Source: Lysobacter capsici (GTDB taxonomy: Bacteria; Pseudomonadota; Gammaproteobacteria; Xanthomonadales; Xanthomonadaceae). From it: a stretch of 64,000 bases of DNA. The notes under the pieces are model-generated. The model worked only from the letters and a program-made list of their open reading frames with translations, was not told the DNA's origin and ran no database searches. Location of the stretch: positions 5,890,001 through 5,954,000 of the forward strand of contig NZ_CP094357.1 in the NCBI RefSeq assembly GCF_014779555.2, written 5' to 3'. The position numbers and the translations under genes are program-made. Positions 1-64,000 of this stretch are shown here, piece after piece (positions within the stretch are counted from its first letter, which is position 1; each line of letters starts with the position of its first letter).

Positions 1-470
1 CTACAGTCGCTGCGATGCGAGCACGCAAGACCATGCGGCAAAATTCCGACGCAAACCCGACTGTAGGAGCTGCGTAAGCTGCGACCGCGAACCAACCCCT
101 CGCGGCGAACCTGCCAGAACGCGGTCGCGACTCGCGTCGCTCCTACAGTCGCTGCGATGCGACCGCGTAAATCCATGCGGCAAAATTCCGACGCACACCC
201 GACTGTAGGAGCTGCGCAAGCTGCGGCCGCGAACCAACCCCGCGCGGCGAACCTGCCAGAACGCGGTCGCGACTCGCGTCGCTCCTACAGTCGCTGCGAT
301 GCGACCACGCAAGACCATGCGGCAAAATTCCGACGCACATCCGACTGTAGGAGCTGCGCAAGCTGCGACCGCGAATCCATCCGTCGCGGCGAACGTGTCA
401 GAACGCGGTCGCGACTTACGTCGCTCCTACAGCCGCTCCCACAGTCGCTGTAACGCAACCATGCGAAGCC
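1..470. repeat. 142-bp tandem repeat array, about 3.2 copies
   Basis: The motif CTACAGTCGCTGCGATGCGA starts at 1, 143 and 285, and a degenerate fourth start lies at 427, giving an exact 142-bp period. Each unit carries a GTAGGAGCTGCG arm and an inverse CGCGTCGCTCCTACAG arm, the xanthomonad 'GTAGGAGC' intergenic motif in both orientations, so each unit can fold. The array begins at or before the left edge, so the total copy number is unknown. Open frames across it are repeat artefacts. No gene is seen before 538. Confidence 0.85.
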
Positions 471-537
471 ACGCAGCAAATAATCGGTGCGGCGACGTAC
501 GGACCATGAGACCCGTGTCCGAACGCCACCAATCCCA

Positions 538-2271
538 TCAATCGACCACGGCCACATCCTTGCGCGCAGCCCCGACCTGGATCGTCCAGCTGCGCGAATG
601 CACCAGCAGACCGCCGGCCATCGCCGGTTTCACGAACGCGGTCTGATCGGTCGCGCGCAGTTCCAGCGTGCGCGTCGCGGGCGTGGCGGCATCCTGGCGG
701 AAGTCGTAACTCGCCGCGGTCGCGCCGGAGATCGCCACGCCGTCGAGGTACCACTGCAAGGCCACCGTGCCGATGCTCGGCCGCAGCACCGTCGCGGCGA
801 AGCGCTTGGTGCTGCCGCGCGCGTAAGCGACCGCCGCCGCGGGCGACGGCGATTCGGTGCCCGGTTCGATCAGATCGATGCCGGCCGCGGGCGAACCGAA
901 GCCGCCGCGGTACAGCATGCGCACGTACTCCTGCCGGCATACCGGGCAGAAGCTGGTCCCCAGCGCGCGCATCAGGCAGCTGTTGTCGACAGGCCGGTAC
1001 ATGCCGGTGCTCTTGTAGCGCGCGCCTTCGAACAGACCGGTGCCGGCGGTGCCGTCCGGGGTCGGGATCGGCAGCCCGGCGGTGAACCAGCTGCGCCACT
1101 TCACCAGGCTGGCGTTGCTCTGGTTGGTGACGTTGGCCTCGCACAGCGCGCTGCCGCTGATGTCGCTGCAGACCGGGTAGCCGGGGTACGCGCTTTCGTA
1201 TTCGTCGGCCAGGCCGTGGAAGCTGTGGCCGAATTCGTGGATCGCGATCAAGGCCGCGCTGCTGTGCGCCGAGATCACCGCGAACGACCCGCCGGCGCCG
1301 CCGTAGACCGGGTCGTTGACCGTCACCAGGATCTTGTCCCAGTCCGGAAACCCGGCCGCGGCCGCCATCACCTTGGACGAACGCGCGGTCAGCAGGCGAT
1401 GGATCTGGCTGGTGCAGAAGGTCGCATCCAGCGCGGTAGTCACGAACTGGCCGGCGCGCGGATCGGTGCGCGCGGCGGTGTCGGCGCAGCAACTGGTACC
1501 GGTGCAGCCGGCCTGATACGGCGGATGGTCGGCGCCGGACTGCGACGAGGCGACGAAGCCGGGCTGCCAGTTCACGAAGCTTTGATAGTCCTTGTACGGA
1601 CTGACGTTGAACATCGCCGTCTTCAGCGCCGCGACGTTGCTGTTGAACGTGGCCTGCTCGGCGCTGGTGTAGCCGTCGCCGAGCACCAGGATGTCGAGCC
1701 GGTTGGCCGAGTTCGCGGCCTTGACCACCGCGGACTGCGAATCGACCTTGGCATCGGCCGACCACGGCGTGCTTGCGCGCGCGGTCGTCGCGAGCGGCAG
1801 TTGCGAGGAGCGGATCGCCAACTCACGCAGATCGATGCGCTGCGCGGACTTCGCCGCGCCGTTGCCGATCAGTTCGATTTCATCGGCTTCGTCCAGCGGC
1901 ACGCGCACCACGAAGGCCCGATGCGGATCGGGCACCATCGGATGCGCGTCGATCGCGCCGTCGCCGTGTTCGGGATCATGGGCGAATTCGGCGCGGATGA
2001 AATTCGGCACCTGGGTTTCGTACAGCGCCGCGCTCTTGGCGCCGTTGCGCGAGGCGCGATAGGCGATGCGCTGCACGCCGCGTTCGGCCTGACGCGCGCC
2101 CTGGCGGTCGCGCCGCGGGTCCGACAACCGCACCTGGGCGTAGAACACCGGTTCGGCGCGGCCTTGCGCATCCATCTCGAACACGACGTAGTGAGCGGGC
2201 ACGGCGGCGTAGGCGCACGAGCTGGCCAACAACCACACGGCGGCGGTGCGCAACAAGGTGGAAGGTTTCAT
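538..2271 (-). CDS. secreted M64 family zinc metallopeptidase (IgA peptidase M64-like)
   Basis: A 577-aa exported protease. An N-terminal signal peptide (Met-Lys, hydrophobic core, cleavage near Ala22-Ala23) is followed by an M64 N-terminal domain and then the peptidase domain beginning near residue 190 (LDILVLGDGYT). The zinc motif HEFGHSFHGLADEY lies at about 345-358 and supplies two histidine ligands and the catalytic Glu. Several cysteines around 256-262 could form disulphides outside the cytoplasm. The ATG at 2271 was chosen because it begins the signal peptide and has GAGGGA upstream; a longer frame would only add low-complexity residues. Members of this family are secreted or surface proteases; the substrate cannot be told. 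It is monocistronic, with a long upstream gap. Confidence 0.93.
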   Translation of the reverse strand: MKPSTLLRTAAVWLLASSCAYAAVPAHYVVFEMDAQGRAEPVFYAQVRLSDPRRDRQGARQAERGVQRIAYRASRNGAKSAALYETQVPNFIRAEFAHDPEHGDGAIDAHPMVPDPHRAFVVRVPLDEADEIELIGNGAAKSAQRIDLRELAIRSSQLPLATTARASTPWSADAKVDSQSAVVKAANSANRLDILVLGDGYTSAEQATFNSNVAALKTAMFNVSPYKDYQSFVNWQPGFVASSQSGADHPPYQAGCTGTSCCADTAARTDPRAGQFVTTALDATFCTSQIHRLLTARSSKVMAAAAGFPDWDKILVTVNDPVYGGAGGSFAVISAHSSAALIAIHEFGHSFHGLADEYESAYPGYPVCSDISGSALCEANVTNQSNASLVKWRSWFTAGLPIPTPDGTAGTGLFEGARYKSTGMYRPVDNSCLMRALGTSFCPVCRQEYVRMLYRGGFGSPAAGIDLIEPGTESPSPAAAVAYARGSTKRFAATVLRPSIGTVALQWYLDGVAISGATAASYDFRQDAATPATRTLELRATDQTAFVKPAMAGGLLVHSRSWTIQVGAARKDVAVVD

Positions 2272-2855
2272 GGGCGATCCCTCGACGGCGCGGTGTCGGA
2301 AGACCCGGGCAGATCCGGGCCGGCAGGCCGGACGCCGATGCCACGATCGACGCTCCGATGCTGGCTGCACGCTAGCGCGCGCGGCGCGAACCGATCCACG
2401 CACGGGTCGCACTATTCGAGCCCGCAGTGGATGGCGATCTGTGATGGGCGCTCAGGAATTCGCACAAAACGACATCGGGCGTGTCCAGCGGCGATGCGGG
2501 TGGTGGTTCCGTGGACTTTTCCGCGAACGCGTTCATCGCTGCGATCGGTCGATGGCGCTCGCACCCGTCGACGCCCCGCTGTGGCAAACACCATCGAAAT
2601 GCTTTTCTTCGACAACATGTCGTTGTCGCATGACGCGGGCGATGACGGCCTGGGTTCTGGGCGAGGACCTGGGCTCAGACGCAGCGAACGGCGACAAGCC
2701 GCCATCTACCTACGTTAAAATTCGTTCTGCTGGAAAACCACCCGCATGAATGCTCGACTCGGCTACGGCGCGCATTGCGCCCAGACCAAGGCGAGCCCAT
2801 GCGACGAACCTGTCGTCTCAACCGGATATACGTGATCGTGAAACGCCCCGACTCC
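2272..2855. other. intergenic gap between divergent genes
   Basis: About 580 bases between the start of the M64 peptidase and the likely start of the lipoprotein. It must hold both promoters. No convincing hairpin, repeat or recognisable small gene is visible. Open frames over 2372-2749 are in conflict with each other and show no domain. Confidence 0.5.
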
Positions 2856-3407
2856 ATGCGAGCGATCGAAGCCAGCGGCGCGCGCGGCCGCGTCCATCGC
2901 CTGGCTTGCAAAGTGCTACTGCCGACCCTCATCGGCCTGCTGCTGACCAGCACCGGTTGCCAGCTCATAACCGGCGGCGGCGATGCCACGGCGCTCATCC
3001 CGCCGAACCCGGACCTGAATTTCCGCATCCTGCACACCGAGCCGTGCACCGGCTGCCGCGAATTCCACGAACCGGGCAACCCGATGACGTTCTACGGCCT
3101 GCCACGAGGGGTGATCCGCGCCGAGGATATCGTCGGCCTGCGCCGTTACGAGCAGCACGGCGAAGAGGGGATCGTTCTGCGCTTCGTGCCGGCCGCGGAT
3201 GCGAAGATCCGCAATCTGAGCCAGGACAACATCGGGAAGCAGATGGCGGTGATGATCGGCGACGAGCCGGTGCGGATCAGCACGATCCAGAGCGCGTTCT
3301 CCGGCGCCATGGTGATCACCGGGTACACCCTGCCGCAGCGCGAGGCCCTGTTTCAGCGCATGACCTCGGCGGCGGCCAAGGACGCGAAAAGCGCCGCGGC
3401 GGAATAA
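2856..3407 (+). CDS. lipoprotein with SecD P1-head-like domain
   Basis: A 183-aa protein if started at the ATG at 2856. The N-terminus is a lipoprotein signal: basic region, hydrophobic LLPTLIGLLL, then STGC as a plausible lipobox. The rest resembles the periplasmic P1-head subdomain seen in SecD (IVLRF...NIGKQMAVMIGDE...SAFSGAMVITG), so it is probably an outer-membrane or periplasmic lipoprotein using that fold, not part of SecDF itself. A CTGC pair lies shortly after the mature N-terminus. The start is uncertain: the ATG at 2799 has a better AAGGCGAG ribosome site but would put 54 residues before the lipobox Cys. It is monocistronic. Confidence 0.7.
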   Translation: MRAIEASGARGRVHRLACKVLLPTLIGLLLTSTGCQLITGGGDATALIPPNPDLNFRILHTEPCTGCREFHEPGNPMTFYGLPRGVIRAEDIVGLRRYEQHGEEGIVLRFVPAADAKIRNLSQDNIGKQMAVMIGDEPVRISTIQSAFSGAMVITGYTLPQREALFQRMTSAAAKDAKSAAAE

Positions 3408-3990
3408 ACACAAACCGACCCGCGGACCGTCGGATGACATTCGGCATCCCGGCCGCGCGTCGTCCGCCTCCTGTTACAGCCATCCCCAGCCCCCACCCGG
3501 TGGCGGAATCCTTTCCGCCACGCGCGCCATCCTGGGCGCATCCCCGATTCCGATCGTCCGCCGTCCTTGGCGGTCGTTTCCCTGCGCGTCGCCTCCTGGC
3601 GAGCCTGATCGAATCGGGCGGGGGTTCCTGACTGGCGATCCTTGCCGTGTCGGTACGGATCTCGATCGCAAGCGCCTGTGCCGACGAGGACGCTTGTCAC
3701 TTGCGATGCTTCCCTGATCCGGTGCCCGACCTTGGGCGTCCCTTCCCTTTGCTGTGAACCATTATCGCGTCCGCACGTCGCACCTATTAAGAAACCAGCG
3801 TGCGAAGCGCGATGCCCCGCGTCGCCGCGAGGCGTGGAAGCCAGCCCGACCTCCGTGTCGGGCCTGTCGCCGCGTCATCCCACGCGACGTTTCCACGCCC
3901 ATAGAATCGCCCGCGACGCGGCCCGGGTCAGTCGGGCATCGTCGCGGGCGTGGGTAGGATTTTTCCGTTGTCGCGCGGGTGCTGCAGCAC
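3408..3990. other. intergenic gap between convergent genes
   Basis: About 580 bases between the convergent 3' ends of the lipoprotein and the AtoE-type transporter. No gene, clear terminator or repeat is recognised. Confidence 0.4.
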
Positions 3991-5427
3991 TCAGGGCATG
4001 ACCGGCGGGTGATACGTAAGCGTCAGGCCCAGCAGCCACAGCAGGCCTAACACCAGCGGGATATGCACCAACAACTGGATGAAGGTGAAACCGACGATGT
4101 CGCGCCCCTTCAGCCCGAGCACGCCGAGCAGCGGCAGCATCCAGAACGGGTTGATCAGGTTCGGCAGGGCCTCGGCCGCGTTGTAGACCTGCACCGCCCA
4201 GCCCAGGTGGACTTGCAGGTCGTTCGCGGCCTGCATCACGTACGGCGCCTCGATGATCCACTTGCCGCCGCCGGACGGCACGAAGAAACCGAGCACCGCC
4301 GAGTACACGCCCATCACCAGGGTGAAGGTCTCGGTGCTGGCGATATGCACGAACACGGTCGACAGGTGATGCGCCAGGCTCTGCCCGTCGCCGCCCTTGG
4401 CCGCGGTCAGCAGGCTGGCGATGCCGCCGTACAGCGGGAACTGGATCAGCACGCCCGTGGTGCTCGGCACCGCGCGCGCGACCGCGTTGAGGAAGCTGCG
4501 CGGACGCCAGTGCAGCAGCAGGCCCACGGTCAGGAACACGAAGTTGTAGGTGTTGAGGTTGGCGATCGCGCTGACCGCGGGCTTGGCGGAGAACTCGTAC
4601 ACGAGCCAGCCCAGGCTCAGCGCCGCCAGCAGGATGGTGATCAGGGGGCTGTATTCCAGCCATTCGCCCGGACGCTGGCGCGGCGGCAGGGTGGCGGCGT
4701 GCTTCTCTTCCGAGGCGAAGCGCTCGGCGCCGTCGAAATCGCGCGCGCGCCGCACCGAGCCGCCGCGCGGCGCGGTCACGAAGCACACCACCAGCGACAC
4801 CGCGATCAGCACCGCGGTCAACACGATCGACTGCCACAACAAGATGGTTTCGCTGAAGGGGATCACCCCGGTGATCGCCAGCAGGCCCGGCGGCATGCTG
4901 GCCGGATTGGCCTGCAACTGCGCGGCCGAGGAGCTCAGGCCCATCGCCCACACCGCGCCCAGGCCGAGATACGCCGCCGCGCCGGCGGCGCGATAGTCCA
5001 TGTCCAGATCGTCGCGACGGGCCAGCGCGCGCACCAGCAGGCCGCCGAACACCAGCGAGAAGCCCCAGCTCAGCAGCGAGGTCAACATACTGATCAAGCC
5101 GACGTAGCAGATCGCGCCGCGGCCGCTGCGCGGCACCCGCGCGAGCGCATCGATGACCCGCGCGACCGCCGGCGCGGTGGCGACCACATAGCCGCCGATG
5201 ACCACGAAGGCCATTTGCATGGTGAACGGGATCAGGCTCCAGTAGCCGTCGCCGAACGCGGTCGCGGTCGGGGTCGCGCCGAACGCGAGCGCGGCGAGCG
5301 CGACGATCACCACGCCGAGCGCGGCGAACACGTAGGCGTCGGGAAACCAGCGTTCGGCCCAGGCCGCGCTGCGCAGGGCGAAGCGCGCGAGCGGGCCGTC
5401 GGCGGGGACGGAGGCGGCTGGAGTCAT
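3991..5427 (-). CDS. AtoE/TIGR00366-type short-chain fatty acid transporter
   Basis: A 478-aa polytopic inner-membrane protein with a dozen or so hydrophobic segments. It matches the AtoE short-chain fatty acid permease family in length and in hallmark stretches (RWFPDAYVFA near the N-terminus; MTSLLSWGFSLVFGG; PSGGGKWIIEAPY). The family is associated with uptake of acetoacetate and other short-chain acids; the substrate here is inferred. The start ATG at 5427 gives the usual family N-terminus. It is monocistronic, with an 11-copy GGGAATC array about 100 bp upstream that could alter promoter spacing if it varies. Confidence 0.87.
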   Translation of the reverse strand: MTPAASVPADGPLARFALRSAAWAERWFPDAYVFAALGVVIVALAALAFGATPTATAFGDGYWSLIPFTMQMAFVVIGGYVVATAPAVARVIDALARVPRSGRGAICYVGLISMLTSLLSWGFSLVFGGLLVRALARRDDLDMDYRAAGAAAYLGLGAVWAMGLSSSAAQLQANPASMPPGLLAITGVIPFSETILLWQSIVLTAVLIAVSLVVCFVTAPRGGSVRRARDFDGAERFASEEKHAATLPPRQRPGEWLEYSPLITILLAALSLGWLVYEFSAKPAVSAIANLNTYNFVFLTVGLLLHWRPRSFLNAVARAVPSTTGVLIQFPLYGGIASLLTAAKGGDGQSLAHHLSTVFVHIASTETFTLVMGVYSAVLGFFVPSGGGKWIIEAPYVMQAANDLQVHLGWAVQVYNAAEALPNLINPFWMLPLLGVLGLKGRDIVGFTFIQLLVHIPLVLGLLWLLGLTLTYHPPVMP

Positions 5428-5524
5428 GGCGGCATTCCTTCGACGGGTCGCAACGGGGCCTGGCGATTGTCGAGGCGCGCGGGGCCGGGACCACTTGGAC
5501 TTTAGTCGCAGGGTGCGGGTTGGC

Positions 5525-5601
5525 GGGAATCGGGAATCGGGAATCGGGAATCGGGAATCGGGAATCGGGAATCGGGAATCGGGAATCGGGAATCGGGAAT
5601 C
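5525..5601. repeat. GGGAATC heptamer array, 11 perfect copies
   Basis: Eleven uninterrupted copies of the 7-mer GGGAATC span exactly 77 bp, 97 bp upstream of the AtoE-type gene start on the opposite strand. Seven is not a multiple of three, and any coding use would cycle frames, so the frames through it are artefacts. Perfect copies of this length are prone to slippage. Confidence 0.95.
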
Positions 5602-5716
5602 GAATAGAGCGTGACGCGGTGTGCTGCTTACGCAAGTAACTTACTACGAAAAGTCATCTAATCAGAGAGTCCCCCGAAGCAACGTCACACTCCCGACCGT
5701 GCCGCTCTTACCTAAC

Positions 5717-5878
5717 GTCATTCCCGCGAAGGCGGGAATCCAGTGCCTTTCGTGCGAGAACGCCTGAAGCCACTGGATTCCCGCTTTCGCGGGAATGACG
5801 ATCTGGAGAGATGACGCTGAAGACTCTGGATGTTCGGCTACGCCGAAGTAAAGCAAAGCCCGCCTTCGCGGGAATGAC
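5717..5878. repeat. REP-like inverted repeat (CATTCCCGCG family) plus half copy
   Basis: Arms GTCATTCCCGCGAAGGCGGG (from 5717) and CCCGCTTTCGCGGGAATGAC (to 5799) are inverted around a spacer of about 27 bp, and each arm can itself form a small hairpin. A solo arm recurs at 5859-5878. This is a widespread extragenic palindrome type in proteobacteria. The rest of the interval 5602-5937 holds no recognisable gene. Confidence 0.8.
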
Positions 5879-5937
5879 ACTCTGGCATAACAACGCCGAA
5901 AACCCCGAACGTTCCACACCACCCAATCCAGCCAACC

Positions 5938-6453
5938 CTACGGCCCCTTCGGCACCGCGATCTCCGCCCTCGCCGCGCGCCCCGAACCGATGATCGCCTC
6001 CGCGCGCAACTCGAAACTCGCATCCTTCGAATACAACCCCGGCGTCGCCACCGCCGTCCACGCCGGGTAGTGATCCTTGAAGAACTCGCGATGCACTTTC
6101 AGCACCGGCGCCAGCCGGCGGCGAAACTCCTCGTGATCGCGGGCGACGTGGAAGCTCTGCAACTCCACCACATCGTCAAGACTCGCCCCGGCCGCGCGCA
6201 GATGCGCCTGCAACTGCTGGAACAACCAACGCGCCTTGGCCTCGTCGTCGGCGCCCTCCAACGCGGGAATGCCCGACACGATCACCCGGTCGCCGATCTT
6301 CACCACCGGCGAATAGTGCAGATCGTGGTACGAGCCTTCCCAATCCTTCGGCGCGAAATGCTCGCGCGTCGGCGCGCTCGCCGACTGGGCGGACGCGGCG
6401 CCCGCGCAACACAGCGCGATGGGCAGGACGAACAGACGCAGACAATCGCGCAT
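5938..6453 (-). CDS. exported RidA/YjgF-family protein
   Basis: A 171-aa protein beginning with a signal peptide (MRDCLRLFVLPIALCCAG, cleavage after ASA). The mature part is a Rid domain (VKIGDRVIVSGIPA; DDVVELQSFHV; PAWTAVATPGLY; ELRAEAI). Cytoplasmic RidA proteins hydrolyse reactive enamines and imines; exported Rid paralogues have no settled function, so the role is open. The usual catalytic Arg context near the C-terminus is not plainly preserved. The ATG at 6453 was chosen because it opens the signal peptide; in-frame starts upstream add residues without a signal character. Confidence 0.8.
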   Translation of the reverse strand: MRDCLRLFVLPIALCCAGAASAQSASAPTREHFAPKDWEGSYHDLHYSPVVKIGDRVIVSGIPALEGADDEAKARWLFQQLQAHLRAAGASLDDVVELQSFHVARDHEEFRRRLAPVLKVHREFFKDHYPAWTAVATPGLYSKDASFELRAEAIIGSGRAARAEIAVPKGP

Positions 6454-6563
6454 GGCAGGACTCGGTAACCCAGGAGCCGCCATTGCACGCCGCCCGAGCC
6501 GCGCCGTCATTGCCCGCGATCGCGGTTTCGCCTGCCCCCCACCCTCGCCGCCTACACCCGCCC

Positions 6564-6618
6564 CTGTAGGAGCGGCGTCCTACTGGATTTCCTTAGGTCA
6601 CAAGCCGCGACCGCGCCC
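6564..6618. repeat. interrupted GTAGGAGCGGCG repeat
   Basis: CTGTAGGAGCGGCG (6564-) and CAAGCCGCGACCGCG (6601-) are the two halves of the common xanthomonad intergenic repeat, separated here by a 23-base insert. It lies between the Rid gene and the surface-protein gene. Confidence 0.6.
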
Positions 6619-6701
6619 CATCGACCACGACGCAATCACGCCAAACCCGCGCGCCGGCAAACCCTCGTTCCCGACCGCGACAAACCCACAATCACGAACG
6701 A

Positions 6702-8753
6702 TCAGTAATCCGCAGGATTCGCGCTATACACCACCGGCACCGTAATCGTCGCCGAACCGCCCGACAGCAGATCCACGGTCAAACTCACGGCGTTGCCGCC
6801 GGCCGCGCCACCGGACACCGCCCCGCAAGCCGAACCGACGCTGGCGCTGCAACTCCACGCCCCGGTCAGCGTGACCCCGGCCGGCAACGGATCGTTGACC
6901 TGCGCGCCGACCACCGGGTCGGGACCGGTATTGCGCACGGTCAGCACATAGTTGCGGGTGGAACCCGGCGTGTAAGTGGTCTGGCCGCCGTCGTCCTTGC
7001 TGATCTGCAACGCGATCAACGTCGCGCGGTTGGTGATGGTGCAGGTCAGGTCGTTGCCGGCGTTCGGGGTCAGGCTCCAGTCGACCGGACCGCTGCCGCT
7101 CGGCGCGCCCGGCGTGGGCACGGCGCCGCTGCTGCCGGCGTTGGCGAGGCAGGCGACCGATTTGAGATAACGCGCGAACGGCGTGGCCCCGGCAGTGAGC
7201 GCATCGCGCAAGGTGTAGGCAGTGCCCGCGCCGACCGCGACCGCCGCGGTGCCGGCGCTGTTGCCGCTGCCGGAAGTCGCCGCGCTGCCGAGCACGCTGG
7301 CGCCCTGCAACAGGCTGACCGTGAACTGGTCGGCCGCATCGGCGCGCGCGGCGACCTGCTTGACCAGGGTGAGGCGCGCCGTGGCCAGGGTCAGCAGGTG
7401 ATCTTCGACCTCGCCGTCGTTGGCGGTGCCGATCGGCGTGGCGATCTGCGCCGCGTTGCTGGCGATGCGCAACCGCATATAGCTCAGGCCGGCCTGGACC
7501 CCGGCCGGCACGCTCCAGTTGAGCGCGACCGTGCTGGTGCCGGTGCAGGTCGGGCTGTTGCTGGAGACTTCGCCGGGATCGTTGAAGTCGCCGTCGCGAT
7601 TGAAATCGATCCAGCCGCGCACCGTGCCCGGACCGGTGCAGGCCACCGGCGGCGAGGTGTAGGTCTGACCGGGCAGCGTCGCGATCGTGCCCAAGGGCGC
7701 GGCGAACGCGTCCTCGTCGTCCGGCGTGCCGACCAGGTCGTCGCCGTCGGCATTGGTCGAGAACGGCGTGTTGGCTTCCGAGTCCAAGGCATTGCCCAGG
7801 CGCGTGCTCGGCGGCACCAGACTGGCGAGGGTGAAGCTGCTGGCGTTGATGTCGGTGGTCGTGCCCGCGGTCAGCGTGCCGCCGCTCCAGGTGAACTGCG
7901 ACAGATGCACCGGCTCCCCGTAACTGGCCGGCGCGTCGCCGCGATCGCTGGCGTCGACGATGAACACGCCCAGCGCGACCGCCGAACCGCCGCCGCCGCG
8001 GAACTCGACCGCCGCGCTGGTCGCGTTCTCCATGAAGGCCACGCCCATCGGGCCGCTGGCGCAGTTGGTCGAGGCGCCGAAGCGCAAGGTGCTGGAACCG
8101 GCGTTGTTGGTCAGCGTGGTCGGCGTGCCGGTGGTGCAGCCGGCGGTGCGGAAGCGATCGATGATGCGCCAGGTGGTCGGCTGGCCAGCATTGGTGGTGC
8201 CGATGGTGGCCTGCAGGTACTCGCTGCCCGCCGATTGCTCGGCGTCGGCCACCACCAGCCCGTCGAGCGCGAACGCCGGCGGATTGGTCTGGCCCGGCGC
8301 GCCGATCGTCGCCGAACAGGCGAAGTTGAAGTTCACCGTGGTCGCGTCGACGCGATTGCGCAGGCCGATGTCCATGGTGTTCGAGCCGCCGGTGCCGCCG
8401 ACGTTGTACAGATCGTCCAGGCCGTCGCCGCTCCAGCCGCCGGGCCGGTAGATGCGCAGCGACGGCGCGGCGCCGCCGTTGATGTTGCTGAGCGCGCAGG
8501 TGATCCGCAGCTCCTGCCCGGACACGTTGAACACGTTGGTCACCGAGGTGCCGGCCTGCGGGATATTGGCCGCGTTGTTGCCCCAGTCGAACCACAGGAT
8601 GTTGGGCCGGAACCGCCCCGCCCCGCCGGTCGCGAACTGCGCCTGGGCCGACTGCGGCAACGCGATGGCCAAGCCGGCCAACGCCATCGCGGCGAACAAC
8701 GCTAACGAGCGCGCGCCACGGCGCGGCGTGGGCGATACGACGACTGCTGACAT
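6702..8753 (-). CDS. secreted CshA-like adhesin with C-terminal DUF11 repeat
   Basis: A 683-aa exported protein. The signal peptide runs to about QSAQAQ, then a CshA/CshB fibrillar-adhesin-type domain follows (FRPNILWFDWGNN, typical opening), then a GEVEDHLL motif of the GEVED-type repeat, a second beta-rich segment, and a C-terminal DUF11 domain (YTPGSTRNYVLTVRNTGPDP). Such arrays are beta-sandwich repeats in surface or secreted adhesins. No sorting signal, LPXTG or autotransporter barrel is visible, so how it stays at the surface is unknown. The ATG at 8753 opens the signal peptide; a longer in-frame start at 8858 would bury it. It is monocistronic, convergent with nothing on its 3' side. 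Confidence 0.85.
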   Translation of the reverse strand: MSAVVVSPTPRRGARSLALFAAMALAGLAIALPQSAQAQFATGGAGRFRPNILWFDWGNNAANIPQAGTSVTNVFNVSGQELRITCALSNINGGAAPSLRIYRPGGWSGDGLDDLYNVGGTGGSNTMDIGLRNRVDATTVNFNFACSATIGAPGQTNPPAFALDGLVVADAEQSAGSEYLQATIGTTNAGQPTTWRIIDRFRTAGCTTGTPTTLTNNAGSSTLRFGASTNCASGPMGVAFMENATSAAVEFRGGGGSAVALGVFIVDASDRGDAPASYGEPVHLSQFTWSGGTLTAGTTTDINASSFTLASLVPPSTRLGNALDSEANTPFSTNADGDDLVGTPDDEDAFAAPLGTIATLPGQTYTSPPVACTGPGTVRGWIDFNRDGDFNDPGEVSSNSPTCTGTSTVALNWSVPAGVQAGLSYMRLRIASNAAQIATPIGTANDGEVEDHLLTLATARLTLVKQVAARADAADQFTVSLLQGASVLGSAATSGSGNSAGTAAVAVGAGTAYTLRDALTAGATPFARYLKSVACLANAGSSGAVPTPGAPSGSGPVDWSLTPNAGNDLTCTITNRATLIALQISKDDGGQTTYTPGSTRNYVLTVRNTGPDPVVGAQVNDPLPAGVTLTGAWSCSASVGSACGAVSGGAAGGNAVSLTVDLLSGGSATITVPVVYSANPADY

Positions 8754-8909
8754 CACGTGGTCCCGGGTCTTGGCCAGAATGCGCTGCAGGACGCAGGCCC
8801 TGCGCGAACCGCGACCCGGCACTGCCGCCGGATCGTCGCTGCACCGGAAGTGTGCCAAACCCCTTAGCGAATCTTGCCCACGCCAGATTCACATGGCGCT
8901 TGTTCAGGC

Positions 8910-9821
8910 TCAGCCGCCGGCCGCGTGGGCGCGCACCAGATAGTCCGTCACCAGGCCGGCGAAGATCGTCAGCCCGACCCAATGGTTGTGCAGGAACGCG
9001 CGGAACAACGGTTCGCGCTCGCGATGGCGCGCGATCACGAACTCGTACGCCACCAACGCCGCCGCCACCGCCAGCCCGGCGTAGTACCAGACGCCGAGTT
9101 CGGCGCGCTGGCCGACCAGATACAAGGTCCAGAACATGAGCGCGTACAGCACGCCGATCGCGACCAGATCCATGTCGCCGAACAGGATCGCGGTCGACTT
9201 GGAGCCCATCTTCAGATCGTCCTCGCGATCGACCATGGCGTACCAGGTGTCGTACGCGGTCGACCACAGGATGTTGGCCGCATACAGCAGCCAGCCCAGC
9301 GCCGGCACCTCGCCGCGCACCGCCGCGAACGCCATCGGGATGCCCCAGCCGAAGGCCATGCCCAGATAGACCTGCGGCAGATAGGTATAACGCTTGAGGT
9401 AGGGATAACTGGCCGCCAGCACCACGCCGACGACGCTCATCGCGATGGTCAGCCGGTTCATCGTCAGCACCAGCGCGAACGCCGCCAGCATCAGCGCCGC
9501 GAACACCACCAGCGCCTCGCGCCCGCGCACCTCGCCGGTCGCCAGCGGCCGGTGCTTGGTGCGTTCGACATGCGGATCGAGCCAGCGGTCGGCGTAATCG
9601 TTGATCACGCAGCCGGCCGCCCGGGTCAGCCAGACCCCGGCGCTGAACACGAACCAGGTCCACAGCGGCGGCACGCCCTCGGCGGCGATCCACAGCCCCC
9701 ACCAGGTCGGCCACAGCAGCAACAGCCAGCCGATCGGCCGGTCGCCGCGGGTCAGTTTCCAGTACAGCGACAAGCGACGGCGCCAATCCGGCGCGGGGAT
9801 GGGGGAATGAGCGTGTTCCAT
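8910..9821 (-). CDS. ubiA: 4-hydroxybenzoate octaprenyltransferase
   Basis: A 303-aa integral membrane prenyltransferase that joins the polyprenyl chain to 4-hydroxybenzoate in ubiquinone biosynthesis. Two aspartate-rich motifs that bind magnesium-pyrophosphate are present: [15 protein letters not shown] near residue 77 and [13 protein letters not shown] near residue 200. About eight to nine hydrophobic segments and the length fit the family. The N-terminal [17 protein letters not shown] is typical of UbiA. The start ATG at 9821 gives a normal family N-terminus. No ubiC is adjacent. This is core genome and marks the conserved side next to the tRNA junction. Confidence 0.97.
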
Positions 9822-10035
9822 AGGCCCCTAGAATAACGTGCGGCCCGGACGCGCAGGCTTGGCGATGCGTCGTCCGCCCCGCCGCCAGCCCAGGCCCGTC
9901 CGGCCCCCGCGTCCCGGCGCGCGTCCCCGGCCTGTGGACCCGCAATCGCCGCATCGCACCGGACCATCACCCAAACCGCCGGATTCCGTTAGAATGCCCG
10001 GCCGCACGACGATCTGCTCCGTGCGCACCGACAAC

Positions 10036-10112
10036 GCGCCTGTAGCTCAGCCGGATAGAGTAGTGGCTTCCGAAGCCATTGGTCGGGGGTTCGAATCCCT
10101 CCAGGCGCGCCA
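10036..10112 (+). tRNA. tRNA-Arg(CCG)
   Basis: A 77-nt cloverleaf. The acceptor stem GCGCCTG pairs with CAGGCGC, followed by discriminator G and an encoded CCA. The D-arm is TAGCTCAGCCGGATAGAG, the T-arm GGGGGTTCGAATCCCTCC, and the anticodon loop TTCCGAA gives CCG. It sits between core ubiA and the accessory region, a common integration target, though no second copy of its 3' end was found in the window. Confidence 0.96.
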
Positions 10113-10534
10113 AACTTTCCCTTCCAACTTTTTCTACGCCTCGTCGCAACGACGAAAAAGGCCTTATTTCCCAGGCTTTTGGCGTTTTCCATTGGTCGGC
10201 GAGTTATCCACAGAGGCGCTGTTTGGCGATTTTTTCGCCTCTCTCCGGGTAGTTTTCTCCGGACCTGTGGTCGGCCGACCAATGGACGCCCATACGAATC
10301 AGTGACTTAGCAATGGTCTGAGTCAATAGTTTTTTTGACGTTTTGAACCCGGGGCGACATCAAACCGCTTGATCCGACCAATGACGGCGGCTCGGATATG
10401 GTTTCGTATGCATTGCCTGTCTAGCATCAGCAGGGACAATTGGTTTGCTGACAAGAACGTGTCCGCCCAACCTCTGCTGATAGCTGGATGTTTGGAGTTA
10501 CTGGAGTTTCGTGGGACAAGGAGCGCAGGAAGTG
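10113..10534. other. intergenic junction after tRNA with repeated CATTGGTCGG decamers
   Basis: This 420-bp stretch holds no recognisable gene. The decamer CATTGGTCGG, present in the tRNA at 10077-10086, recurs directly at 10190-10199 and inverted at 10275-10284 and 10374-10383. It also has a GTTATCCACAG sequence and T-rich runs. The base composition is lower in GC than the preceding core. Confidence 0.5.
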
Positions 10535-11275
10535 ATGGATAAGAACTCACTTCGGACTATCCGCGAACGAGCGATGGAATCGCGCAAACAACACGAGATG
10601 GTGAATGCCCTGCGCCAGTACGGTCCCGCGCCGTCGCTGCGTGCAGACTTCGCGCGGTGCGCAATTGATCTCGCATGTGAGCATCACTCGGCGATCATCC
10701 GGCTCGTCTGTGCGGGTGAATACGGCTCCGCGGCTGCGCTGCTTCGCCCGTTGCTTGAGGCATCAGGGTCAGCTTCGTGGTTGTTGTACATCGCGAGTTG
10801 CGACCGTGTCCGAGAGCTAGCAACGGACGTCGAAATGGCGGAGGGGCGGCGCCGCGACCTGCCCCTGCTTGACGAGTTGGCAAGAGAATTACAGCCGAAA
10901 TTCCCTCTCATCAAAGCTCTCGTCAACGGATTAAAAGACCGTGGGCCGGCGACGTGGCTGCACAAGTATACGCACGGCGGAGCGGCCCAGCTTGTCAGAC
11001 GCACCACTGGGTGGAACGAAGCTGAGGTGATGTTGATTCTCTTACGTGCGGATCTGTTCGCTATTTTGGCCGCTGCTCATGAGACGGTCGTCGTAACGAA
11101 TGCGAAGCTTGCCGTTTATGCCTTCGGCCGGCGTGACGATTTGGGTACAGAGGGATTGGACCGATTCGGTTTTGGTCCTGTACCAGAGCAGCCGCACAGT
11201 TTGCCGCCACCCCTCATTGATGGTTGCGGGGTGCCGTTCTCAAGCGCGATTGGAGCCGCTCTGCATGAACGCTAA
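10535..11275 (+). CDS. DUF6988/DUF5677-like protein in attC-flanked cassette
   Basis: A 246-aa soluble helical protein of unknown function. It resembles the DUF6988/DUF5677 group: YGSAAALLRPLLEASGSASW near residue 60 and WLHKYTHGGAAQLVRR near residue 145 are the recognisable blocks. The ATG at 10535 is preceded by AGGA; an in-frame GTG at 10511 would add eight residues. The stop codon TAA at 11273-11275 lies inside the GCTAAC that opens the attC-like site, exactly as in integron cassettes. No partner gene is adjacent on its strand, so it is probably a stand-alone cassette. Confidence 0.65.
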   Translation: MDKNSLRTIRERAMESRKQHEMVNALRQYGPAPSLRADFARCAIDLACEHHSAIIRLVCAGEYGSAAALLRPLLEASGSASWLLYIASCDRVRELATDVEMAEGRRRDLPLLDELARELQPKFPLIKALVNGLKDRGPATWLHKYTHGGAAQLVRRTTGWNEAEVMLILLRADLFAILAAAHETVVVTNAKLAVYAFGRRDDLGTEGLDRFGFGPVPEQPHSLPPPLIDGCGVPFSSAIGAALHER

Positions 11276-11338
11276 CAATTCATCCAATCCGAAGCCGCTT
11301 CGAAGCTCGGCTCGAGCTCCGCCAGAGTTGATCGCGAA
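11271..11338 (+). repeat. attC-like recombination site 1
   Basis: GCTAACAATTCATCCAATCC begins the site and matches the left end of class-1-type attC sites (CTAACAATTC). The palindromic core GAAGCCGCTTCGAAGCTCGG follows and the site closes with a decayed GAGTTGATC where GTTRRRY is expected. It overlaps the stop codon of the DUF6988-like gene. The right end is degenerate, so activity is doubtful. Confidence 0.7.
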
Positions 11339-11345
11339 ATTTGAC

Positions 11346-11393
11346 GCGCCCACGGCCACGGTTTTCAAACCAGTCTCTTCACGCCAGGGAACA
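11346..11393 (+). repeat. left arm of a long-range inverted repeat
   Basis: GCGCCCACGGCCACGGTTTT and the following TCAAACCAGTCTCTTCACG recur with a handful of mismatches in inverted orientation at 33087-33133. The two copies bracket about 21.7 kb of accessory DNA. The remainder of 11394-11643 has no recognised gene. Confidence 0.7.
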
Positions 11394-11643
11394 CGGGGCT
11401 ACATAGGCGGAGCCTACCGCACCTCTGCCTTGGGCTAGTAGGAGGCCGACGAGCCCAAAACTGGCCGTTGGGCCTCGCTGGATAATTCCGCCAACGCCGG
11501 CTGTTGACGCAAGGCGTTGCGGCCGCGACTCGCCTGCAAGATAGCTTAGGCTAGAGGAGCGTTGCGATTTCGGCTGCCAGGTGGCGCGGCCGGATACCAG
11601 CAACGCCCCTTGCAACCGTCCTCAGCATTAGCCGCGCGAGCGC

Positions 11644-11853
11644 TCACTGTCGGAGCGCGTAGAGCTCACCTGCCTCCGGCGACTTGGACTTCCAGTTATG
11701 CCCACAATCCTCGCACCTGCACTGGTAGGTGCCGTTGCTGTTGCAACCGGTAACGATCACTCGGCGAAATCTGTCGGGCCCAAACTTGTGTCGAGCGATA
11801 TGATGGCCATAGTTGTCTCTGCACCTGCTGCAATAAAGAGCTTTCGTCGTCAT
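11644..11853 (-). CDS. small zinc-ribbon protein
   Basis: A 69-aa protein with an N-terminal CSRC pair (residues 8-11) and a C-terminal CRCEDCGH cluster, which together can form a zinc ribbon; many basic residues and tryptophan after the second knuckle suggest nucleic-acid or protein binding. Its start codon overlaps the stop of the upstream GTPase gene (ATGA, 11850-11853), so the two are translationally coupled. No named family is recognised. The coupling suggests it acts with the GTPase. Confidence 0.65.
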   Translation of the reverse strand: MTTKALYCSRCRDNYGHHIARHKFGPDRFRRVIVTGCNSNGTYQCRCEDCGHNWKSKSPEAGELYALRQ

Positions 11854-14108
11854 GTGGACTCCTGATCTTGTTCTTGGACCTTCAACGCAAGCGCGTTAAG
11901 GGCTTGCTGAATTAGGTCCTCGATTTCCCCCATAAACTTGACCACGCTTTGGTCACCGCGTGCGTCGGGGATGGGAACCTGCTGTTGATAGATGCCCTCG
12001 ATTTTGATGCGGCGTGTGACCGTGCTACCTGTGCCACGCGGCAACCATGCTTCCTGCCAGGACTGCTGCGGCTGCTCACGCAACCGGCGGCGCGCAAGGT
12101 CGGTTAGCTGACTCGTAACCTGCTTTTTGAGGTGCTCGATGGCGTCGCGCTTCTGCTCTGTACTTGGCCGACCGGACCAGTTAATCGGATTTTCCAGATA
12201 GCGTGATACTGCCGACTCCAGAGCTGTGCGCAGGTTGGCCACCGGACGCAGCTCAATGCCATCGTCCCAGTTCTCTGCGTATCGACGACTAAGGGCCTTG
12301 ATCGTCTGCCAGGATCGCGGCTTATGCTCGGAGTCTGCGGACACCCCGAGAATCCCCTGCCACTGGCGGCGAAAGTCACGCGCTGCCTCCTGCAAGGCCA
12401 TGAGCAAAAAGGCGCGATCATAGGTGGGGTAAGCGACAGGCTCGATCACTTCTGGCTGCGCACGCATGAGGTGGTCCAGCAAACGATTCATCTCAGGGAT
12501 TGCGCCTTTAGCCTCAGTTCTATCCAACTGGCCTAAATGGAACGTGTTCTGCTGGACTCGTTCAAGAAGATGGCGAGCCGCATCATGGGGGACTGCATCC
12601 CTGAGCTGGTTTTCCACGATGTTGCGAACGCCACTATTGATTTGGTCTTTGAGGCGCGCACCTCGCAATCCGCCTTCCGAGGCGAGATCCATATGCGTGA
12701 AGACCATCGCTAGCTTCCGGGTGAGCCCGGAATTGGCGATGCTCTCCAGTGCCCGACCGGCAGCAAAATTGGTCATGCCGTTCTTGGCGTTGTCCACCAG
12801 GAGGATGACGTCTGCTTCATGCATGAGCGAGGTCGTCTGGTCGGACAGATCGGCTGTCGCGTTGGCTTTATGACCTAACCCTTCGGTATCCAAAAGGACG
12901 AGACGCGGAGCTTGCTCAGCCCAAGCGGACTGAAAAGGGCCTTTAACTCGAAGGCCATTGACCAGCGGCGTCACCAGTCGCCCCCACAGCGAGGGATGTA
13001 CGCCAGCAAACGAGCGCAGCGACGCAAGGAATGAAGCGCGACTATCAGCTGAAGCGGTCATTTGCCAAGCACGTGGCCAACCGGTGGTGGATCGTTCGTA
13101 CTTCCCCCCCACCGATAAGGCATCAAACTTACTCTTAATTTCCTCAAGCAGTTCGGAGACTAGATTGAGAAAAGCCTCAGAAGCAGCCGCTTCAACTTCG
13201 ATGCGATCAAGAGCATTGGCCTTCTCAGCTGACGACATCTGATTCAGCGGCCCATCCTCCGCCGCCACCGCCTCGCGCGCTTCGGTCGCAATTGCCCGTA
13301 TACGCGCTAAGCATGTGCGGATCAGGTCCGCGTTGCGGGCGCGCTCAGCGTCAGACAATGCGCGCGCAGAGTCTTCTTCAGGAGGCGCGTCAGCTTCGGC
13401 ATCATCCGCGTACGGATCTTCGGCTTCATCGTCGTTTTGTTGCAAATCGCCAAAAAGATACTTCAGGCGAAATCGCATGTCGCTCTTCTCAAGCAGGACG
13501 CGCCCTACCGCGGCATCGTCTCCCTCCACCGCCTCGACAATCGCGGCTGAGAGCGTCTCTTCTAGCTCGAAGCGCGCCTCGTGCTCAGACATGAACGTCG
13601 CAACGGCCTTGTACTCGCCCTCCTGGAGCACAAACTCGGTTGGAAATGTGGTGGTTCGATTTGGCGAGGTAGATGGAAACGCCTCGCGCTTCGGATGAGT
13701 TCCCAGAAACTGGCGCAACAAAGTGGTCTTGCCAGCTCCCGGCGCCCCTACGAGCACCACTTTGGCATAGCCATCTTCGCTGGACGGCAGAGGCTGCAGC
13801 TTGTCGCGAAGAAGGCGTGCATCTTGCGCCGGAGGCTCGATCTCTCCATAGAAGATTTCAATGACCTGTGCGGAGTAACGTTTCGCGGCTTCATTCCGGG
13901 CTCCCAGAGACCATAGGGAGTCGTCGGCGAGAATTGCGTTCAGCTCTTGAACGAAACCCTCCGCAATCTCCGCCTGGTCTGTTCCGAGCCCCTTTCGCGT
14001 CTTACGGCCCGGCTTGTCTCGACTGTCCAGCTTGAGTGGGTGGCGGAACTCAACTAGCCAGCCCTGTCGGCCGGGATTTTGCTTTGCAGCGGCGATGAAA
14101 GGGGGCAT
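11850..14108 (-). CDS. dynamin-like large P-loop GTPase
   Basis: A 752-aa protein. Residues 1-65 resemble the arm-type DNA-binding domain found at the start of tyrosine recombinases (GWLVEFRHPLKLD; RKTRKGLGTDQAEIAE). The GTPase domain follows: P-loop GAPGAGKTT at 121-129, a G3-like LLDTEGLGHK near 410, LLVDNAKNGM, and a THMD in the G4 position. A large acidic helical insert lies between P-loop and G3 and a helical C-terminus follows, as in dynamin-family proteins. The ATG at 14108 has GGAG six bases upstream. It is coupled to the zinc-ribbon gene and divergent from the HTH megaprotein across a 150-bp region with paired operators. A role in phage defence or a selfish element is inference only. 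Confidence 0.75.
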   Translation of the reverse strand: MPPFIAAAKQNPGRQGWLVEFRHPLKLDSRDKPGRKTRKGLGTDQAEIAEGFVQELNAILADDSLWSLGARNEAAKRYSAQVIEIFYGEIEPPAQDARLLRDKLQPLPSSEDGYAKVVLVGAPGAGKTTLLRQFLGTHPKREAFPSTSPNRTTTFPTEFVLQEGEYKAVATFMSEHEARFELEETLSAAIVEAVEGDDAAVGRVLLEKSDMRFRLKYLFGDLQQNDDEAEDPYADDAEADAPPEEDSARALSDAERARNADLIRTCLARIRAIATEAREAVAAEDGPLNQMSSAEKANALDRIEVEAAASEAFLNLVSELLEEIKSKFDALSVGGKYERSTTGWPRAWQMTASADSRASFLASLRSFAGVHPSLWGRLVTPLVNGLRVKGPFQSAWAEQAPRLVLLDTEGLGHKANATADLSDQTTSLMHEADVILLVDNAKNGMTNFAAGRALESIANSGLTRKLAMVFTHMDLASEGGLRGARLKDQINSGVRNIVENQLRDAVPHDAARHLLERVQQNTFHLGQLDRTEAKGAIPEMNRLLDHLMRAQPEVIEPVAYPTYDRAFLLMALQEAARDFRRQWQGILGVSADSEHKPRSWQTIKALSRRYAENWDDGIELRPVANLRTALESAVSRYLENPINWSGRPSTEQKRDAIEHLKKQVTSQLTDLARRRLREQPQQSWQEAWLPRGTGSTVTRRIKIEGIYQQQVPIPDARGDQSVVKFMGEIEDLIQQALNALALKVQEQDQEST

Positions 14109-14120
14109 GCGGGGCTCCAA

Positions 14121-14190
14121 ATGTTCCAGGGTGTTCCAGATTGAAGGATGTCCGGCAGCTTGTCAATCAAACTGGAACAGCATGGAACAT
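14121..14190. promoter_or_regulatory. paired inverted operator in divergent promoter
   Basis: ATGTTCCAGGGTGTTCCAG (14121-14139) and CTGGAACAGCATGGAACAT (14172-14190) are inverted copies, differing only in the central bases. Each arm contains two TGTTCCA-type half sites. Their symmetry about the divergent start region of the GTPase and HTH genes suggests one regulator controlling both directions. Confidence 0.65.
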
Positions 14191-14214
14191 CGGCGAAAGA
14201 AGATTTTTGTACTG

Positions 14215-14233
14215 TGTAGCGCGACGGGCTACA
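14215..14233. promoter_or_regulatory. palindromic operator TGTAGC-N7-GCTACA
   Basis: A perfect 6-bp inverted repeat with seven-base spacer ends 27 bp before the HTH-megaprotein ATG. Its size and placement fit autoregulation by a HigA/Xre-type HTH, which that protein carries at its N-terminus. Confidence 0.5.
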
Positions 14234-14260
14234 TTTATCTGCGCCATCTGGAGCATAGAC

Positions 14261-17200
14261 ATGCCAAAGCGTTCATTGAGTGATATCGGCGCTCCGCAGC
14301 ACCCGGGGCAATTTGTGCGTGAGACATTCCTGACGCCCAGGAGGCTTTCGGTAGTCGCGGCCGCAAAGTTGGTCGGCGTCGGTAGACCCGCGTTGTCGAA
14401 CTTTTTGAACGGCCATGTGGCAGCGACACCAGAAATGGCCGCCAGGATCGAGGTTGCTTTTGGAGCGTCCGCAAAGAGCTTGTTAGACATGCAGGCGGCG
14501 TTCGACGCAGCTGGCCAGTCAAAGATTAATCCAGCAAATGCAATGCCCTACGTCGCGCCTTTCCTCGGCATCAGGGCGAACGAGATTGAGGCATGGGTGG
14601 AGCGAAACATCGGTGCACGAATTCGCTTGCCTGTGTTGTTACGGACACTCGTGAATTCAACTCAGAGAGATGCCACGAAAATAGATTTCCCTGGTAACGA
14701 TGACGCCGAACGTCCGGGCTGGGACGGTTTTGTAGAAGCTGGAGCTGCGACACCTTGGATTCCGGCCGGGAAATCGGGCTGGGAATTCGGTGCAAACAAG
14801 GACATCAATGACAAAGCGAACTCCGACTTCAAGAAAAGCGTAGCGAGCAACGCAAAAAGCGCGCGCGCCGAAATCGTTTTTATCTTTGTAACGCCGAGAT
14901 ACTGGCAAGGCAAAGCAGATTGGCTAAAAAAGGCTAGAGCTAAAGCTGAGTGGAAGGACGTGCGAGCGTACGACGCGGCAGATTTGGAGCAGTGGCTTGA
15001 GCAATCCATCGCAGCTCAAACTTGGTTCGCCAATGAAACCGGACGACCTTCGCGCGACGTTCATTCACTGGATAGCTGCTGGGATGCGTGGGCCAATGTC
15101 GCCACCCCATCCCTGGGCGAGTCCCTATTCAGCCCGGCTGTCGAAGGTGCAAAGCAGACCATCACCTCAAGGCTCGCAGGCAAGCCGACAGAGCCCATAG
15201 TGATTGCGGCGGACTCTGTCGACGAAGCGCTTGCGTTTCTCTCGCAGCTGTTTGGGGCAGCGGGCGGCGACGATCTGCAACGGTACCGAGACCGAGTGCT
15301 GGTGTTCAAAGAGCCCGGAGTCTTGCCGAAGCTGGCGCAGGGTACTAAGGACTTTATTGCTGTCGCTGTGAGCCGCGATGTCGAACGGGAGCTTGGCCCG
15401 ATATCGCGCTCTATGCATACGATCGTGATTTATCCACGCAACGCGACAAGCGTTTCCGCTCACGTTGTGCTTGAGCCTCTCAGCGTTGGTGCATTCACTG
15501 CTTCTTTAGAGAGCAGTGGATTCGACTCCGACGCAATTGCGCGATACAGCAAAGAATCAGGGCGATCACTCACTGTCTTACGACGCAGGCTCGCAAATGT
15601 TCCAGCGGTTCGAACGCCGGCATGGGCCGCCGACTCTGCGACGGCGTCAAGCCTCGTCCCATTTCTACTCAGTGGAGCATGGAGCGCGAAAAACGACGCT
15701 GACCAACGGATACTGATGGAGCTTGCGGCAGTCAAGTCGTACGATGACGTTGAGAAGATATGCCAGAGCCTTGCAAGCATTGATGATGCTCCGCTCTGGT
15801 CGGTAGGGGACTTCAGAGGTGTCGTCTCCAAGCTCGACTTGCTTTTCGCTGTGGCAGGCTCCCTCACTGCCTCGGACCTTAAGCGTTACTTCGAGCAGGC
15901 GAAAGTTGTGCTAGGTGAGGACGATCCGAAGCTAGATCTTCCAGAAGACGAGCGTTGGGCAGCAGCCATCCACAACAAGTCGCGCGAACATTCCGGCCCC
16001 CTCAGGCGCGGCGTAGCTGAGACACTCGTTCTCCTCGCCATTCACGGGAACGATCTTTTCTTAACGCGTCTCGGGTTCGATTGCGAAAGCGCCGTGTCTC
16101 GGCTGATAGAAGGATTATTGACGCCACTCAAGACGCGGACCTTGGAAGCAAACGATCGAGACCTGACTTCGTATGCAGAGGCTGCGCCCGAGAAGTTCCT
16201 TTCAATTATCGAAAAAGATCTGAGATCTGATCATCCGGAGACATACGATCTAATGCGCTCGTCTTCTGCAGGCGTTTTTGGGAGTCAGTGCCGGCGAAGC
16301 AGCATATTGTGGGCGCTTGAAGGCTTGGCCTGGAATCGCGCGACGATGCATCGTGCCGCCCTGATTCTTGCGCAGCTATCCCAGCTCGAAGTCAACGATA
16401 ACTGGACGAACAAGCCGATCAATTCGCTCAAATCCATCTTCCGCGCCTGGATGCCGCAAACCACAGCCGATCATGGCAGCAGAGTGCAAGTATTAAAGCT
16501 CCTCGCGGAGCGATACCCAGCGGTCGCGTGGCAAGTTTGTATGTCTCAACTGCAAGACGGATCGGACGTAGGCCACTATAACCATAGACCTGTTTGGAGA
16601 AACGACGCCCACGGTTTCGGTGAACCATTCAAGACGCGCGCTCCAATCAAAGCGTTCGTGTGTGAAGTTGTAGATATGGTTTTAGATTGGAGGGGCGGGT
16701 ACTCGCGGGAGATGCTGTGCGATCTGATCCAAAAAATTAGGTTCTTATCTCCGGAGCACGGCCGGCAAGTCTGGCGCCACGTAGCCGATTGGGTGGCAGA
16801 TGGCGCCACGGACATCGACAGAGCGCTAGTTCGAGAGAAGATTCGGGTGACCGCATTGTCGACCCGGGCCTCCAAGTGGGCAAACAAAGCAGGTCAGTCC
16901 TTAGATGTAGCTGCCGCTAAGGCGGCTTACGATGCGCTCGAGCCGACCGACCTTATCGTTCGGCATGGATGGTTGTTCCGTCAACACTGGATTGATGATT
17001 TCGCGGGTGCGGAAGATGCGGATTTGGACTATCAAAAGCGTGAAGAACGCATCGGCGAACTGCGGACTCAAGTGCTGCGTGAGATGTACGAACTTATGGG
17101 CACCGCGGGAGTCGTACAACTAGCCTGCGCCGGTAAAACGGCAGCTACCATCGGATACTTGATGGCGGAGCGCTTGCTGGAAGTTGACGATCTTCCTCCG

Positions 17201-18379
17201 TTTCTAACGGCGGTACTCACCGGCCACAATGACGAACACGCTAGCGCGAGAGGTGAGCTAATTTCTGGTGTCTTGAGAGCGATGCCTGATGACGATCGCC
17301 GACTCGTACTCAAGCAGCTAATCAAGGAGCTGCCAGAACTGGAAGTCGTACGCCTCCTGATGCTGGCGCCATTCAGGGCGGGCACCTGGTCGTTAGTCGA
17401 CGGGCTCGAAGAAGGGCATCGCGAAAATTACTGGAATCAGGTTAAACCTGATTTTGCGACAGAAAGGGAGATATCAGAGGCCGTCGAACGCCTTTTGGTC
17501 GCGCGACGGCCTCGCGCAGCGTTCTCCGTCGCACATCATTGCCTACGAGCCTTGGGGCCCGAGCTGTTGTACCGGGTCATGGCTGATATGGCAAAGGGTG
17601 GCAATGATCATCCAGGCCCGTACGATATCGACATTTACTCAGTGGAACAGGCCTTCGCGCTCATGAATAAAAGCCCGGAGCTGACGTTGGATCAAATGGC
17701 AAGTTTGGAGTTTGGCTACGTCGAAGCGCTCGCTCAACGCTGGCGAGGTAACGATGGTTACGGGATACCGAACCTCGAGAAGTACGTTGAGGCTCATCCG
17801 GAGTTCTACGTGCAGGCCGTCGTTTGGGCATATAAGCGTGACGACGACGCGGCCGATCCGCCTAATCTTGTGGTTGATCCTGCACAAGCACAGAACTTCG
17901 CCACACGTGGTTTCAAGCTCTTGGAAGGTATGCGCCGAATTCCAGGACAAGACGACCTTGGAGTACTTCAGCCCGAAAAGCTGGCAGCTTGGATTAGTGC
18001 TGTGCGTAATTCTTGTGGCGAGCTCGCACGCCTCGACATAGCGGATCTATGCATCGGCAAGCTTTTGTCGGCAGCTCCAACGGGAGAGGATGGAGTTTGG
18101 CCGTGCGAGCCAGTACGCCAGGTTATGGAGGACGTTCATTCTGAGCACCTGATGTCTGGCGCACACACAGGACTGTACAACTCTCGCGGCGCGACATGGC
18201 GAGGCGAAGGTGGGGGCCAAGAGCGTGAGCTGGCGATGAAGTATCGCGGATGGGCCGATGCACTCCAATATTCTCATCCCTTTGTGGCTTCGGAACTTCT
18301 AATCAACATGGCGAAAGGATATGAGCGTGAAGCCAGCCGCGAAGATACGGAAGCTATCGTTAATAGGCGTCTGCAATAA
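14261..18379 (+). CDS. 1372-aa protein with HigA-type HTH and possible nuclease-like domain
   Basis: Residues 14-82 form a HigA/VapI-type helix-turn-helix (PGQFVRETFLTP; AAKLVGVGRPALSNFLNG). Residues 140-260 hold GWDGFVEA (Asp154), SGWEFGANK (Glu175, Lys180), a beta strand EIVFIFVTP and YDAADLEQWLEQS; the acidic-Glu-x-Lys spacing resembles PD-(D/E)XK nucleases, but this is inference. About 1000 helical residues follow with no obvious P-loop, ending in a conserved-looking GLYNSRGATWRGEGGGQERE block. The ATG at 14261 has GGAG eight bases upstream and starts the HTH; the frame is open further upstream but without an RBS. Visibly lower GC than the core flanks. It is divergent from the GTPase pair. 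Confidence 0.75.
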   Translation: MPKRSLSDIGAPQHPGQFVRETFLTPRRLSVVAAAKLVGVGRPALSNFLNGHVAATPEMAARIEVAFGASAKSLLDMQAAFDAAGQSKINPANAMPYVAPFLGIRANEIEAWVERNIGARIRLPVLLRTLVNSTQRDATKIDFPGNDDAERPGWDGFVEAGAATPWIPAGKSGWEFGANKDINDKANSDFKKSVASNAKSARAEIVFIFVTPRYWQGKADWLKKARAKAEWKDVRAYDAADLEQWLEQSIAAQTWFANETGRPSRDVHSLDSCWDAWANVATPSLGESLFSPAVEGAKQTITSRLAGKPTEPIVIAADSVDEALAFLSQLFGAAGGDDLQRYRDRVLVFKEPGVLPKLAQGTKDFIAVAVSRDVERELGPISRSMHTIVIYPRNATSVSAHVVLEPLSVGAFTASLESSGFDSDAIARYSKESGRSLTVLRRRLANVPAVRTPAWAADSATASSLVPFLLSGAWSAKNDADQRILMELAAVKSYDDVEKICQSLASIDDAPLWSVGDFRGVVSKLDLLFAVAGSLTASDLKRYFEQAKVVLGEDDPKLDLPEDERWAAAIHNKSREHSGPLRRGVAETLVLLAIHGNDLFLTRLGFDCESAVSRLIEGLLTPLKTRTLEANDRDLTSYAEAAPEKFLSIIEKDLRSDHPETYDLMRSSSAGVFGSQCRRSSILWALEGLAWNRATMHRAALILAQLSQLEVNDNWTNKPINSLKSIFRAWMPQTTADHGSRVQVLKLLAERYPAVAWQVCMSQLQDGSDVGHYNHRPVWRNDAHGFGEPFKTRAPIKAFVCEVVDMVLDWRGGYSREMLCDLIQKIRFLSPEHGRQVWRHVADWVADGATDIDRALVREKIRVTALSTRASKWANKAGQSLDVAAAKAAYDALEPTDLIVRHGWLFRQHWIDDFAGAEDADLDYQKREERIGELRTQVLREMYELMGTAGVVQLACAGKTAATIGYLMAERLLEVDDLPPFLTAVLTGHNDEHASARGELISGVLRAMPDDDRRLVLKQLIKELPELEVVRLLMLAPFRAGTWSLVDGLEEGHRENYWNQVKPDFATEREISEAVERLLVARRPRAAFSVAHHCLRALGPELLYRVMADMAKGGNDHPGPYDIDIYSVEQAFALMNKSPELTLDQMASLEFGYVEALAQRWRGNDGYGIPNLEKYVEAHPEFYVQAVVWAYKRDDDAADPPNLVVDPAQAQNFATRGFKLLEGMRRIPGQDDLGVLQPEKLAAWISAVRNSCGELARLDIADLCIGKLLSAAPTGEDGVWPCEPVRQVMEDVHSEHLMSGAHTGLYNSRGATWRGEGGGQERELAMKYRGWADALQYSHPFVASELLINMAKGYEREASREDTEAIVNRRLQ

Positions 18380-18423
18380 CATGGGGTCGGCATCGCAAGA
18401 TGGGCTGATCCTTGCTTGGTTGA

Positions 18424-18500
18424 GACTAACTGCTTCTATTCGCAGCGTTCCGCAGCCGAAGTCGCTTCGCGGCTTGGTTTAATTCAGCTGATCGCTGATG
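18424..18500 (+). repeat. attC-like recombination site 2 (degenerate)
   Basis: GACTAAC opens the site about 45 bp after the megaprotein stop; the core CAGCCGAAGTCGCTTCGCGG and GGCTTGGTTTAATTCAGC follow. The GTT box at the right end is lost. Confidence 0.55.
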
Positions 18501-18586
18501 TCCCCGGCCGATGGCCGCCGTGACACAAAGCGTTGGTGCGAACCAATCACTTGAAGTTGTCTGCATTGGCCGATTCGAGAACCGAA

Positions 18587-19603
18587 ATGCACATCTACTT
18601 GGACGAGTCTGGAGGTTTTATTCCGGGAAGTACGAATCCCAATTCGTGGTGCGTTGTGGCTGGATTCGCGTTGCCTGAGGCGCATCGGCGACGTGCCGAA
18701 GAGGCGCTCAGTCGTCTGAAGTGTCGCGTAGGACACAGGTCGACGGGAGAGATCAAGTTGCGTGACATTGCGCATGAGAGGCAGTTCCTCGCCTTTCTAT
18801 GCGAATTGGATGAACTCGCCGGGACTCTTTACGCGTGCGCGACCGATACGTCTGTCAACTCTCATGCAGCCGTACGTAGTCACCTAGCCCGCCAGGTGGA
18901 AAAACTCGTCGAACACCTACCAAAGATGAAGCATGACAGGGCACGGCAAGGCTTACAGGATCGGGCCGATCGCTTCGCTGCGCTGTCTCCTCAGCTATAT
19001 CTCCAGATCATGTGCCAATACTCTTTGCTGTCGAGGATTCTGCGTCAAGGGGTCCTTTACTACGCGCAGAGAATTCCAGCTACATTGGCACGGTTTCGAT
19101 GGCGCGTTGATCGGAAGAATCAATTGAATTCCGTGTTTGACGAATCTTTTCGCGACTTTGCGGCGCCTATTCTGCAGACCATGTCTTTCGAAGATCCGTT
19201 GCCGATGCTTGTTGACGCCGACTATCGCCATTTCGATCGATTTCGCTACGTAGACGGCCCGCCCAAATACTTGAAGGACACGTATGGACTGGATGTGGGA
19301 GACGGCTTCAACATCACCCAGGTAATGCGCGAAGACTTCGAGTTCGTTGATTCGAAGGCAAGCCCGGGCGTGCAGATTGTGGACTTGCTTGTTTCAGGGT
19401 TAAGGAGATGTCTACGCGGCGAATTTCGAAACAACCTCGCCGTTGCCGACGCGCTCGGCGGGCTAATTGTGCAGGCTCCCCAAGGCGAGCTACCCGTCGA
19501 ATTGCTAAGCTTGGATCAAGCGAAAACATTGGATCGCACAGCTCCAGCCGACCAGGCCATTCGTGCGATGCATCGTCGATCTCGGTCAATGCGGTTGTGC
19601 TAA
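18587..19603 (+). CDS. DUF3800 domain protein
   Basis: A 338-aa protein of the DUF3800 family, an RNase-H-like fold of unknown activity. The family's opening MHIYLDESGGF with its acidic residue and the closing block GVQIVDLLVSGLRRCLRG are both present; SKASPGVQ precedes the latter. DUF3800 proteins are common on mobile elements and near defence genes. The ATG at 18587 was chosen because it opens the DESG motif; a GTG at 18533 would add 18 residues with no family support. It is flanked by attC-like sites 2 and 3, hence a probable single-gene cassette. Confidence 0.75.
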   Translation: MHIYLDESGGFIPGSTNPNSWCVVAGFALPEAHRRRAEEALSRLKCRVGHRSTGEIKLRDIAHERQFLAFLCELDELAGTLYACATDTSVNSHAAVRSHLARQVEKLVEHLPKMKHDRARQGLQDRADRFAALSPQLYLQIMCQYSLLSRILRQGVLYYAQRIPATLARFRWRVDRKNQLNSVFDESFRDFAAPILQTMSFEDPLPMLVDADYRHFDRFRYVDGPPKYLKDTYGLDVGDGFNITQVMREDFEFVDSKASPGVQIVDLLVSGLRRCLRGEFRNNLAVADALGGLIVQAPQGELPVELLSLDQAKTLDRTAPADQAIRAMHRRSRSMRLC

Positions 19604-19649
19604 CCAGGGCTCAGAATGGACTTTCAAAGGCCTATCCCTAGACCACCTC

Positions 19650-19713
19650 CTTTAACGAATAATGCATTCAATCCGAAGCCGCTTCGCGGCTCGGCTTAAT
19701 CCAGACGTTAGGA
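19650..19713 (+). repeat. attC-like recombination site 3 (best conserved)
   Basis: CTTTAAC opens the site; CATTCAATCCGAAGCCGC and TTCGCGGCTCGGCTTAATCC form the imperfect palindrome; ACGTTAGG closes it with the GTTRRR cleavage box intact. The layout matches integron attC sites such as that of aadA cassettes almost base for base. The ATG of the next gene begins at the following base. Confidence 0.8.
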
Positions 19714-20748
19714 ATGGACACCATGACACTCGATGACTGTGAAAAAATATTCCATCAGGCGATCTCTAGCGAGTCCGAGTCAGCGTTCTGTAAAGCCGTA
19801 GACCCATTGTTTAAAGAATATGAGATCCTGTCACTTAATTTTGGTCGAGGTAGCATGTTTTGGCGTGCCAGGCCTATAGAGGTCGAGATCTATCCAAATA
19901 TTTCTGGTCTTGACTACCCACCACCTGATGTTGCTAAGCAGGGGAGGCTGAATGATCGTGGCGCCCCCTGCTTCTACATTGCCGCACGCAAAGAAACGGC
20001 TCTCGCCGAGGTCGGCGCAAGGGAGGGACAACTGATACAGCTAGCGGGATTTCGAATCAAGAACGAATCGCCGATCCGGCTTGCGGTTATCGGCGAGTAC
20101 GCGAATGTGCAGAAGAATGGGTACATGCATTTCGCCGGTCGAGATCCTGAGATGGCCATCGCAAAGATTCTTAACGCTATGCCTCGTCAAGACGCTTTGA
20201 AGAAAATATACATTGATAAATTCTTCGCCAGTGTCCTTGCAGACCCCGACGCCTCGGCTACCGGTTACATGTTCAGTCGGGCCCTTGGCCAATCAATCTA
20301 CTCGAGAGTCGCCGCCAAAGGCATTGTCTTTCCAAGCGTAAAAGACCGCGGGGGGTTCAACATAGCCGTCCAAGCAGAGCCATCCGACGAGAGCTTTCAC
20401 AATGTCAGTTGCCTGGTAGTGTGCATGGGGAAGGCCCGCAAGTTCGGATTGATTGAATTCACGATAGTTAAATCGGCTGAGCGGCTGGATGACGAAGGCA
20501 ACTTTGTCTGGTTAGAGGGGGGCGATCCGGAGGCAATCGGCGTGTACAACATGAGCAAGGAGGAGGTTGAGGTAGCGTCACTTAATCCAAACGACAGAAA
20601 CAGCCTCCTGCAGATGCTTCACACACACGCAGGCGGACGCTGGCCCGTGCCCGAAGCCGCTTCGCGGTTCAGCTTGATTCAAAGGTCACGTAGTGCGCGG
20701 CCTACCAATTCATTCAAGCCGAGAATTAATCGCTGCGCGACAACATAG
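19714..20748 (+). CDS. RES-domain protein (orphan NAD-consuming toxin-like)
   Basis: A 344-aa protein with a RES domain from about residue 45 to 250: FWRARP, GRLNDRGAPCFYIAARKETA LAEVGAREG in two blocks, and ARALGQSIYSRV-like then GIVFPSVKDRGGFNIAVQ. RES toxins of type II systems degrade NAD+; they normally pair with an Xre-type antitoxin, and none is adjacent here. The ATG at 19714 abuts the attC GTTAGG box; a second ATG lies at 19723. The last 33 codons run through a degenerate attC-like repeat, so the native C-terminus may have been replaced on recombination. Confidence 0.7.
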   Translation: MDTMTLDDCEKIFHQAISSESESAFCKAVDPLFKEYEILSLNFGRGSMFWRARPIEVEIYPNISGLDYPPPDVAKQGRLNDRGAPCFYIAARKETALAEVGAREGQLIQLAGFRIKNESPIRLAVIGEYANVQKNGYMHFAGRDPEMAIAKILNAMPRQDALKKIYIDKFFASVLADPDASATGYMFSRALGQSIYSRVAAKGIVFPSVKDRGGFNIAVQAEPSDESFHNVSCLVVCMGKARKFGLIEFTIVKSAERLDDEGNFVWLEGGDPEAIGVYNMSKEEVEVASLNPNDRNSLLQMLHTHAGGRWPVPEAASRFSLIQRSRSARPTNSFKPRINRCATT

Positions 20749-20757
20749 TTCAGGATT
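20648..20757 (+). repeat. attC-like recombination site 4 (two degenerate units)
   Basis: A first core CCCGAAGCCGCTTCGCGGTT lies inside the 3' end of the RES gene. A second unit begins GCCTACCAATTCATTCAAGC at 20698, close to the CCTAACAATTCATTCAAGC left end of attC sites, and has a disrupted palindrome. The arrangement suggests two overlapping or fused sites. Confidence 0.5.
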
Positions 20758-20766
20758 AGGGGCCAA

Positions 20767-20991
20767 GTGACAGATCTGCTGCTCGCGGGGTATTTGCTCG
20801 GCTCGATGGCCGTGTTCATTGTGGCGTTTGTTCACGCCATTTTCTTCAGTAAGACCCGCTACCCGATGGGCCGTCGCGAAGTTGGCGAGGCCGTCATATA
20901 TGTATTCTTCTGGCCAATAGCGTTGATAGTCGTGCCTGTGGTCTATGGCATGCTTCTCTTCCGCAAGATCCTCAATCGTGAAGGTCGCTAG
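20767..20991 (+). CDS. small two-helix membrane protein
   Basis: A 74-aa protein starting at GTG 20767. Two hydrophobic segments (residues 4-26 and about 43-66) are joined by a basic loop with YPMGRREVGEA, predicting a hairpin inner-membrane protein. No family is recognised. It begins 10 bp after attC-like site 4 and is followed by site 5, which marks it as a cassette gene. Confidence 0.5.
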   Translation: MTDLLLAGYLLGSMAVFIVAFVHAIFFSKTRYPMGRREVGEAVIYVFFWPIALIVVPVVYGMLLFRKILNREGR

Positions 20992-21039
20992 CGTGTACAT
21001 GTCCGTTTTTTACTGCCCATCACATCAGTAGCCGGACCG

Positions 21040-21098
21040 CGGCCCCAATAAATCGATGCCGCTTCGCGGCTCGGCTGGCTCGGTCCAGATGATGGGAA
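21040..21098 (+). repeat. attC-like recombination site 5 (degenerate)
   Basis: CCAATAAATCGATGCCGCTT and CGCGGCTCGGCTGG form the palindrome; GGTCCAGATGATGGG replaces the GTT box. Confidence 0.5.
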
Positions 21099-21112
21099 TT
21101 TGGGAGAAGTTC

Positions 21113-21484
21113 ATGCGTGTCCTTGCACTGATAGTCGCCCTTTTGCTGCCAAGCGCGGCGACCGCCGGCGCCGTAACGCTCAAATGCACCGACCAATCAG
21201 GGCAGCCTGTAGCGGATCTGCAAGTTGATGTCGGGGCGGGGGAAATGCGATGGAGCATCATTAGTTATCGCATTACGCAGCAAGATGAACGATACATTTC
21301 CGCTACTGAAATCACTGAAGCTGACCGTGTAGGCGGAGAAGTCTGGGTTCTGGATCGCGTGACGGGTCAATACACTCGGGCGGCTGTCGCGATCCTCGCA
21401 TCTCAGTTCGCAGAGGGCCGACCAATCGACCCCAAACTGCAGGCATCCATCTACTCAGGTACTTGCAAAGCGCCGGTACTGTGA
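21113..21484 (+). CDS. small exported protein
   Basis: A 123-aa protein with a clear signal peptide (MRVLALIVALLLPSAATAGA). The mature part has two cysteines far apart (KCTDQSG and the terminal SGTCKAPVL), a likely disulphide in the periplasm. The ATG at 21113 follows GGGAGAAG at good spacing. No family is recognised. It lies between attC-like sites 5 and 6, so it is probably a cassette gene. Confidence 0.6.
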   Translation: MRVLALIVALLLPSAATAGAVTLKCTDQSGQPVADLQVDVGAGEMRWSIISYRITQQDERYISATEITEADRVGGEVWVLDRVTGQYTRAAVAILASQFAEGRPIDPKLQASIYSGTCKAPVL

Positions 21485-21485
21485 T

Positions 21486-21577
21486 TGCTCGCTCCGAACA
21501 TACAGCCGTTCTTTCATTCAAGCCGAAGCCGCTTCGCGGCTCGTCTTCCTTCAGCCGTTCGCTGATGCTCGCTTCCG
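21486..21577 (+). repeat. attC-like recombination site 6 with 3' GCTGATGCTCGCTTCCGG module
   Basis: CATTCAAGCCGAAGCCGC, then TTCGCGGCTCG form the palindrome; TTCAGCCGTTCGCTGATGCT and CGCTTCCGGCC follow. The 3' module also follows the copy at 55486. Confidence 0.6.
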
Positions 21578-21743
21578 GCCGGAAGCAGATATCGACCGAA
21601 TGGCGGTTGGCGACCCGGTGCAGACGCCGAAGGCCGTCGGATTTTCGGCGCTGGCTGCGTTTTCAGGTACGACTCCGCCGAATCGGACGATATTTTCCTT
21701 CTTCGCACCCACGATGGCGCCTCTATACACGAGAGGCTCCAAG

Positions 21744-22406
21744 ATGTCGTATTGGTTTCCCAAGGCGGTGCGCTGGTCGACCGGCCTGATCTTCACCCTG
21801 CTGTGTGCGGCGGTGGCGACCTACGCCTTCACTTTTCTGTTTGATGCACTCAAGCCGCAGTCGGGCAACCCCTTGCATGCCCAGTTCGCGATCTCGGGCC
21901 TGGACGTGCCGGCGCATTTCTTCGGTGGCGGGCTCGCCCTGCTGTTGGCGCCGTTGCAGATGAGCGACTGGGTTCGGCGCCGGATCCCGCGCCTGCACCG
22001 CCTGAGCGGCGGGTTGTACGCGGGCGGGGTGCTGATTGCCGGGCTTGCGGGGTTGTCCCTGGCCCGGCATGCGCAGGGCGGAGCGGCGACTGGCGTGGGC
22101 TTCGGCTTGCTTGCGCTGGCATGGCTGGCGACTACCGGTATCGGCATCGGCCATGCGCTTGCCGGCGACCTGATCAGGCACCGGCGCTGGATGTGGCGCA
22201 GCATCGCCCTCACCGCATCGGCGGTGACATTGCGGCTGATCCTGGGCGTGGGCCTCGGCGCGCTGCATCTGCCTTTCGCGCAGGTCTACCTGTTGGCGGC
22301 ATGGGGCAGCTGGATGTTCAACCTAACCGTCTGCGAGCTGCTGCTGCGATGGCCGCGGCAACCCGCGCCGATGCCCGCGGCGAAGGCCCTGTCAGGTGTC
22401 CGATGA
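21744..22406 (+). CDS. DUF2306-type membrane protein
   Basis: A 220-aa integral membrane protein with about six helices; HAQFAISGLDVPAHFFGGGLA, RLHRLSGGLYAGGVLIAGLA split over two blocks and a histidine-rich pattern (HAQF, HFFGG, HRLSG, HRRWMWR) fit the DUF2306 group of predicted heme or redox membrane proteins. Function is unknown. The ATG at 21744 follows GAGAGG. It is convergent with the AraC-type gene and the two overlap by 15 bp at their 3' ends. Confidence 0.7.
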   Translation: MSYWFPKAVRWSTGLIFTLLCAAVATYAFTFLFDALKPQSGNPLHAQFAISGLDVPAHFFGGGLALLLAPLQMSDWVRRRIPRLHRLSGGLYAGGVLIAGLAGLSLARHAQGGAATGVGFGLLALAWLATTGIGIGHALAGDLIRHRRWMWRSIALTASAVTLRLILGVGLGALHLPFAQVYLLAAWGSWMFNLTVCELLLRWPRQPAPMPAAKALSGVR

Positions 22407-23612
22407 ATCGGATGCCTCGTCGCGCGCATGGCGCTTACGGTAAGCGCTGGGGGTTTCACCCAACTGGCGCTTGAACGCGGCGTTGAAGGTCGACTTGGAG
22501 GTGAAGCCGCAGGCGTAGGCGATATCGAGGATGGCGCGCGCATCGCCGGCATCGGCCAGACACGCGCGCGCCGCCTCGATCCGCTGGCGGTTGATGTATT
22601 CCCAGAAATTCCCTTCGAGGCGCCGGTTGATGACCGCCGATACCAGGTACTCCGGGTAACCGCTGCGCTTGGCCAGCTGGCCGATGGTGAGCGCGGGTTC
22701 GCGATACAACTGCTGCTGCGCCATCAGCTGCGACAGGCGTGCCTCCACGGCGGCAATGCGTGGGGCGTCGCCGCCCGCCGCTTCGTCGATGTCGATGGGC
22801 GTCGGTTCGGGCGTCGCCTCGATGATCCTCGCCGCCTCGATGGCGTCAAAACGTGGCTCGTCGTCACCAGACGTGTCATCGGGATCGACAGACTTCGATT
22901 CGGGCGCCGCCTCGATGACCACCGCCACCTGGTTGAGGCTGAGGTAACCCACCACGAATACCCATGCGCTGACAGCGCCATAGATCAGCGGGAAGTCGAT
23001 CCACGGGATCCTGACCAGCCATTGCGTGGTCGCGATGCACCAGATGACGATCTGCGACACCGCCATTGCATCGATCCAGCGCAGCGACATACGATCCGCA
23101 TCCGAACGCCGCTGCAGTAGTGCGCGCCGGTAGCGACGTACCTGCACCAGCCCGGCGATCACGTACGTCAGGCTGTACGCGAACAAAGGGATGTCCAGGC
23201 GTGGCGATTGTGGCTCCGCGGTTCCCGCCAGCAATTGCGCGAACAATGCTTGCGTCTGCACCCGGTCCTGGATGAAGAAACCGGCGTGCATGAACACCAC
23301 GATGGCGAAGCCGACCAGATGCAAGCCATCGCGCCAGCCGAATGCACGCGCCTGGGTGAGCGCGCGAACGTACACGTAGAAAAGGCTGCCGTAGAGGAAC
23401 GGGAACAGGCCAACGAAACGGAACGCCTTCAGCAGCCCGGCTGCCGGCGCGTTGAAGTACATCGCCTTCACCGCCAAGTCGATGCCGATCAGCGCGATCC
23501 ACACCGCCAGCACGCGGTTTGCCTGGGCATTGATGGGCCGTCGCCATAGCGCCGCCGCCAGCAGCGCGGCCTGCGCAGCGCCGATGGCGAAAACGATACT
23601 CCAGGAGCCCAT
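22392..23612 (-). CDS. membrane-anchored AraC-family regulator
   Basis: A 406-aa protein. Residues 1-235 hold about seven hydrophobic helices (MGSWSIVFAIGAAQAALLAA onward). A linker with two partial repeats (EATPEPTPIDIDEAA; EAAPESKSVDPDD) leads to a C-terminal AraC DNA-binding domain (LTIGQLAKRSGYPEYLVSAV; ILDIAYACGFTSKSTFNAAF). The arrangement is that of membrane sensors of the AraC type, which probably detect a lipophilic or envelope signal. The likely target is the convergent DUF2306 gene or its own promoter, but no operator was identified. Confidence 0.85.
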   Translation of the reverse strand: MGSWSIVFAIGAAQAALLAAALWRRPINAQANRVLAVWIALIGIDLAVKAMYFNAPAAGLLKAFRFVGLFPFLYGSLFYVYVRALTQARAFGWRDGLHLVGFAIVVFMHAGFFIQDRVQTQALFAQLLAGTAEPQSPRLDIPLFAYSLTYVIAGLVQVRRYRRALLQRRSDADRMSLRWIDAMAVSQIVIWCIATTQWLVRIPWIDFPLIYGAVSAWVFVVGYLSLNQVAVVIEAAPESKSVDPDDTSGDDEPRFDAIEAARIIEATPEPTPIDIDEAAGGDAPRIAAVEARLSQLMAQQQLYREPALTIGQLAKRSGYPEYLVSAVINRRLEGNFWEYINRQRIEAARACLADAGDARAILDIAYACGFTSKSTFNAAFKRQLGETPSAYRKRHARDEASDSSDT

Positions 23613-23782
23613 GGATGCCAGCCGATCAGCGACGGGACGCGCGCTGGAATTCTAGCAGCGGGCGCCCTCCCGGTGAAACGGCGCAAGCGGCACGAACCCA
23701 CTGGCTCGCGGCCCGGTGCGTGTCCGCGATTGCCAGGGTGATATGTTCAAATTTCCTTGATGGTAGTCGTAGGAGCAGCCTA

Positions 23783-24009
23783 ATAGCTCGGATCCTTGTC
23801 GGAACGGCGTGTTGGGCCGATCCCAGCTTGATCACGACGAAACGCTTCTATCCGAAGGACGCTTCAAAGCTGGAGCCAATGCTCCAGCACTACGCGACTC
23901 GATTTCCTATGGCCGAGGTCGATTCGTCCTACTACGCGCTCCCGAGCTCGGTAAATGCTCAGAAGTGGGCCGAGCGCACGCCGGACGACTTCACGTTCAG
24001 CGAAAAACA
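23783..24009 (+). pseudogene. DUF72 (YecE-like) gene truncated by a repeat element
   Basis: About 75 codons match the N-terminus of DUF72 proteins: ILVGTACWADPSLI, RFYPKDASKLEPMLQHYA, VDSSYYALPSS, WAERTPDDFTFSEK. The match stops exactly where an AACAGGGTCAGAGTGCAC repeat begins (24006), and about 160 further codons expected of the family are missing. The expected start position, nine bases after AGGAGC, is ATA (23783-23785) where ATG would be expected. Read-through continues into the repeat with meaningless residues. The gene is therefore dead, probably cut by insertion or recombination at the repeat. Confidence 0.75.
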
Positions 24010-24099
24010 GGGTCAGAGTGCACTTTTAAAGACAAGCGCCCTGAAACGCTATGCCCAAAAAACACCAAGCCGAAGCCGCTTCGCGGCTCGGCTTTGGCA
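24004..24099 (+). repeat. composite interspersed repeat, copy A
   Basis: The 5' module AACAGGGTCAGAGTGCACTT, then GCGCCCTGAAACGCTATGCC, leads into the palindromic core AAGCCGAAGCCGCTTCGCGG, CTCGGCTT. It ends the DUF72 fragment. Confidence 0.75.
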
Positions 24100-24194
24100 C
24101 CGCCGTTGCAAGCCGGTGGAACTAATCAGCAGCCCATCGCCACTGAGAAAGGCGCGCTGTCCTCTGGTTGACTTACGTCGGCAGATTGCAACGA

Positions 24195-24578
24195 TCAAGC
24201 CACGCCCGACAGCGGTGTCGCCAAACACAGGGCCGGAATCGGCGCCATCGATTCCAGGCTCGCCTTGAGATCGGAAAACCTGTCGTCGCTGATCCCAACA
24301 AGAACATAGAAGTCTAGATCTTGGCGGAATGCACTAAAGCGCAAGAGACCACCTTGCACCGCTGATGCATCGATGACGGCAAGATTGACGACTGAAGAAG
24401 CGTCTGGTTCAACCATCTCCGCCTCAAGTGCGGCAATGGCACCGGACTTCAGCTCATAAGCCCCATACAAGTACTTACCTTCCCGGTCGCGAAATCGCCG
24501 CGCCAGTTGCATACCTTGCAGCGTCACGTGCCGCCACCCCTCGTACTGCGCCGTGGTTTTCGCTTCAAAAATTCGCAC
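24195..24578 (-). CDS. hypothetical protein
   Basis: A 127-aa soluble protein from a GTG start at 24578, preceded by AAGGACG at good spacing. It has a mixed alpha-beta pattern with no signal peptide or membrane segment. The stretch DLDFYVLVGISDDRFSDLK is the clearest secondary-structure block. No family is recognised. It runs against the direction of most neighbouring cassette genes. Confidence 0.5.
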   Translation of the reverse strand: MRIFEAKTTAQYEGWRHVTLQGMQLARRFRDREGKYLYGAYELKSGAIAALEAEMVEPDASSVVNLAVIDASAVQGGLLRFSAFRQDLDFYVLVGISDDRFSDLKASLESMAPIPALCLATPLSGVA

Positions 24579-24792
24579 GCTTCGTCCTTAGCTTCCGCTC
24601 ATTGTCAGTCGGCAACCCGAAGCGCAGCTCCCCCGGATCAGTGCCATACATCGGCCTTTTACTCCAATCCGGTGTCTTGAGCCTGGATCTCTCCCGAAAC
24701 CCGGAGCAACCCCAGCAAAACCGCTACATGCATGACAATTCAACATAGCCTCGGTCAACTAGCCCGACGGCAAAGCGCCGTTCAAATGTGGG

Positions 24793-25503
24793 CTACTTTC
24801 CACACGCGCCAAGCTCATCGATAGGTTTCGCGCCGCCGGTCCACTGAATGGCCATCACGGCTTTGCCACCAAGCAATAACTTGAATCTTTGCGAATCACG
24901 CATTCCATCCACCGCTGCTTTCAGACTAGGCACGGCAAACGTAACCGCGCCAAAGTCTCTTGTCTTCTTGTAATTGAACACCTCGACAGTCTGGATTGGT
25001 TCGTCATCTTGCTGAAGAGCTATTTTAATTTTTTTAACGTTCCGCGGCTTAGGCAGTCCAGCTCCCTGAAAAATCAACCATGCCTCATTTTTTGGTTGTT
25101 GGAAGCCCATGATCGTGACCAACCCGCCCTCCGAATTATCCTTCCCGCTCGTATATTTGGCGAACGTCGCCGCGCATAACTTACCTTCTGGCGTGGCGGT
25201 CGAGTCCACATGCCATAACCCCTTGGCAAGCTGCTCGCGCTCTTTCTCTTCCGCCGCCCGTTTTTCCTTTTCAATGCGCGCAAACTCTGCCAGCTTCTCG
25301 GGGCTATAGGTTGGGTAGCTTCGGGTATCGCGATCAGAACCAATCGCGTCAATTGCGGCGCGTTGGTCCCGAAGCATGTCCCATCCTGTGTACTCATATG
25401 GAGGACTGCATCCATTTCCGTCGTACACCATGCCAGTGGGGCAAGCGAGTGCCGTCATCGGCAGCGAAACAACAATCAAAGCCAAGTTTGCAAGAGGTTT
25501 CAT
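24793..25503 (-). CDS. exported protein with IalB-like C-terminal region
   Basis: A 236-aa protein with a signal peptide (MKPLANLALIVVSLPMTALA) followed by a short Cys-containing segment (CPTGMVYDGNGC), a charged helical linker rich in Glu and Lys, and a C-terminal domain with GKLCAATF and the terminal GACGK. The C-terminal region recalls invasion-associated locus B-type domains, but the resemblance is weak. It is probably periplasmic, with disulphides. Function is unknown. Confidence 0.6.
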   Translation of the reverse strand: MKPLANLALIVVSLPMTALACPTGMVYDGNGCSPPYEYTGWDMLRDQRAAIDAIGSDRDTRSYPTYSPEKLAEFARIEKEKRAAEEKEREQLAKGLWHVDSTATPEGKLCAATFAKYTSGKDNSEGGLVTIMGFQQPKNEAWLIFQGAGLPKPRNVKKIKIALQQDDEPIQTVEVFNYKKTRDFGAVTFAVPSLKAAVDGMRDSQRFKLLLGGKAVMAIQWTGGAKPIDELGACGK

Positions 25504-25719
25504 CCTGTTTTTCCCATTCCATTCGCTTGTGGAGTCGCTTGTTCGTATGACTTATCTGATTATGCGTCGAGAAGGTACTCGCGCTAATCGTTGCGCGGGA
25601 CCAACGCCTTCATACTCTATCTTGCTTGCCGCCCCTAACTCGTACTGCTCATAATCCCACCTGAGCCTGATAGCACCATCCTAGCGCGGAACCGCCTCCA
25701 GGAAACTACAGCCGCTGCA
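25504..25719. other. intergenic, nothing recognised
   Basis: With the repeat that follows, this forms a 440-bp gap between the exported-protein gene and the next plus-strand gene. No gene or hairpin is recognised in this part. Confidence 0.4.
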
Positions 25720-25850
25720 GAAACAGGGGGCAGAGTGCATTTTCAAAGGCGGCCCCCTGAAACGACATGCCTTCGAAATACCAGGCCGAAGCCGCTTCGC
25801 GGCTCGGCTTGTTTCAAACTTTCGTCGATGTCCGCTTCTAGCCGATCGCT
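25720..25850 (+). repeat. composite interspersed repeat, copy B
   Basis: GAAACAGGGGGCAGAGTGCA, CCCCCTGAAACGACATGCC and TTCGAAATACC make the 5' module. The core GGCCGAAGCCGCTTCGCGGC, TCGGCTT follows, then TCGATGTCCGCTTCTAGCCG as 3' module. This is the fullest copy and shows that the three modules belong to one element. Confidence 0.75.
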
Positions 25851-25946
25851 GACGCTGACGCTGAAGGCGTCCGCGACTGCCGTCGACATTCAACGAACAG
25901 GGACGGGCGATACCCATCGAGCAGACAACCCACGAGGGATCGGCGC

Positions 25947-26426
25947 ATGAATCGCTTCTACGACGGCATCGACTACCGCTGCTCATCGAGCGACGCGGAA
26001 CAAGCGAAGGCGATCGAGATAGTGATCAACGTCCTCGGCTTCCACCCAGGCTGGGAGGCCTTGCAGTACTCGCTGGCGCTCTACGCGGGCGGCACCGGAA
26101 TCGACGACAAGCTCGCGATCAGGTTCAAGCTCGAAGCGTCGAATCGGCCCATCCTGTGGCAGACGCTTCGCCTGAAGTCGCCCACCGAGGCGATGGCTTC
26201 ACCGGACTGGAGCGAGTCTTTCGAGTGGTTGGTCCGCGGCGATGCAGCTTCGGACGACATTACGTCGGCGGTGCGAGCTTTCATCGACAGGCGCAGGCAC
26301 CCGTTTCAAGACCCAAGCGGTTCGTCGACAACGATCGCGTTCTCGGAAGACAGCGACGTGAATTCCTGGTGTGTCGTATGGACGGTTGGCGACTGGGCGA
26401 ACTACCTGGCCTCCGATCAAGGCTAG
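25947..26426 (+). CDS. hypothetical protein
   Basis: A 159-aa soluble protein. The ATG at 25947 follows GAGGGA at good spacing. No signal peptide or membrane helix is present. Visible blocks include HPGWEALQYSLALYAGG and DSDVNSWCVVWTVGDWANYL. It does not match a family I recognise. It lies directly after composite repeat copy B, with no obvious partner. Confidence 0.55.
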   Translation: MNRFYDGIDYRCSSSDAEQAKAIEIVINVLGFHPGWEALQYSLALYAGGTGIDDKLAIRFKLEASNRPILWQTLRLKSPTEAMASPDWSESFEWLVRGDAASDDITSAVRAFIDRRRHPFQDPSGSSTTIAFSEDSDVNSWCVVWTVGDWANYLASDQG

Positions 26427-26869
26427 GGACTGTGCAGTCCGGTTCTGGCGCGCGCACTGTTGCAATCCCGGAAGGCCAACTCGGCAAGCCTGCTGCGTTC
26501 TTCCCTGCTGCGATTTACAGCCCGTTACAGAAGTGGAGCTTCAATAGCGCTTCCATTCCGAGCCTGATTGATCTTTACTTCAACGCTCCTGGTTCCCCGC
26601 GCCGGGACGGCACTCATCTTCGGTTCGATATCGGTTACGACTTCAGATGGCGTGCTTACGGTGGTCCAACCTTAGAAGCGTCGTGTCCAGGCGTAACGTC
26701 GACCAATGGGTATCTTCCTTCAGCCCGCTTTTTGCATTCCCATTTCGCACGGAACTCTACGGCGGACCGAAAATGACTGAAGGCGATACCGGCTGATTCG
26801 CCATTCCGATTTCGCGAACAGCCTCTGACTTGGTCGGCGAATAAATGCCGTTTCCGCGAGGACTCTGTC
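26427..26869. other. intergenic gap, nothing recognised
   Basis: About 440 bases between two plus-strand genes. Open frames exist on both strands but none shows a domain, a ribosome site or a credible start. Confidence 0.4.
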
Positions 26870-27733
26870 ATGGGTGCAACCTCGAAGCAAATGCAGCAAC
26901 GCCCCGCCTGGTATGTCTGGGCTTATTTCGCCTTAGTGGCGCTGGTGGCGTTCGGTTCTACGTTTTTCGTGATGGTGCTTGCTGGCCGCACTACGGACGC
27001 AAGCTTGGCCTGGCTGCTCAAGTGCGCGCTGGTGATGGTCTCGGTCGTTGCGCTTACCGCCTTCTACCTGCGTCGCGACAACCTTTACTGGTCGCGTTAT
27101 GGCGTGCGTGCCGAGCCGCGGGCGCTGGCATACGGTTTGGCGGGACTGCTCGGTGGTCTGATGCTGGCGCTTGGTTGGGCGGGTATTGTCGGGTATTGGG
27201 CGCCCTTCCACTGGCAGTCGAACCCCGCATTACGCTGGGACGCCTTGATCACAGGAACGTTCGCGTCACTGGCGATCGGGGTCGCGGAAGAAGTTGGCTA
27301 TCGCAGCTACGGCATGGAGCGCCTGCATAAGGCTTACGGTCCTGCAGCCGCGGCCATACTGCCGACGACGATCTTCGTGGCTGCGCATCTCGCCGGCGGC
27401 CTGGCTTGGCTACCCGGTCTGCTGGTGGTGGGCTCCGGCGGCCTGCTCTATGCCAGTTTGATGCTGGCCACCAGAAGCCTGCCGTTCGTGGCGGCTTTCC
27501 ACATTGCCAACAACTTGGCACAGGATGCGCTCTTGCGCACCAGCGATGGCTCGATATGGCGCCCTGTATTTCAAGACGCGGCGCAAGCTCAATCCAATGA
27601 GCTGCCAATCTGGCTGTCCATGGGCTTACTCAATCTGACCGTCGCCGCCTGCGCGTGGCGATATCGCGCGCGATTTGAATCCGCTTGCGCGAACAACGGT
27701 CCAACCGAGGAAAGCACTCGAGGACCGGCTTAG
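26870..27733 (+). CDS. CPBP-family intramembrane glutamic protease
   Basis: A 287-aa polytopic membrane protein with about eight helices. The CPBP motifs are present: EEVGYRSYGMERL (the EExxxR motif) near residue 142, a His in AAHLAGGLAW near 169, and FHIANNLAQD (HxxxN) near 205. The family contains Rce1-like proteases and bacteriocin-immunity-type proteins; in bacteria many act in envelope or antimicrobial-peptide protection. The substrate is unknown. The start is the ATG at 26870. An attC-like site follows 120 bp downstream. Confidence 0.85.
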   Translation: MGATSKQMQQRPAWYVWAYFALVALVAFGSTFFVMVLAGRTTDASLAWLLKCALVMVSVVALTAFYLRRDNLYWSRYGVRAEPRALAYGLAGLLGGLMLALGWAGIVGYWAPFHWQSNPALRWDALITGTFASLAIGVAEEVGYRSYGMERLHKAYGPAAAAILPTTIFVAAHLAGGLAWLPGLLVVGSGGLLYASLMLATRSLPFVAAFHIANNLAQDALLRTSDGSIWRPVFQDAAQAQSNELPIWLSMGLLNLTVAACAWRYRARFESACANNGPTEESTRGPA

Positions 27734-27852
27734 AGAGCAGGAGCTATCCACTTCTTGGCCCGTTACAGGCGTCCAGTTTCCGACGCAGCCTTAGCCCAAG
27801 CGGCTTCGCGCCCCCGCACTACTTCATGCGAGGCGCCTCTGTCGTAGTCGCG

Positions 27853-27912
27853 CCCTGACAAGTCACTCAAGCCGAAGCCGCTTCGCGGCTAGACTAAACT
27901 CAGACTTTTGGG
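27853..27912 (+). repeat. attC-like recombination site 7
   Basis: CCCTGACAAGTCACTCAAGC, then CGAAGCCGCTTCGCGG, then CTAGACTAAACTCAGAC correspond block by block to the left end, palindrome and right end of integron attC sites. The final GTTAGG box is changed to TTTTGG. The next gene starts 18 bp downstream. Confidence 0.65.
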
Positions 27913-27929
27913 CATCAAGGGCGCGACTC

Positions 27930-28280
27930 ATGGGAGATTGGGGCTTGGCGGCGGAGGATAACGATGCCGCCGCTGATTGGTATGGCCATCTGTTCGACAG
28001 TACTCGTCTCGCCGCCCATGTTGAGGAAGCTCTCAGCAGGGACCCCGACAGCGAACCGGACGTCATTCGTGCTGCCGCCTTCGTGCTGGTGCAGCTGGGC
28101 CGTGTATACATCTGGCCGACTCAAGAGATGGATCGCCATCTCAAACTGGCCATTCAAAAGCTGGAAGCCATTCGGCAGCTGGAAGAATTTCAGGAAATCG
28201 ATGGGCTCGTGGCAGAGATCGACAATGAAATTTCCATACTTCGCTCACGGCTCCGACCAGAAGACAGGCTTGACGCGTAA
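27930..28280 (+). CDS. DUF4259-like small protein
   Basis: A 116-aa protein whose N-terminus MGDWGLAAEDNDAAADWYGH resembles DUF4259 proteins, which open with a similar MG-W-G...ND-A-DW pattern. The rest is helical and acidic. It has no signal peptide. Function is unknown. Its start is close behind attC-like site 7 and a composite repeat follows, so it is probably another cassette gene. Confidence 0.6.
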   Translation: MGDWGLAAEDNDAAADWYGHLFDSTRLAAHVEEALSRDPDSEPDVIRAAAFVLVQLGRVYIWPTQEMDRHLKLAIQKLEAIRQLEEFQEIDGLVAEIDNEISILRSRLRPEDRLDA

Positions 28281-28340
28281 AGATTCAGCGCGGCCTTAGT
28301 CGCCGCAAGGCTCGGCACAATCAACCCTGCCGCCTCGCCT

Positions 28341-28423
28341 TGAAACAGAGGTCACAGCAGCTTTCAAAAGCCTGTTCCTGGGCCGAGCTGAAATTCAGCT
28401 CGAAGCCGCTTCGCCGCTCGGGT
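28341..28423 (+). repeat. composite interspersed repeat, degenerate copy C
   Basis: GAAACAGAGGTCACAGCAGC and TTTCAAAAGCCTG are a diverged 5' module; CTCGAAGCCGCTTCGCCGCT is the core. Confidence 0.5.
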
Positions 28424-28536
28424 CAAGAAGCGACTTCTGTAAGACAGCGTCTTAGCTCAAGGTTCATGTGTCAGCGCTATCGCTTGCACCACGCCTCTTG
28501 ACCGAACAACGCAGGGCCGTCTGCAATGCGGCGAGA

Positions 28537-29292
28537 TCAGATGACTTGACCGCCGGAGACCTCGATGCGCTGACCGGTGACCCAGCGGTTGTCTGGTCCC
28601 AGCAGGCTGGCGATCATCGGGCCGATGTCATCGGGTACGCCGACCCGACCCAGAGCGGTCATGCCGGCGAACTGCTGGTTGAGCTCAGGCATGTCGCGTA
28701 CCGCGCCACCCAGGAAGTCGGTCTCGATCGCGCCCGGCGCTACGGTGTTGACGGTGATGCCGCGGCTGGCCAGTTCCTTGGCCATGCAAACGCTGAGCGT
28801 CTCGACCGCGCCCTTGGCGCTGGAGTAGGCGGAGAAGCCAGGACTGGTCACCCGGGTGAGGCCCGAAGACAAGTTGACGATGCGCCCTGCATCGGCCAAC
28901 AGCGGCAGCAGCGCTTGGGTCAGGAAGAACACGCCTTTGACGTGGACATTGAACAACGCGTCGAATTGCGCTTCGGTCGTCTCGGCGAAAGCCGCCACCT
29001 GGCCATGGCCCGCGTTGTTGACCAAGTGGTCAAAGGTATCGCGACCCCAGACATCCTTAAGCACTGCGCCGACACTCGCAGCGAAGCCAGCGAATGTCGA
29101 GACGTCACTGGCATCCAATGGCAGGGCGACCGCCTTGCGGCCCAGCGCTTGGATCTCGTTGACGACCTCGTGCGCTTCGGCTTCTCCGCTGCGGTAGGTC
29201 AGGATTACATCGCCGCCGCGACGCGCGATGCTAATTGCGGTGTTGCGGCCCAGGCCGCGGCTGGCACCGGTGACGATCGAAATGGTGGACAT
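28537..29292 (-). CDS. SDR-family oxidoreductase
   Basis: A 251-aa classical short-chain dehydrogenase. The cofactor motif TGASRGLG is at residues 8-15, NNAG near 91, a catalytic Ser in NLSSGLTRV, and YSSAK supplies Tyr and Lys. The C-terminal GQRIEVSGGQVI is typical. An Arg in the second strand region (YRSGE) suggests NADP(H). The substrate cannot be told. The ATG at 29292 follows GGGAGCC; in-frame codons upstream run into the divergent promoter. It is divergent from an AraC-family gene 243 bp away, which probably regulates it. Confidence 0.9.
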   Translation of the reverse strand: MSTISIVTGASRGLGRNTAISIARRGGDVILTYRSGEAEAHEVVNEIQALGRKAVALPLDASDVSTFAGFAASVGAVLKDVWGRDTFDHLVNNAGHGQVAAFAETTEAQFDALFNVHVKGVFFLTQALLPLLADAGRIVNLSSGLTRVTSPGFSAYSSAKGAVETLSVCMAKELASRGITVNTVAPGAIETDFLGGAVRDMPELNQQFAGMTALGRVGVPDDIGPMIASLLGPDNRWVTGQRIEVSGGQVI

Positions 29293-29535
29293 GCAGGCTC
29301 CCGTGAAGTGGTGTCGATTCGACAACGCCAGTGTCTGGCCAGGGCTCGGGAGCCGGTTGCCGGTTCCTGCGATCTTTTTGCCTATTCCTCCGGCCAAGGT
29401 CGCGGCCTTCGAAGGCTGAAAGTGGATTCCAGTGCGACATGGATGCCAATTGCCGCCAGTGACTGCGTCCGCTGGCTCTTGCCTGATCCTCCGTTCACGG
29501 TTGCGTCCCAGGCCGGCCCGGACTACCGTCCGCGC

Positions 29536-30429
29536 ATGGATGAAACCCTGCTCACCGCCGTGCGTCGCCATGCTGAGTTTCATTCAGACGCGCACGGCGT
29601 CGCGGATACCCCAATCGCGGGACTGGCGACGATTCGCGCCACCCGGGTCAGCGAACTCCAATACGCCATCTCACGTCCGTTGATCGCGCTTGTCGTACAA
29701 GGCAGCAAGCGCGTGATGATGGGCCATCGCACGTTTGATTTCGGAGCCGGCGACTCGCTGCTCATTACCGCCGATGTGCCCACGGTGAGCCAGATCACCC
29801 GGGCCGACGTCAGCACACCGTACTACTCGCTGGTGTTCGAGCTGGACCCGGCGGTCATCGAAGCGCTCGCGCTTGAGATGGATATTGCACGCGAAGCGAT
29901 CGGTGCTCCGGTTCGGGTGGAACCAACCGAAAACGAAGTCGCCAATGCCGCGCTGCGCCTGATGCGCCTGCTCGACCGTCCCGCGGCTGTTCCCGTTCTG
30001 AAAGCGCAGTTGGTGCGCGAGATGCACTTCTGGCTCATGACCGGCCGTCACGGCCCGGCGATCCGCAACTTGGGAATGACCGAGGGCACCGCCCATCGCG
30101 TGGCCCGGGCGGTGGCGATCATCCGATCCGATTATGCGCGCCCTCTGCGGATCGAACAGCTTGCCGAGGCCGCAGGCATGAGCCCATCCACGTTCCATCA
30201 GCACTTTCGCTCTATTACTACGTTGTCTCCCCTGCAGTTCCAAAAGCAACTGCGCTTGATCGAAGCGCGGCGAATGATGCTGTCGGATGGCGCTTCGGCC
30301 AGCAGTGCCGCTTACGCCGTTGGTTACGAAAGCGTTCCGCAATTCACTCGCGAATACGGCCGCATGTTCGGAGCTTCGCCGGTGCGCGATATCAAGATCG
30401 CTCAAGCCAAGGTCTACGCTTCCGCTTGA
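29536..30429 (+). CDS. AraC-family transcriptional regulator (AraC_N type)
   Basis: A 297-aa regulator. Residues 15-170 are the AraC N-terminal type ligand domain (LIALVVQGSKRVMMG; FDFGAGDSLLITADVP). The C-terminal DNA-binding domain has both HTHs (RIEQLAEAAGMSPSTFHQHF and SSAAYAVGYESVPQFTREYG). It is divergent from the SDR gene, the usual arrangement for this subgroup controlling an adjacent oxidoreductase. The ATG at 29536 was chosen because it begins the domain; the frame stays open upstream through the divergent SDR gene. It is a close paralogue of the regulator at 55563-56477. Confidence 0.88.
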   Translation: MDETLLTAVRRHAEFHSDAHGVADTPIAGLATIRATRVSELQYAISRPLIALVVQGSKRVMMGHRTFDFGAGDSLLITADVPTVSQITRADVSTPYYSLVFELDPAVIEALALEMDIAREAIGAPVRVEPTENEVANAALRLMRLLDRPAAVPVLKAQLVREMHFWLMTGRHGPAIRNLGMTEGTAHRVARAVAIIRSDYARPLRIEQLAEAAGMSPSTFHQHFRSITTLSPLQFQKQLRLIEARRMMLSDGASASSAAYAVGYESVPQFTREYGRMFGASPVRDIKIAQAKVYASA

Positions 30430-31193
30430 AGATAAATCCGCAGGTGCGTCGCTGGGGTTCGTATAAGTATGCTCGACTCGCGCGAATTACCTGTTGCCAT
30501 GTGGAACGCGTCCTTCTTTCTCACAGCAGTGTCTTTGGGTGGGCTTGGCAGGGCCATGTTGCTCTGGCAGTTCCTGGACTTTTGTCCGACCGCCCAGTCG
30601 TCAACGACGTTCCGGTTACTGGTCGAGGGCAAACCGGCGTCGATCCGTCGGCTCACCGCCGACGGACCCGATCATCCGGCGCTACAACGCGCGGTACTCG
30701 GCCTTGCGAATAACGGGGCCACTTCAGTGCGGGAATCCAGATCTCAGGCGCATTGAAGGCAGTTGAGGCAAAAGCTTGAATAGAGTGGACTTTAACAAGC
30801 GAGTTCTTCGGCCGCTTCAATGGAAAACGATGTAACTGAGCCGAAGCCGCTTCGCGGCCCCTCGTCGGCACTGATGGCGTTGACCGTGGAATTTGGTGAG
30901 CCTAGAGCTTTAGAGTTCTAGCCAACCTCAGATTCGCACCAAGGGCTCCGTCGCCAACATGATCCCGTCACAGCATGTCGGAACGAGTCCGTGCATTTCG
31001 CGCGAATGGAATCAGGGCTGCAATCCGACGCTGCTCAATATGTAGATTCAAGATGTTTCTCGGAGTTGAATCCGGCGTTCAGCTCAGTGCTAGCGAAGGT
31101 GAGCGTTCTTTATCGATAACGATCACGGTCAGCGACTGCTGCGCGGGGTGAACTGAAGGGACGGCGAGCACGCGCCGCTTCGTCACCGGAGAT
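30430..31193. other. intergenic gap with one degenerate composite repeat
   Basis: About 760 bases between the AraC gene and the HAF protein. GTGGACTTTAACAAGCG and the core GAGCCGAAGCCGCTTCGCGG at 30795-30862 form a degenerate composite repeat. Frames over 30469-30756 show no domain. The promoter of the HAF gene should lie in the last 150 bp. Confidence 0.45.
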
Positions 31194-32669
31194 ATGCGGA
31201 TGCACATCATGCTCATGACGCTGTTGAAGGCCGCTGCAATCGGGGTAGCCGTCGTACTGTGGCCGGGTTCCGCTCTTGCTCAAATGCAGGAGCTGGGCAC
31301 GCTCGGGGGAAACGTTTGTACCGCGGAGAACACAAACGACAACGGAGCGGTGATTGGCACTTGTCGAGACATGGACGGCGACATCGTCGCGGCCTATTGG
31401 GCGCCAGGATCGGCTGCGCCTGTCCCTTTGCCGACCCTTGAAGCAGATGGTCCCTGCGATGTTTATGACATCAACAACGCCAATATCGCGGCCGGGAACT
31501 GTGAGTTCGGCGCCACGGGCGAGCGATTTCCTGTTCGCTGGAACACGACCCTGCCGGGCAGCGCCCCTCAGCGGCTCAATCCCAGCGGAGCGCAAGCCAA
31601 AGCGACCGCGTCGATTATCAACCACGCCGGCACGGTCGCAGGCGTAAGCATTGAGAGCAATGGCAGCTCTCACACCGTGATCTGGAAGCCAGGTCAAACC
31701 ACAGCAACGACATTGCCCGAACTCGGCCTGCTTCCTCCGCTGTTGCCAACCAGCACCGAATGCCAGATAGCCGATATGAGCGACGGGGCCAGCCCGATCG
31801 TCGTGGGGTCCTGTCAGCTCCGCAATGGAGGCAGTGTCGCCGTCAAATGGAAGCCGGGATTGCTGGGCTATGGCGTTACGGAACTGCCGCGTCTGCCGGG
31901 CGGCTCAAATTGCGCGGCCGCGGCCGTCAATGGCGCGGAACAAGTCGCGGGAACCTGCGAAAACGCGGTGGGCGACATCGTGGCGGTTCGGTGGACATCG
32001 GCCGGCACCGGTCTGACGTGGCTCGATGATCTGGCTGCGACGGGCGTATCGCGTCAGCAATTGTCGGTCGTCGATATGAATGAAGCGGGCATCATTGTCG
32101 GAAATTACGTCACCGATAGCGGATTCGGACAAGCCTTCGTGTGGGCGCCAACGGGCAATCCGGAAACCGAGACCGGATTGGACGTCGGAAGCTTGGGCGG
32201 GTTCTGGACCAAGGCCATAGACATCGCGGACAACGGTTATGTAGTTGGCATCGCGCAAAACGGCAACGGCTTGGGCGAAGGATTTTTATGGACCCCGGTG
32301 TCTGAGATATCCGGTCTTGGCACGCTTGGTGGTTTTACCAGTGGTGTAGCTGCTCTGAGCGATAACGGGAATTGGTGGACGGGTGCGAGTCAGGTGGTCG
32401 CCGGATATCCGCACGCTTACCTTGATGGCGTTCAGAAGGGGGCAGCGCGGCAAATCGATAGGGCGATACTTTCGAGCGAGGGAGAGAGAGCGAAGAGCGC
32501 ATCGGATGGAAACTACACAACGAGGTACGACAACGCCGATGTCGGCCAGATACTGAAGAGTGATCGGCTTTTTAGTAACTACTACAAATGCCTGATGGAC
32601 GAGGGGCGCTGCACGCCAGATGGTCAGGAGCTGAAAAGGATTCAGCCCGGAGCGCTAGCGGATAATTAA
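31194..32669 (+). CDS. secreted HAF-repeat protein
   Basis: A 491-aa exported protein. After a signal peptide (to ALAQ near residue 30) it opens with MQELGTLGG, the HAF-repeat signature, and repeats of about 50 residues follow ([79 protein letters not shown]). These probably build a beta-propeller. Cysteines recur at one position of several repeats, suggesting disulphides. The last 90 residues are not repeat-like and may be a separate tail. Start is ATG 31194; ATG 31200 is an alternative. Function is unknown. Confidence 0.8.
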
Positions 32670-33086
32670 GTTGGGGCATGGACGTATGCGCATGCGGCTC
32701 GTTTCGTCTCGCCAGGGCATGGGGTCGATGTGCAAACCGCATCTGCCGCTGCGAACCTAGACATATGGACTGACGCTAGCGCAATTCTGCGACCATGCCG
32801 CCCGCCTCAGTTTCCGCTAGGGAAGGGCCCGCGATTTCTGGCGGAACGGTGCAACGCGTGGGCCGTGGTCTGTCGAGGTAGGGCCGTTGTGGCGACGGCG
32901 TCGCGCGGCGCGCGCGGGGTGTGACACCGCGACGTTGCGACGAGGTGCCCTCGACGCAACAGACCATCATCTTCGCTGATCAATCAAGGTCAGGAGTGAA
33001 GACTGCCCGACTCGCCGCTCTTGCCGTTTTCAACGCCTAGCCACCGAGGATCGGAACGTCGATAGGTCTCCGTGCACGCGACTGAT

Positions 33087-33133
33087 GTTCCCCTACGTGA
33101 AGAGACTGGTTTGAAGACGGTAGCCGTGGGCGC
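33087..33133 (-). repeat. right arm of long-range inverted repeat
   Basis: Read on the minus strand, GCGCCCACGGCTACCGTCTT, then CAAACCAGTCTCTTCACG match the arm at 11346-11393 with few mismatches. Confidence 0.7.
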
Positions 33134-33231
33134 CCCCCCTACTTCGAAAAGTCTCTGCCGATAGCATCGGCAATAGAAAACCTCTTGTTTACGAGAGTTT
33201 CCGCGACACGCATTGGACCAAGGACCGCGCC

Positions 33232-33275
33232 ACATCGGCCGAACATCGGCCGAACATCGGCCGAATTCTCGGCGA
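33232..33275. repeat. 11-bp tandem repeat, three perfect copies plus one degenerate
   Basis: ACATCGGCCGA occurs three times in a row from 33232 and ATTCTCGGCGA follows in the same register. It is in a non-coding gap. Confidence 0.85.
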
Positions 33276-33481
33276 ATTCTGTCTCTCCTACCCTCTTTTC
33301 GCCGACCGTTGGTTTTTTAGTCCAATGGTCGATTTCGTATTTTCCTTGTTTGCAAAGGCTTAGCGCTGGAGCGAATAGAGCGGTTTGATGGCATAGATGA
33401 CCCGCCCAACGACGCTCAAACCGCTCGCCAGCCCGGCAACGGTCGCAGATGCGACTCCGCGCGACACCAGGCAAAGCCGGA

Positions 33482-34138
33482 TCAATCGCGCTCGCGCCAG
33501 GCGGCCGACGCGCTGTCGAGCGGTTCGGCGTTCGCGATCAGCCCGCGCAGAAACAGCAAGATCAACCGTCCCGACGGATCGGGCCCGGCCCCCGCGCCTT
33601 GCAGCGCCAAGCCGTGAGCCAAGGCCATGAAGGCCGCGGCCAGCTTCTCGGGTTCGGCCGGCGGTCGGCGCCCGAGAGCGACGAACAACTTGCCGATCAC
33701 GCCGCCGAGCCCGACCCGGTGCGTATCCCAGACACGCTGGTACTTATCGGCGAAGGTCGGGCTGCGCTTGGCGTGCAACTGCAGTTCGATCGACAGCACG
33801 CACCAGCTGACGTCGCGGTTAAGGGTGGCGGCCCAGGATTCGAGCTCGCCGAATATCCGCTCGGGCGTGCGCCCGCCGCCGTCCATGAGCTCGGAAAGTT
33901 GCGCGGCTTCGGCCTCCATATGACCTCGCAGCAACTCCAGCAGGACCTCCTCCTTGCTGGCGAAGTTCGAGTAGAAGGCGCCCTGTGAATAACCCGCCTG
34001 GTCGGCGATGTCGCGGATCGAGGTGCCTGCGTAACCGTTCGCGACGAACAACTGCCGCGCGGTTTCGATCAGGCGCGCGCGGGTCTGCGCTTGGCTTTCC
34101 TCGCGGCTGAGCCGCTTCTTGGGCGTGGGTTCGCTCAT
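33482..34138 (-). CDS. TetR-family transcriptional regulator
   Basis: A 218-aa repressor-type protein. Residues 12-60 carry the TetR HTH (RARLIETARQLFVANGYAGT, SIRDIADQAGYSQGAFYSNF). The C-terminal helical ligand domain is unlike any I can assign. The ATG at 34138 gives the usual short leader; an ATG five codons upstream is possible. It is divergent from the NAD-dependent epimerase-like gene and probably represses it; an AT-rich imperfect palindrome lies between them. Confidence 0.9.
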   Translation of the reverse strand: MSEPTPKKRLSREESQAQTRARLIETARQLFVANGYAGTSIRDIADQAGYSQGAFYSNFASKEEVLLELLRGHMEAEAAQLSELMDGGGRTPERIFGELESWAATLNRDVSWCVLSIELQLHAKRSPTFADKYQRVWDTHRVGLGGVIGKLFVALGRRPPAEPEKLAAAFMALAHGLALQGAGAGPDPSGRLILLFLRGLIANAEPLDSASAAWRERD

Positions 34139-34216
34139 GGCGGCAAAGATCACACGAACTGCCGATCACCTGCAACTCAGATATCGCTTGACATCCAAAA
34201 TTACTCCAGGCAGATT

Positions 34217-34240
34217 AAATTTCAATCGAATTTTGAATTT
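34217..34240. promoter_or_regulatory. AT-rich imperfect palindrome, possible TetR operator
   Basis: AAATTTCAA and TTGAATTT form an imperfect inverted repeat nine bases before the epimerase-like ATG, in the divergent region. Placement fits repression by the adjacent TetR protein. Confidence 0.35.
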
Positions 34241-34248
34241 CACTTGCC

Positions 34249-35277
34249 ATGCAAAGTGCTCCCCAACTGAAGTCCGCGTTCGTCACCGGCGCGACCGGCC
34301 TGCTCGGCAACAACCTCGTGCGCGAGCTGGTCCGGCAGGGCGTCCAGGTCAAGGCACTGGTCCGCTCCCTGGCCAAGGGCGAGCAACAATTCGCCGGATT
34401 GGCGGGGGTCGAACTCGTCCTGGGCGACATGGCCGATGTACCCGCCTTCGCCGCCGCACTGCACAGCTGCGATGTCGTGTTCCACACGGCGGCCTTCTTT
34501 CGCGACAACTACAAGGGCGGCAGCCACTGGAAGCAGCTCAAGCGCATCAACGTGGAGGGGACCGAATCGCTGATCGAACGCGCTTACGCCGCCGGCGTGC
34601 GCCGCTTCGTCCAGACCTCGTCGATCGGCGTGCTCAATGGCGCGCCGGGCACGCCGATCGACGAAACCTGCCTGCGCGAGTTGGGCGATGCCGACGACTA
34701 CTACCGCAGCAAGATATTGGCCGACCAAGCCGTGTTGCGCTTCTTGGCGCTGCACCCGGACATGCATGCGAGCCTGGTGCTGCCCGGCTGGATGTGGGGG
34801 CCGGCCGACATCGGCCCCACCTCCTCGGGCCAATTCGTCAACGATGTGGCGCTGGGCAAATTGCCCGGGCTGGTGCCCGGCAGTTTTTCGGTGGTCGATG
34901 CGCGCGACGTGGCACAGGCCCATATCGCGGCGGCGATGCGCGGCAGGCGCGCCGAACGGTATCTGGCCGCCGGCCGGCACATGACGATGCGGGAACTCGT
35001 TCCCGTGCTGGGCCGGATCGCCGGCGTCAAAACGCCGACGCGCGACTTGCCCCTGCCGCTGCTGTACGCCCTGGCGGCGGTGCAGGAAATCTATGCGCGC
35101 ATCAGCGGCCGGCCCATCCTGCTCAGCCTCGCCACGGTGCGGTTGATGGTCAAGGAAGCCGGGCGCAGCCACTTCGATCACGCCAAGAGCGAACGCGAAC
35201 TGGCCCTGACGTTCAGACCGCTCGAACAAACCGTGGCCGACACCGTCGCCTGGTATCGCAGCCACCGCTGGTTTTGA
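34249..35277 (+). CDS. extended SDR / dihydroflavonol-4-reductase-like NAD-dependent epimerase
   Basis: A 342-aa extended short-chain dehydrogenase. TGATGLLG at residues 14-21 is the extended-SDR cofactor motif; a Ser pair occurs in VQTSSIGVL and YYRSK supplies the catalytic Tyr and Lys. The family includes dihydroflavonol reductases and sterol-type dehydrogenases; the substrate here is unknown. The ATG at 34249 follows a short region with a possible operator. It is divergent from the TetR gene, which is its likely regulator. Confidence 0.87.
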   Translation: MQSAPQLKSAFVTGATGLLGNNLVRELVRQGVQVKALVRSLAKGEQQFAGLAGVELVLGDMADVPAFAAALHSCDVVFHTAAFFRDNYKGGSHWKQLKRINVEGTESLIERAYAAGVRRFVQTSSIGVLNGAPGTPIDETCLRELGDADDYYRSKILADQAVLRFLALHPDMHASLVLPGWMWGPADIGPTSSGQFVNDVALGKLPGLVPGSFSVVDARDVAQAHIAAAMRGRRAERYLAAGRHMTMRELVPVLGRIAGVKTPTRDLPLPLLYALAAVQEIYARISGRPILLSLATVRLMVKEAGRSHFDHAKSERELALTFRPLEQTVADTVAWYRSHRWF

Positions 35278-36035
35278 CGCCCGGCTTCGATCCCGGTCGG
35301 TCCGTCGCCGCGTCTTCAGCTCTGTCCGCATTGTTTCCGCGGGCTCGTCGGGTACGAGGCTTTCGCAGCGGGCCACAGACCCCGCTCCGCTGTCGCGTTG
35401 GAGGCCTGGATCGCCGCTGGCACTGCGCGCGCGCAGGCCGGCTGCCCGCCTGAAATGATCGATCCCCTATCAAGGCACCAACACGCAATCCTGCGAACCA
35501 GTTCCAGGCTCAGGCCGGCAAACCACACCGACCAGACCAAAGTGGGCGTCACGCTGGGGAGCAATTGCTCAAGACAAAAACAGCGGCGTACTCGGCGCGG
35601 TAGCAAATCGTGAGAACAAACGAACGGCGCAAAAAGGATGCAATCGTTGAACGCACCTCTCGTGATGGAGTCAACTGCAAAGTTGAGCTTGCGTACACCA
35701 ACCACTGCCTCGTAACGATTCAGTGCGGCTCGGCGATAAACAATTCTCGGGCGTCATTGATCGCTGGCTATGTCGTCGGCTCTCGCTCTCCACATGATGC
35801 CCACGTCGGGACGATGCTTTGAGCGGGCAATCCGCAAGCGCCGTACGACTGGCAACAAACCGAGCCCCGTCCGCGCCAGGAATTTCTCGACAAGATTTCG
35901 GCGATTCGTGGCTTGGTAAAGACCAGAAGCCAACCCCATGGATGGCGACACGCCGATGTTTGGCGTGAGCTGCATGACCCGGCTCGCCGAGGTGGTTGAG
36001 CGAGGGCTTCGGCCTGGCACTGCCGCGGAGCGGAC
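35278..36035. other. intergenic gap, one partial repeat
   Basis: About 760 bases between the convergent epimerase-like gene and the LysR gene. Near 36000, GCGAGGGCTTCGGCCTGGCA is an inverted partial copy of the composite repeat core. Open frames on both strands conflict and show no domain. Confidence 0.4.
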
Positions 36036-36917
36036 TCAGGGTAAGCGGAGGGCGCGGATCAGTGCGGAAAGCGCGGCTGATTGATGGCGACGATCTGGAT
36101 AGTAAATAAAGAAGCCGGGAAAGGATGGCGACCAATCTTCCAGCACCCGGATGAGCTTGCCTTGCTCGATGTAACCCGACACCTGCTCTTCATAGGCCAG
36201 CGCGATGCCCAAACCGGCCAGCGCGCCATTGATCGCCAGGCTCGTGTCATCGACGACGAGCGACCCGGTGACGGTGGTCGCCACGCAGGCGCCATCCTTC
36301 TCGAATTCCCATCGGTACGGTCCGCCTGGAAGGCGCAGCCCAATGCAGTTGTGAGCGCTCAATTCGCGCGGATTCAAAGGAGGGCTCCGCGTCGCGAAAT
36401 ATCCCGGTGACGCGACCGCGGCGAGTCGCAGCTCCTGGGTCACACGCATCGCAATCATGTCCTTCTGAATGAATTCCTCCAGCTGGATGCCGGCGTCGAA
36501 CCCACCTCCGACCAGATCCACCACGCCCGTACTGGTGGATACATCAAGCACCACCTCCGGATAGGCCGCGGCGAACGCCGGAAGTTTGGGCAGCAACACC
36601 AAGACAGCGGCGGATTTCGATACGGCAATACGAAGCCGACCGGCGGGCCTGTCTCGAGCGATGCGAACCTCGTTGAGCGCGCGATCGATCTGTTCGAGCG
36701 CTGGCGACAGACTCATCAAAAGCGCCGCGCCCGCGGTGGTGGGCGTCACGCTCTTAGTCGTCCGGGCGAGGAGCTGCAGTTCCAGCCGACGCTCCAGGCC
36801 GCGGATCGTGTGGCTCAGCGCGGACTGTGTGACCCCAAGCCGCGCCGCGGCCCTGGTAAAGCTCCGCTCGGTGGCGACGATCGCAAACGCCGCGAGGTCA
36901 TTCAATTCGCTCTTCAT
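36036..36917 (-). CDS. LysR-family transcriptional regulator
   Basis: A 293-aa protein with an N-terminal winged HTH (LAAFAIVATERSFTRAAARL, GVTQSALSHTIRGLERRLE) and a LysR substrate-binding domain whose pattern (VGGGFDAGIQLEEFIQKDM; NCIGLRLPGGPYRWEFEKDG) is that of the regulators paired with small oxidoreductases. It is divergent from the NTF2-like gene, 162 bp away, which is its likely target. The start at 36917 gives a normal LysR N-terminus. Confidence 0.9.
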   Translation of the reverse strand: MKSELNDLAAFAIVATERSFTRAAARLGVTQSALSHTIRGLERRLELQLLARTTKSVTPTTAGAALLMSLSPALEQIDRALNEVRIARDRPAGRLRIAVSKSAAVLVLLPKLPAFAAAYPEVVLDVSTSTGVVDLVGGGFDAGIQLEEFIQKDMIAMRVTQELRLAAVASPGYFATRSPPLNPRELSAHNCIGLRLPGGPYRWEFEKDGACVATTVTGSLVVDDTSLAINGALAGLGIALAYEEQVSGYIEQGKLIRVLEDWSPSFPGFFIYYPDRRHQSAALSALIRALRLP

Positions 36918-37079
36918 GAAGCTCGCTCATGAGTCTTATGCAGATATGTGCACTTTACTCATAAATAAGCGCGATCTAGCATCGATTCACGACGAACGAG
37001 GACAGGCCGCTCCAGTGCGGAAGCGCGACCTGCCGTGTTCTTGGCAGCCAACTGCGACACCATTGATTGGAATATATCC

Positions 37080-37454
37080 ATGCAAGACGCCGAACATGCT
37101 TTGCGAGCCTTGGCTCAGGTCTATTTCGATGCCGCGTACGACATGGACGCGGAACAGTTCCAGGCGATATTTCACCCTCTCAGCGCGGTGACCAGAATCG
37201 GCGATCACGGCGAGGTCAGCGTGATGCCGATCGAGACGTGGCTGGCCGGGGTGCGCAATGCCACCGCGCCACGAGAACTGAAACTCGAGCGCAAGGACGA
37301 GGTCGTCGCGATCGATATTTCGGACGATCTCGCTTTGATAAAACTCAGGCTCCAGATGCCGCCGCGTTATTTCACGGACCTGCTGTCCTGCCTGAAGGTG
37401 CAGGGCACCTGGAAAATTGTTCAGAAGGTGATGTCGGTCGACGTCCGCCAGTAG
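37080..37454 (+). CDS. NTF2-like (putative lumazine-binding) protein
   Basis: A 124-aa single-domain protein of the nuclear transport factor 2 superfamily, cone-shaped fold: ALAQVYFDAAYDMDAEQFQA helices, then strands ending in KVQGTWKIVQKVMSVDV. The family covers small enzymes and binding proteins; activity cannot be assigned. The ATG at 37080 begins the domain. It is divergent from the LysR gene. Confidence 0.75.
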   Translation: MQDAEHALRALAQVYFDAAYDMDAEQFQAIFHPLSAVTRIGDHGEVSVMPIETWLAGVRNATAPRELKLERKDEVVAIDISDDLALIKLRLQMPPRYFTDLLSCLKVQGTWKIVQKVMSVDVRQ

Positions 37455-37674
37455 ATTCGCTTAGCGAAAGTAGCTCAGCCTCCCAAGCAAAGCAGCGGAT
37501 GCTTGCATGCGGGAGCGCTGCTCACGACGCATGAGCCGCGGCGAGCGATCTGCAGCCGAAGACTGCGCCGAAAGGCTGCCGAACAACCACGGCCGCAAGG
37601 TGCCGATTCATGTCGAAACTCGGGCCAAGGAGTGTTTGAGAGTTTCGGTAATGCGGGATCCGCCGTTTGATTGC
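37455..37674. other. intergenic, nothing recognised
   Basis: Together with the inverted composite repeat that follows, this makes a 320-bp gap between convergent genes. No gene is seen. Confidence 0.4.
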
Positions 37675-37750
37675 GCCGAGCCGCGAAGCGGCTTCGGCCT
37701 GGATGGCTCGTCGGGATGCCGTCTGGGCGCGAGACTTTGAAAGTCCACAG
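37675..37750 (-). repeat. composite interspersed repeat, inverted copy
   Basis: Read on the minus strand: GTGGACTTTCAAAGTCTCGC, GCCCAGACGGCATCC, then CCAGGCCGAAGCCGCTTCGC and GGCTCGGC. The order of modules matches copies A and B. Confidence 0.65.
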
Positions 37751-37777
37751 CCGCCCCCGCGAGCCGACTCGACAGGT

Positions 37778-38740
37778 TCAATCTGCGCGAGGCTTTACTG
37801 TGCGATCCATGAATTCGCCGATCTCGCCGGCGATAGGGACCAGATCCTCTTCCAGCGCGAAGTGGCCGGTATCGTAGAAGCGCAACCGCGCGTTCGGCAG
37901 GTCGCGCAGATAGGCCTGCGCACCGGCGGCGAGGAAGATCGGGTCGTTCTTGCCCCACACGATCAACGTCGGCGGCTGGTACTTACGGAAGTAGGCCTGC
38001 CAGGCCGGATAGCGGCCCGGGTTGGAGCCGTAGTCGCGCAGCAGCCGCAACTGGATCTCGCGCAGGCCCGGACGGTCGAGCAAGGCCTGATCGAGCAGCC
38101 AGTTCTCCGGCGCGATCGCCGCCGGGTCGCGCACGCCTTCGAGGTAGTGCCACTTGGTCGATTCCAGGCTCAGCAGTTTCTGCGCGATCAGCTCCGCGCG
38201 CTGCGCGGTCGGATCCTGCCAGTACGCGCGCAGCGGATCCCACAGCTTGCCCATGCCTTCCTCATAGGCGTTGCCGTTCTGCACGATCAACGATTCGATG
38301 CGCTCGGGATGCGCGGCAGCGAGACGGAAGCCGACCGGCGCGCCGTAGTCGAAGACGTACAGGCTGTAGCGCTCGACCTGGAGTTTTTCCAACAATCGGT
38401 CGACGGTGACGGCCAGGCGGTCGAAGCTGTAGTCGTAATCGGCCGGCGACGGCGCGGCGCTCGCGCCGAAGCCCGGATAGTCCGGCGCGATCACCCGGTA
38501 GCGGCCGGCCAGCATCGGCATCAGCCGGCGGAACATGTGCGAGGAGCTCGGCAGCCCGTGCAGCAGCACCAGCACCGGGGCGTTCTTGGGGCCGGCTTCG
38601 CGGTAGAAGACCTCCACGCCGTCGACCTGCACGGTGTGGTGGCTCGGGGCGTGCGATTGGGCCGACGGCGATGCGGCGGCGGCGGGGACGGAGGGCAGCA
38701 TCAGCGAGGCGGCAAGGGCGGCAGTCAACAAGGTGCGCAT
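37778..38740 (-). CDS. exported alpha/beta hydrolase, haloalkane dehalogenase/epoxide hydrolase type
   Basis: A 320-aa protein with signal peptide (MRTLLTAALAASLMLPSVPA). The fold motifs are HGLPSSSHMFRRLMP (oxyanion HG), a nucleophile elbow YVFDYGAPVGF in which Asp takes the nucleophile place as in dehalogenases and epoxide hydrolases, and DTGHFALEED with the catalytic His. A GKNDPIFL block precedes it. It is the last gene of a leftward operon behind a CMD-family protein and a three-domain flavoreductase. The ATG at 38740 begins the signal; the gap to the upstream gene is 38 bp. The substrate is unknown. Confidence 0.85.
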   Translation of the reverse strand: MRTLLTAALAASLMLPSVPAAAASPSAQSHAPSHHTVQVDGVEVFYREAGPKNAPVLVLLHGLPSSSHMFRRLMPMLAGRYRVIAPDYPGFGASAAPSPADYDYSFDRLAVTVDRLLEKLQVERYSLYVFDYGAPVGFRLAAAHPERIESLIVQNGNAYEEGMGKLWDPLRAYWQDPTAQRAELIAQKLLSLESTKWHYLEGVRDPAAIAPENWLLDQALLDRPGLREIQLRLLRDYGSNPGRYPAWQAYFRKYQPPTLIVWGKNDPIFLAAGAQAYLRDLPNARLRFYDTGHFALEEDLVPIAGEIGEFMDRTVKPRAD

Positions 38741-38778
38741 GATCACAGGGATCCGAAAGTGAGGGAACAGGACGCAAG

Positions 38779-40338
38779 TCAGAGGTCGAGGACCAGATGC
38801 GGGGTTCGCGCCCGCGACACGCAGATGCACATCAAGTTCGAGCGCTCGCGTTCGGCGTCGGTCAGCACGGTGTCGCGGTGTTCGGCGACGCCGTCGAGCA
38901 GCTTGACCGCGCAGGTGCCGCAGTGGCCCGCGTTGCAGTCCGACGGCGCATCGACGCCGGCGAGGCGGATCGCTTCGAGCACGGTCTGGGTCGACGCGAC
39001 CGAAACGCTGCGGCCGCTGCGCCGCAGTTCGATCTGGATCGGGCGGTCGTCGGCCGATGCGGTCGCGGAGAAACGCTCGAAGCGGACCCGGTCGGCGAGG
39101 CCGAGCTCCCGCGCCGCGGCGAGCACCGCGTCGATCATCCGCGTCGGGCCGCAGGCGTAGATCACGGCGTCGGCCGGAGCGTCGGCGAGCGCGCGGCGCA
39201 GGTCCAGGCGCTGGCCTTGTTCGGACGGATACAGCCGCAGCGCGTCGAAGCGTTCGCGCAAGGTCTCCACGAACGCCATTTCGCGAAGGCTGCGCCCGGC
39301 GTAGTGCAGGCGGAACTCGGCGCCGCGCGCGGCCAGCGCATGCGCCATTGCCTTGATCGGGGTGATGCCGATGCCGCCGGCGATCAGCACCGCCGGCCGG
39401 CCGTCGTCCTCGAGTTCGAAATGATTGCGCGGCGCCTCGCAACGCAGGCGCAGGCCCAGCTCGAACGCGGCGTGCAGCGCCTTGGAGCCGCCGCGGCCCG
39501 CGTCCTCGCGCAGCACCGCGATTTCGTAGACGTCGCGGCGGGCCGGATCGGAACAGATCGAGTAGTGGCGCAGCTCGATGCCGTTCGCGGTCGGCACCGG
39601 CACGCGCAGGTGCGCGCCCGGCGCGAACGCCGGCAAGTCGGCGCCTTGCCAGTCGCGCAGTTCGTAGACGCGCACCCGCGGCGTGGCCTGCCGCACCGCG
39701 CCGATCGTCAGTTCCAGCGCGCCTTCGCCCAGCACCTCGGGTTTGGCGGCGACGGTTTGCGATTGGCGCAGTTGCTCGCGCAGCGGCGCCAGCATCTGTT
39801 CGACTTCGGTTTCGGTGTAGCGCGGGGTGATGTGCTGCGGGCAGTTCCAGTCGCAGGCTTCCACCTCGATCACCACCCCGCGCTCGACCCGCGCGCGATA
39901 GGACGGCATTTCCAGGCGCGCGATCAGTTCGGGGTTTTCGTCTTCGTGGACGACGCGGGCGCGGCCCCAGATCTTCAGCCGGCGGCGGTTGCGATAGTCC
40001 ATCAGGATGATCGAGATGCGCTCGTTCGCGGCCAGGTTGCCAACACTGAGGTACTGCCGGTTGCCGCGAAAATCCGCGTAGCCCAGGGTCTTGCTGTCGA
40101 TCACGCGCAGGAATCCGGCGGGGCCGCCGCGGTGCTGCACGTAGGGCCAGCCTTCCTCGCCGACGGTGGCCTGATAGAACGAATCGCGCTCGCCGATGAA
40201 CTCGGCCTCGCGTTCGCCGATCTCGTCGCGCGTGTCGTCGCTGAGCTCGAACGCGCGGTTGGCCTCGCGCGCGCCGTAGCGCTCCTGCACCTGCTGGACG
40301 CTGGGGGTGAAGCTGATGCGGGCGAAGGCGCGAGGCAT
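38779..40338 (-). CDS. PNPOx-like / ferredoxin reductase / [2Fe-2S] three-domain fusion
   Basis: A 519-aa soluble redox protein. Residues 1-185 are a pyridoxamine-phosphate-oxidase-like flavin-binding split barrel (GFLRVIDSKTLGYADF; NERISIILMDY; RARVVHED). Residues about 205-420 are a ferredoxin-NADP-reductase module with the flavin motif RHYSICSDP and the nucleotide motif GGIGITPIKAM plus YACGPTRMIDAV. The C-terminus is a plant-type [2Fe-2S] ferredoxin: CNAGHCGTC and a fourth Cys in NLMCICV. Electrons would pass from NAD(P)H through flavin to the iron-sulfur centre and perhaps to the PNPOx domain. It lies between a CMD-family gene and a hydrolase gene. Confidence 0.88.
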   Translation of the reverse strand: MPRAFARISFTPSVQQVQERYGAREANRAFELSDDTRDEIGEREAEFIGERDSFYQATVGEEGWPYVQHRGGPAGFLRVIDSKTLGYADFRGNRQYLSVGNLAANERISIILMDYRNRRRLKIWGRARVVHEDENPELIARLEMPSYRARVERGVVIEVEACDWNCPQHITPRYTETEVEQMLAPLREQLRQSQTVAAKPEVLGEGALELTIGAVRQATPRVRVYELRDWQGADLPAFAPGAHLRVPVPTANGIELRHYSICSDPARRDVYEIAVLREDAGRGGSKALHAAFELGLRLRCEAPRNHFELEDDGRPAVLIAGGIGITPIKAMAHALAARGAEFRLHYAGRSLREMAFVETLRERFDALRLYPSEQGQRLDLRRALADAPADAVIYACGPTRMIDAVLAAARELGLADRVRFERFSATASADDRPIQIELRRSGRSVSVASTQTVLEAIRLAGVDAPSDCNAGHCGTCAVKLLDGVAEHRDTVLTDAERERSNLMCICVSRARTPHLVLDL

Positions 40339-40399
40339 GGAACGCTCCGGTAAAACCCGGGCGCCGGCGGGTCCGGCGCCCGTTGCGGGTGGAAGGGAA

Positions 40400-40945
40400 T
40401 CAGGCGGCCGCGGCCAGCGAGACCTTGGGGAAGTCGATCTCGACTCGGCTGGCCTTGCCGAGGATGTTGGTCAGCAGGTTCATGCCCACGTGGGTGATGA
40501 TCTCGACGATTTCGGCGTCGCCGAAGCCGGCGTCGCGCGCTTCCAGAATTTCGGCGCTGGTGACTTCGCCGTGGTGCTCGACCAGCGAGCGGGCCAGCTT
40601 GACCGCGACCGCGGCCTTGGCGTCGCGGCTGGTGCCGTCGCGGTTGGCCTGGATCTCGCCGGCCTCGAGGCCGGCCTTCTGGCCCAGCTGGGTGTGCGCC
40701 GACAGGCAGTACTCGCACGAGTTCTGCTGCGCCAGCGCCAGGGCGATGCGCTCGCGGGTCTGCGGATCGAGCGCGCCCTCGCCGGCGATGCCGTACAGGC
40801 CGAGAAAGGCGCGCAACGCGGCCGGCGAGTTGGCGAAGACCTTGAGGAAGTTCGGCACCACGCCGAGCTGGGACTGGATCGCGCTCAGCAGTTCGCGCTG
40901 CTGGGCGTCGGCGGTTTCGGGTTGGACGACGGCGATGCGGCTCAT
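40400..40945 (-). CDS. carboxymuconolactone decarboxylase / AhpD-like protein
   Basis: A 181-aa helical protein of the CMD superfamily. The motif CEYCLSAHTQLG near residue 95 (CxxC with downstream His) is the AhpD-type peroxidase-linked redox site. The family covers antioxidant and dehalogenation partners. It is the first gene of the leftward operon with the flavoreductase (62-bp gap) and hydrolase, and is divergent from a LysR gene. The ATG at 40945 follows an RBS-like AGTCCCCC context poorly, but starts the family N-terminus; a longer frame adds 19 residues. Confidence 0.87.
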   Translation of the reverse strand: MSRIAVVQPETADAQQRELLSAIQSQLGVVPNFLKVFANSPAALRAFLGLYGIAGEGALDPQTRERIALALAQQNSCEYCLSAHTQLGQKAGLEAGEIQANRDGTSRDAKAAVAVKLARSLVEHHGEVTSAEILEARDAGFGDAEIVEIITHVGMNLLTNILGKASRVEIDFPKVSLAAAA

Positions 40946-41075
40946 GGGGGACTCCGTTCGGTTCGAGGCGGGGAAAGGCGCCGGGCTTCGGCGTGGCGTC
41001 ACTGTCCCCCATTTCTTCTGGCGCAGGAATCAGCGCTGGATTAAATTCAATATTCCACTAATAGGAATAATCGAC

Positions 41076-41975
41076 ATGGACCGGTTCCACCTGATGTCGG
41101 TGTTCGTGACCGTGGCCGAGGAAGAAAGCTTCGCCGCCGCGGCGCGCAAGCTCGGCCTGTCGGCGCCGGCGGTGACGCGCGCGGTGGCGGCGCTGGAGGA
41201 GCGGCTGGCGATCAAGCTGCTCGACCGCACCACCCGCTTCGTCCGCGCCACCGAGGCCGGGCGGCGTTACCTCGACGATGCGCGCCGGATCCTGCAGGAG
41301 GTGGACGAGGTCGAAGAAGCGGCGGCCGGCGTCAACGCCGCGCCGCGCGGGCAACTGGCGGTGACCGCGCCGGTCCAGTTCGGCCGCATGTTCGTGCTGC
41401 CGGTGGTGGTGGACTACCTGCGCCGCTATCCGGGCGCTCAGGTGTCGGCGCTGTTCCTCGACCGCGTGGTCAACATGCTGGAAGAAGGCATAGACGTGGG
41501 CGTGCGCATCGGCGAGTTGCCCGACTCGAGCCTGCAGGCGATCCGGGTGGCGACGGTACGGCGGGTGCTGTGCGCCTCGCCGGAGTACTTGCGCGCGCGC
41601 GGCGAACCGCGCGCGCCGGCCGACCTGGCCGGGCACGACATCGTCTCGGCGCTGGGGATCAGCCCGACCATCGAATGGAAGTTCGGCCACGGCAGGACGG
41701 CGCAGGCCCAGCGCATCGAACCGCGGCTGGCGACGAGCTCCAACGACTCGGCGATCGAGGCCGCGGCGAGCGGATTCGGCATCGCGCGCCTGCTGTCGTA
41801 TCAGATCGCTCCGCATCTGGCCGCGGGCAAATTGAAAATCGTGCTGAGCGAATACGAGCCGGCGCAGGTGCCGGTGCACGTGCTGCATCGCGAGGGGCGT
41901 TACGCATCGGCCAAGGTGCGCACCTTCGTCGATCTGACCGTGGCTACGCTACGGCGGGATGATGCGATGTACTGA
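41076..41975 (+). CDS. LysR-family transcriptional regulator
   Basis: A 299-aa regulator with winged HTH (MSVFVTVAEEESFAAAARKL, GLSAPAVTRAVAALEERLA) and a LysR effector domain (FVLPVVVDYLRRYPGAQVSA; SGFGIARLLSYQIAP). It is divergent from the CMD-flavoreductase-hydrolase operon with 130 bp between starts, and so is the probable regulator of it. The intergenic region contains an AT-rich ATTCCACTAATAGGAAT palindrome at about 41052-41068, a candidate LysR or -10 region. The ATG at 41076 is the usual family start. Confidence 0.9.
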   Translation: MDRFHLMSVFVTVAEEESFAAAARKLGLSAPAVTRAVAALEERLAIKLLDRTTRFVRATEAGRRYLDDARRILQEVDEVEEAAAGVNAAPRGQLAVTAPVQFGRMFVLPVVVDYLRRYPGAQVSALFLDRVVNMLEEGIDVGVRIGELPDSSLQAIRVATVRRVLCASPEYLRARGEPRAPADLAGHDIVSALGISPTIEWKFGHGRTAQAQRIEPRLATSSNDSAIEAAASGFGIARLLSYQIAPHLAAGKLKIVLSEYEPAQVPVHVLHREGRYASAKVRTFVDLTVATLRRDDAMY

Positions 41976-42112
41976 TCGGCTAGCCGCGGAAGATCGGGCA
42001 GTGCCCGCTGGGAGCCGCGGGTATTTGACAAGTGTCCAGGCCAACGGCGAAAGGGCCGGGGAAAAGGCTTGTTCGTGGGGCGCGCTGACGCAAGTTGGCT
42101 GCGAGAGATTGG
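41976..42112. other. intergenic next to the IS remnant
   Basis: Part of a 430-bp gap (41976-42403) that contains the IS3 transposase tail. Beyond the tail, CTATGGTCTACAGAAAACTC (42253-) may be the right end of the insertion sequence. TTTCCGCGACAGGCACTGGA at 42321 has a diverged copy near 33196. Confidence 0.45.
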
Positions 42113-42253
42113 TGGAGCGTGAGCCTCCACGCAGATGCACGAGGCGATGTGTTCGACTGCATCGAGTTGTTCTACAACCCCAAGCGTCGGCACAGTTACA
42201 ACGACGGCCTGTCGCCGATAGCGTTTGAAAAGCGGTACGCACTACACGGCTGA
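42113..42253 (+). pseudogene. IS3-family transposase C-terminal remnant
   Basis: Only the last 46 or so codons remain: DVFDCIELFYNPKRRHSYN and GLSPIAFEKRYALHG, followed by a stop. This is the typical C-terminus of IS3-family OrfB, containing the RRHS and SP motifs. The DDE core and OrfA are missing. It records a past insertion between the LysR operon and the signalling locus. Confidence 0.85.
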
Positions 42254-42403
42254 CTATGGTCTACAGAAAACTCGGCGATTCAATCATCGGCGACGGAAAC
42301 CCCCTTATCTTCGAAGGTTTCCGCGACAGGCACTGGACCAAAAAACCGGCTTGATTGCGTAGACGCCCCCTCAAAACCGGCAGCCAACCGGCGAGCCGGA
42401 CGA

Positions 42404-42751
42404 TTACTCGCCGCCGATTCGCTCAATGACGGCCTCGGACGCGACGCACTTCAGCCGATACGAGGCGCCTGCCTCAAAAACGGCGGTTGTCGTGGGCGGC
42501 CCATCCATCGTCAGGTGATCCGGACAGGTGTAGCCGATCCGGCGCCAGCCGGCCTTCACGTAGATGGCCGAGGAGGTCGTCGGAATGTCGAGTCCACCGA
42601 CCGACTGGAATGTGCCGGGTATCGAATCCTTGCCCGTTCGGGCGTCGGCGAACTCCAGCGAGGCGTAGCCGGGAGAGGGAGCGTCGGCAACCAGGCTTGA
42701 GCAGCCTGTGGTCGCGAGCAAGCCGATGGCCACCGCGCAAATCCATTTCAC
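42404..42751 (-). CDS. small lipoprotein
   Basis: A 115-aa protein. A GTG start at 42751 with AAGGAG upstream opens a lipoprotein signal, VKWICAVAIGLLATTGCSS, with lipobox ATTGC. The mature part carries two further Cys (GYTCPDH and RLKCVAS), likely a disulphide in the periplasm. The in-frame region upstream of 42751 has no signal and is not counted. No family is recognised. It is the same strand as the ACP gene but 280 bp downstream of it. Confidence 0.65.
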   Translation of the reverse strand: MKWICAVAIGLLATTGCSSLVADAPSPGYASLEFADARTGKDSIPGTFQSVGGLDIPTTSSAIYVKAGWRRIGYTCPDHLTMDGPPTTTAVFEAGASYRLKCVASEAVIERIGGE

Positions 42752-43031
42752 GTTGCACTGCTCCTTCTGGCATTCGATCAGCTTCGGACGAATCGGCCCT
42801 GGCGGCTGCACTGTGAGCGGCGCTTTTAAGCATTCGACGATCGTCCGGCGCCGCAAGCAGGCAAGGAACGTCGACCAGCGCTTGGCAGTGTGAAGCCCGT
42901 CAATGACGACGATTTTTTCTGGGCTAATGTGCCCAACGCGCATTACCGCCAAGGCCGTCAACTGTCGTAACTCTTCGGCCTTGTCCAAGCCGCTGTGTCG
43001 ATAGCAGATGCGTCAGCCAGCCCGGCGCCGT

Positions 43032-43274
43032 TCAGCCGTTTGAATTCGCAACGATCAGATCGACTATATCGTTGAGCGACGGATTTTTAGGGAACTGCAA
43101 TTCCTTAAACTCGATGCCAAACCGCTCCTCAACATCCATCATGAGATCGACCATTATTATCGAGTCGATGCCCAGTTCGCTTTGGGTCGTCGAAGCACTT
43201 ACGCTTTCCGGTTTCAGGTCGAACTTTTCAACTATCATGCTCTTGAGCTTATCCAGCATCTCGTCCCGCAGCAT
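43032..43274 (-). CDS. dedicated acyl carrier protein of the DSF-like locus
   Basis: An 80-aa acidic carrier protein. The phosphopantetheine site GIDSIIMVDLMM carries Ser38, with the family-typical acidic helix after it and ERFGIEFKEL later. Length and spacing match AcpP when started at the ATG at 43274; an ATG at 43295 would add seven residues and has no ribosome site. It starts only 44 bp from the divergent histidine kinase. It is unlinked to fatty-acid synthesis genes other than the nearby ketosynthase, so it probably serves the crotonase and ketosynthase of this locus rather than bulk lipid synthesis. Confidence 0.87.
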   Translation of the reverse strand: MLRDEMLDKLKSMIVEKFDLKPESVSASTTQSELGIDSIIMVDLMMDVEERFGIEFKELQFPKNPSLNDIVDLIVANSNG

Positions 43275-43318
43275 AAAAAAGCCCCCGTCTTTCATTCAGT
43301 GGCAGCAAGGTTAAAGGG

Positions 43319-45403
43319 ATGGATCAGGTAACGCCAGAGCAATTAAAAAAGAGTGTACAGGATCAGTCCTCGGTCAGGGTCAAACTCGGCGTGCCGGTGG
43401 CGCTCGCCACCATCGCCGTCAATTTATTCTCGCAATCCGCCGCCGAGGCTTCGTTTTCCGGAATCAGCGTACTTGCCGGTTATATATTTTACGCTCTGGC
43501 CACTTACGTCGTGGCGCGCCATCCGGGTCCTCTCTCGTGGCGTCACATCGCGATAGGGACCGCGGTACTCGACCCCGCCATTCTATCGGCGTGGCTTTAT
43601 TTCGAAGGCGAGGCGGCGATCCTGATCGTAGGCTTTTACCTCTTCACCATACTCGGGTTCGGCTTTCGCATCGGCCCGAAGATAATGCGATTCTGCCAGG
43701 CCATCTCCATCGGCTGTTTCGGCCTGGTACTCATGGGCTCGCCGATCTGGAGAGATAATCTGTTCTTCGGATTGTCTCACCTGATCCTGCTGCTTATCGT
43801 TCCGATGTACGCCGGATCGCTGATGCGCGACTTGCGCGCGGCGAAGGCTTATGCCGAGCGCGAGAGCAAGGCCAAAACACAGCTGCTCGCCAATGTCAGC
43901 CATGAACTGCGCACCCCGCTCACGGGCATCGTATCGGCCGCGCAGCTATTGGACAGCGAGAGCAACACCCCTGAAGCCAATCGGTTGGCAGCCACCATAC
44001 TCAAGCTGGCGTCTTCTCTCGACGCCGAGATCAGCCAACTCCTGGACTTGTCCAAACTCGGCATTCAACCTGCGGACGGCCCGCCGGTACCGTACGAGCT
44101 TGGTACCGTGATCCACACGATCGAAGTGGCGCTGACGGAAACCGCGGCAGCCAAAGGGGTCGAACTGAAGACGGAAATCTCCCCCGATATCGTTCGGCCC
44201 GTGCTGGGGCACCCTCATGAGCTGACGAGCATCCTCATGAATCTGGCGGGTAACGCCGTGAAGTTCACCCACACCGGCACGGTTACCATTCAAATCAACT
44301 TGAAGGCCGCCAACGAGCGCACTTACTCGCTCTCGTTCGTTGTCACCGACACCGGAATCGGCATCCCGCTGGAGCATCAGGAAAAGCTGTTCGAACCCTT
44401 CTACAGAATCGAGACCGGCGATCGCCGTCAGTATCGCGGAACCGGGCTGGGCACGACCATCGCGCGCGAACATGTGCGGCGGATGGGCGGTGAGCTGCTG
44501 GTGTCCAGCACCCCTGGCGAAGGCTCCACGTTCTGGTTCGAAATCGAACTGCCGATCGCCAGCTTGCCGGTCGTGCCGGTGGACAACCAGGCACCGCCCA
44601 TCCTTGCCCCCAAGCGCATCCTCGTGGCGGACGACAACGCCCTGAATCTGGAACTGCTGCAGCAAATGCTGGCGCGGGACGGTCACCTGGTAACCGCCGC
44701 CCACAACGGCAACGATGCGTTGAGCCAACTGGCGCTGGAGGATTTCGATGTCGTCATGCTCGATTTCAACATGGACGACCTGGACGGCCTTTCGGTCTTT
44801 CAGACCTACGCGATGGGCCGCCTGCATCCCGCGCCGACGTTCTTCGTCACCGCCGACACCTCGAGTTCGACCGCCGCGAAATTGAGCAAGGCGGGTGCGG
44901 CGGGCGTCGTATACAAGCCGCTGACATTCGACAAGCTACGCGGCGCGATCGCCTCGGTGTTTCCGAACGAGACGCCGACCGCACGCCCCGACGTCGCCGA
45001 TCGCGACGGGGCGCGACTGAGCGTCGTCCCCGTCGAGCACATCGATCCGGCGATCCTCGATCTGCTGCGCGAAATCAAGGACCAACCGGAGTTCCTGCAC
45101 AAGATCATCGGCGACGGCATCGCCGACCTGCGCGATCTTCTGAGCCAACTATCCGACGCCATCACCCATCGCGATCTCCATCTGGTCCATCACCGCGCTC
45201 ACGCCATGCGCGGTGTCGCGCTCAACATCGGAGCGGTCAGACTAGGCGCTCAATGCGAGCGCCTGATGGACATCCCCCTGGATCAACTCAGCGCATCCAG
45301 CGAACGCCTCAATGACGATTTGGTGTCCACGTGGAAGGAGGCGCTGCAAGCACTTGAAGAACTTCGCGCCCCCTTCGCCGGCCCCGCCCAGCCACCGGCC
45401 TGA
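43319..45403 (+). CDS. RpfC-like hybrid sensor histidine kinase with REC and Hpt
   Basis: A 694-aa inner-membrane kinase. Residues 20-170 contain about five to six hydrophobic helices. Residue order then is HisKA (ANVSHELRTPLTGI, His195), HATPase with GNAVKF, DTGIGIP and GTGLGTTIA, a receiver domain (ILVADDN, phospho-Asp482 in VVMLDFNM, Lys533), and a C-terminal Hpt domain with His628 (HRAHAMRGVALNIGA). This order and the GTGLGTTIA box are those of RpfC, the sensor of DSF fatty-acid signals. The output partner RpfG is not adjacent. It converges with the RpfF-like gene with only 5 bp between stop codons. Confidence 0.88.
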   Translation: MDQVTPEQLKKSVQDQSSVRVKLGVPVALATIAVNLFSQSAAEASFSGISVLAGYIFYALATYVVARHPGPLSWRHIAIGTAVLDPAILSAWLYFEGEAAILIVGFYLFTILGFGFRIGPKIMRFCQAISIGCFGLVLMGSPIWRDNLFFGLSHLILLLIVPMYAGSLMRDLRAAKAYAERESKAKTQLLANVSHELRTPLTGIVSAAQLLDSESNTPEANRLAATILKLASSLDAEISQLLDLSKLGIQPADGPPVPYELGTVIHTIEVALTETAAAKGVELKTEISPDIVRPVLGHPHELTSILMNLAGNAVKFTHTGTVTIQINLKAANERTYSLSFVVTDTGIGIPLEHQEKLFEPFYRIETGDRRQYRGTGLGTTIAREHVRRMGGELLVSSTPGEGSTFWFEIELPIASLPVVPVDNQAPPILAPKRILVADDNALNLELLQQMLARDGHLVTAAHNGNDALSQLALEDFDVVMLDFNMDDLDGLSVFQTYAMGRLHPAPTFFVTADTSSSTAAKLSKAGAAGVVYKPLTFDKLRGAIASVFPNETPTARPDVADRDGARLSVVPVEHIDPAILDLLREIKDQPEFLHKIIGDGIADLRDLLSQLSDAITHRDLHLVHHRAHAMRGVALNIGAVRLGAQCERLMDIPLDQLSASSERLNDDLVSTWKEALQALEELRAPFAGPAQPPA

Positions 45404-45408
45404 TCGAT

Positions 45409-46305
45409 TCATCCGCCGGCCACGGCATCCCGCGATTGCATCAGGATCAGCATTTCCATGGTGCGAATCTCCTCGGCGCTCAGACTCATGGCGGTTTCGA
45501 CCCAATCCTCGACGACCCTCACGCCTTCGTCGTAATTGAACGGAGCGGTCCTGTATCGGCTCGCCTGCACCTTCAACAAGGCCTTCTGCCTGCGCGAGTG
45601 CTCCGCGACGTATCTCTCCACCGCGCGCTCGCCTTTCCCGTCGGCGCATAGCTCGTCGACGATGCCCATTTCATACAACTCGGCGGCGGAGTAGATCCGT
45701 TTGTTCGTCATCATCTTCTCGGCCTGCCTCGCCCCCACCTTGCTGGCCAGCAGCCCCATGGCGCCCGTGCAGGGAAACAAGCCGAACATGATTTCGGGGA
45801 AGCCGAACGAGCTGCGCTCCTCGGCGATTACATAGTCGGTGCTCAGCACCATCTCGAATCCGCCGCCCAACGCGCGACCCTGCACGAGACTGATCGACGT
45901 ACTCTCGCCCTTGAGCCGCGTCGACCAACCGTGCATCAGGTCCAGGCAAGCCATCGAATACTGTCGCAGCCGCTTATCGTCGCGAGCCGCGATGCACGAG
46001 CGGAAGAATCGCAAGTCGCCGCCCACGCTGAAGTAGTCGGGGTGGGTCGACTGAATCACGGTGTACCGGGTAGGCAGCGCGGCCATGTCGCCGACCGGCC
46101 TGCGGATCGAATCCAGTACGCCCTGGAATTCGTCCACCAAGGCGGGAGTGAAGTTCTGCAGACCGGACTCCTGGTCCGGCGAGAAACGTACCCAAAGGAC
46201 ATTCGACGCCAGCCTTCTGTTTTCAGTCACTACGCGACGTGAAAACTGAATGGGCTGGACCGACGATGTGGACAGATAATTCTGCAAGACTGGCAAGGCA
46301 CTCAT
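45409..46305 (-). CDS. RpfF-like crotonase (DSF-type signal synthase)
   Basis: A 298-aa crotonase-fold enzyme. It aligns with RpfF: GRALGGGFEMVLS with Glu151 and FGFPEIMFGLFP with Glu171, the 20-residue spacing of the two catalytic glutamates of RpfF (141 and 161 in Xanthomonas), then GARQAEKMMTNKRIYSAAEL and the C-terminal VVEDWVETAMSLS, RTMEMLILMQSR. RpfF enzymes hydrate or dehydrate 3-hydroxyacyl-ACP and release cis-2-unsaturated fatty acids as signals. It is downstream of the ketosynthase (27-bp gap) in one transcript and converges with the RpfC-like gene. Product chain length cannot be inferred. Confidence 0.87.
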   Translation of the reverse strand: MSALPVLQNYLSTSSVQPIQFSRRVVTENRRLASNVLWVRFSPDQESGLQNFTPALVDEFQGVLDSIRRPVGDMAALPTRYTVIQSTHPDYFSVGGDLRFFRSCIAARDDKRLRQYSMACLDLMHGWSTRLKGESTSISLVQGRALGGGFEMVLSTDYVIAEERSSFGFPEIMFGLFPCTGAMGLLASKVGARQAEKMMTNKRIYSAAELYEMGIVDELCADGKGERAVERYVAEHSRRQKALLKVQASRYRTAPFNYDEGVRVVEDWVETAMSLSAEEIRTMEMLILMQSRDAVAGG

Positions 46306-46332
46306 GATTAAACCCTCGGGAGGTTGGCGTGG

Positions 46333-47577
46333 TTACACAGAAAGGCTGCGCTGTGTGCCGAGCACCAGAGCAGCGTTTGTTCCACCAAACCCGCAAGAGA
46401 AGCTAACTGCCAAGTCAATTCTGCAATCTGTGCGCGGAAGCTCTCCTACGTGATTTAGGCTACAACGTTCATCGACGACGCCGATGTTACCGCTCGCCGG
46501 CAACAACGACTCGTTCATTGCGACTACGGTGATAAGACATTCCATTGCGCTGGCCGCGCCGAGCAAATGTCCGTGGACGGATTTAGTCGAGCTGACCGCG
46601 GCCGAGGCTGGACCATCACCGAACACCTCCCTTATCGCCGTTGCTTCTATTACATCGCCGCCTTCCGTAGCGGTGGCATGTGCATTTACGTATCCAACGT
46701 CTTCAGCTTCTATTCCGGCGTCCCTCAACGCCGTTGTCAAACATTCGATCTGGCCGGCGCTGTCCGGCATTCCGATATGGTAGGCGTCGCATGAGACACC
46801 GTAGCCGCGCACATACCCGTGTATTTTCGCTCCGCGGCGCTCGGCCAGGTCGGCGGCTTCCAGCACCAGAAAAGCCGCGCCTTCGCCGAGCACCAGCCCG
46901 CTGCGATCCTTCGAGAACGGTCTGCACGAATGGCCCGGATCGTCGACACGGGGTTTTGACAACGCGCGCGTGCCATCGAAGACGGCGATCAGCGCCGCGG
47001 ACAGCGGCGCTTCCGCTCCGCCCGTGACGGCCACGTCCAAGTAGCCATCCGCAATGGCCCTCATCGCCTCGCCGATAGCCACGCCCGATGACGCGCACGC
47101 GCTCGCATGAGTTATCACCGGGCCGCGAATCTTGTGGCGGATCGCTACTTGGGCGGCGCCACTGTTGGCCATGATGGACATGGCGGTGAAAGGCCGGGAT
47201 TTATGCTTGCCGTTTAGCAGCGATTCCTCGAACCAATTCTGCAGGGACGCCATTCCGCCGTTGACGTTTCCATAGTAAACGCCCGCCCTGGAGCCAAAAC
47301 TCTCAAAGGTGTCCAGCCCGGCGTCAGCGATCGCGTCACCGGCCGCGATGATCGCCATTTCATGGCATCTATCCAGAAACGGCCGCTCGATATAACTGAA
47401 TCGCTCCGAGAACGTCCCTTTTACGGTACCCGCGACGTGTTGGCTCGGCAGCCGGGGGACGGTGATCAGCTCGATCCCCGTGGTCCCGGCCCGCAACGCG
47501 CCTGCCACCTCGGACACGGACAGACCGAGCGGACTGAGAACGCCCATACCTGTGATTGCAACTTGTCGCCTTTTCAT
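46333..47577 (-). CDS. FabF-type beta-ketoacyl-ACP synthase of the DSF-like locus
   Basis: A 414-aa condensing enzyme. The catalytic Cys161 is in HASACASSGVAIGE, His300 in VNAHATATEGGD, Lys332 and His337 in STKSVHGHLLGAA, so the C-H-H triad is intact. The usual HGT is changed to HAT. The family elongates acyl-ACP with malonyl-ACP. Here it is the first gene of a leftward unit with the RpfF-like gene, so it probably makes or extends the acyl-ACP that RpfF uses. The ATG at 47577 follows AGGGGGG. Codon choice shows more A/T-ending codons than the redox operons nearby. Confidence 0.88.
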   Translation of the reverse strand: MKRRQVAITGMGVLSPLGLSVSEVAGALRAGTTGIELITVPRLPSQHVAGTVKGTFSERFSYIERPFLDRCHEMAIIAAGDAIADAGLDTFESFGSRAGVYYGNVNGGMASLQNWFEESLLNGKHKSRPFTAMSIMANSGAAQVAIRHKIRGPVITHASACASSGVAIGEAMRAIADGYLDVAVTGGAEAPLSAALIAVFDGTRALSKPRVDDPGHSCRPFSKDRSGLVLGEGAAFLVLEAADLAERRGAKIHGYVRGYGVSCDAYHIGMPDSAGQIECLTTALRDAGIEAEDVGYVNAHATATEGGDVIEATAIREVFGDGPASAAVSSTKSVHGHLLGAASAMECLITVVAMNESLLPASGNIGVVDERCSLNHVGELPRTDCRIDLAVSFSCGFGGTNAALVLGTQRSLSV

Positions 47578-47984
47578 CGAGCCCCCCTGAGCCGACCATT
47601 TCGACGGCCAGGGCGCAGGAAGCGCCCTACTCGGGCCGTCGCTATGCCACGTACATCACAGTAGGCGTCCTTTTTGGCGTTTTGCAACCATGGATAAGCA
47701 CCAACCGACTCGCCCTCGAACCGAGCAGGCGTTTTCACCAGCGTCCGTCGCGAGACCAGCCGCGCCCGGCCCCAATCACCCCGCGCGTGCCGGCATCACC
47801 GGCCTGCAGAAATCGGTTGCAAGGCATCGGAAGGATCTGCCGCCCATTGACGGCGTCGTCCTGTCTCCAGGCTCCGCCGAGCGACACCGTATTCAGGAAA
47901 TTCTCCAGCGCGCGGGGCACACGATTTTCTCGACGGGCGACTCGGGGGAGGCGACCACATGGCACAGCGCGAGTCGAGCCGATC
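47578..47984. other. upstream region of the signalling operon, no clear gene
   Basis: The start of a gap that runs to 48303. Open frames exist on both strands over 47690-48265 but conflict. The minus-strand frame is continuous with the phage-tail remnant described next; no other domain is seen. The ketosynthase promoter must lie in the first 150 bp. Confidence 0.45.
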
Positions 47985-48256
47985 TCGGCACGCACGTGAT
48001 ACATGCCGCGCAGCGCAGACGCATAGCTGGTGCCCGTCAGCGACGCCGGTTTGTCGAGTACTTCGCTGGCGATGGCGTCCAGCAGCCGCATCAAATACGC
48101 CGTTCCGACTTCACGCCCGATCAAACCTTGTCCGTGGTCGACCAACTGATCCGCATGCAAGCGACGATCGTGATGCGCCCAGGCCACGACCAGGTCGCCG
48201 TCGATCGACGTCGGAAGCGCAGCCCATTGAGCTTCAGGTCACCGGGTGGATACGGC
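47985..48256 (-). pseudogene. decayed phage tail protein fragment
   Basis: On the minus strand, RPYPPGDLKLNGLRF, a frameshift near 48210, then SIDGDLVVAWAHHDRR, LHADQLVDHGQGLIGREVGT, AYLMRLLD and SLTGTSYAS resemble the fibronectin-like repeats of phage tail and host-specificity proteins (GDLxLNG ... WAHRDR ... IGPEPGTTY). The match dissolves after that and no other phage gene is nearby. It indicates an old prophage beside the DSF-like locus. Confidence 0.55.
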
Positions 48257-48303
48257 CGCGCTTGACGCTGAGCCAGCTTGATCGAGTCATCGACCACGGC
48301 GCG

Positions 48304-48621
48304 TCATTCATTCAGACCTTCTGGCTGGCGAAGATCTAATCGACAGTGGATACACAAGTCAGTGTCATAGATGGTGCATACACGGTCGTCCGACGGACCG
48401 TGAGCCACCCACGGGTGTGGCGTCTTGCCCCACGACGGGCAGTGGAACTGATCGACCCTTTCAAGTCGCCGAAGAGTTCGCCGACCTGGAAAAAATAGTA
48501 TGGCGATAGCGATGGCTATTAAACCAACCGTGACGATGGTCGACTGAGTGAGGCCACCGACGAGAGCCATGACGAGAGCGATCCATGTAAGTAGCGGACC
48601 GGAATCGGTAGATGCCCTCAA
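48304..48621 (-). CDS. small membrane protein with C-terminal cysteine cluster
   Basis: A 105-aa protein from a TTG start at 48621. Two hydrophobic segments (residues 8-24 and 28-45) are followed by a cytoplasmic-looking tail with FHCPSW, RVCTIYD, TDLCIHCRLD, a possible zinc-binding set. The start is weakly supported. No family is recognised. Confidence 0.4.
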   Translation of the reverse strand: MRASTDSGPLLTWIALVMALVGGLTQSTIVTVGLIAIAIAILFFPGRRTLRRLERVDQFHCPSWGKTPHPWVAHGPSDDRVCTIYDTDLCIHCRLDLRQPEGLNE

Positions 48622-48916
48622 CTGGTTGTACTCACTGAGATTCAGGGCTCAAGGCCCTGTCGGCCTCCCATAGTTCGACTGCCAAACGATACCGACGTTG
48701 AGCAGGAAACTTCCTGGCGGCACACCACGGCCAGCATGCCGATCAGGACAAGCCGATTCCTGGCTATGGACAATTGCGTTGCACACCGCACTGTCTGTGA
48801 TACGCGGGCGTCGCGGAAGCCAGCCATTACTCGGTTTCCATGCAATGTTGATATGCTCATGAAGGGTCGCACCTGATGTCGCGTAATCCACTTAAAAATT
48901 CAAGGACTGAACTCAC

Positions 48917-49582
48917 ATGGCACACAGACTTTGGCTAGCTCTACTCCTCCTGCCCGTCATCCTCATGACATCCACTGCAGTGGCCCAGGATGAGTTCGCC
49001 AGCGTCGACCCGGTTTCTCGAAGGGATAAACCGCCAAAATATCCCGCTGGAGCCATTTCCGCATGCACCAGTTTCAGCACCGTGATCATTGTGAATGTAG
49101 ATAAAAGCGGCGGCTTTACCAAGGCCATAGTGGACAAGCCCGCTGGCAACGTGCTCTTCGACCAAGCCGCGATAGAGGCATCCCGGCATTGGAAATACTA
49201 TTCCGAAGTAGAGGCGGGAGAGCGGAAGGCCTCTCGCATACGTATACCAGTGTATTTTCCGGAGCACGCCAGCTGCTGGGATACCGTCGAGCCCGATACG
49301 CCAGCTCAAGTGCTGGAAGCTTCGGTGAAAGCACATCCACTAAAGTGGCCGGCCGTAGTAGAAGCAGAAGATCTAAACGGCTTCGTGCTGCTGAAATCGG
49401 TGGTCGAAACAGATGGCTCAGTCCGCCTGACGAAAGTAGGCATTTCCAGTGGCTGGTCGATGATCGATGACGCAGCGTCAAGCGCGGCCGCTCAATGGAA
49501 GTATGAGCCCGCGTTGGTCGATGGAAAGCCCGTGCGCTCAGTGATTGAGTACACCCTGTATTTCGGCAAGGGCTCACGCTGA
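48917..49582 (+). CDS. exported protein with two TonB C-terminal-like domains
   Basis: A 221-aa protein. After a signal peptide (to STAVAQ near residue 24) come two TonB-C-type domains in tandem: PKYPAGAI...KSGGFTKAIVDKPAGNVLFDQAA...ASRHWKY, written here in blocks, and LLKSVVETDGSVRLTKVGIS, then SSAAAQWKYEPALVDGKP. Unlike TonB itself it has no N-terminal helix with SHLS motif and no proline-rich spacer, so it is probably a soluble periplasmic protein using the fold. A Cys in each domain may pair. No neighbour fixes its role. Confidence 0.75.
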   Translation: MAHRLWLALLLLPVILMTSTAVAQDEFASVDPVSRRDKPPKYPAGAISACTSFSTVIIVNVDKSGGFTKAIVDKPAGNVLFDQAAIEASRHWKYYSEVEAGERKASRIRIPVYFPEHASCWDTVEPDTPAQVLEASVKAHPLKWPAVVEAEDLNGFVLLKSVVETDGSVRLTKVGISSGWSMIDDAASSAAAQWKYEPALVDGKPVRSVIEYTLYFGKGSR

Positions 49583-49961
49583 AGCTTAATTCGGCGTATT
49601 TCGATCACCATTAGCCGAAAAAAACGGGCCAGCCTGGAGCAGAGGAGGCTACGGATGCACTCCGGGCTGGCCCTGGCGATCGCGTTGCCTCAAGGCACAG
49701 CGCAGCTTCGGCTTGATTAATTTAATAGCCATCAGAACGACGCCCAAAGCACCAATACTCAATCGCCCTATCGTTCTGCCTTTCTTTAGCCAGCGCACAG
49801 TTCTCGGAGATCTGCTGTTTCTCGCCAGGGGATGCGCACGCAGACAAGCATGCGAGGCAGATCAGCATCGCGAATCGGTGATGGACACGAAGCTTAATCA
49901 TGGTGAGCTCAAGATTTTAGCTGCGCCGCGAAGCGAGTTCGGCCGATCCAGATGCCAGATA
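49583..49961. other. intergenic gap with minus-strand terminator hairpin
   Basis: About 380 bases between convergent genes. Besides the hairpin at 49618-49673, CCGCGAAGCGAGTTCGGCC at 49928 is a weak inverted echo of the composite repeat core. No gene is recognised. Confidence 0.45.
49618..49673 (-). terminator. rho-independent-type hairpin on minus strand
   Basis: Read on the minus strand, GGGCCAGCCCGGAG pairs with CTCCAGGCTGGCCC across a 28-base loop region and is followed by TTTTTTT. It would end transcripts from the gene at 49962-50288 or act as a small-RNA 3' end. Confidence 0.6.
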
Positions 49962-50288
49962 TCACTTGACGAACTCCATCTCCAGCAATGCCCCGGTCTT
50001 CAAATCGACTCTGGCGATGTGGCCCACGTCGAGATAGAAGGTCAAGGGTTCTTCCCTGACGATGCTGTACATGACCAGATGGTTGTCATCGTGGGCGAAA
50101 TGCTGCAGATCCATGTCGCGCCAAAGCACTCGGCGATCAAGGTCCAACGCGATGATGGAAGGCTCTCCCTCGTCGGGGATAAACGTCACGACCACAGTGT
50201 CGCCGATGAGCGCCGCGTCGTTTATGTCGCGGCCGAAGTCCCACTCATTACCGTTGACGATGATGGTTCTTCTGACGGGAATCTTCAT
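49962..50288 (-). CDS. hypothetical beta-rich protein
   Basis: A 108-aa protein from ATG 50288 (a GTG at 50363 would extend it by 25 residues). Its pattern, NGNEWDFGRDINDAALIGDT, VVVTFIPDEG, SIIALDLDRRVLWRD, YLDVGHIARVDLKTG, suggests two or three propeller-type beta repeats, perhaps a fragment of a larger WD- or PQQ-like protein. No signal peptide. Function is unknown. Confidence 0.5.
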   Translation of the reverse strand: MKIPVRRTIIVNGNEWDFGRDINDAALIGDTVVVTFIPDEGEPSIIALDLDRRVLWRDMDLQHFAHDDNHLVMYSIVREEPLTFYLDVGHIARVDLKTGALLEMEFVK

Positions 50289-50402
50289 CTCGAGCCTATC
50301 TGTGAAAAGTGGGATTTCGAACAATGCGGCGAACCAAGTGTGAAACCGCCCGGCTTTGCTCACAAGGATCCAGTGGGACTAGATACCACTCGCGTGGACA
50401 CA

Positions 50403-50481
50403 GTCGCGAAGCGGCTCCGGCTTGGCAGCTGTCGCATTTCAGGGGAGTGCGCTTGAAAGCGCACTCTGATCCGTGTTTTCC
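50403..50481 (-). repeat. composite interspersed repeat, inverted copy
   Basis: Read on the minus strand: GATCAGAGTGCGCTTTCAAG, CGCACTCCCCTGAAATGCG, then GCCAAGCCGGAGCCGCTTCG. AAAACACGGATC just upstream also precedes the copy at 54293. Confidence 0.65.
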
Positions 50482-50519
50482 GACCCGTGTTTTCCGCGGC
50501 GAATGAGTGTCGCTACACC

Positions 50520-51431
50520 CTAGAGCCGATCGAACGGTTTCCGATCCAACAGACAGTCAATGAACGCGCCGAGGAGGATGGGGCGATGCCGTGTACTCGG
50601 ATAGTAGAGGAACAGCCCAGGGCGCGAAATCGACCAGTCCGCCAGGACTTGGACGAGCCGCCCCTGGGCCAAGAGCTCACCCACGCCGTCTCGCTCGAAG
50701 TGATAGGCGATGCCGAGCCCGTTTAGCGCAGCAGCAACGCCGATATCGGCATGATTAGTGACGACGGGGCCGTCCACCGGTACTTCGAGTCGTTGTCCCC
50801 GCTTCTTGAACTCCCAGCGATAGTGCCTGCCGTCCATCTGGAGCCGCCAGTTGATGCAGGCATGGCCATGCAAATCGGCAGGTGACCTGGGTGTTCCTCG
50901 ACGCGCGAGGTAGTCCGGGGACGCCACTGCGACCATGTTCAAGTCCGGCGTGAGACGGACGGCGACCATGTCTTTCTCTAGCTGCCCGCCCACGCGGATG
51001 CCCGCATCGAAGCGGCCGACGACGATATCCGCCAGCGCGTCGTCGACCACGATGTCGAGAATCACGTCGGGGTGTGCTCGATGAAAGCGTGAAAGCCGTG
51101 GCGCGATGATGGTTCTCGCAGCGATCCCCAGCGTGTTGATGCGCAACGTGCCGCTCATCCGCCCTGTCGCCTCGCTGGCTTCAGCGACTGCGGCAGCCAT
51201 CTCCCGAAATAGCGGCGCTATGCGTCTGTAGAGCAGTTCGCCACTTGCCGATGGCGCGACGCTTCGAGTCGTGCGATTGAGAAGACGAGCGCCGATGCGG
51301 CCTTCGAGTTGCCGGATGGTTTGGCTGAGCGCCGAAGGCGATAGGCCCAAATGCTCCGCAGCTCGGGCAAAGCTCTGGCGCTCCACGACGGCCACGAAGG
51401 CCTTCAGCTCGGCGAACTCGGATCCGCGCAT
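50520..51431 (-). CDS. LysR-family transcriptional regulator
   Basis: A 303-aa regulator with HTH (LKAFVAVVERQSFARAAEHL, GLSPSALSQTIRQLEGRIG) and effector domain (DALADIVVGRFDAGIRVGGQ; NGLGIAYHFERDGV). It is divergent from the SnoaL-like/SDR operon, 102 bp away, and is its likely regulator. It is similar in layout to the LysR protein at 36036-36917. ATG 51431 was chosen over an upstream ATG because it starts the HTH leader. Confidence 0.9.
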   Translation of the reverse strand: MRGSEFAELKAFVAVVERQSFARAAEHLGLSPSALSQTIRQLEGRIGARLLNRTTRSVAPSASGELLYRRIAPLFREMAAAVAEASEATGRMSGTLRINTLGIAARTIIAPRLSRFHRAHPDVILDIVVDDALADIVVGRFDAGIRVGGQLEKDMVAVRLTPDLNMVAVASPDYLARRGTPRSPADLHGHACINWRLQMDGRHYRWEFKKRGQRLEVPVDGPVVTNHADIGVAAALNGLGIAYHFERDGVGELLAQGRLVQVLADWSISRPGLFLYYPSTRHRPILLGAFIDCLLDRKPFDRL

Positions 51432-51533
51432 TATGCATCGCCTCCTACACAACTCATCCGGATTCTAAGATATTCACTAAACTTATGTCCGCGCGCATCC
51501 TGAGGCCCTCAGTGACCCCATGGAGCTAGCCGT

Positions 51534-51860
51534 ATGAAAACCTTGACCCTTCCTGAGCCAATTGCCGCGTACTTCGCGGCCGAACACAATCCTGAGGCCT
51601 TGGCGCGTTGCTTCACGGCGCAAGCCGTCATGAAGGACGACGGTCACACCTATACGGGCATCAACGCCATCAAGGCCTTCATGGCCGAGGTATCGGCCAA
51701 GTACAGCGCGACCAGCGTGCCTTTCGCCATTGAGCGGGAGAATGGCTTTCAACTCGTCCGCGCCAACGTCACCGGCAATTTTCCTGGCAGCCCGATCGTT
51801 CTGTCCTACCGCTTTCACCTGGAGCGCGGCCTGATCGCATCGCTGGAGATCACGGCATGA
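51534..51860 (+). CDS. SnoaL-like NTF2-fold protein
   Basis: A 108-aa protein of the SnoaL/NTF2 fold: LPEPIAAYFAAEHNPEALAR, then CFTAQAVMKDDGHTYTG and a terminal LSYRFHLERGLIASLEI. These proteins are small cyclases, isomerases or binding partners; the activity is not assignable. Its stop overlaps the start of the following SDR gene (ATGA), so the two are co-translated and probably work together. The gene is divergent from a LysR regulator. Confidence 0.8.
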   Translation: MKTLTLPEPIAAYFAAEHNPEALARCFTAQAVMKDDGHTYTGINAIKAFMAEVSAKYSATSVPFAIERENGFQLVRANVTGNFPGSPIVLSYRFHLERGLIASLEITA

Positions 51861-52639
51861 GTTTCGACCTTCACCTCAATGGCCTGCGGGCATTGGTCAC
51901 GGGCGGCACGCTGGGCCTTGGCGCCGCCGTCGTGAATACCCTCGTGGAGGCTGGCGCTCGGGTGGCGACATCCGCGCGCACTGTGCCGGCGCAGCCGGTG
52001 GCTGGGGTCACCTACGTCGCCGCCGACCTGTCGACGGCGCAAGGCACGAGTCATTTCGCTCAGACCGTCTTGCAGGACTGGGGCGGCGTCGACATCTTGA
52101 TCAACGTGCTCGGCGGCTCGAGAACTCCCGCCGGCGGTTTCGCTGCGATCAGCGATGAGCACTGGCTCGCCGAGCTGAACCTGAATCTGATGCCCGCCGT
52201 ACGCCTGGATCGAGCGCTGCTGCCAGCAATGCTGGCTCAGGGCTCGGGCGTCATCATCCACGTCAGCTCCATCCAACGCGTGCTGCCTCTGCACCAGTCC
52301 ACTACCGCTTACGCCGCGGCCAAGGGCGCCCTCACCACGTATAGCAAATCGCTGGCAAGAGAGGTCACGCCAAAGGGAGTTCGCGTGCTGAGCGTCGCGC
52401 CGGGATGGATCGAGACCGAGGCTTCCGTGGTGTTCGCCGAACGGATGGCTGCGCAGGCCGGAACGGATTATGAGGGCGGCAAGAAAATCGTCATGGACTG
52501 GCTGGGTGGCATTCCCGTGGGTCGACCGGCCAAACCACGGGAGGTCGCCGATCTAATCGCCTTCCTGGCGTCCCCGCGATCGGCGTCGATCGCAGGGTCC
52601 GAGTATCGGATCGACGGCGGCACTGTTCCCACCGTGTAG
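51857..52639 (+). CDS. SDR-family oxidoreductase
   Basis: A 260-aa short-chain dehydrogenase. TGGTLGLG at residues 16-23 is the cofactor motif, INVLGG replaces the common NNAG, HVSSIQ supplies Ser and YAAAK the Tyr-Lys pair. C-terminal GSEYRIDGGTVPTV is typical. It is coupled to the SnoaL-like gene by a 4-bp overlap. Substrate unknown. A composite repeat begins 11 bp after its stop. Confidence 0.9.
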   Translation: MSFDLHLNGLRALVTGGTLGLGAAVVNTLVEAGARVATSARTVPAQPVAGVTYVAADLSTAQGTSHFAQTVLQDWGGVDILINVLGGSRTPAGGFAAISDEHWLAELNLNLMPAVRLDRALLPAMLAQGSGVIIHVSSIQRVLPLHQSTTAYAAAKGALTTYSKSLAREVTPKGVRVLSVAPGWIETEASVVFAERMAAQAGTDYEGGKKIVMDWLGGIPVGRPAKPREVADLIAFLASPRSASIAGSEYRIDGGTVPTV

Positions 52640-52649
52640 CCAGCAGCAG

Positions 52650-52747
52650 GAAAAACAGGGGTCGCAGTGCACTTTCAAACGCACGCCTCTGAAACGCTAT
52701 TGCCGTCGAAATGCCAAGCCGACGCCGCTTCGCGGTTCACTCGGCAC
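52650..52747 (+). repeat. composite interspersed repeat
   Basis: AAAAACAGGGGTCGCAGTGC, ACTTTCAAACGCACGCC, TCTGAAACGCTATTGCCG and TCGAAATGCC form the 5' module; AAGCCGACGCCGCTTCGCGG is the core. The right part of the core is diverged. Confidence 0.7.
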
Positions 52748-52761
52748 ACGAGCCGACCGAG

Positions 52762-52909
52762 CTTGAAGACGATCGCTCAAACATTCATTGCACTATCTTT
52801 GTCCGCAATGTTGCCGACGGCTCATGCCGAAGCGCCGATGGATCTATGCAAAGTGCTGCGTGACTTCGTCGAGTCCATCCCGCCGAATTCGGAGCAGCAA
52901 TTTACTTAA
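52762..52909 (+). pseudogene. truncated exported protein
   Basis: From a TTG at 52762 the frame reads a good signal peptide, LKTIAQTFIALSLSAMLPTA HAEA in two blocks, then LCKVLRDFVESIPPNSEQQF and a stop. Only 22 mature residues remain, far too few for a secreted protein with such a start, so it looks like the 5' remnant of a longer gene. It begins directly behind a composite repeat. Confidence 0.45.
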
Positions 52910-53001
52910 CGCCCGACCGGTAGCGCCTTACGGGCCGAAAGCCACTGGACTGCAAATGAGCGTAGGCTGGCGATCCCACTGCAAGAACAGGGAGACAGCT
53001 C

Positions 53002-53304
53002 ATGGTCAAGCTCGCGTTGTTCGTTCGCCTGGAAGCGAAAGCCGGAAAAGAGAGTGAGGTCGAGAGCTTCCTGAAGAGCGGTCTTCCACTCGTCATGGAG
53101 GAGCCCGCGACGATCGCCTGGTTTGGGATTCGTCTCGGGCCAACAACCTTCGGAATTTTTGATGCGTTCCCCGACGATGCGGGTCGGCAAGCGCATCTGT
53201 CCGGCAAGGTTGCGGCGGCCTTGATGGCAAGGGCCGGAGACCTGTTCTCCGAACCTCCGTCCATCGAGGAAGTCGACGTGCTTGCAGCAAAGCTGCCGGG
53301 CTAG
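53002..53304 (+). CDS. antibiotic biosynthesis monooxygenase (ABM)-fold protein
   Basis: A 100-aa ferredoxin-like alpha-beta protein of the ABM/YgiN type: LALFVRLEAKAGKESEVESF, then TIAWFGIRLGPTTFGIFDAF, DDAGRQAHLSGKVAAALMA. Relatives are cofactor-free quinone or polyketide monooxygenases acting as dimers. ATG 53002 follows GGGAGACAG. It is monocistronic with its own terminator about 40 bp downstream. Confidence 0.85.
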   Translation: MVKLALFVRLEAKAGKESEVESFLKSGLPLVMEEPATIAWFGIRLGPTTFGIFDAFPDDAGRQAHLSGKVAAALMARAGDLFSEPPSIEEVDVLAAKLPG

Positions 53305-53343
53305 GGCAGCACTAAAGACCGCCTTGCAAGCGCCGGCAACCGG
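53305..53343. other. start of a 500-bp intergenic gap
   Basis: The gap 53305-53800 holds the terminator at 53344, a GAATGTCCGCTTCTGGCCGA sequence at 53429 like the 3' module of the composite repeat, and a GGGCATGCGTCATGCCC hairpin at about 53648. No gene is recognised. Confidence 0.4.
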
Positions 53344-53371
53344 AACCGCCTTCGGGCGGTTTCTTTGTTTG
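53344..53371 (+). terminator. rho-independent terminator
   Basis: AACCGCC, loop TTCG, GGCGGTT, then TCTTTGTTT. It ends the ABM-protein transcript. Confidence 0.85.
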
Positions 53372-53800
53372 TCTGCGTGGTTTCAAATTTGAACTGCAGC
53401 GCTGACTCGGGCCGGCAGACCACTTGATATCGAATGTCCGCTTCTGGCCGAAAGTTGACCCGAAGCGAAGTTTCCGCAGCGCCCTTGTGGACGTCTTGAT
53501 CACCTTCAAATCTTGTCGGAACTGCACGCCGGGCCGATTCCTGTTTGCTCAAGATCAAGCGCTTCTATCGATCTTGTCGACTCGGCGAGCGGGCGTCGTC
53601 CTCTGATTTCATCCGCGGATGCCACGGGCGAGGCTGCGCGCACCGGACGGGCATGCGTCATGCCCGGTTCCGAAATGTAAATTTTTTGTAAATATCGGCC
53701 AGGCGGGCCGTTGACTGCCGCCCGCGGCGCACCCCTAATCGCTGCAGTTGCGGCCGCAACGTGTCGAGTCACCCATCCAGTCCAACAAAAGGAATTCGTC

Positions 53801-54052
53801 ATGAAACAAGTCACGAAGACGCTGTTGATGCTCGCCCTGGTTGCCGCGTCCGCCTTCACCATCGGCAGCGCGTTGGCCCGTCCGCCCGGTGGCGGCACAC
53901 TGCCGCCTCAGCCGCCTCAGCCGCCCATTGATGTGCGCGACGTGTGGACGTGCTACTACCAATACGAAATCGTCCAGTTTGAAACGCCCTGCCCCTCCGT
54001 CTACAACGGGCAAAGGCTCGAGAATTCGTTTTACGGACCTCCGATCATCTGA
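53801..54052 (+). CDS. small exported proline-rich protein
   Basis: An 83-aa protein with signal peptide (MKQVTKTLLMLALVAASAFT, cleavage near SALA). The mature part begins RPPGGG and has repeated PPQPP, then a Cys pair (WTCYYQY and TPCPSVY), suggesting a small disulphide-bonded secreted peptide. ATG 53801 follows AAAAGGA. It is followed by a strong terminator after 120 bp. No family is recognised. Confidence 0.65.
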   Translation: MKQVTKTLLMLALVAASAFTIGSALARPPGGGTLPPQPPQPPIDVRDVWTCYYQYEIVQFETPCPSVYNGQRLENSFYGPPII

Positions 54053-54171
54053 GTAATGCTGAAAGCCGCGCCAGGGATGGCGCACGTGCGCAGCGGCGTG
54101 CGATCGCGCCGATTGCGCACGCGAGAAACGGGCACCGCCCGGGAACAGCGGGCACTACCCGGCGTTTCGCG
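54053..54171. other. start of intergenic gap to 54385
   Basis: The 330-bp gap 54053-54385 holds a terminator (54172) and the 5' module of the composite repeat (54293). Nothing else is seen. Confidence 0.45.
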
Positions 54172-54204
54172 CCCGGACGACTCCCTCGGAGTCGTCCGGG
54201 TTTT
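54172..54204 (+). terminator. strong rho-independent terminator
   Basis: CCCGGACGACTCC and GGAGTCGTCCGGG form a perfect 13-bp stem with a 3-base loop, followed by TTTT. It ends the small exported-protein transcript. Confidence 0.9.
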
Positions 54205-54292
54205 CCATGGCATTCGATGCGGCGCGCTGTTTCCCAGCAGTTCGATCGCCATCACGATCGCGTCCTCGCGTCCCGACCGAAAACACGGATCG

Positions 54293-54335
54293 AGAAACAG
54301 GGGGCAGAGTGCAGTTCAAGGGCATGCCTCTTAGG
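54293..54335 (+). repeat. composite interspersed repeat, 5' module only
   Basis: GAGAAACAGGGGGCAGAGTG, then CAGTTCAAGGGCATGCCTC, matches the 5' module of the other copies. The palindromic core is absent. Confidence 0.6.
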
Positions 54336-54385
54336 CGAATTCTTCGGTCCGTCGCGTGCACGTCCACGCCAAGCAAGGCCGGGCC

Positions 54386-55267
54386 TTATCGCCGCTCCGT
54401 CATCCGCAACAGCAAATTGAATGCGCTGCTTTGGGTGTCTTCGATCGTGCCGCCGATGGCCTCCCAACCGATTCGCCACGCCTCGTCGTAAATGTCCGGG
54501 TCGGCGTCCACGGTCTTCTCGGCGACTTGGCGCGCTTTTCGCCATGCCTTTTCAAACTGGAACTCGGTCTGGGCCTGAGAAAAGGCAACGCCGGCGCGCT
54601 CCAGCGCGGGCACGACCATCGCTTCGACCCGGGGCACGAGGCCCTCATGCACCGCAAGCAGGATGCGCCCGTGCATCGAGCCGCTGGCTATGGACAACGC
54701 GTCGGAAAACAAGACGTCCCACTCCTCGGCCAGGACCGGGTCGGTCGCGATCGCGGCGACGGCGGCTGAGCCGGCGCTGTCGCCTTGCGCGGTGGGTTTG
54801 ACGGCATGCGACACGGCGACGCCCAACATCGACGCTTGTTCGCCCGCCACGGCATTGAGGGTGTTGTCGCCGGCGCGCGAGGTTTTTTCTGAATAAGCAT
54901 CGGGCAACACACCCGCCGCGGCGCAGATGGGCCCCAGGCCGGAGCGCATGCGCAGATCGAACGGGTCCTCGCCCAGCGACAGCGCCGGCAAGTTTCTCAG
55001 CGATCGCGCATGTTCGGCCAGCTTCGACCGTCCGTCGGCGTCCAGCCAGATCGGCGCGTAGTCGCGCACCAGCCAGTCCATCGCGAGCATGCGCCGGGCC
55101 GCCTGCGAGGCGGCGGACGATCGCGAATCGTGAACCACCGGCGCAAGAGGCTGCAACCAATGACGGCTCTGGTCATCGGGCATGGACTCGGCCCAAGCCT
55201 CCAGGAACGCGGCGATCACGGGGCAGGCGCCATGGCCGGGATCGTTCCAGTATCGATGCATATCCAT
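54386..55267 (-). CDS. hypothetical protein
   Basis: A 293-aa soluble, helix-rich protein with no signal peptide. The N-terminal half opens MDMHRYWNDPGHGACPVIAA and includes RMLAMDWLVRDYAPIWLD; the C-terminal half is a row of acidic and alanine-rich helices ending AWRIGWEAIGGTIEDTQSS. The RMLAMDWLVRDY-APIWL block looks like a conserved uncharacterised actinobacterial or proteobacterial family but I cannot name it. It is monocistronic between repeats. Confidence 0.65.
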   Translation of the reverse strand: MDMHRYWNDPGHGACPVIAAFLEAWAESMPDDQSRHWLQPLAPVVHDSRSSAASQAARRMLAMDWLVRDYAPIWLDADGRSKLAEHARSLRNLPALSLGEDPFDLRMRSGLGPICAAAGVLPDAYSEKTSRAGDNTLNAVAGEQASMLGVAVSHAVKPTAQGDSAGSAAVAAIATDPVLAEEWDVLFSDALSIASGSMHGRILLAVHEGLVPRVEAMVVPALERAGVAFSQAQTEFQFEKAWRKARQVAEKTVDADPDIYDEAWRIGWEAIGGTIEDTQSSAFNLLLRMTERR

Positions 55268-55485
55268 GCTTATCGCCTGTGTCGTGAGCGAATCTCAGCC
55301 CGGGTCCGAACCACGAGCCGGCTTCGGCCGAGAAGAATTTTTACCGATTATGCTTGGCGCATCGTCGTGGCGCGAAACGCAGCGCGGCGATTGTTGATGA
55401 AGCCGTACTTCACCCGGGATCCATGGCGACGATCGCACGCACGGCGACGCTATGGGCCAAGCGGGGAAGCATCGAATCGTTTATC

Positions 55486-55553
55486 AAGCCGAAGCCGATT
55501 CGCGGCCCGGATTGCTTCAGACGTTCGCTGATGCTCGCTTCCGGCCAAGAGCA
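55486..55553 (+). repeat. composite interspersed repeat, core plus 3' module
   Basis: AAGCCGAAGCCGATTCGCGG, CCCGG, then TTCAGACGTTCGCTGATGCT and CGCTTCCGGCC. The 3' module matches the copy ending at 21577 almost exactly. The rest of 55268-55562 has nothing recognised. Confidence 0.6.
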
Positions 55554-55562
55554 GACACCCCA

Positions 55563-56477
55563 TCACGCGGGACGCATGCGCTTGATGTCGCGCTGCGGCG
55601 GTTCTCCGAAGAGGCGGCTGTATTCGCGACTGAACTGCGAAGGGCTTTCGTAACCCACCAATCCACTGGCATTACCGGCATCGACGTTCTGGTTGAGCAT
55701 CAACTGCCGCGCTTCCTGCAGTCGAAGTTGCTTCTGGAACTGCAGCGGGCTGGTACCGGTTATGGCGCGGAAATGCTGGCGAAACGTCGACGGACTCATA
55801 TGCACCCGACTCGCGAGCGCGTCGGCCTGCAAGGGCTGCTTGAAATTGAGTTTCAACCACGCGACGGCCTTGGCGATCTGCTGGTTGGGCGATCCCGTCG
55901 CAACAAGGTCCTGAAGATACCCGCCATGCGGGCCGACCAGTAGCCGGGCTGTGATCTCTTGCTGGATCAGCGGCGAAAGCGTCTGCACCAATGAAGGCTC
56001 GTGCAACAGTCCGACGAGGCGAACCAGCGCATCGACCAGCGTCGCCTCCAATGTTTCGACCGAGATGGATCGGCAGGCGCGCTCGCGCTTGCGTGGCGGC
56101 AGCTCCACTTCGCAGACCAACTGCGTGATGAGCCGGGTATCCAGGGTCAAGAAAAGGCCGAGGAACGGCTCGTGGCTCGACGCGCGCGTCACATGCGCCA
56201 CGACCGGCGAATCGATGGTGGTAAGCATTGATTGGCCGGGGGCGTAATCGATGACCTCGCTGCCCATCAACACCTGTTTGCTGCCCTGGGCCACGACGCC
56301 GACGCCCAGACCATAGACGCAATGCAGCGGCTCGGTAGGCGCGCTGCGACGGTGCACGGAAAGGGATGGAATAGCCGTGACGTGGTCGCCGTCGGATCGG
56401 GCAATCCGTTCGATGGCCCTGGCCAGGCGCGCCGGGTCGGCCGGTGAGGCAGAGACCTGTGCTGCCTGCGTTCTCAT
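55563..56477 (-). CDS. AraC-family transcriptional regulator (AraC_N type)
   Basis: A 304-aa regulator. AraC_N domain (CVYGLGVGVVAQGSKQVLMG; YAPGQSMLTTIDSPVVAHVT) is followed by the two HTHs (LQADALASRVHMSPSTFRQH; GNASGLVGYESPSQFSREYS). STFRQHFRAITGTSPLQFQK is nearly identical to the paralogue at 29536-30429. It is divergent from the AKR/SDR operon, 178 bp away. ATG 56477 has GGAGA upstream; a longer frame would add 17 residues. Confidence 0.88.
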   Translation of the reverse strand: MRTQAAQVSASPADPARLARAIERIARSDGDHVTAIPSLSVHRRSAPTEPLHCVYGLGVGVVAQGSKQVLMGSEVIDYAPGQSMLTTIDSPVVAHVTRASSHEPFLGLFLTLDTRLITQLVCEVELPPRKRERACRSISVETLEATLVDALVRLVGLLHEPSLVQTLSPLIQQEITARLLVGPHGGYLQDLVATGSPNQQIAKAVAWLKLNFKQPLQADALASRVHMSPSTFRQHFRAITGTSPLQFQKQLRLQEARQLMLNQNVDAGNASGLVGYESPSQFSREYSRLFGEPPQRDIKRMRPA

Positions 56478-56571
56478 GCGAGTCTCCGCCGCTTGATGCT
56501 TGCCACGAGCGTACACGCCGCCCGTCATCCAGATATCAGCCCTGATCGTGATTCGTCATTTCAGGCAATAA

Positions 56572-57801
<1,230 letters not shown>

Positions 57802-57830
57802 TAAAGAACCCAAATCATAGGAGCGTGGCT

Positions 57831-58673
57831 ATGACAAGCAAGAAAGTCTGGTTCATCACCGGCGCTGGCCGCGGACTAGGCGTCGAAATCGCAAGAGCTG
57901 CGCTCGCCAAGGACTACGCCGTCGTCGCCACTGGCCGCGATCCAGGTAAGGTGGAGGCGGCAATTGGCGCAAATCCGAATCTGCATTGCGTCCGCCTCGA
58001 CGTAACCAGGGAAGCCGAGGCCCGGGAGGCCGTAGCCAGCGCGGTGGACCGATTTGGTCGCATTGACGTGCTGGTCAATAACGCCGGCAACTTCTTCGCG
58101 GGCTTCTTCGAGGAACTCAGTCCTGCCCAGGTCCGGGACCAGATCGAAACCCTGTTGTTTGGCCCGATGAACGTGACCCGCGCGGCGCTACCGGTAATGC
58201 GCAGGCAACGCGCCGGCCTGTTGCTGACTATTTCGTCGACAGCGGGCATCACCGGTGGCTCGTTCTGCTCGGCCTATGCCGCCGCGAAGTTCGGCGTCGA
58301 AGGCTGGATCGAGTCGTTGGCGTTGGAGGTGTCACCGTTCGGTATTCGGTCGATGATCGTCGAACCAGGATTCTTCCGCACTGATCTATTGACGACGCAA
58401 TCGACCACGTACGCCGCGGGGTCCATAGACGACTACGCGGAACGCACCGCTGAAACAGTGACCGCTTGGGCCGGCATGAATGGCAAGCAGGGCGGAGATC
58501 CGACCAGACTCGCCGAGGCGTTGGTGCAACTCGCTGGCCATGATGACCCACCCGCCCGGTTCGCGGCAGGCGCGGATGCGGTCCTGGCATTCGAAGCCAA
58601 GGCCAACACGTTGCTGGCACAGGCCGAAGCTTATCGTGGGCTGTCATCGTCCCTCGGGTTCGCGAATCCCTGA
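57831..58673 (+). CDS. SDR-family oxidoreductase
   Basis: A 280-aa short-chain dehydrogenase: TGAGRGLG at residues 11-18, VNNAGNFFAGFFEE, SSTAGITGG with Ser and YAAAKFGVEGWIES with Tyr-Lys. ATG 57831 follows AGGAGCG. It is downstream of the aldo-keto reductase in the same operon, probably controlled by the AraC regulator. Substrate unknown. Confidence 0.9.
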   Translation: MTSKKVWFITGAGRGLGVEIARAALAKDYAVVATGRDPGKVEAAIGANPNLHCVRLDVTREAEAREAVASAVDRFGRIDVLVNNAGNFFAGFFEELSPAQVRDQIETLLFGPMNVTRAALPVMRRQRAGLLLTISSTAGITGGSFCSAYAAAKFGVEGWIESLALEVSPFGIRSMIVEPGFFRTDLLTTQSTTYAAGSIDDYAERTAETVTAWAGMNGKQGGDPTRLAEALVQLAGHDDPPARFAAGADAVLAFEAKANTLLAQAEAYRGLSSSLGFANP

Positions 58674-58826
58674 CCAGCTAGACTGGTACCCCGACCAACT
58701 TGCAGGGAAGCGGTCGCGCAAGAGCGAGTCCGCTTCGGATCGGAAGCGGCCACTGAGCTGGCCGCATTGAACCGTCAAGCCATCCGCGCATAAATGGTCT
58801 GCAGCCCCCAAGGTCGCGATGTGCGA

Positions 58827-60170
58827 TCAGAACTTGTATTGCGCCGACACGCCGTAGAGATCGGCATGTCCATCGAATGAACCTGCCAACCGCGAACCGC
58901 CAGCATCAAGGTCCAAAGGCGCTGAATCAACCTCGATGCGGGTGTATCCGAAATTGATCTCCAGCGCATCGCTTGCGCTCCAAGTGCCGCCCACCGAGTA
59001 CCAGATGCGATCGTCGTCGGGCATGCGCGGGGTGCGGGTTTCGATGTGAGTGGGAGTCTCGTCGAAAGCCAGGCCCGCGCGCAGCGTGAATCGTTCATTG
59101 AGTTTGAGTTCGGCGCCTAGCGACACGAACTGAGTGTCGCGCCATTCAAAAGGCTCGATCGATTCAGGGTCGGGGTTGGCGAAATCAATGCGCACTTCCC
59201 GCAGCGATGACCAGCCGGTCTCGCTCCACGATGCCATCATCGCGAAACGATCGGTGAACGCGTAGCGCACATCGACACTGGTGACCGACGGCGTGGTCAA
59301 TTTTGCGGTGATTGCGCCGTCCTGAAACAGATTACGGGTGGCCGGACTCGCCGCGAATACCGCAGCGACGTTTCCTGGGACCGTCCAGTCCGCATTGCCG
59401 GACAGCTCGTAGTCGATTTCAGAGCGGTAACTAAGGCCGATCGCCAGCTTGTCCGTGGGACTGAAGTTCGCGCCCACAAGCCAACCATATCCGGTGTTGT
59501 CGCCTTGCACTTCGGCGATGCCGTCAGCCGCCTGCGGGCGCGCAAAGGGCAGCGGACGCGTGCTGGCGTTGGAGAAAAGCAGAGTGCCGAAATCGATGCC
59601 CCTGGACAGGGTCACATCGGCGCGCGAATAGATCACGCCGGCACCTACCGAAAATCGGTTCGGCACGATATCGATCGCCGCGGCCAAAGTCAGATCGACG
59701 ATCTCCACTTCCGATTTCTGGCCGAAGTAGCGACCGTTCCAACCGTTGTCGTATTCCGTCTTCAGGCCGAAGGGCGCGCTGATCATGATGCCGAACGCCA
59801 GGTCGTTGTCGGCCTTGTGAATCATGGACACCGCGGGAACCGCGGCTATGTCACCGGCATCCCCACCGTCACCGCCGACCAGCGGACGGCCCAGTGCGTC
59901 GGTACCCGAGCCCTTGAACTGGTAGCTCAGGTCGATCACCGTCGCGTCGACCTGAAAACTCGTTCCTTCGAAGCGAGCCATCGTCGCTGGGTTGTTGACG
60001 ACGACCGAACTGTCATCGGTGCGGACGCCGGCGCCGGCGAAGGCGGCGCCCATGGACTTGACGCTGTTTTCCTTGAGCTGGAAACCCGAGGCGTTGACCT
60101 GGCCTAGGCTCAGGGCACCAGCGATGCCCAGGGCAAGCATCGAGAAATGGGGATGGACGTACTGCCTCAT
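58827..60170 (-). CDS. FadL/OmpP1/TodX-type outer membrane porin
   Basis: A 447-aa outer-membrane protein. Signal peptide to VNA (near residue 27), then SGFQLKENSVKSMGAAFAGA, the N-terminal hatch sequence of FadL-type channels that carry long-chain fatty acids or hydrophobic aromatics. The rest is a series of amphipathic strands ending in YGVSAQYKF with C-terminal Phe, as expected of a beta-barrel assembled by BAM. It is 78 bp downstream of the RND permease gene on the same strand, perhaps co-transcribed. Confidence 0.9.
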   Translation of the reverse strand: MRQYVHPHFSMLALGIAGALSLGQVNASGFQLKENSVKSMGAAFAGAGVRTDDSSVVVNNPATMARFEGTSFQVDATVIDLSYQFKGSGTDALGRPLVGGDGGDAGDIAAVPAVSMIHKADNDLAFGIMISAPFGLKTEYDNGWNGRYFGQKSEVEIVDLTLAAAIDIVPNRFSVGAGVIYSRADVTLSRGIDFGTLLFSNASTRPLPFARPQAADGIAEVQGDNTGYGWLVGANFSPTDKLAIGLSYRSEIDYELSGNADWTVPGNVAAVFAASPATRNLFQDGAITAKLTTPSVTSVDVRYAFTDRFAMMASWSETGWSSLREVRIDFANPDPESIEPFEWRDTQFVSLGAELKLNERFTLRAGLAFDETPTHIETRTPRMPDDDRIWYSVGGTWSASDALEINFGYTRIEVDSAPLDLDAGGSRLAGSFDGHADLYGVSAQYKF

Positions 60171-60248
60171 GCGTATGGTTCTCCGTTAGCTGAATCGTCG
60201 TGGTTTTACGGCGGCTTGACGCATACTTCGCCCGCCGGCCATGTGTGC

Positions 60249-63200
60249 TTATGCGAGCTTCGCCTCGACGGGTCTGCTATCGCTGTCGGGCTTGATCTTG
60301 AACCAGATGGAATACATGGCCGGCAGGAACACCAGGGTCAGCACCGTTCCCGCGAACGTGCCGCCGATCAGCGTGTAAGCGAGGGTTCCCCAGAACACGG
60401 AATGGGTCAGCGGGATAAAGGCCAGGATCGCTGCCAAGGCAGTCAGGATCACGGGCCTGGCACGCTGTACCGTGGCCTCCACGACCGCGTCGAACGGAGC
60501 CAATCCTTCCTGCTCGTTGTGGTGGATTTGCCCGATCAGGATCAGCGTGTTGCGCATCAGGATTCCCGACAGCGCAATCAACCCGACCAGCGCATTGATG
60601 CCGAACGGTTGCTGGAACACAAGAAGAGTCGGCACGACGCCGATCAGTCCCAACGGGCTGGTCAGGAACACCATGACCATGGCGGAGATCGAGCGCACTT
60701 GCAGGATGATGATCAGCAAAGTGATCGCCAGCATGATCGGGAACAGCGGCAACATGGCTTTCGTGGCTTTGCCTGACTCCTCGATGGAGCCGGCCTGCTC
60801 GATGCCATAGCCCCTCGGCAGCTTCTGCATGAGAGGTTGAAGTTGCTGAGTGATGGCCGATGACACGTCCGGCGGCTGCAGGCCGTCGGCGATATCGCCG
60901 CGTACCGTGATTGTCGGCATGCGGTCGCGGCGGCGCATGATCGGCTCTTCCATGCGTACCTCGACCTTGCCCACCTGCGAGAGCGGGATGCGCTGTCCGT
61001 TAGCGCCGGCCAAGGTGAAGTCGGTGATCTTGGCCGGGTCGAGGCGGGTGTCGCCCGCCGAACGCGCGACGACTTGCACCGTTCGAATGTCCTCACGCAC
61101 CGCGGTGACGGGCACACCGTTCAACAGGAACTGCAGTTGCAGCGCCACGGCGTTGGAGGTCAGTCCTACGGCCTGCAATCGGTCCTGCTGCAAGGTGAAG
61201 TGCAACGTGGGCGTGCGCACGCCCCAGTCCGTGTTGACCGTGCGCATCATCGCACTGGTCTCCATGACCTGCTGCACATCGGCCGCGATGTTGCGCAACG
61301 TTTCGGGATCGGGGCCGGTAACCCGATAGGCCACCGGATACGGTGAATACGGGCCGAAAACCAGTTGAGTGACGCGCAGGCGCGCCTGCGGCGCAAGGCC
61401 GTTGGCGATCGCCTGGCGCAGCCGATGTTTCAGCGCGTCGCGCTCATCCTGGCTGTCCGTTCGCACCACGATCTTGGCAAACGACGGGTCTGGCAATTCA
61501 GGCCCCACCGAAAAATAGAAGCGGGGCGCGCCTTGGCCGACGTAAGCGGTGACGATCCTGGCTTCCTTCTGCTTGCTCAGCCAGGCCTCCACCTTCGCAG
61601 CGGCGGCACTGGTCTGATTGATCGACGTGCCATAAGGCATCTGCACCTCGACCAACACTTCCGGCCGGTCCGAGATCGGGAAGAACTGCTTCTTGACCAC
61701 GCCCATCCCGAGCACGGACAAAACAAAGAGCGCCACGACCGAACCGGCGACCAGCCACTTGCGCGCAATCACCCGCGCCAGGATCTGACGGAAGCGGTGG
61801 TAGCGCGGCGTGTCGTAGATCGCGCCATGGCCGCCCTCCACCTTCTTGAAGTCAGGCAGCAACTTGACGCCCAGATAAGGCGTGAAAACCACGGCGACCA
61901 CCCACGAGGCGATGAGCGCGATGCCCACGATCCAGAACATGTTGCTGGTGTACTCACCCGCGGTGGATCGGGCGAAGCCGTTGGGCATGAAGCCGACCGC
62001 GGTGACCAGGGTTCCCGAGAGCATGGGCGCGGCCGTATGGCTCCAGGCATAAGCGGAGGCGGCGACGCGGCTGTATCCCTCTTCCATTTTCACCACCATC
62101 ATTTCGATGGCGATGATGGCGTCGTCCACCAGCAGGCCCAGCGCCAGAATCAGCGAGCCCAACGTGATGCGGTCGAAGTTCTTGCCGCTTGCGAGCATCA
62201 CCACGAAGACCGCCGCCAGGGTCAGCGGCACCGCGGCGGCGACCACCAGACCCACGCGCCAGCCCATGCTGACGAAGCAAACCAGCATCACCACCAGCAA
62301 TGCGGCGAAGAATTTGAGCATGAACTCATCGACCGACGAGTCGATGTTTACGGCCTGGTCGGTGACCTTGGACAGGCTCATGCCGAGCGGCAGCTCGGAT
62401 CCGATTGCGCTGACTTCGTCGTCCAGCGCCTTGCCCAAATCGAGCCCGTTCCAACCCTCGCGCATGACCACGCCCAGAAGCAGCGCGGGTTCGCCACCGT
62501 TGCGGATCACGAACGTCTTTGGATCTTCATAGCCACGCTTGACCGTGGCGATGTCCGATAGCTTCAACGTGCGACCTTGCGCCACCACCGGTGTGTCGCT
62601 GATCTTCTGCAGTTCGTCGAACGCGCCGTCCAGGCGGATGAATACCTCCGGCCCCTTGGTCTGCACGGAACCGGCGGGCGTCAACGCATTCTGGGTATTG
62701 AGCGCGGCGAACACTTGCTGCGGACTGACCCCCAGCGTGGCCAGACGCTCATGGGAGAATTCGACATAGATGCGTTCTGACTGCTCGCCGACGATGTTGA
62801 CCTTCTTGACGCCCGGCACGTGCAGCAGTCGCTGGCGCAACGTCTCCGCGTCGCGCACCAGCAGGCGTTGCGGCTCGCCCTGCGCCTTGAGCGCGTACAG
62901 AGCGAAGGTGACGTCCGCATATTCATCGTTGACCATCGGCCCAATCACGCCGGACGGCAGGTTGCCTGCCTCATCGGCGACTTTCTTGCGGGCTTGGTAG
63001 AACTGCTCTTGCACCTGCGAAGGCGGCGTGGAGTCGAGCAGCGTCAGCATCGTGAATGCCAGGCCCGGTCGCGTATAGGTTTCAGAACGGTCGTACCAGC
63101 GCAGTTCCTGCAGGCGCTTTTCGATCTTCTCGGCGACCTGGTCCTGCATCTCCTGCGCTGTCGCCCCGGGCCAGGCGGTAACCACGGTCATCACCTTGAC

Positions 63201-63338
63201 CGTGAAGGCCGGGTCTTCGGCGCGTCCCAAGTTGAAGAACGAGACGAGTCCCGCCAACGACACCAGGAAAATCAGGAACAAGGTGATCGAGCGTTCGCGT
63301 ACGGCAAGCGCCGACAGGTTGAAACGGCCTTCGCTCAC
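60249..63338 (-). CDS. RND efflux permease (TriC/MexK-like)
   Basis: A 1029-aa inner-membrane proton antiporter, about 12 helices in the RND 1+6+6 layout. The N-terminus RFNLSALAVRERSITLFLIF, GRAEDPAFTVKVM, TAWPGATAQEMQDQVAEKIE resembles the TriC/MexK branch. The charged residues of helix 4 are in LVDDAIIAIEMMVV. ILMRNTLILIGQI ends the second half. GTG 63338 was chosen; it overlaps the stop of the upstream fusion-protein gene (GTGA), showing translational coupling. Substrate range cannot be predicted. Confidence 0.92.
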   Translation of the reverse strand: MSEGRFNLSALAVRERSITLFLIFLVSLAGLVSFFNLGRAEDPAFTVKVMTVVTAWPGATAQEMQDQVAEKIEKRLQELRWYDRSETYTRPGLAFTMLTLLDSTPPSQVQEQFYQARKKVADEAGNLPSGVIGPMVNDEYADVTFALYALKAQGEPQRLLVRDAETLRQRLLHVPGVKKVNIVGEQSERIYVEFSHERLATLGVSPQQVFAALNTQNALTPAGSVQTKGPEVFIRLDGAFDELQKISDTPVVAQGRTLKLSDIATVKRGYEDPKTFVIRNGGEPALLLGVVMREGWNGLDLGKALDDEVSAIGSELPLGMSLSKVTDQAVNIDSSVDEFMLKFFAALLVVMLVCFVSMGWRVGLVVAAAVPLTLAAVFVVMLASGKNFDRITLGSLILALGLLVDDAIIAIEMMVVKMEEGYSRVAASAYAWSHTAAPMLSGTLVTAVGFMPNGFARSTAGEYTSNMFWIVGIALIASWVVAVVFTPYLGVKLLPDFKKVEGGHGAIYDTPRYHRFRQILARVIARKWLVAGSVVALFVLSVLGMGVVKKQFFPISDRPEVLVEVQMPYGTSINQTSAAAAKVEAWLSKQKEARIVTAYVGQGAPRFYFSVGPELPDPSFAKIVVRTDSQDERDALKHRLRQAIANGLAPQARLRVTQLVFGPYSPYPVAYRVTGPDPETLRNIAADVQQVMETSAMMRTVNTDWGVRTPTLHFTLQQDRLQAVGLTSNAVALQLQFLLNGVPVTAVREDIRTVQVVARSAGDTRLDPAKITDFTLAGANGQRIPLSQVGKVEVRMEEPIMRRRDRMPTITVRGDIADGLQPPDVSSAITQQLQPLMQKLPRGYGIEQAGSIEESGKATKAMLPLFPIMLAITLLIIILQVRSISAMVMVFLTSPLGLIGVVPTLLVFQQPFGINALVGLIALSGILMRNTLILIGQIHHNEQEGLAPFDAVVEATVQRARPVILTALAAILAFIPLTHSVFWGTLAYTLIGGTFAGTVLTLVFLPAMYSIWFKIKPDSDSRPVEAKLA

Positions 63339-64000
63339 GGACGGGCTCTCCCGCCCGCCGCGGCGCCAGATTGACCGGCGACTCGCACCTGCTTGCCTTC
63401 GCGCAGCAAGTGCGCGCCGAGCGAGACGACCGTGTCGCCTTGCTTCAACCGGCCGCTGACGCGCGCACCGTCGTCGTCCAAGTGTTGAACCACGACCGGG
63501 CGCCAGGTCACTTTCGACGACGGGCCATCGACGACCCACACGCCCGGTCCCTTGCCGGCATCGAACAGCGCGCCGATCGGTATCTGCACGCCGACTTGCG
63601 TGGCGAGAGAACCATCCGGAATCTCGACGGTGACCGTGGTGCCCAGCGGCGCGTTGGCCAACGCGCCTTCAAGCACGTAGCGCGCCTCGAAAGTGCGGGT
63701 CAGCGGATCCGCGGCATCCGAGAGCTGCCGGAGCGAGGCGGGAACGCCAACGCCCTGTTTGCCGAACAGACTGGCCCGCCCGGCTGAGCCAACCGCCGGT
63801 CGCAGCGTTTCCGGCAACTGGATTACCGCCTCGCGGCTACCGGCGCGGGCGACCCGAACCACGACCTGCCCGGCCGCGACAACCTGGCCCGGTTCGGCCA
63901 GCGCCTCGATGACAACGCCATCGGCGTCGGCGATGAGCGTCGAATAGCTGTTCGCGTTACGGGCGACTTCCGCTTGGGCCGCGGCCGCGCGCAGCTGCGC
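63335..64000 (-). CDS. RND membrane fusion protein, 5' end beyond the window
   Basis: At least 221 codons of an HlyD/AcrA-type periplasmic adaptor on the minus strand, running off the right edge. The remaining part starts in the helical hairpin (AQLRAAAAQAEVARN), then the lipoyl half DADGVVIEALAEPGQVVAAGQ, the beta-barrel (TRTFEARYVLEGALANAPLG) and the membrane-proximal domain ending ARVSGRLKQGDTVVSLGAHL. It is coupled to the RND permease by a 4-bp overlap. The outer-membrane partner would lie outside or elsewhere. Confidence 0.9.
   Translation of the reverse strand, partial: AQLRAAAAQAEVARNANSYSTLIADADGVVIEALAEPGQVVAAGQVVVRVARAGSREAVIQLPETLRPAVGSAGRASLFGKQGVGVPASLRQLSDAADPLTRTFEARYVLEGALANAPLGTTVTVEIPDGSLATQVGVQIPIGALFDAGKGPGVWVVDGPSSKVTWRPVVVQHLDDDGARVSGRLKQGDTVVSLGAHLLREGKQVRVAGQSGAAAGGRARP

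Follow-up and report, generated by a model that had tools for sequence, protein, structure and literature searches.

The window analysed here, a 64,000-nucleotide stretch of DNA from Lysobacter capsici, carries a locus of four genes for an acyl carrier protein (ACP), a hybrid sensor kinase, an RpfF-type crotonase and a ketosynthase (KS). They form a cassette in the order KS*–RpfF*–HK*–ACP*, the asterisk marking the cassette version of each. All four open reading frames were confirmed at the following coordinates, which are given together with the other features of the region:

42137..42282, no strand assigned: 146-bp insertion-element remnant, derived from one end of the element (87.7% to the end of an element in genome G007)
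42886..47943, no strand assigned: block common to the window and genome G003 (blastn, 86.6% DNA identity)
43032..43295, minus strand: ACP*, acyl carrier protein of 87 aa with attachment serine S45 (PF00550, 46.2 bits, cut-off 20.8)
43319..45403, plus strand: HK*, RpfC-type hybrid sensor kinase of 694 aa (Pfam; alignment with RpfC)
43319..43384, plus strand: N-terminal sensor tip of HK*, about 22 aa (alignments with RpfC)
45409..46305, minus strand: RpfF*, RpfF-type crotonase of 298 aa with E151 and E171 (NCBIfam PRK08788; AF2 model)
46333..47577, minus strand: KS*, FabF-type ketosynthase of 414 aa with C161/H300/K332/H337 (Pfam)

The first-pass annotation had read these genes as an RpfF-like crotonase, an RpfC-like kinase, an ACP and a FabF-type ketosynthase with intact residues, and the open reading frames, Pfam matches and residue conservation bear this out. 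No dedicated response regulator was found at the window locus. Scanning for promoters and terminators gave no signals above those of shuffled sequences, and Rfam gave no match.

RpfF* scored 268 bits against NCBIfam PRK08788 (NF006452), above the curated cut-off of 177. Its 181.7 bits against the RpfF equivalog SgnlFctrSynRpfF lay under the cut-off of 550, as did the scores of the three canonical family RpfF scanned, two of them from the window's genus (328, 347 and 510); this cut-off was dropped as a test. The catalytic glutamates E151 and E171 were invariant in the 19 RpfF* of the family and present in 67/67 sequences of the wider set, as well as in 35/35 canonical RpfF, with which RpfF* shares 34-43% local identity. 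The best PDB matches of the AF2 model were DSF/BDSF synthases: RpfF (3m6n/3m6m) came top by E-value, with TM of 0.77-0.79, and 6dgn and 5fus were equally close by TM (0.79-0.81). We built a tree from 39 of the 67 RpfF*, 17 of them from family members (G369 and G308 were left out, as were the rows L158, L177 and L183, for which no reading frame was recovered), in which the 35 canonical RpfF of the class formed one clade (99/96, bootstrap not fully settled) excluding all 39 RpfF*. A clade made up of the RpfF* requires a root outside them, but the outgroup of distant enoyl-CoA hydratases places it inside, and the claim is therefore limited to a position outside the canonical RpfF clade. An ordinary enoyl-CoA hydratase is ruled out by the structure match and by the tree. 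Near E171 in the sequence, C179 and M183 were invariant in the 19 family RpfF*, the canonical residues being G in 35/35 and Y in 34/35. Counts of C179 on the scanned loci are biased because FGLFPCTG and L[VI]QGRALGG served as query peptides in the scan; the unbiased count is 19/19.

HK* shares 28-29% identity with RpfC and, by Pfam and alignment, has its architecture: a membrane input in the form of a hydrophobic N-terminal region, followed by HisKA (H195), HATPase, REC (D482) and Hpt (H628). H195 and D482 were found in 58/58 HK* and H628 in 57/58, and each phospho-site in 7/7 RpfC; a 39-bit kinase match at a contig end (L056) was false and is excluded from the HK* count of the family cassettes. 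The two differ in the sensor tip. Five residues of Xanthomonas RpfC, R15, D17, S18, E19 and Q22, are reported as essential for DSF (PMC5391125), and all five were present in 7/7 RpfC. Among the 58 HK*, R15 occurred in 5, D17 in 2, S18 in 11, E19 in 0 and Q22 in 57, and 57/58 kept at most two of the five. The window HK* retains the equivalents of Ser18 and Gln22, with L, K and V in place of R15, D17 and E19. Intact HK* was present in 15/19 family cassettes; it was split in one (G308; L057), absent from two (G369 and G381) and off the contig in one. The absences and the split gene indicate that HK* is not always needed.

KS* has the Cys-His-His triad and the lysine of FabF (C161 in 62/63 sequences, with one gap; H300, K332 and H337 in 63/63), and scored 378 bits against the FabF model TIGR03150, below its cut-off of 493.75. 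It is not a duplicate of a housekeeping FabF: identity to the other FabF-like gene of its own genome (G000:C1:3889223) is 38%, and it is present in just 2 of the 20 genus genomes, its own included, with a KS at 96% in G003 and best matches of at most 41% otherwise. ACP* matched 10 NCBIfam ACP models, reaching the cut-off of none, and its serine S45 was kept in 55/55 homologues. Lipid-modifying clusters typically contain a ketosynthase and an ACP, and the crotonase could accordingly act as a general acyl-ACP thioesterase/dehydratase in a small pathway for fatty acids or lipids, the kinase sensing the state of membrane lipids with no cell-cell signalling involved. The thioesterase activity reported for RpfF itself (PMC4542539) and the label of PRK08788, merely 'crotonase/enoyl-CoA hydratase family protein', would agree with such a role, but the nearest solved structures are DSF/BDSF synthases, the kinase has the domain order of RpfC and converges with the synthase as in rpfC/rpfF, and elsewhere the cassette replaces rpfF/rpfC at the rpf site. 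We regard this explanation as decidedly unlikely.

The locus had been proposed to be a second, self-contained DSF system, with a search for the canonical cluster elsewhere in the genome as a check. That search located rpfG and rpfB, both intact, about 3 Mb from the cassette, and rpfC and rpfF there survive only as 5' stubs. Just after rpfG lie rpfC codons 1-26 (77%), then, convergently, rpfF codons 1-34 (68%), then rpfB; although an in-frame stop interrupts the rpfC stub, it retains the motif RPDSEHG. The canonical site of G003 likewise holds an rpfF stub of 34 codons (74%) and about 12 codons of rpfC. The single HD_5 match of the L. capsici genome is the RpfG orthologue (>99%) at 2.68 Mb. This RpfG and its counterpart in G001, a genome with canonical RpfC, are nearly identical, and no co-adaptation of RpfG is therefore visible. 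Searches of the genome found no RpfF-type protein besides RpfF*; as far as they show, the locus is the only DSF-type signal module present, and not a second one. Nor is the label self-contained supported, the locus having no RpfG beside it in a genome whose canonical rpfC and rpfF are deleted. What holds of the proposed distinct system is a separate lineage, accompanied by a KS and an ACP of its own and altered at the sensor tip. The cassette does not bring together rpfB, rpfF, rpfC and rpfG as the canonical cluster does, and because it belongs to a separate lineage, with RpfF* outside the canonical clade, it is not merely a rearranged primary rpf. Relocation of the primary pair is ruled out by the different lineage and by the stubs of the old pair.

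Of the 395 family genomes sampled, 19 carry the cassette, which was also found across beta- and gammaproteobacteria, in the genera Lysobacter, Luteimonas, Pseudoxanthomonas, Dokdonella, Noviherbaspirillum and Thiomonas. Of 70 scanned loci 66 were kept, L139-L142 being excluded as weak matches to ordinary crotonases; the named loci and the family genomes are partly from the same organisms and do not count as independent sets. In the 67 loci made up of these 66 and the window, the crotonase was accompanied by KS in 63, HK in 60 and ACP in 55, counts that take in partial genes at contig ends. The co-occurrence suggested as a check is thus borne out, and the four-gene association is far beyond chance. 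The four loci without KS are all on contigs of 3.7-8.0 kb; one homologue, L129, shows no KS although HK and crotonase adjoin on the contig. Two of the seven loci without HK are real absences (L084 and L125), the other five lying on contigs that are short or cut. Among the 12 loci without ACP, some (e.g. L093, L104 and L127) are on contigs of at least 10 kb, where the ACP may be really missing or beyond detection. Tree distances of RpfF*, KS* and HK* agreed, with rho of 0.83-0.93 and a null maximum of 0.18 (quick trees of 50 loci, namely the 56 of 67 with intact genes less 6 near-duplicates). Such agreement is also expected from plain linkage.

In 8/19 family genomes the cassette is flanked by rpfG and rpfB, taking the position of rpfF/rpfC at the rpf site (in G189 the site could be followed only to the contig end). 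G027 carries the cassette and the canonical pair together at the rpf site and keeps the whole canonical set. In the remaining 10/19 the cassette lies away from the rpf site, in G068 just 28 kb away; the canonical rpfC of G068 is one open frame (583 codons read) without its middle. Canonical RpfF was unmatched at E <= 1e-30 in 13/19 cassette genomes, and 86/376 others had no RpfF-type match (Fisher p = 5e-5; genomes not independent). These 395 genomes are a sample from a larger group with at most 6 candidates scored per genome, and a miss does not prove absence. In the 13 genomes that have the cassette only, the rpf site itself was read (G189 up to the contig end). Canonical RpfF is retained in 6/19 carriers, and replacement is therefore not the rule everywhere.

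The window and G003 (Lysobacter sp. Root690) have in common a 5.06-kb block (42886..47943) beyond which their flanks differ, and this block is likely the unit of transfer. A phage-type integrase gene abuts it in G003 (L038 6008-7231). The 146-bp remnant to its left in the window matches the end of an element of 1235 bp in G007; this element, which we take to be of IS3 type, has an open reading frame with HTH_21 and rve domains. The remnant is present in a single copy in its own genome and has 13 matches in G007 among the matches listed; it is a mark of mobility outside the signal system.

We consider it likely that the locus is an alternative, exchangeable rpfF/rpfC module, equipped with a KS and an ACP of its own, which replaces the lost canonical pair and probably signals through the resident RpfG. 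This soil bacterium appears to have lost its usual genes for DSF synthesis and sensing and to depend on distantly related counterparts at another place in the genome. The comparisons support a distinct DSF-type synthase/sensor lineage that comes with a KS and an ACP of its own and whose sensor tip is altered. In the proposed mechanism, KS* would extend an acyl chain on ACP* and, with FabG and other housekeeping enzymes, yield a 3-hydroxyacyl-ACP, which RpfF* would dehydrate and hydrolyse to a free 2-unsaturated fatty acid. The free acid would diffuse and reach HK*, which would sense it with its membrane-proximal tip, a part that does not resemble the tip of RpfC. Phosphate would then pass from H195 to D482 to H628 and on to RpfG, encoded about 3 Mb from the locus, and the HD-GYP domain of RpfG would lower c-di-GMP. 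KS* and ACP* would fix chain length or supply, insulating signal making from general fatty-acid synthesis.

Signalling from HK* to RpfG is an assumption: no RpfG lies at the locus, and the resident one would therefore most likely be used in trans. The cassette might instead be a separate quorum-sensing channel with its own phosphorelay output. In addition to the missing rpfG in this genome, 31/66 named loci have no rpfG homologue of at least 250 bits in the examined flanks (many contigs being short), and 6/19 family genomes also keep canonical RpfF, G027 with its whole canonical set. This is unlikely given that the cassette sits beside rpfG at the rpf site in 8/19 family genomes, that a full-length rpfG homologue (at least 250 bits) is found in the examined flanks of 35/66 named loci, and that the window locus offers no other dedicated response regulator.

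Part of this was already known. In L. capsici AZ78, rpfF and rpfC are reported as 35% and 31% identical to those of L. enzymogenes and far from rpfG/rpfB, and the strain is active on a Xanthomonas DSF reporter in bioassay (PMC8416617). The two genes (AZ78_3297/AZ78_3298) are treated there as ordinary rpfF/rpfC, and the terms oxoacyl and acyl carrier are absent from the main text of that paper. Judging from the reported divergence and position, AZ78 appears to carry the same kind of locus, and its reporter activity speaks for overlap with classical DSF. It would suit a cassette whose product is ordinary DSF/BDSF and whose function equals that of canonical rpfF/rpfC, with KS* and ACP* only boosting supply and the swap being a neutral allele exchange. 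An exchange of this kind, probably horizontal, has been proposed for the alternative rpf-1/rpf-2 alleles at the rpf site of Stenotrophomonas maltophilia (PMC4517397), and the invariant glutamates and unchanged RpfG point the same way. We read both Stenotrophomonas variants as canonical-type, whereas the cassette is a separate, deeper lineage with a KS and ACP, for which the available text of PMC4517397 describes no counterpart. Against equivalence stand the loss, in most HK*, of four of the five DSF-essential residues, the retention of KS and ACP across beta- and gammaproteobacterial hosts and the clade-specific C179 and M183; we hold ordinary DSF production plausible, at a little less than an even chance. 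Since the cassette supplies its own parts for chain building and its sensor tip has changed, a different signal may elicit the same response, and a chemically different product is possible. Taken further, the cassette could be a DSF-like quorum-sensing channel of its own, in which KS/ACP supply RpfF* with a chain that is not among the products of canonical RpfF and the HK* tip is matched to it; lineages would switch signal dialect as the cassette is inserted, rpfC/rpfF are then deleted and RpfG is kept as common output, with G027 and its two sets as an intermediate. This fuller scenario is tentative, and we put it below an even chance.

The canonical rpf system (rpfB-rpfF / rpfG-rpfC; Xanthomonas, Lysobacter enzymogenes) shares with the cassette a two-glutamate RpfF crotonase, a convergent hybrid kinase, its domain order and phospho-sites and, in those 8/19 genomes, the rpfG–rpfB site. 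It differs from the cassette, which has its own KS and ACP, a diverged synthase and kinase and mostly vanished sensor residues, and which in this genome is unlinked from rpfG/rpfB. RpfR is a PAS-GGDEF-EAL protein and not an RpfC-type kinase. The RpfF/RpfR (BDSF) systems, for example Burkholderia DfsA and Cronobacter RpfF, have the same crotonase synthase fold (5fus, 6dgn), but Cronobacter 6dgn pairs the synthase with RpfR (entry title) and the cassette pairs it with an RpfC-type kinase. The annotated neighbourhood of a homologue on a Methylobacterium plasmid has an adjoining EAL protein and no KS or ACP (the gene table is incomplete). An extra fatty-acid-synthesis enzyme feeding DSF production has been described in X. 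campestris, where FabG2 is a 3-oxoacyl-ACP reductase (PMC5941067); the cassette instead embeds a ketosynthase and an ACP in the signal locus. In the open-licence literature searched, we found no report of the cassette KS/ACP, of the rpfC/rpfF stubs or of the changed sensor. To our knowledge, no DSF-type synthase has been described before in one package with a ketosynthase and an acyl carrier protein of its own.

In signal systems, synthase and receptor must change together. Here the lost pair (as stubs), the replacement pair and an apparent intermediate, G027, can be read from genomes, which makes dialect switching directly testable. The cassette may explain the report that rpfC and rpfF are absent from L. 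capsici 55 (PMC4657364), and predictions of cross-talk drawn from canonical RpfF/RpfC could be wrong in cassette-bearing genera.

The four genes claimed for this locus were all present in the window, and their domains were borne out by Pfam:

43032-43295, minus strand: acyl carrier protein (ACP*), PP-binding
43319-45403, plus strand: RpfC-type hybrid kinase (HK*), HisKA, HATPase_c, Response_reg and Hpt
45409-46305, minus strand: crotonase (RpfF*), ECH_1
46333-47577, minus strand: ketosynthase (KS*), ketoacyl-synt N and C

The start codons of the divergent ACP and HK* genes lie 23 bp apart (43295-43319). ACP shares its strand with KS-RpfF* and HK* lies between them on the opposite strand, possibly forming a non-contiguous operon. 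The same gene order was found in loci of the family (Xanthomonadaceae) that hold both HK* and ACP; ACP-KS are in line instead in, for example, Rudaea, Dokdonella and Thiomonas loci. The window crotonase belongs to NCBIfam family PRK08788 (268 bits; cut-off 177) and scored 181.7 bits with the NCBIfam DSF synthase RpfF model, far under its cut-off of 550, while KS reached 378 bits against a FabF cut-off of 493.75. The closest solved structure to the crotonase by sequence is RpfF 3m6m. The top structural matches of its AlphaFold2 model (mean pLDDT 78.7) were DSF/BDSF synthases, RpfF 3m6n/3m6m leading by E-value (TM 0.77-0.79) and 6dgn (0.81) and 5fus (0.79-0.80) being equally near by TM-score.

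The first-pass annotation had described a second, self-contained DSF-type system. The observation itself was confirmed and its interpretation partly supported, but "second" did not stand: among nine ECH_1 matches in the single 6.24-Mb contig of the window's own genome (G000), the only RpfF-type protein is that of the window, the next-best match being 32% identical over part of the length. A canonical site does exist elsewhere, at 2.68 Mb, with rpfB and rpfG intact (the RpfG orthologue is the sole HD_5 match of the genome), but its rpfC and rpfF are reduced to stubs. In all five comparison genomes read (G001, G007, G015, G027 and G032) canonical rpfC and rpfF adjoin rpfG. In the own genome, rpfG is directly followed by rpfC codons 1-26 (77% identity), with an early stop and the canonical sensor motif RPDSEHG still readable, and then by convergent rpfF codons 1-34 (68%). 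The rpf site of G003 likewise holds an rpfF stub of 34 codons (74%), besides some 12 rpfC codons. The canonical pair was therefore once there and was lost through internal deletion.

Of 395 sampled family genomes, 309 had an RpfF-type match (E <= 1e-30). Cassette-type RpfF* occurred in 19, own included, at about 302 bits or higher, separated by a clean gap from the next score (172 bits). All 19 loci were read: KS* was present at each and ACP* at 18 (one at a contig end). Fifteen had an intact HK* and G308 a split one; HK* was missing from G369 and G381, and in one further genome it fell off the contig. The cassette replaces rpfF/rpfC at the rpf site in eight genomes (G266, G205, G189, with only the rpfG side in view, G308, G225, G130, G103 and G250), lies inside the rpf cluster next to canonical rpfF and rpfC in G027, and is off the site in the remaining 10, in G068 by just 28 kb. 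A canonical RpfF match was missing in 13/19 cassette genomes versus 86/376 genomes without cassette, which lacked any RpfF-type match (Fisher p = 5e-5, relatedness of genomes ignored). Five cassette-only genomes carry the cassette elsewhere: G000 and G003 keep stubs, and G285 has neither rpfC nor rpfF. G068 is another carrier that has partly lost the canonical pair, its rpf site (L150) holding an rpfC frame without the middle (kinase) part and no rpfF. In G271 (L151), canonical rpfF is gone and a full-length canonical rpfC remains beside rpfG, together with a cassette having its own HK*; this rpfC is a possible eavesdropping receptor. The cassettes of G369 and G381 (L064, L066) are KS-RpfF*-ACP without HK*, and both genomes retain canonical rpfF/rpfC.

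A scan of named genomes yielded 70 loci, 66 of which were retained as relatives, from Lysobacter sp. Root690 (93%), L. xinjiangensis, Luteimonas, Pseudoxanthomonas, Dokdonella, Rudaea, Noviherbaspirillum, Thiomonas and many metagenome bins. Counting the window, the crotonase was accompanied by KS in 63/67 loci, HK in 60/67 and ACP in 55/67. A full-length rpfG homologue lay inside the fetched flank of 35 of the 66 named loci. A Rudaea bin (L095) and a Dokdonella bin (L108) likewise carry the cassette flanked by rpfG and rpfB, and in both the ACP gene precedes KS. Two proteobacterial metagenome bins (L114, L137) each carry one HK* and two KS-RpfF* pairs, possibly tandem signal synthases.

A maximum-likelihood tree built from 78 proteins united 35 canonical RpfF sampled across the class in one clade (99/96) and placed the 39 RpfF* included outside it, those of the family (n=17) forming a single clade (100/99). 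HK* (n=50) and RpfC (n=7) separated fully in a quick tree. Tree distances agreed between RpfF* and HK* (rho 0.905), RpfF* and KS* (0.829) and HK* and KS* (0.931; null maximum 0.18), as would be expected of genes travelling together. A further PRK08788 crotonase (235 bits; G032, L041 9060-9914) formed a long branch next to the canonical RpfF clade; it belongs to a series of genes, most of them sharing a strand, that includes a ketosynthase-like gene (L041 17134-18372; 34% over 208 aa to KS*).

In X. campestris RpfC, R15, D17, S18, E19 and Q22 of the 22-residue tip are described as needed to sense DSF (PMC5391125). All five were kept in the 7/7 RpfC aligned here. Among 58 HK*, the equivalents of R15 were retained in 5, D17 in 2, S18 in 11, E19 in 0 and Q22 in 57; at most two of the five were retained in 57/58, Ser18 and Gln22 in the window HK*. 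Phospho-sites were conserved in 57-58 of the 58. C179 and M183 of RpfF* were invariant in 19/19 family proteins; canonical RpfF has Gly (35/35) and Tyr (34/35) there.

Window positions 42886-47943 are common to G003 at 86.6% DNA identity, with different flanks, and a phage-type integrase gene of G003 (L038 6008-7231) ends at the edge of this common block. To its left lies one further feature:

42137-42282: remnant (one end) of an insertion element whose full form has an rve-type transposase

The element is presumably IS3-type. The remnant is single-copy in the own genome; G007 had 13 matches to this element end among the matches listed, and the three read were full length (1235-1239 bp).

Published work (PMC4542539) describes RpfF as converting 3-hydroxyacyl-ACP into DSF-family signals by dehydratase and thioesterase activity, and names the fatty-acid elongation cycle as a requirement. 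To the observed gene content, lineage and deletion stubs we add a pathway of which every biochemical step is inferred by analogy with the RpfF/RpfC/RpfG model: KS* and ACP* would build or hold an acyl chain, RpfF* would set free a 2-unsaturated acid, and HK* would sense this acid and pass phosphate to the distant RpfG. The open-licence literature searched yielded no description of a DSF locus carrying KS and ACP genes of its own. In PMC4657364, rpfC and rpfF are reported as missing from L. capsici 55. For L. capsici AZ78, PMC8416617 gives an rpfF 35% and an rpfC 31% identical to those of L. enzymogenes, distant from rpfG/rpfB, and activation of a Xanthomonas DSF reporter; neither "oxoacyl" nor "acyl carrier" occurs in the main text of that paper. 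The signal may be other than DSF: the changed sensor tip and dedicated KS/ACP speak for this, and the AZ78 bioassay speaks for at least overlap with DSF. The cassette is a variant of the DSF/rpf kind, already known in part as the divergent rpfF/rpfC of L. capsici.
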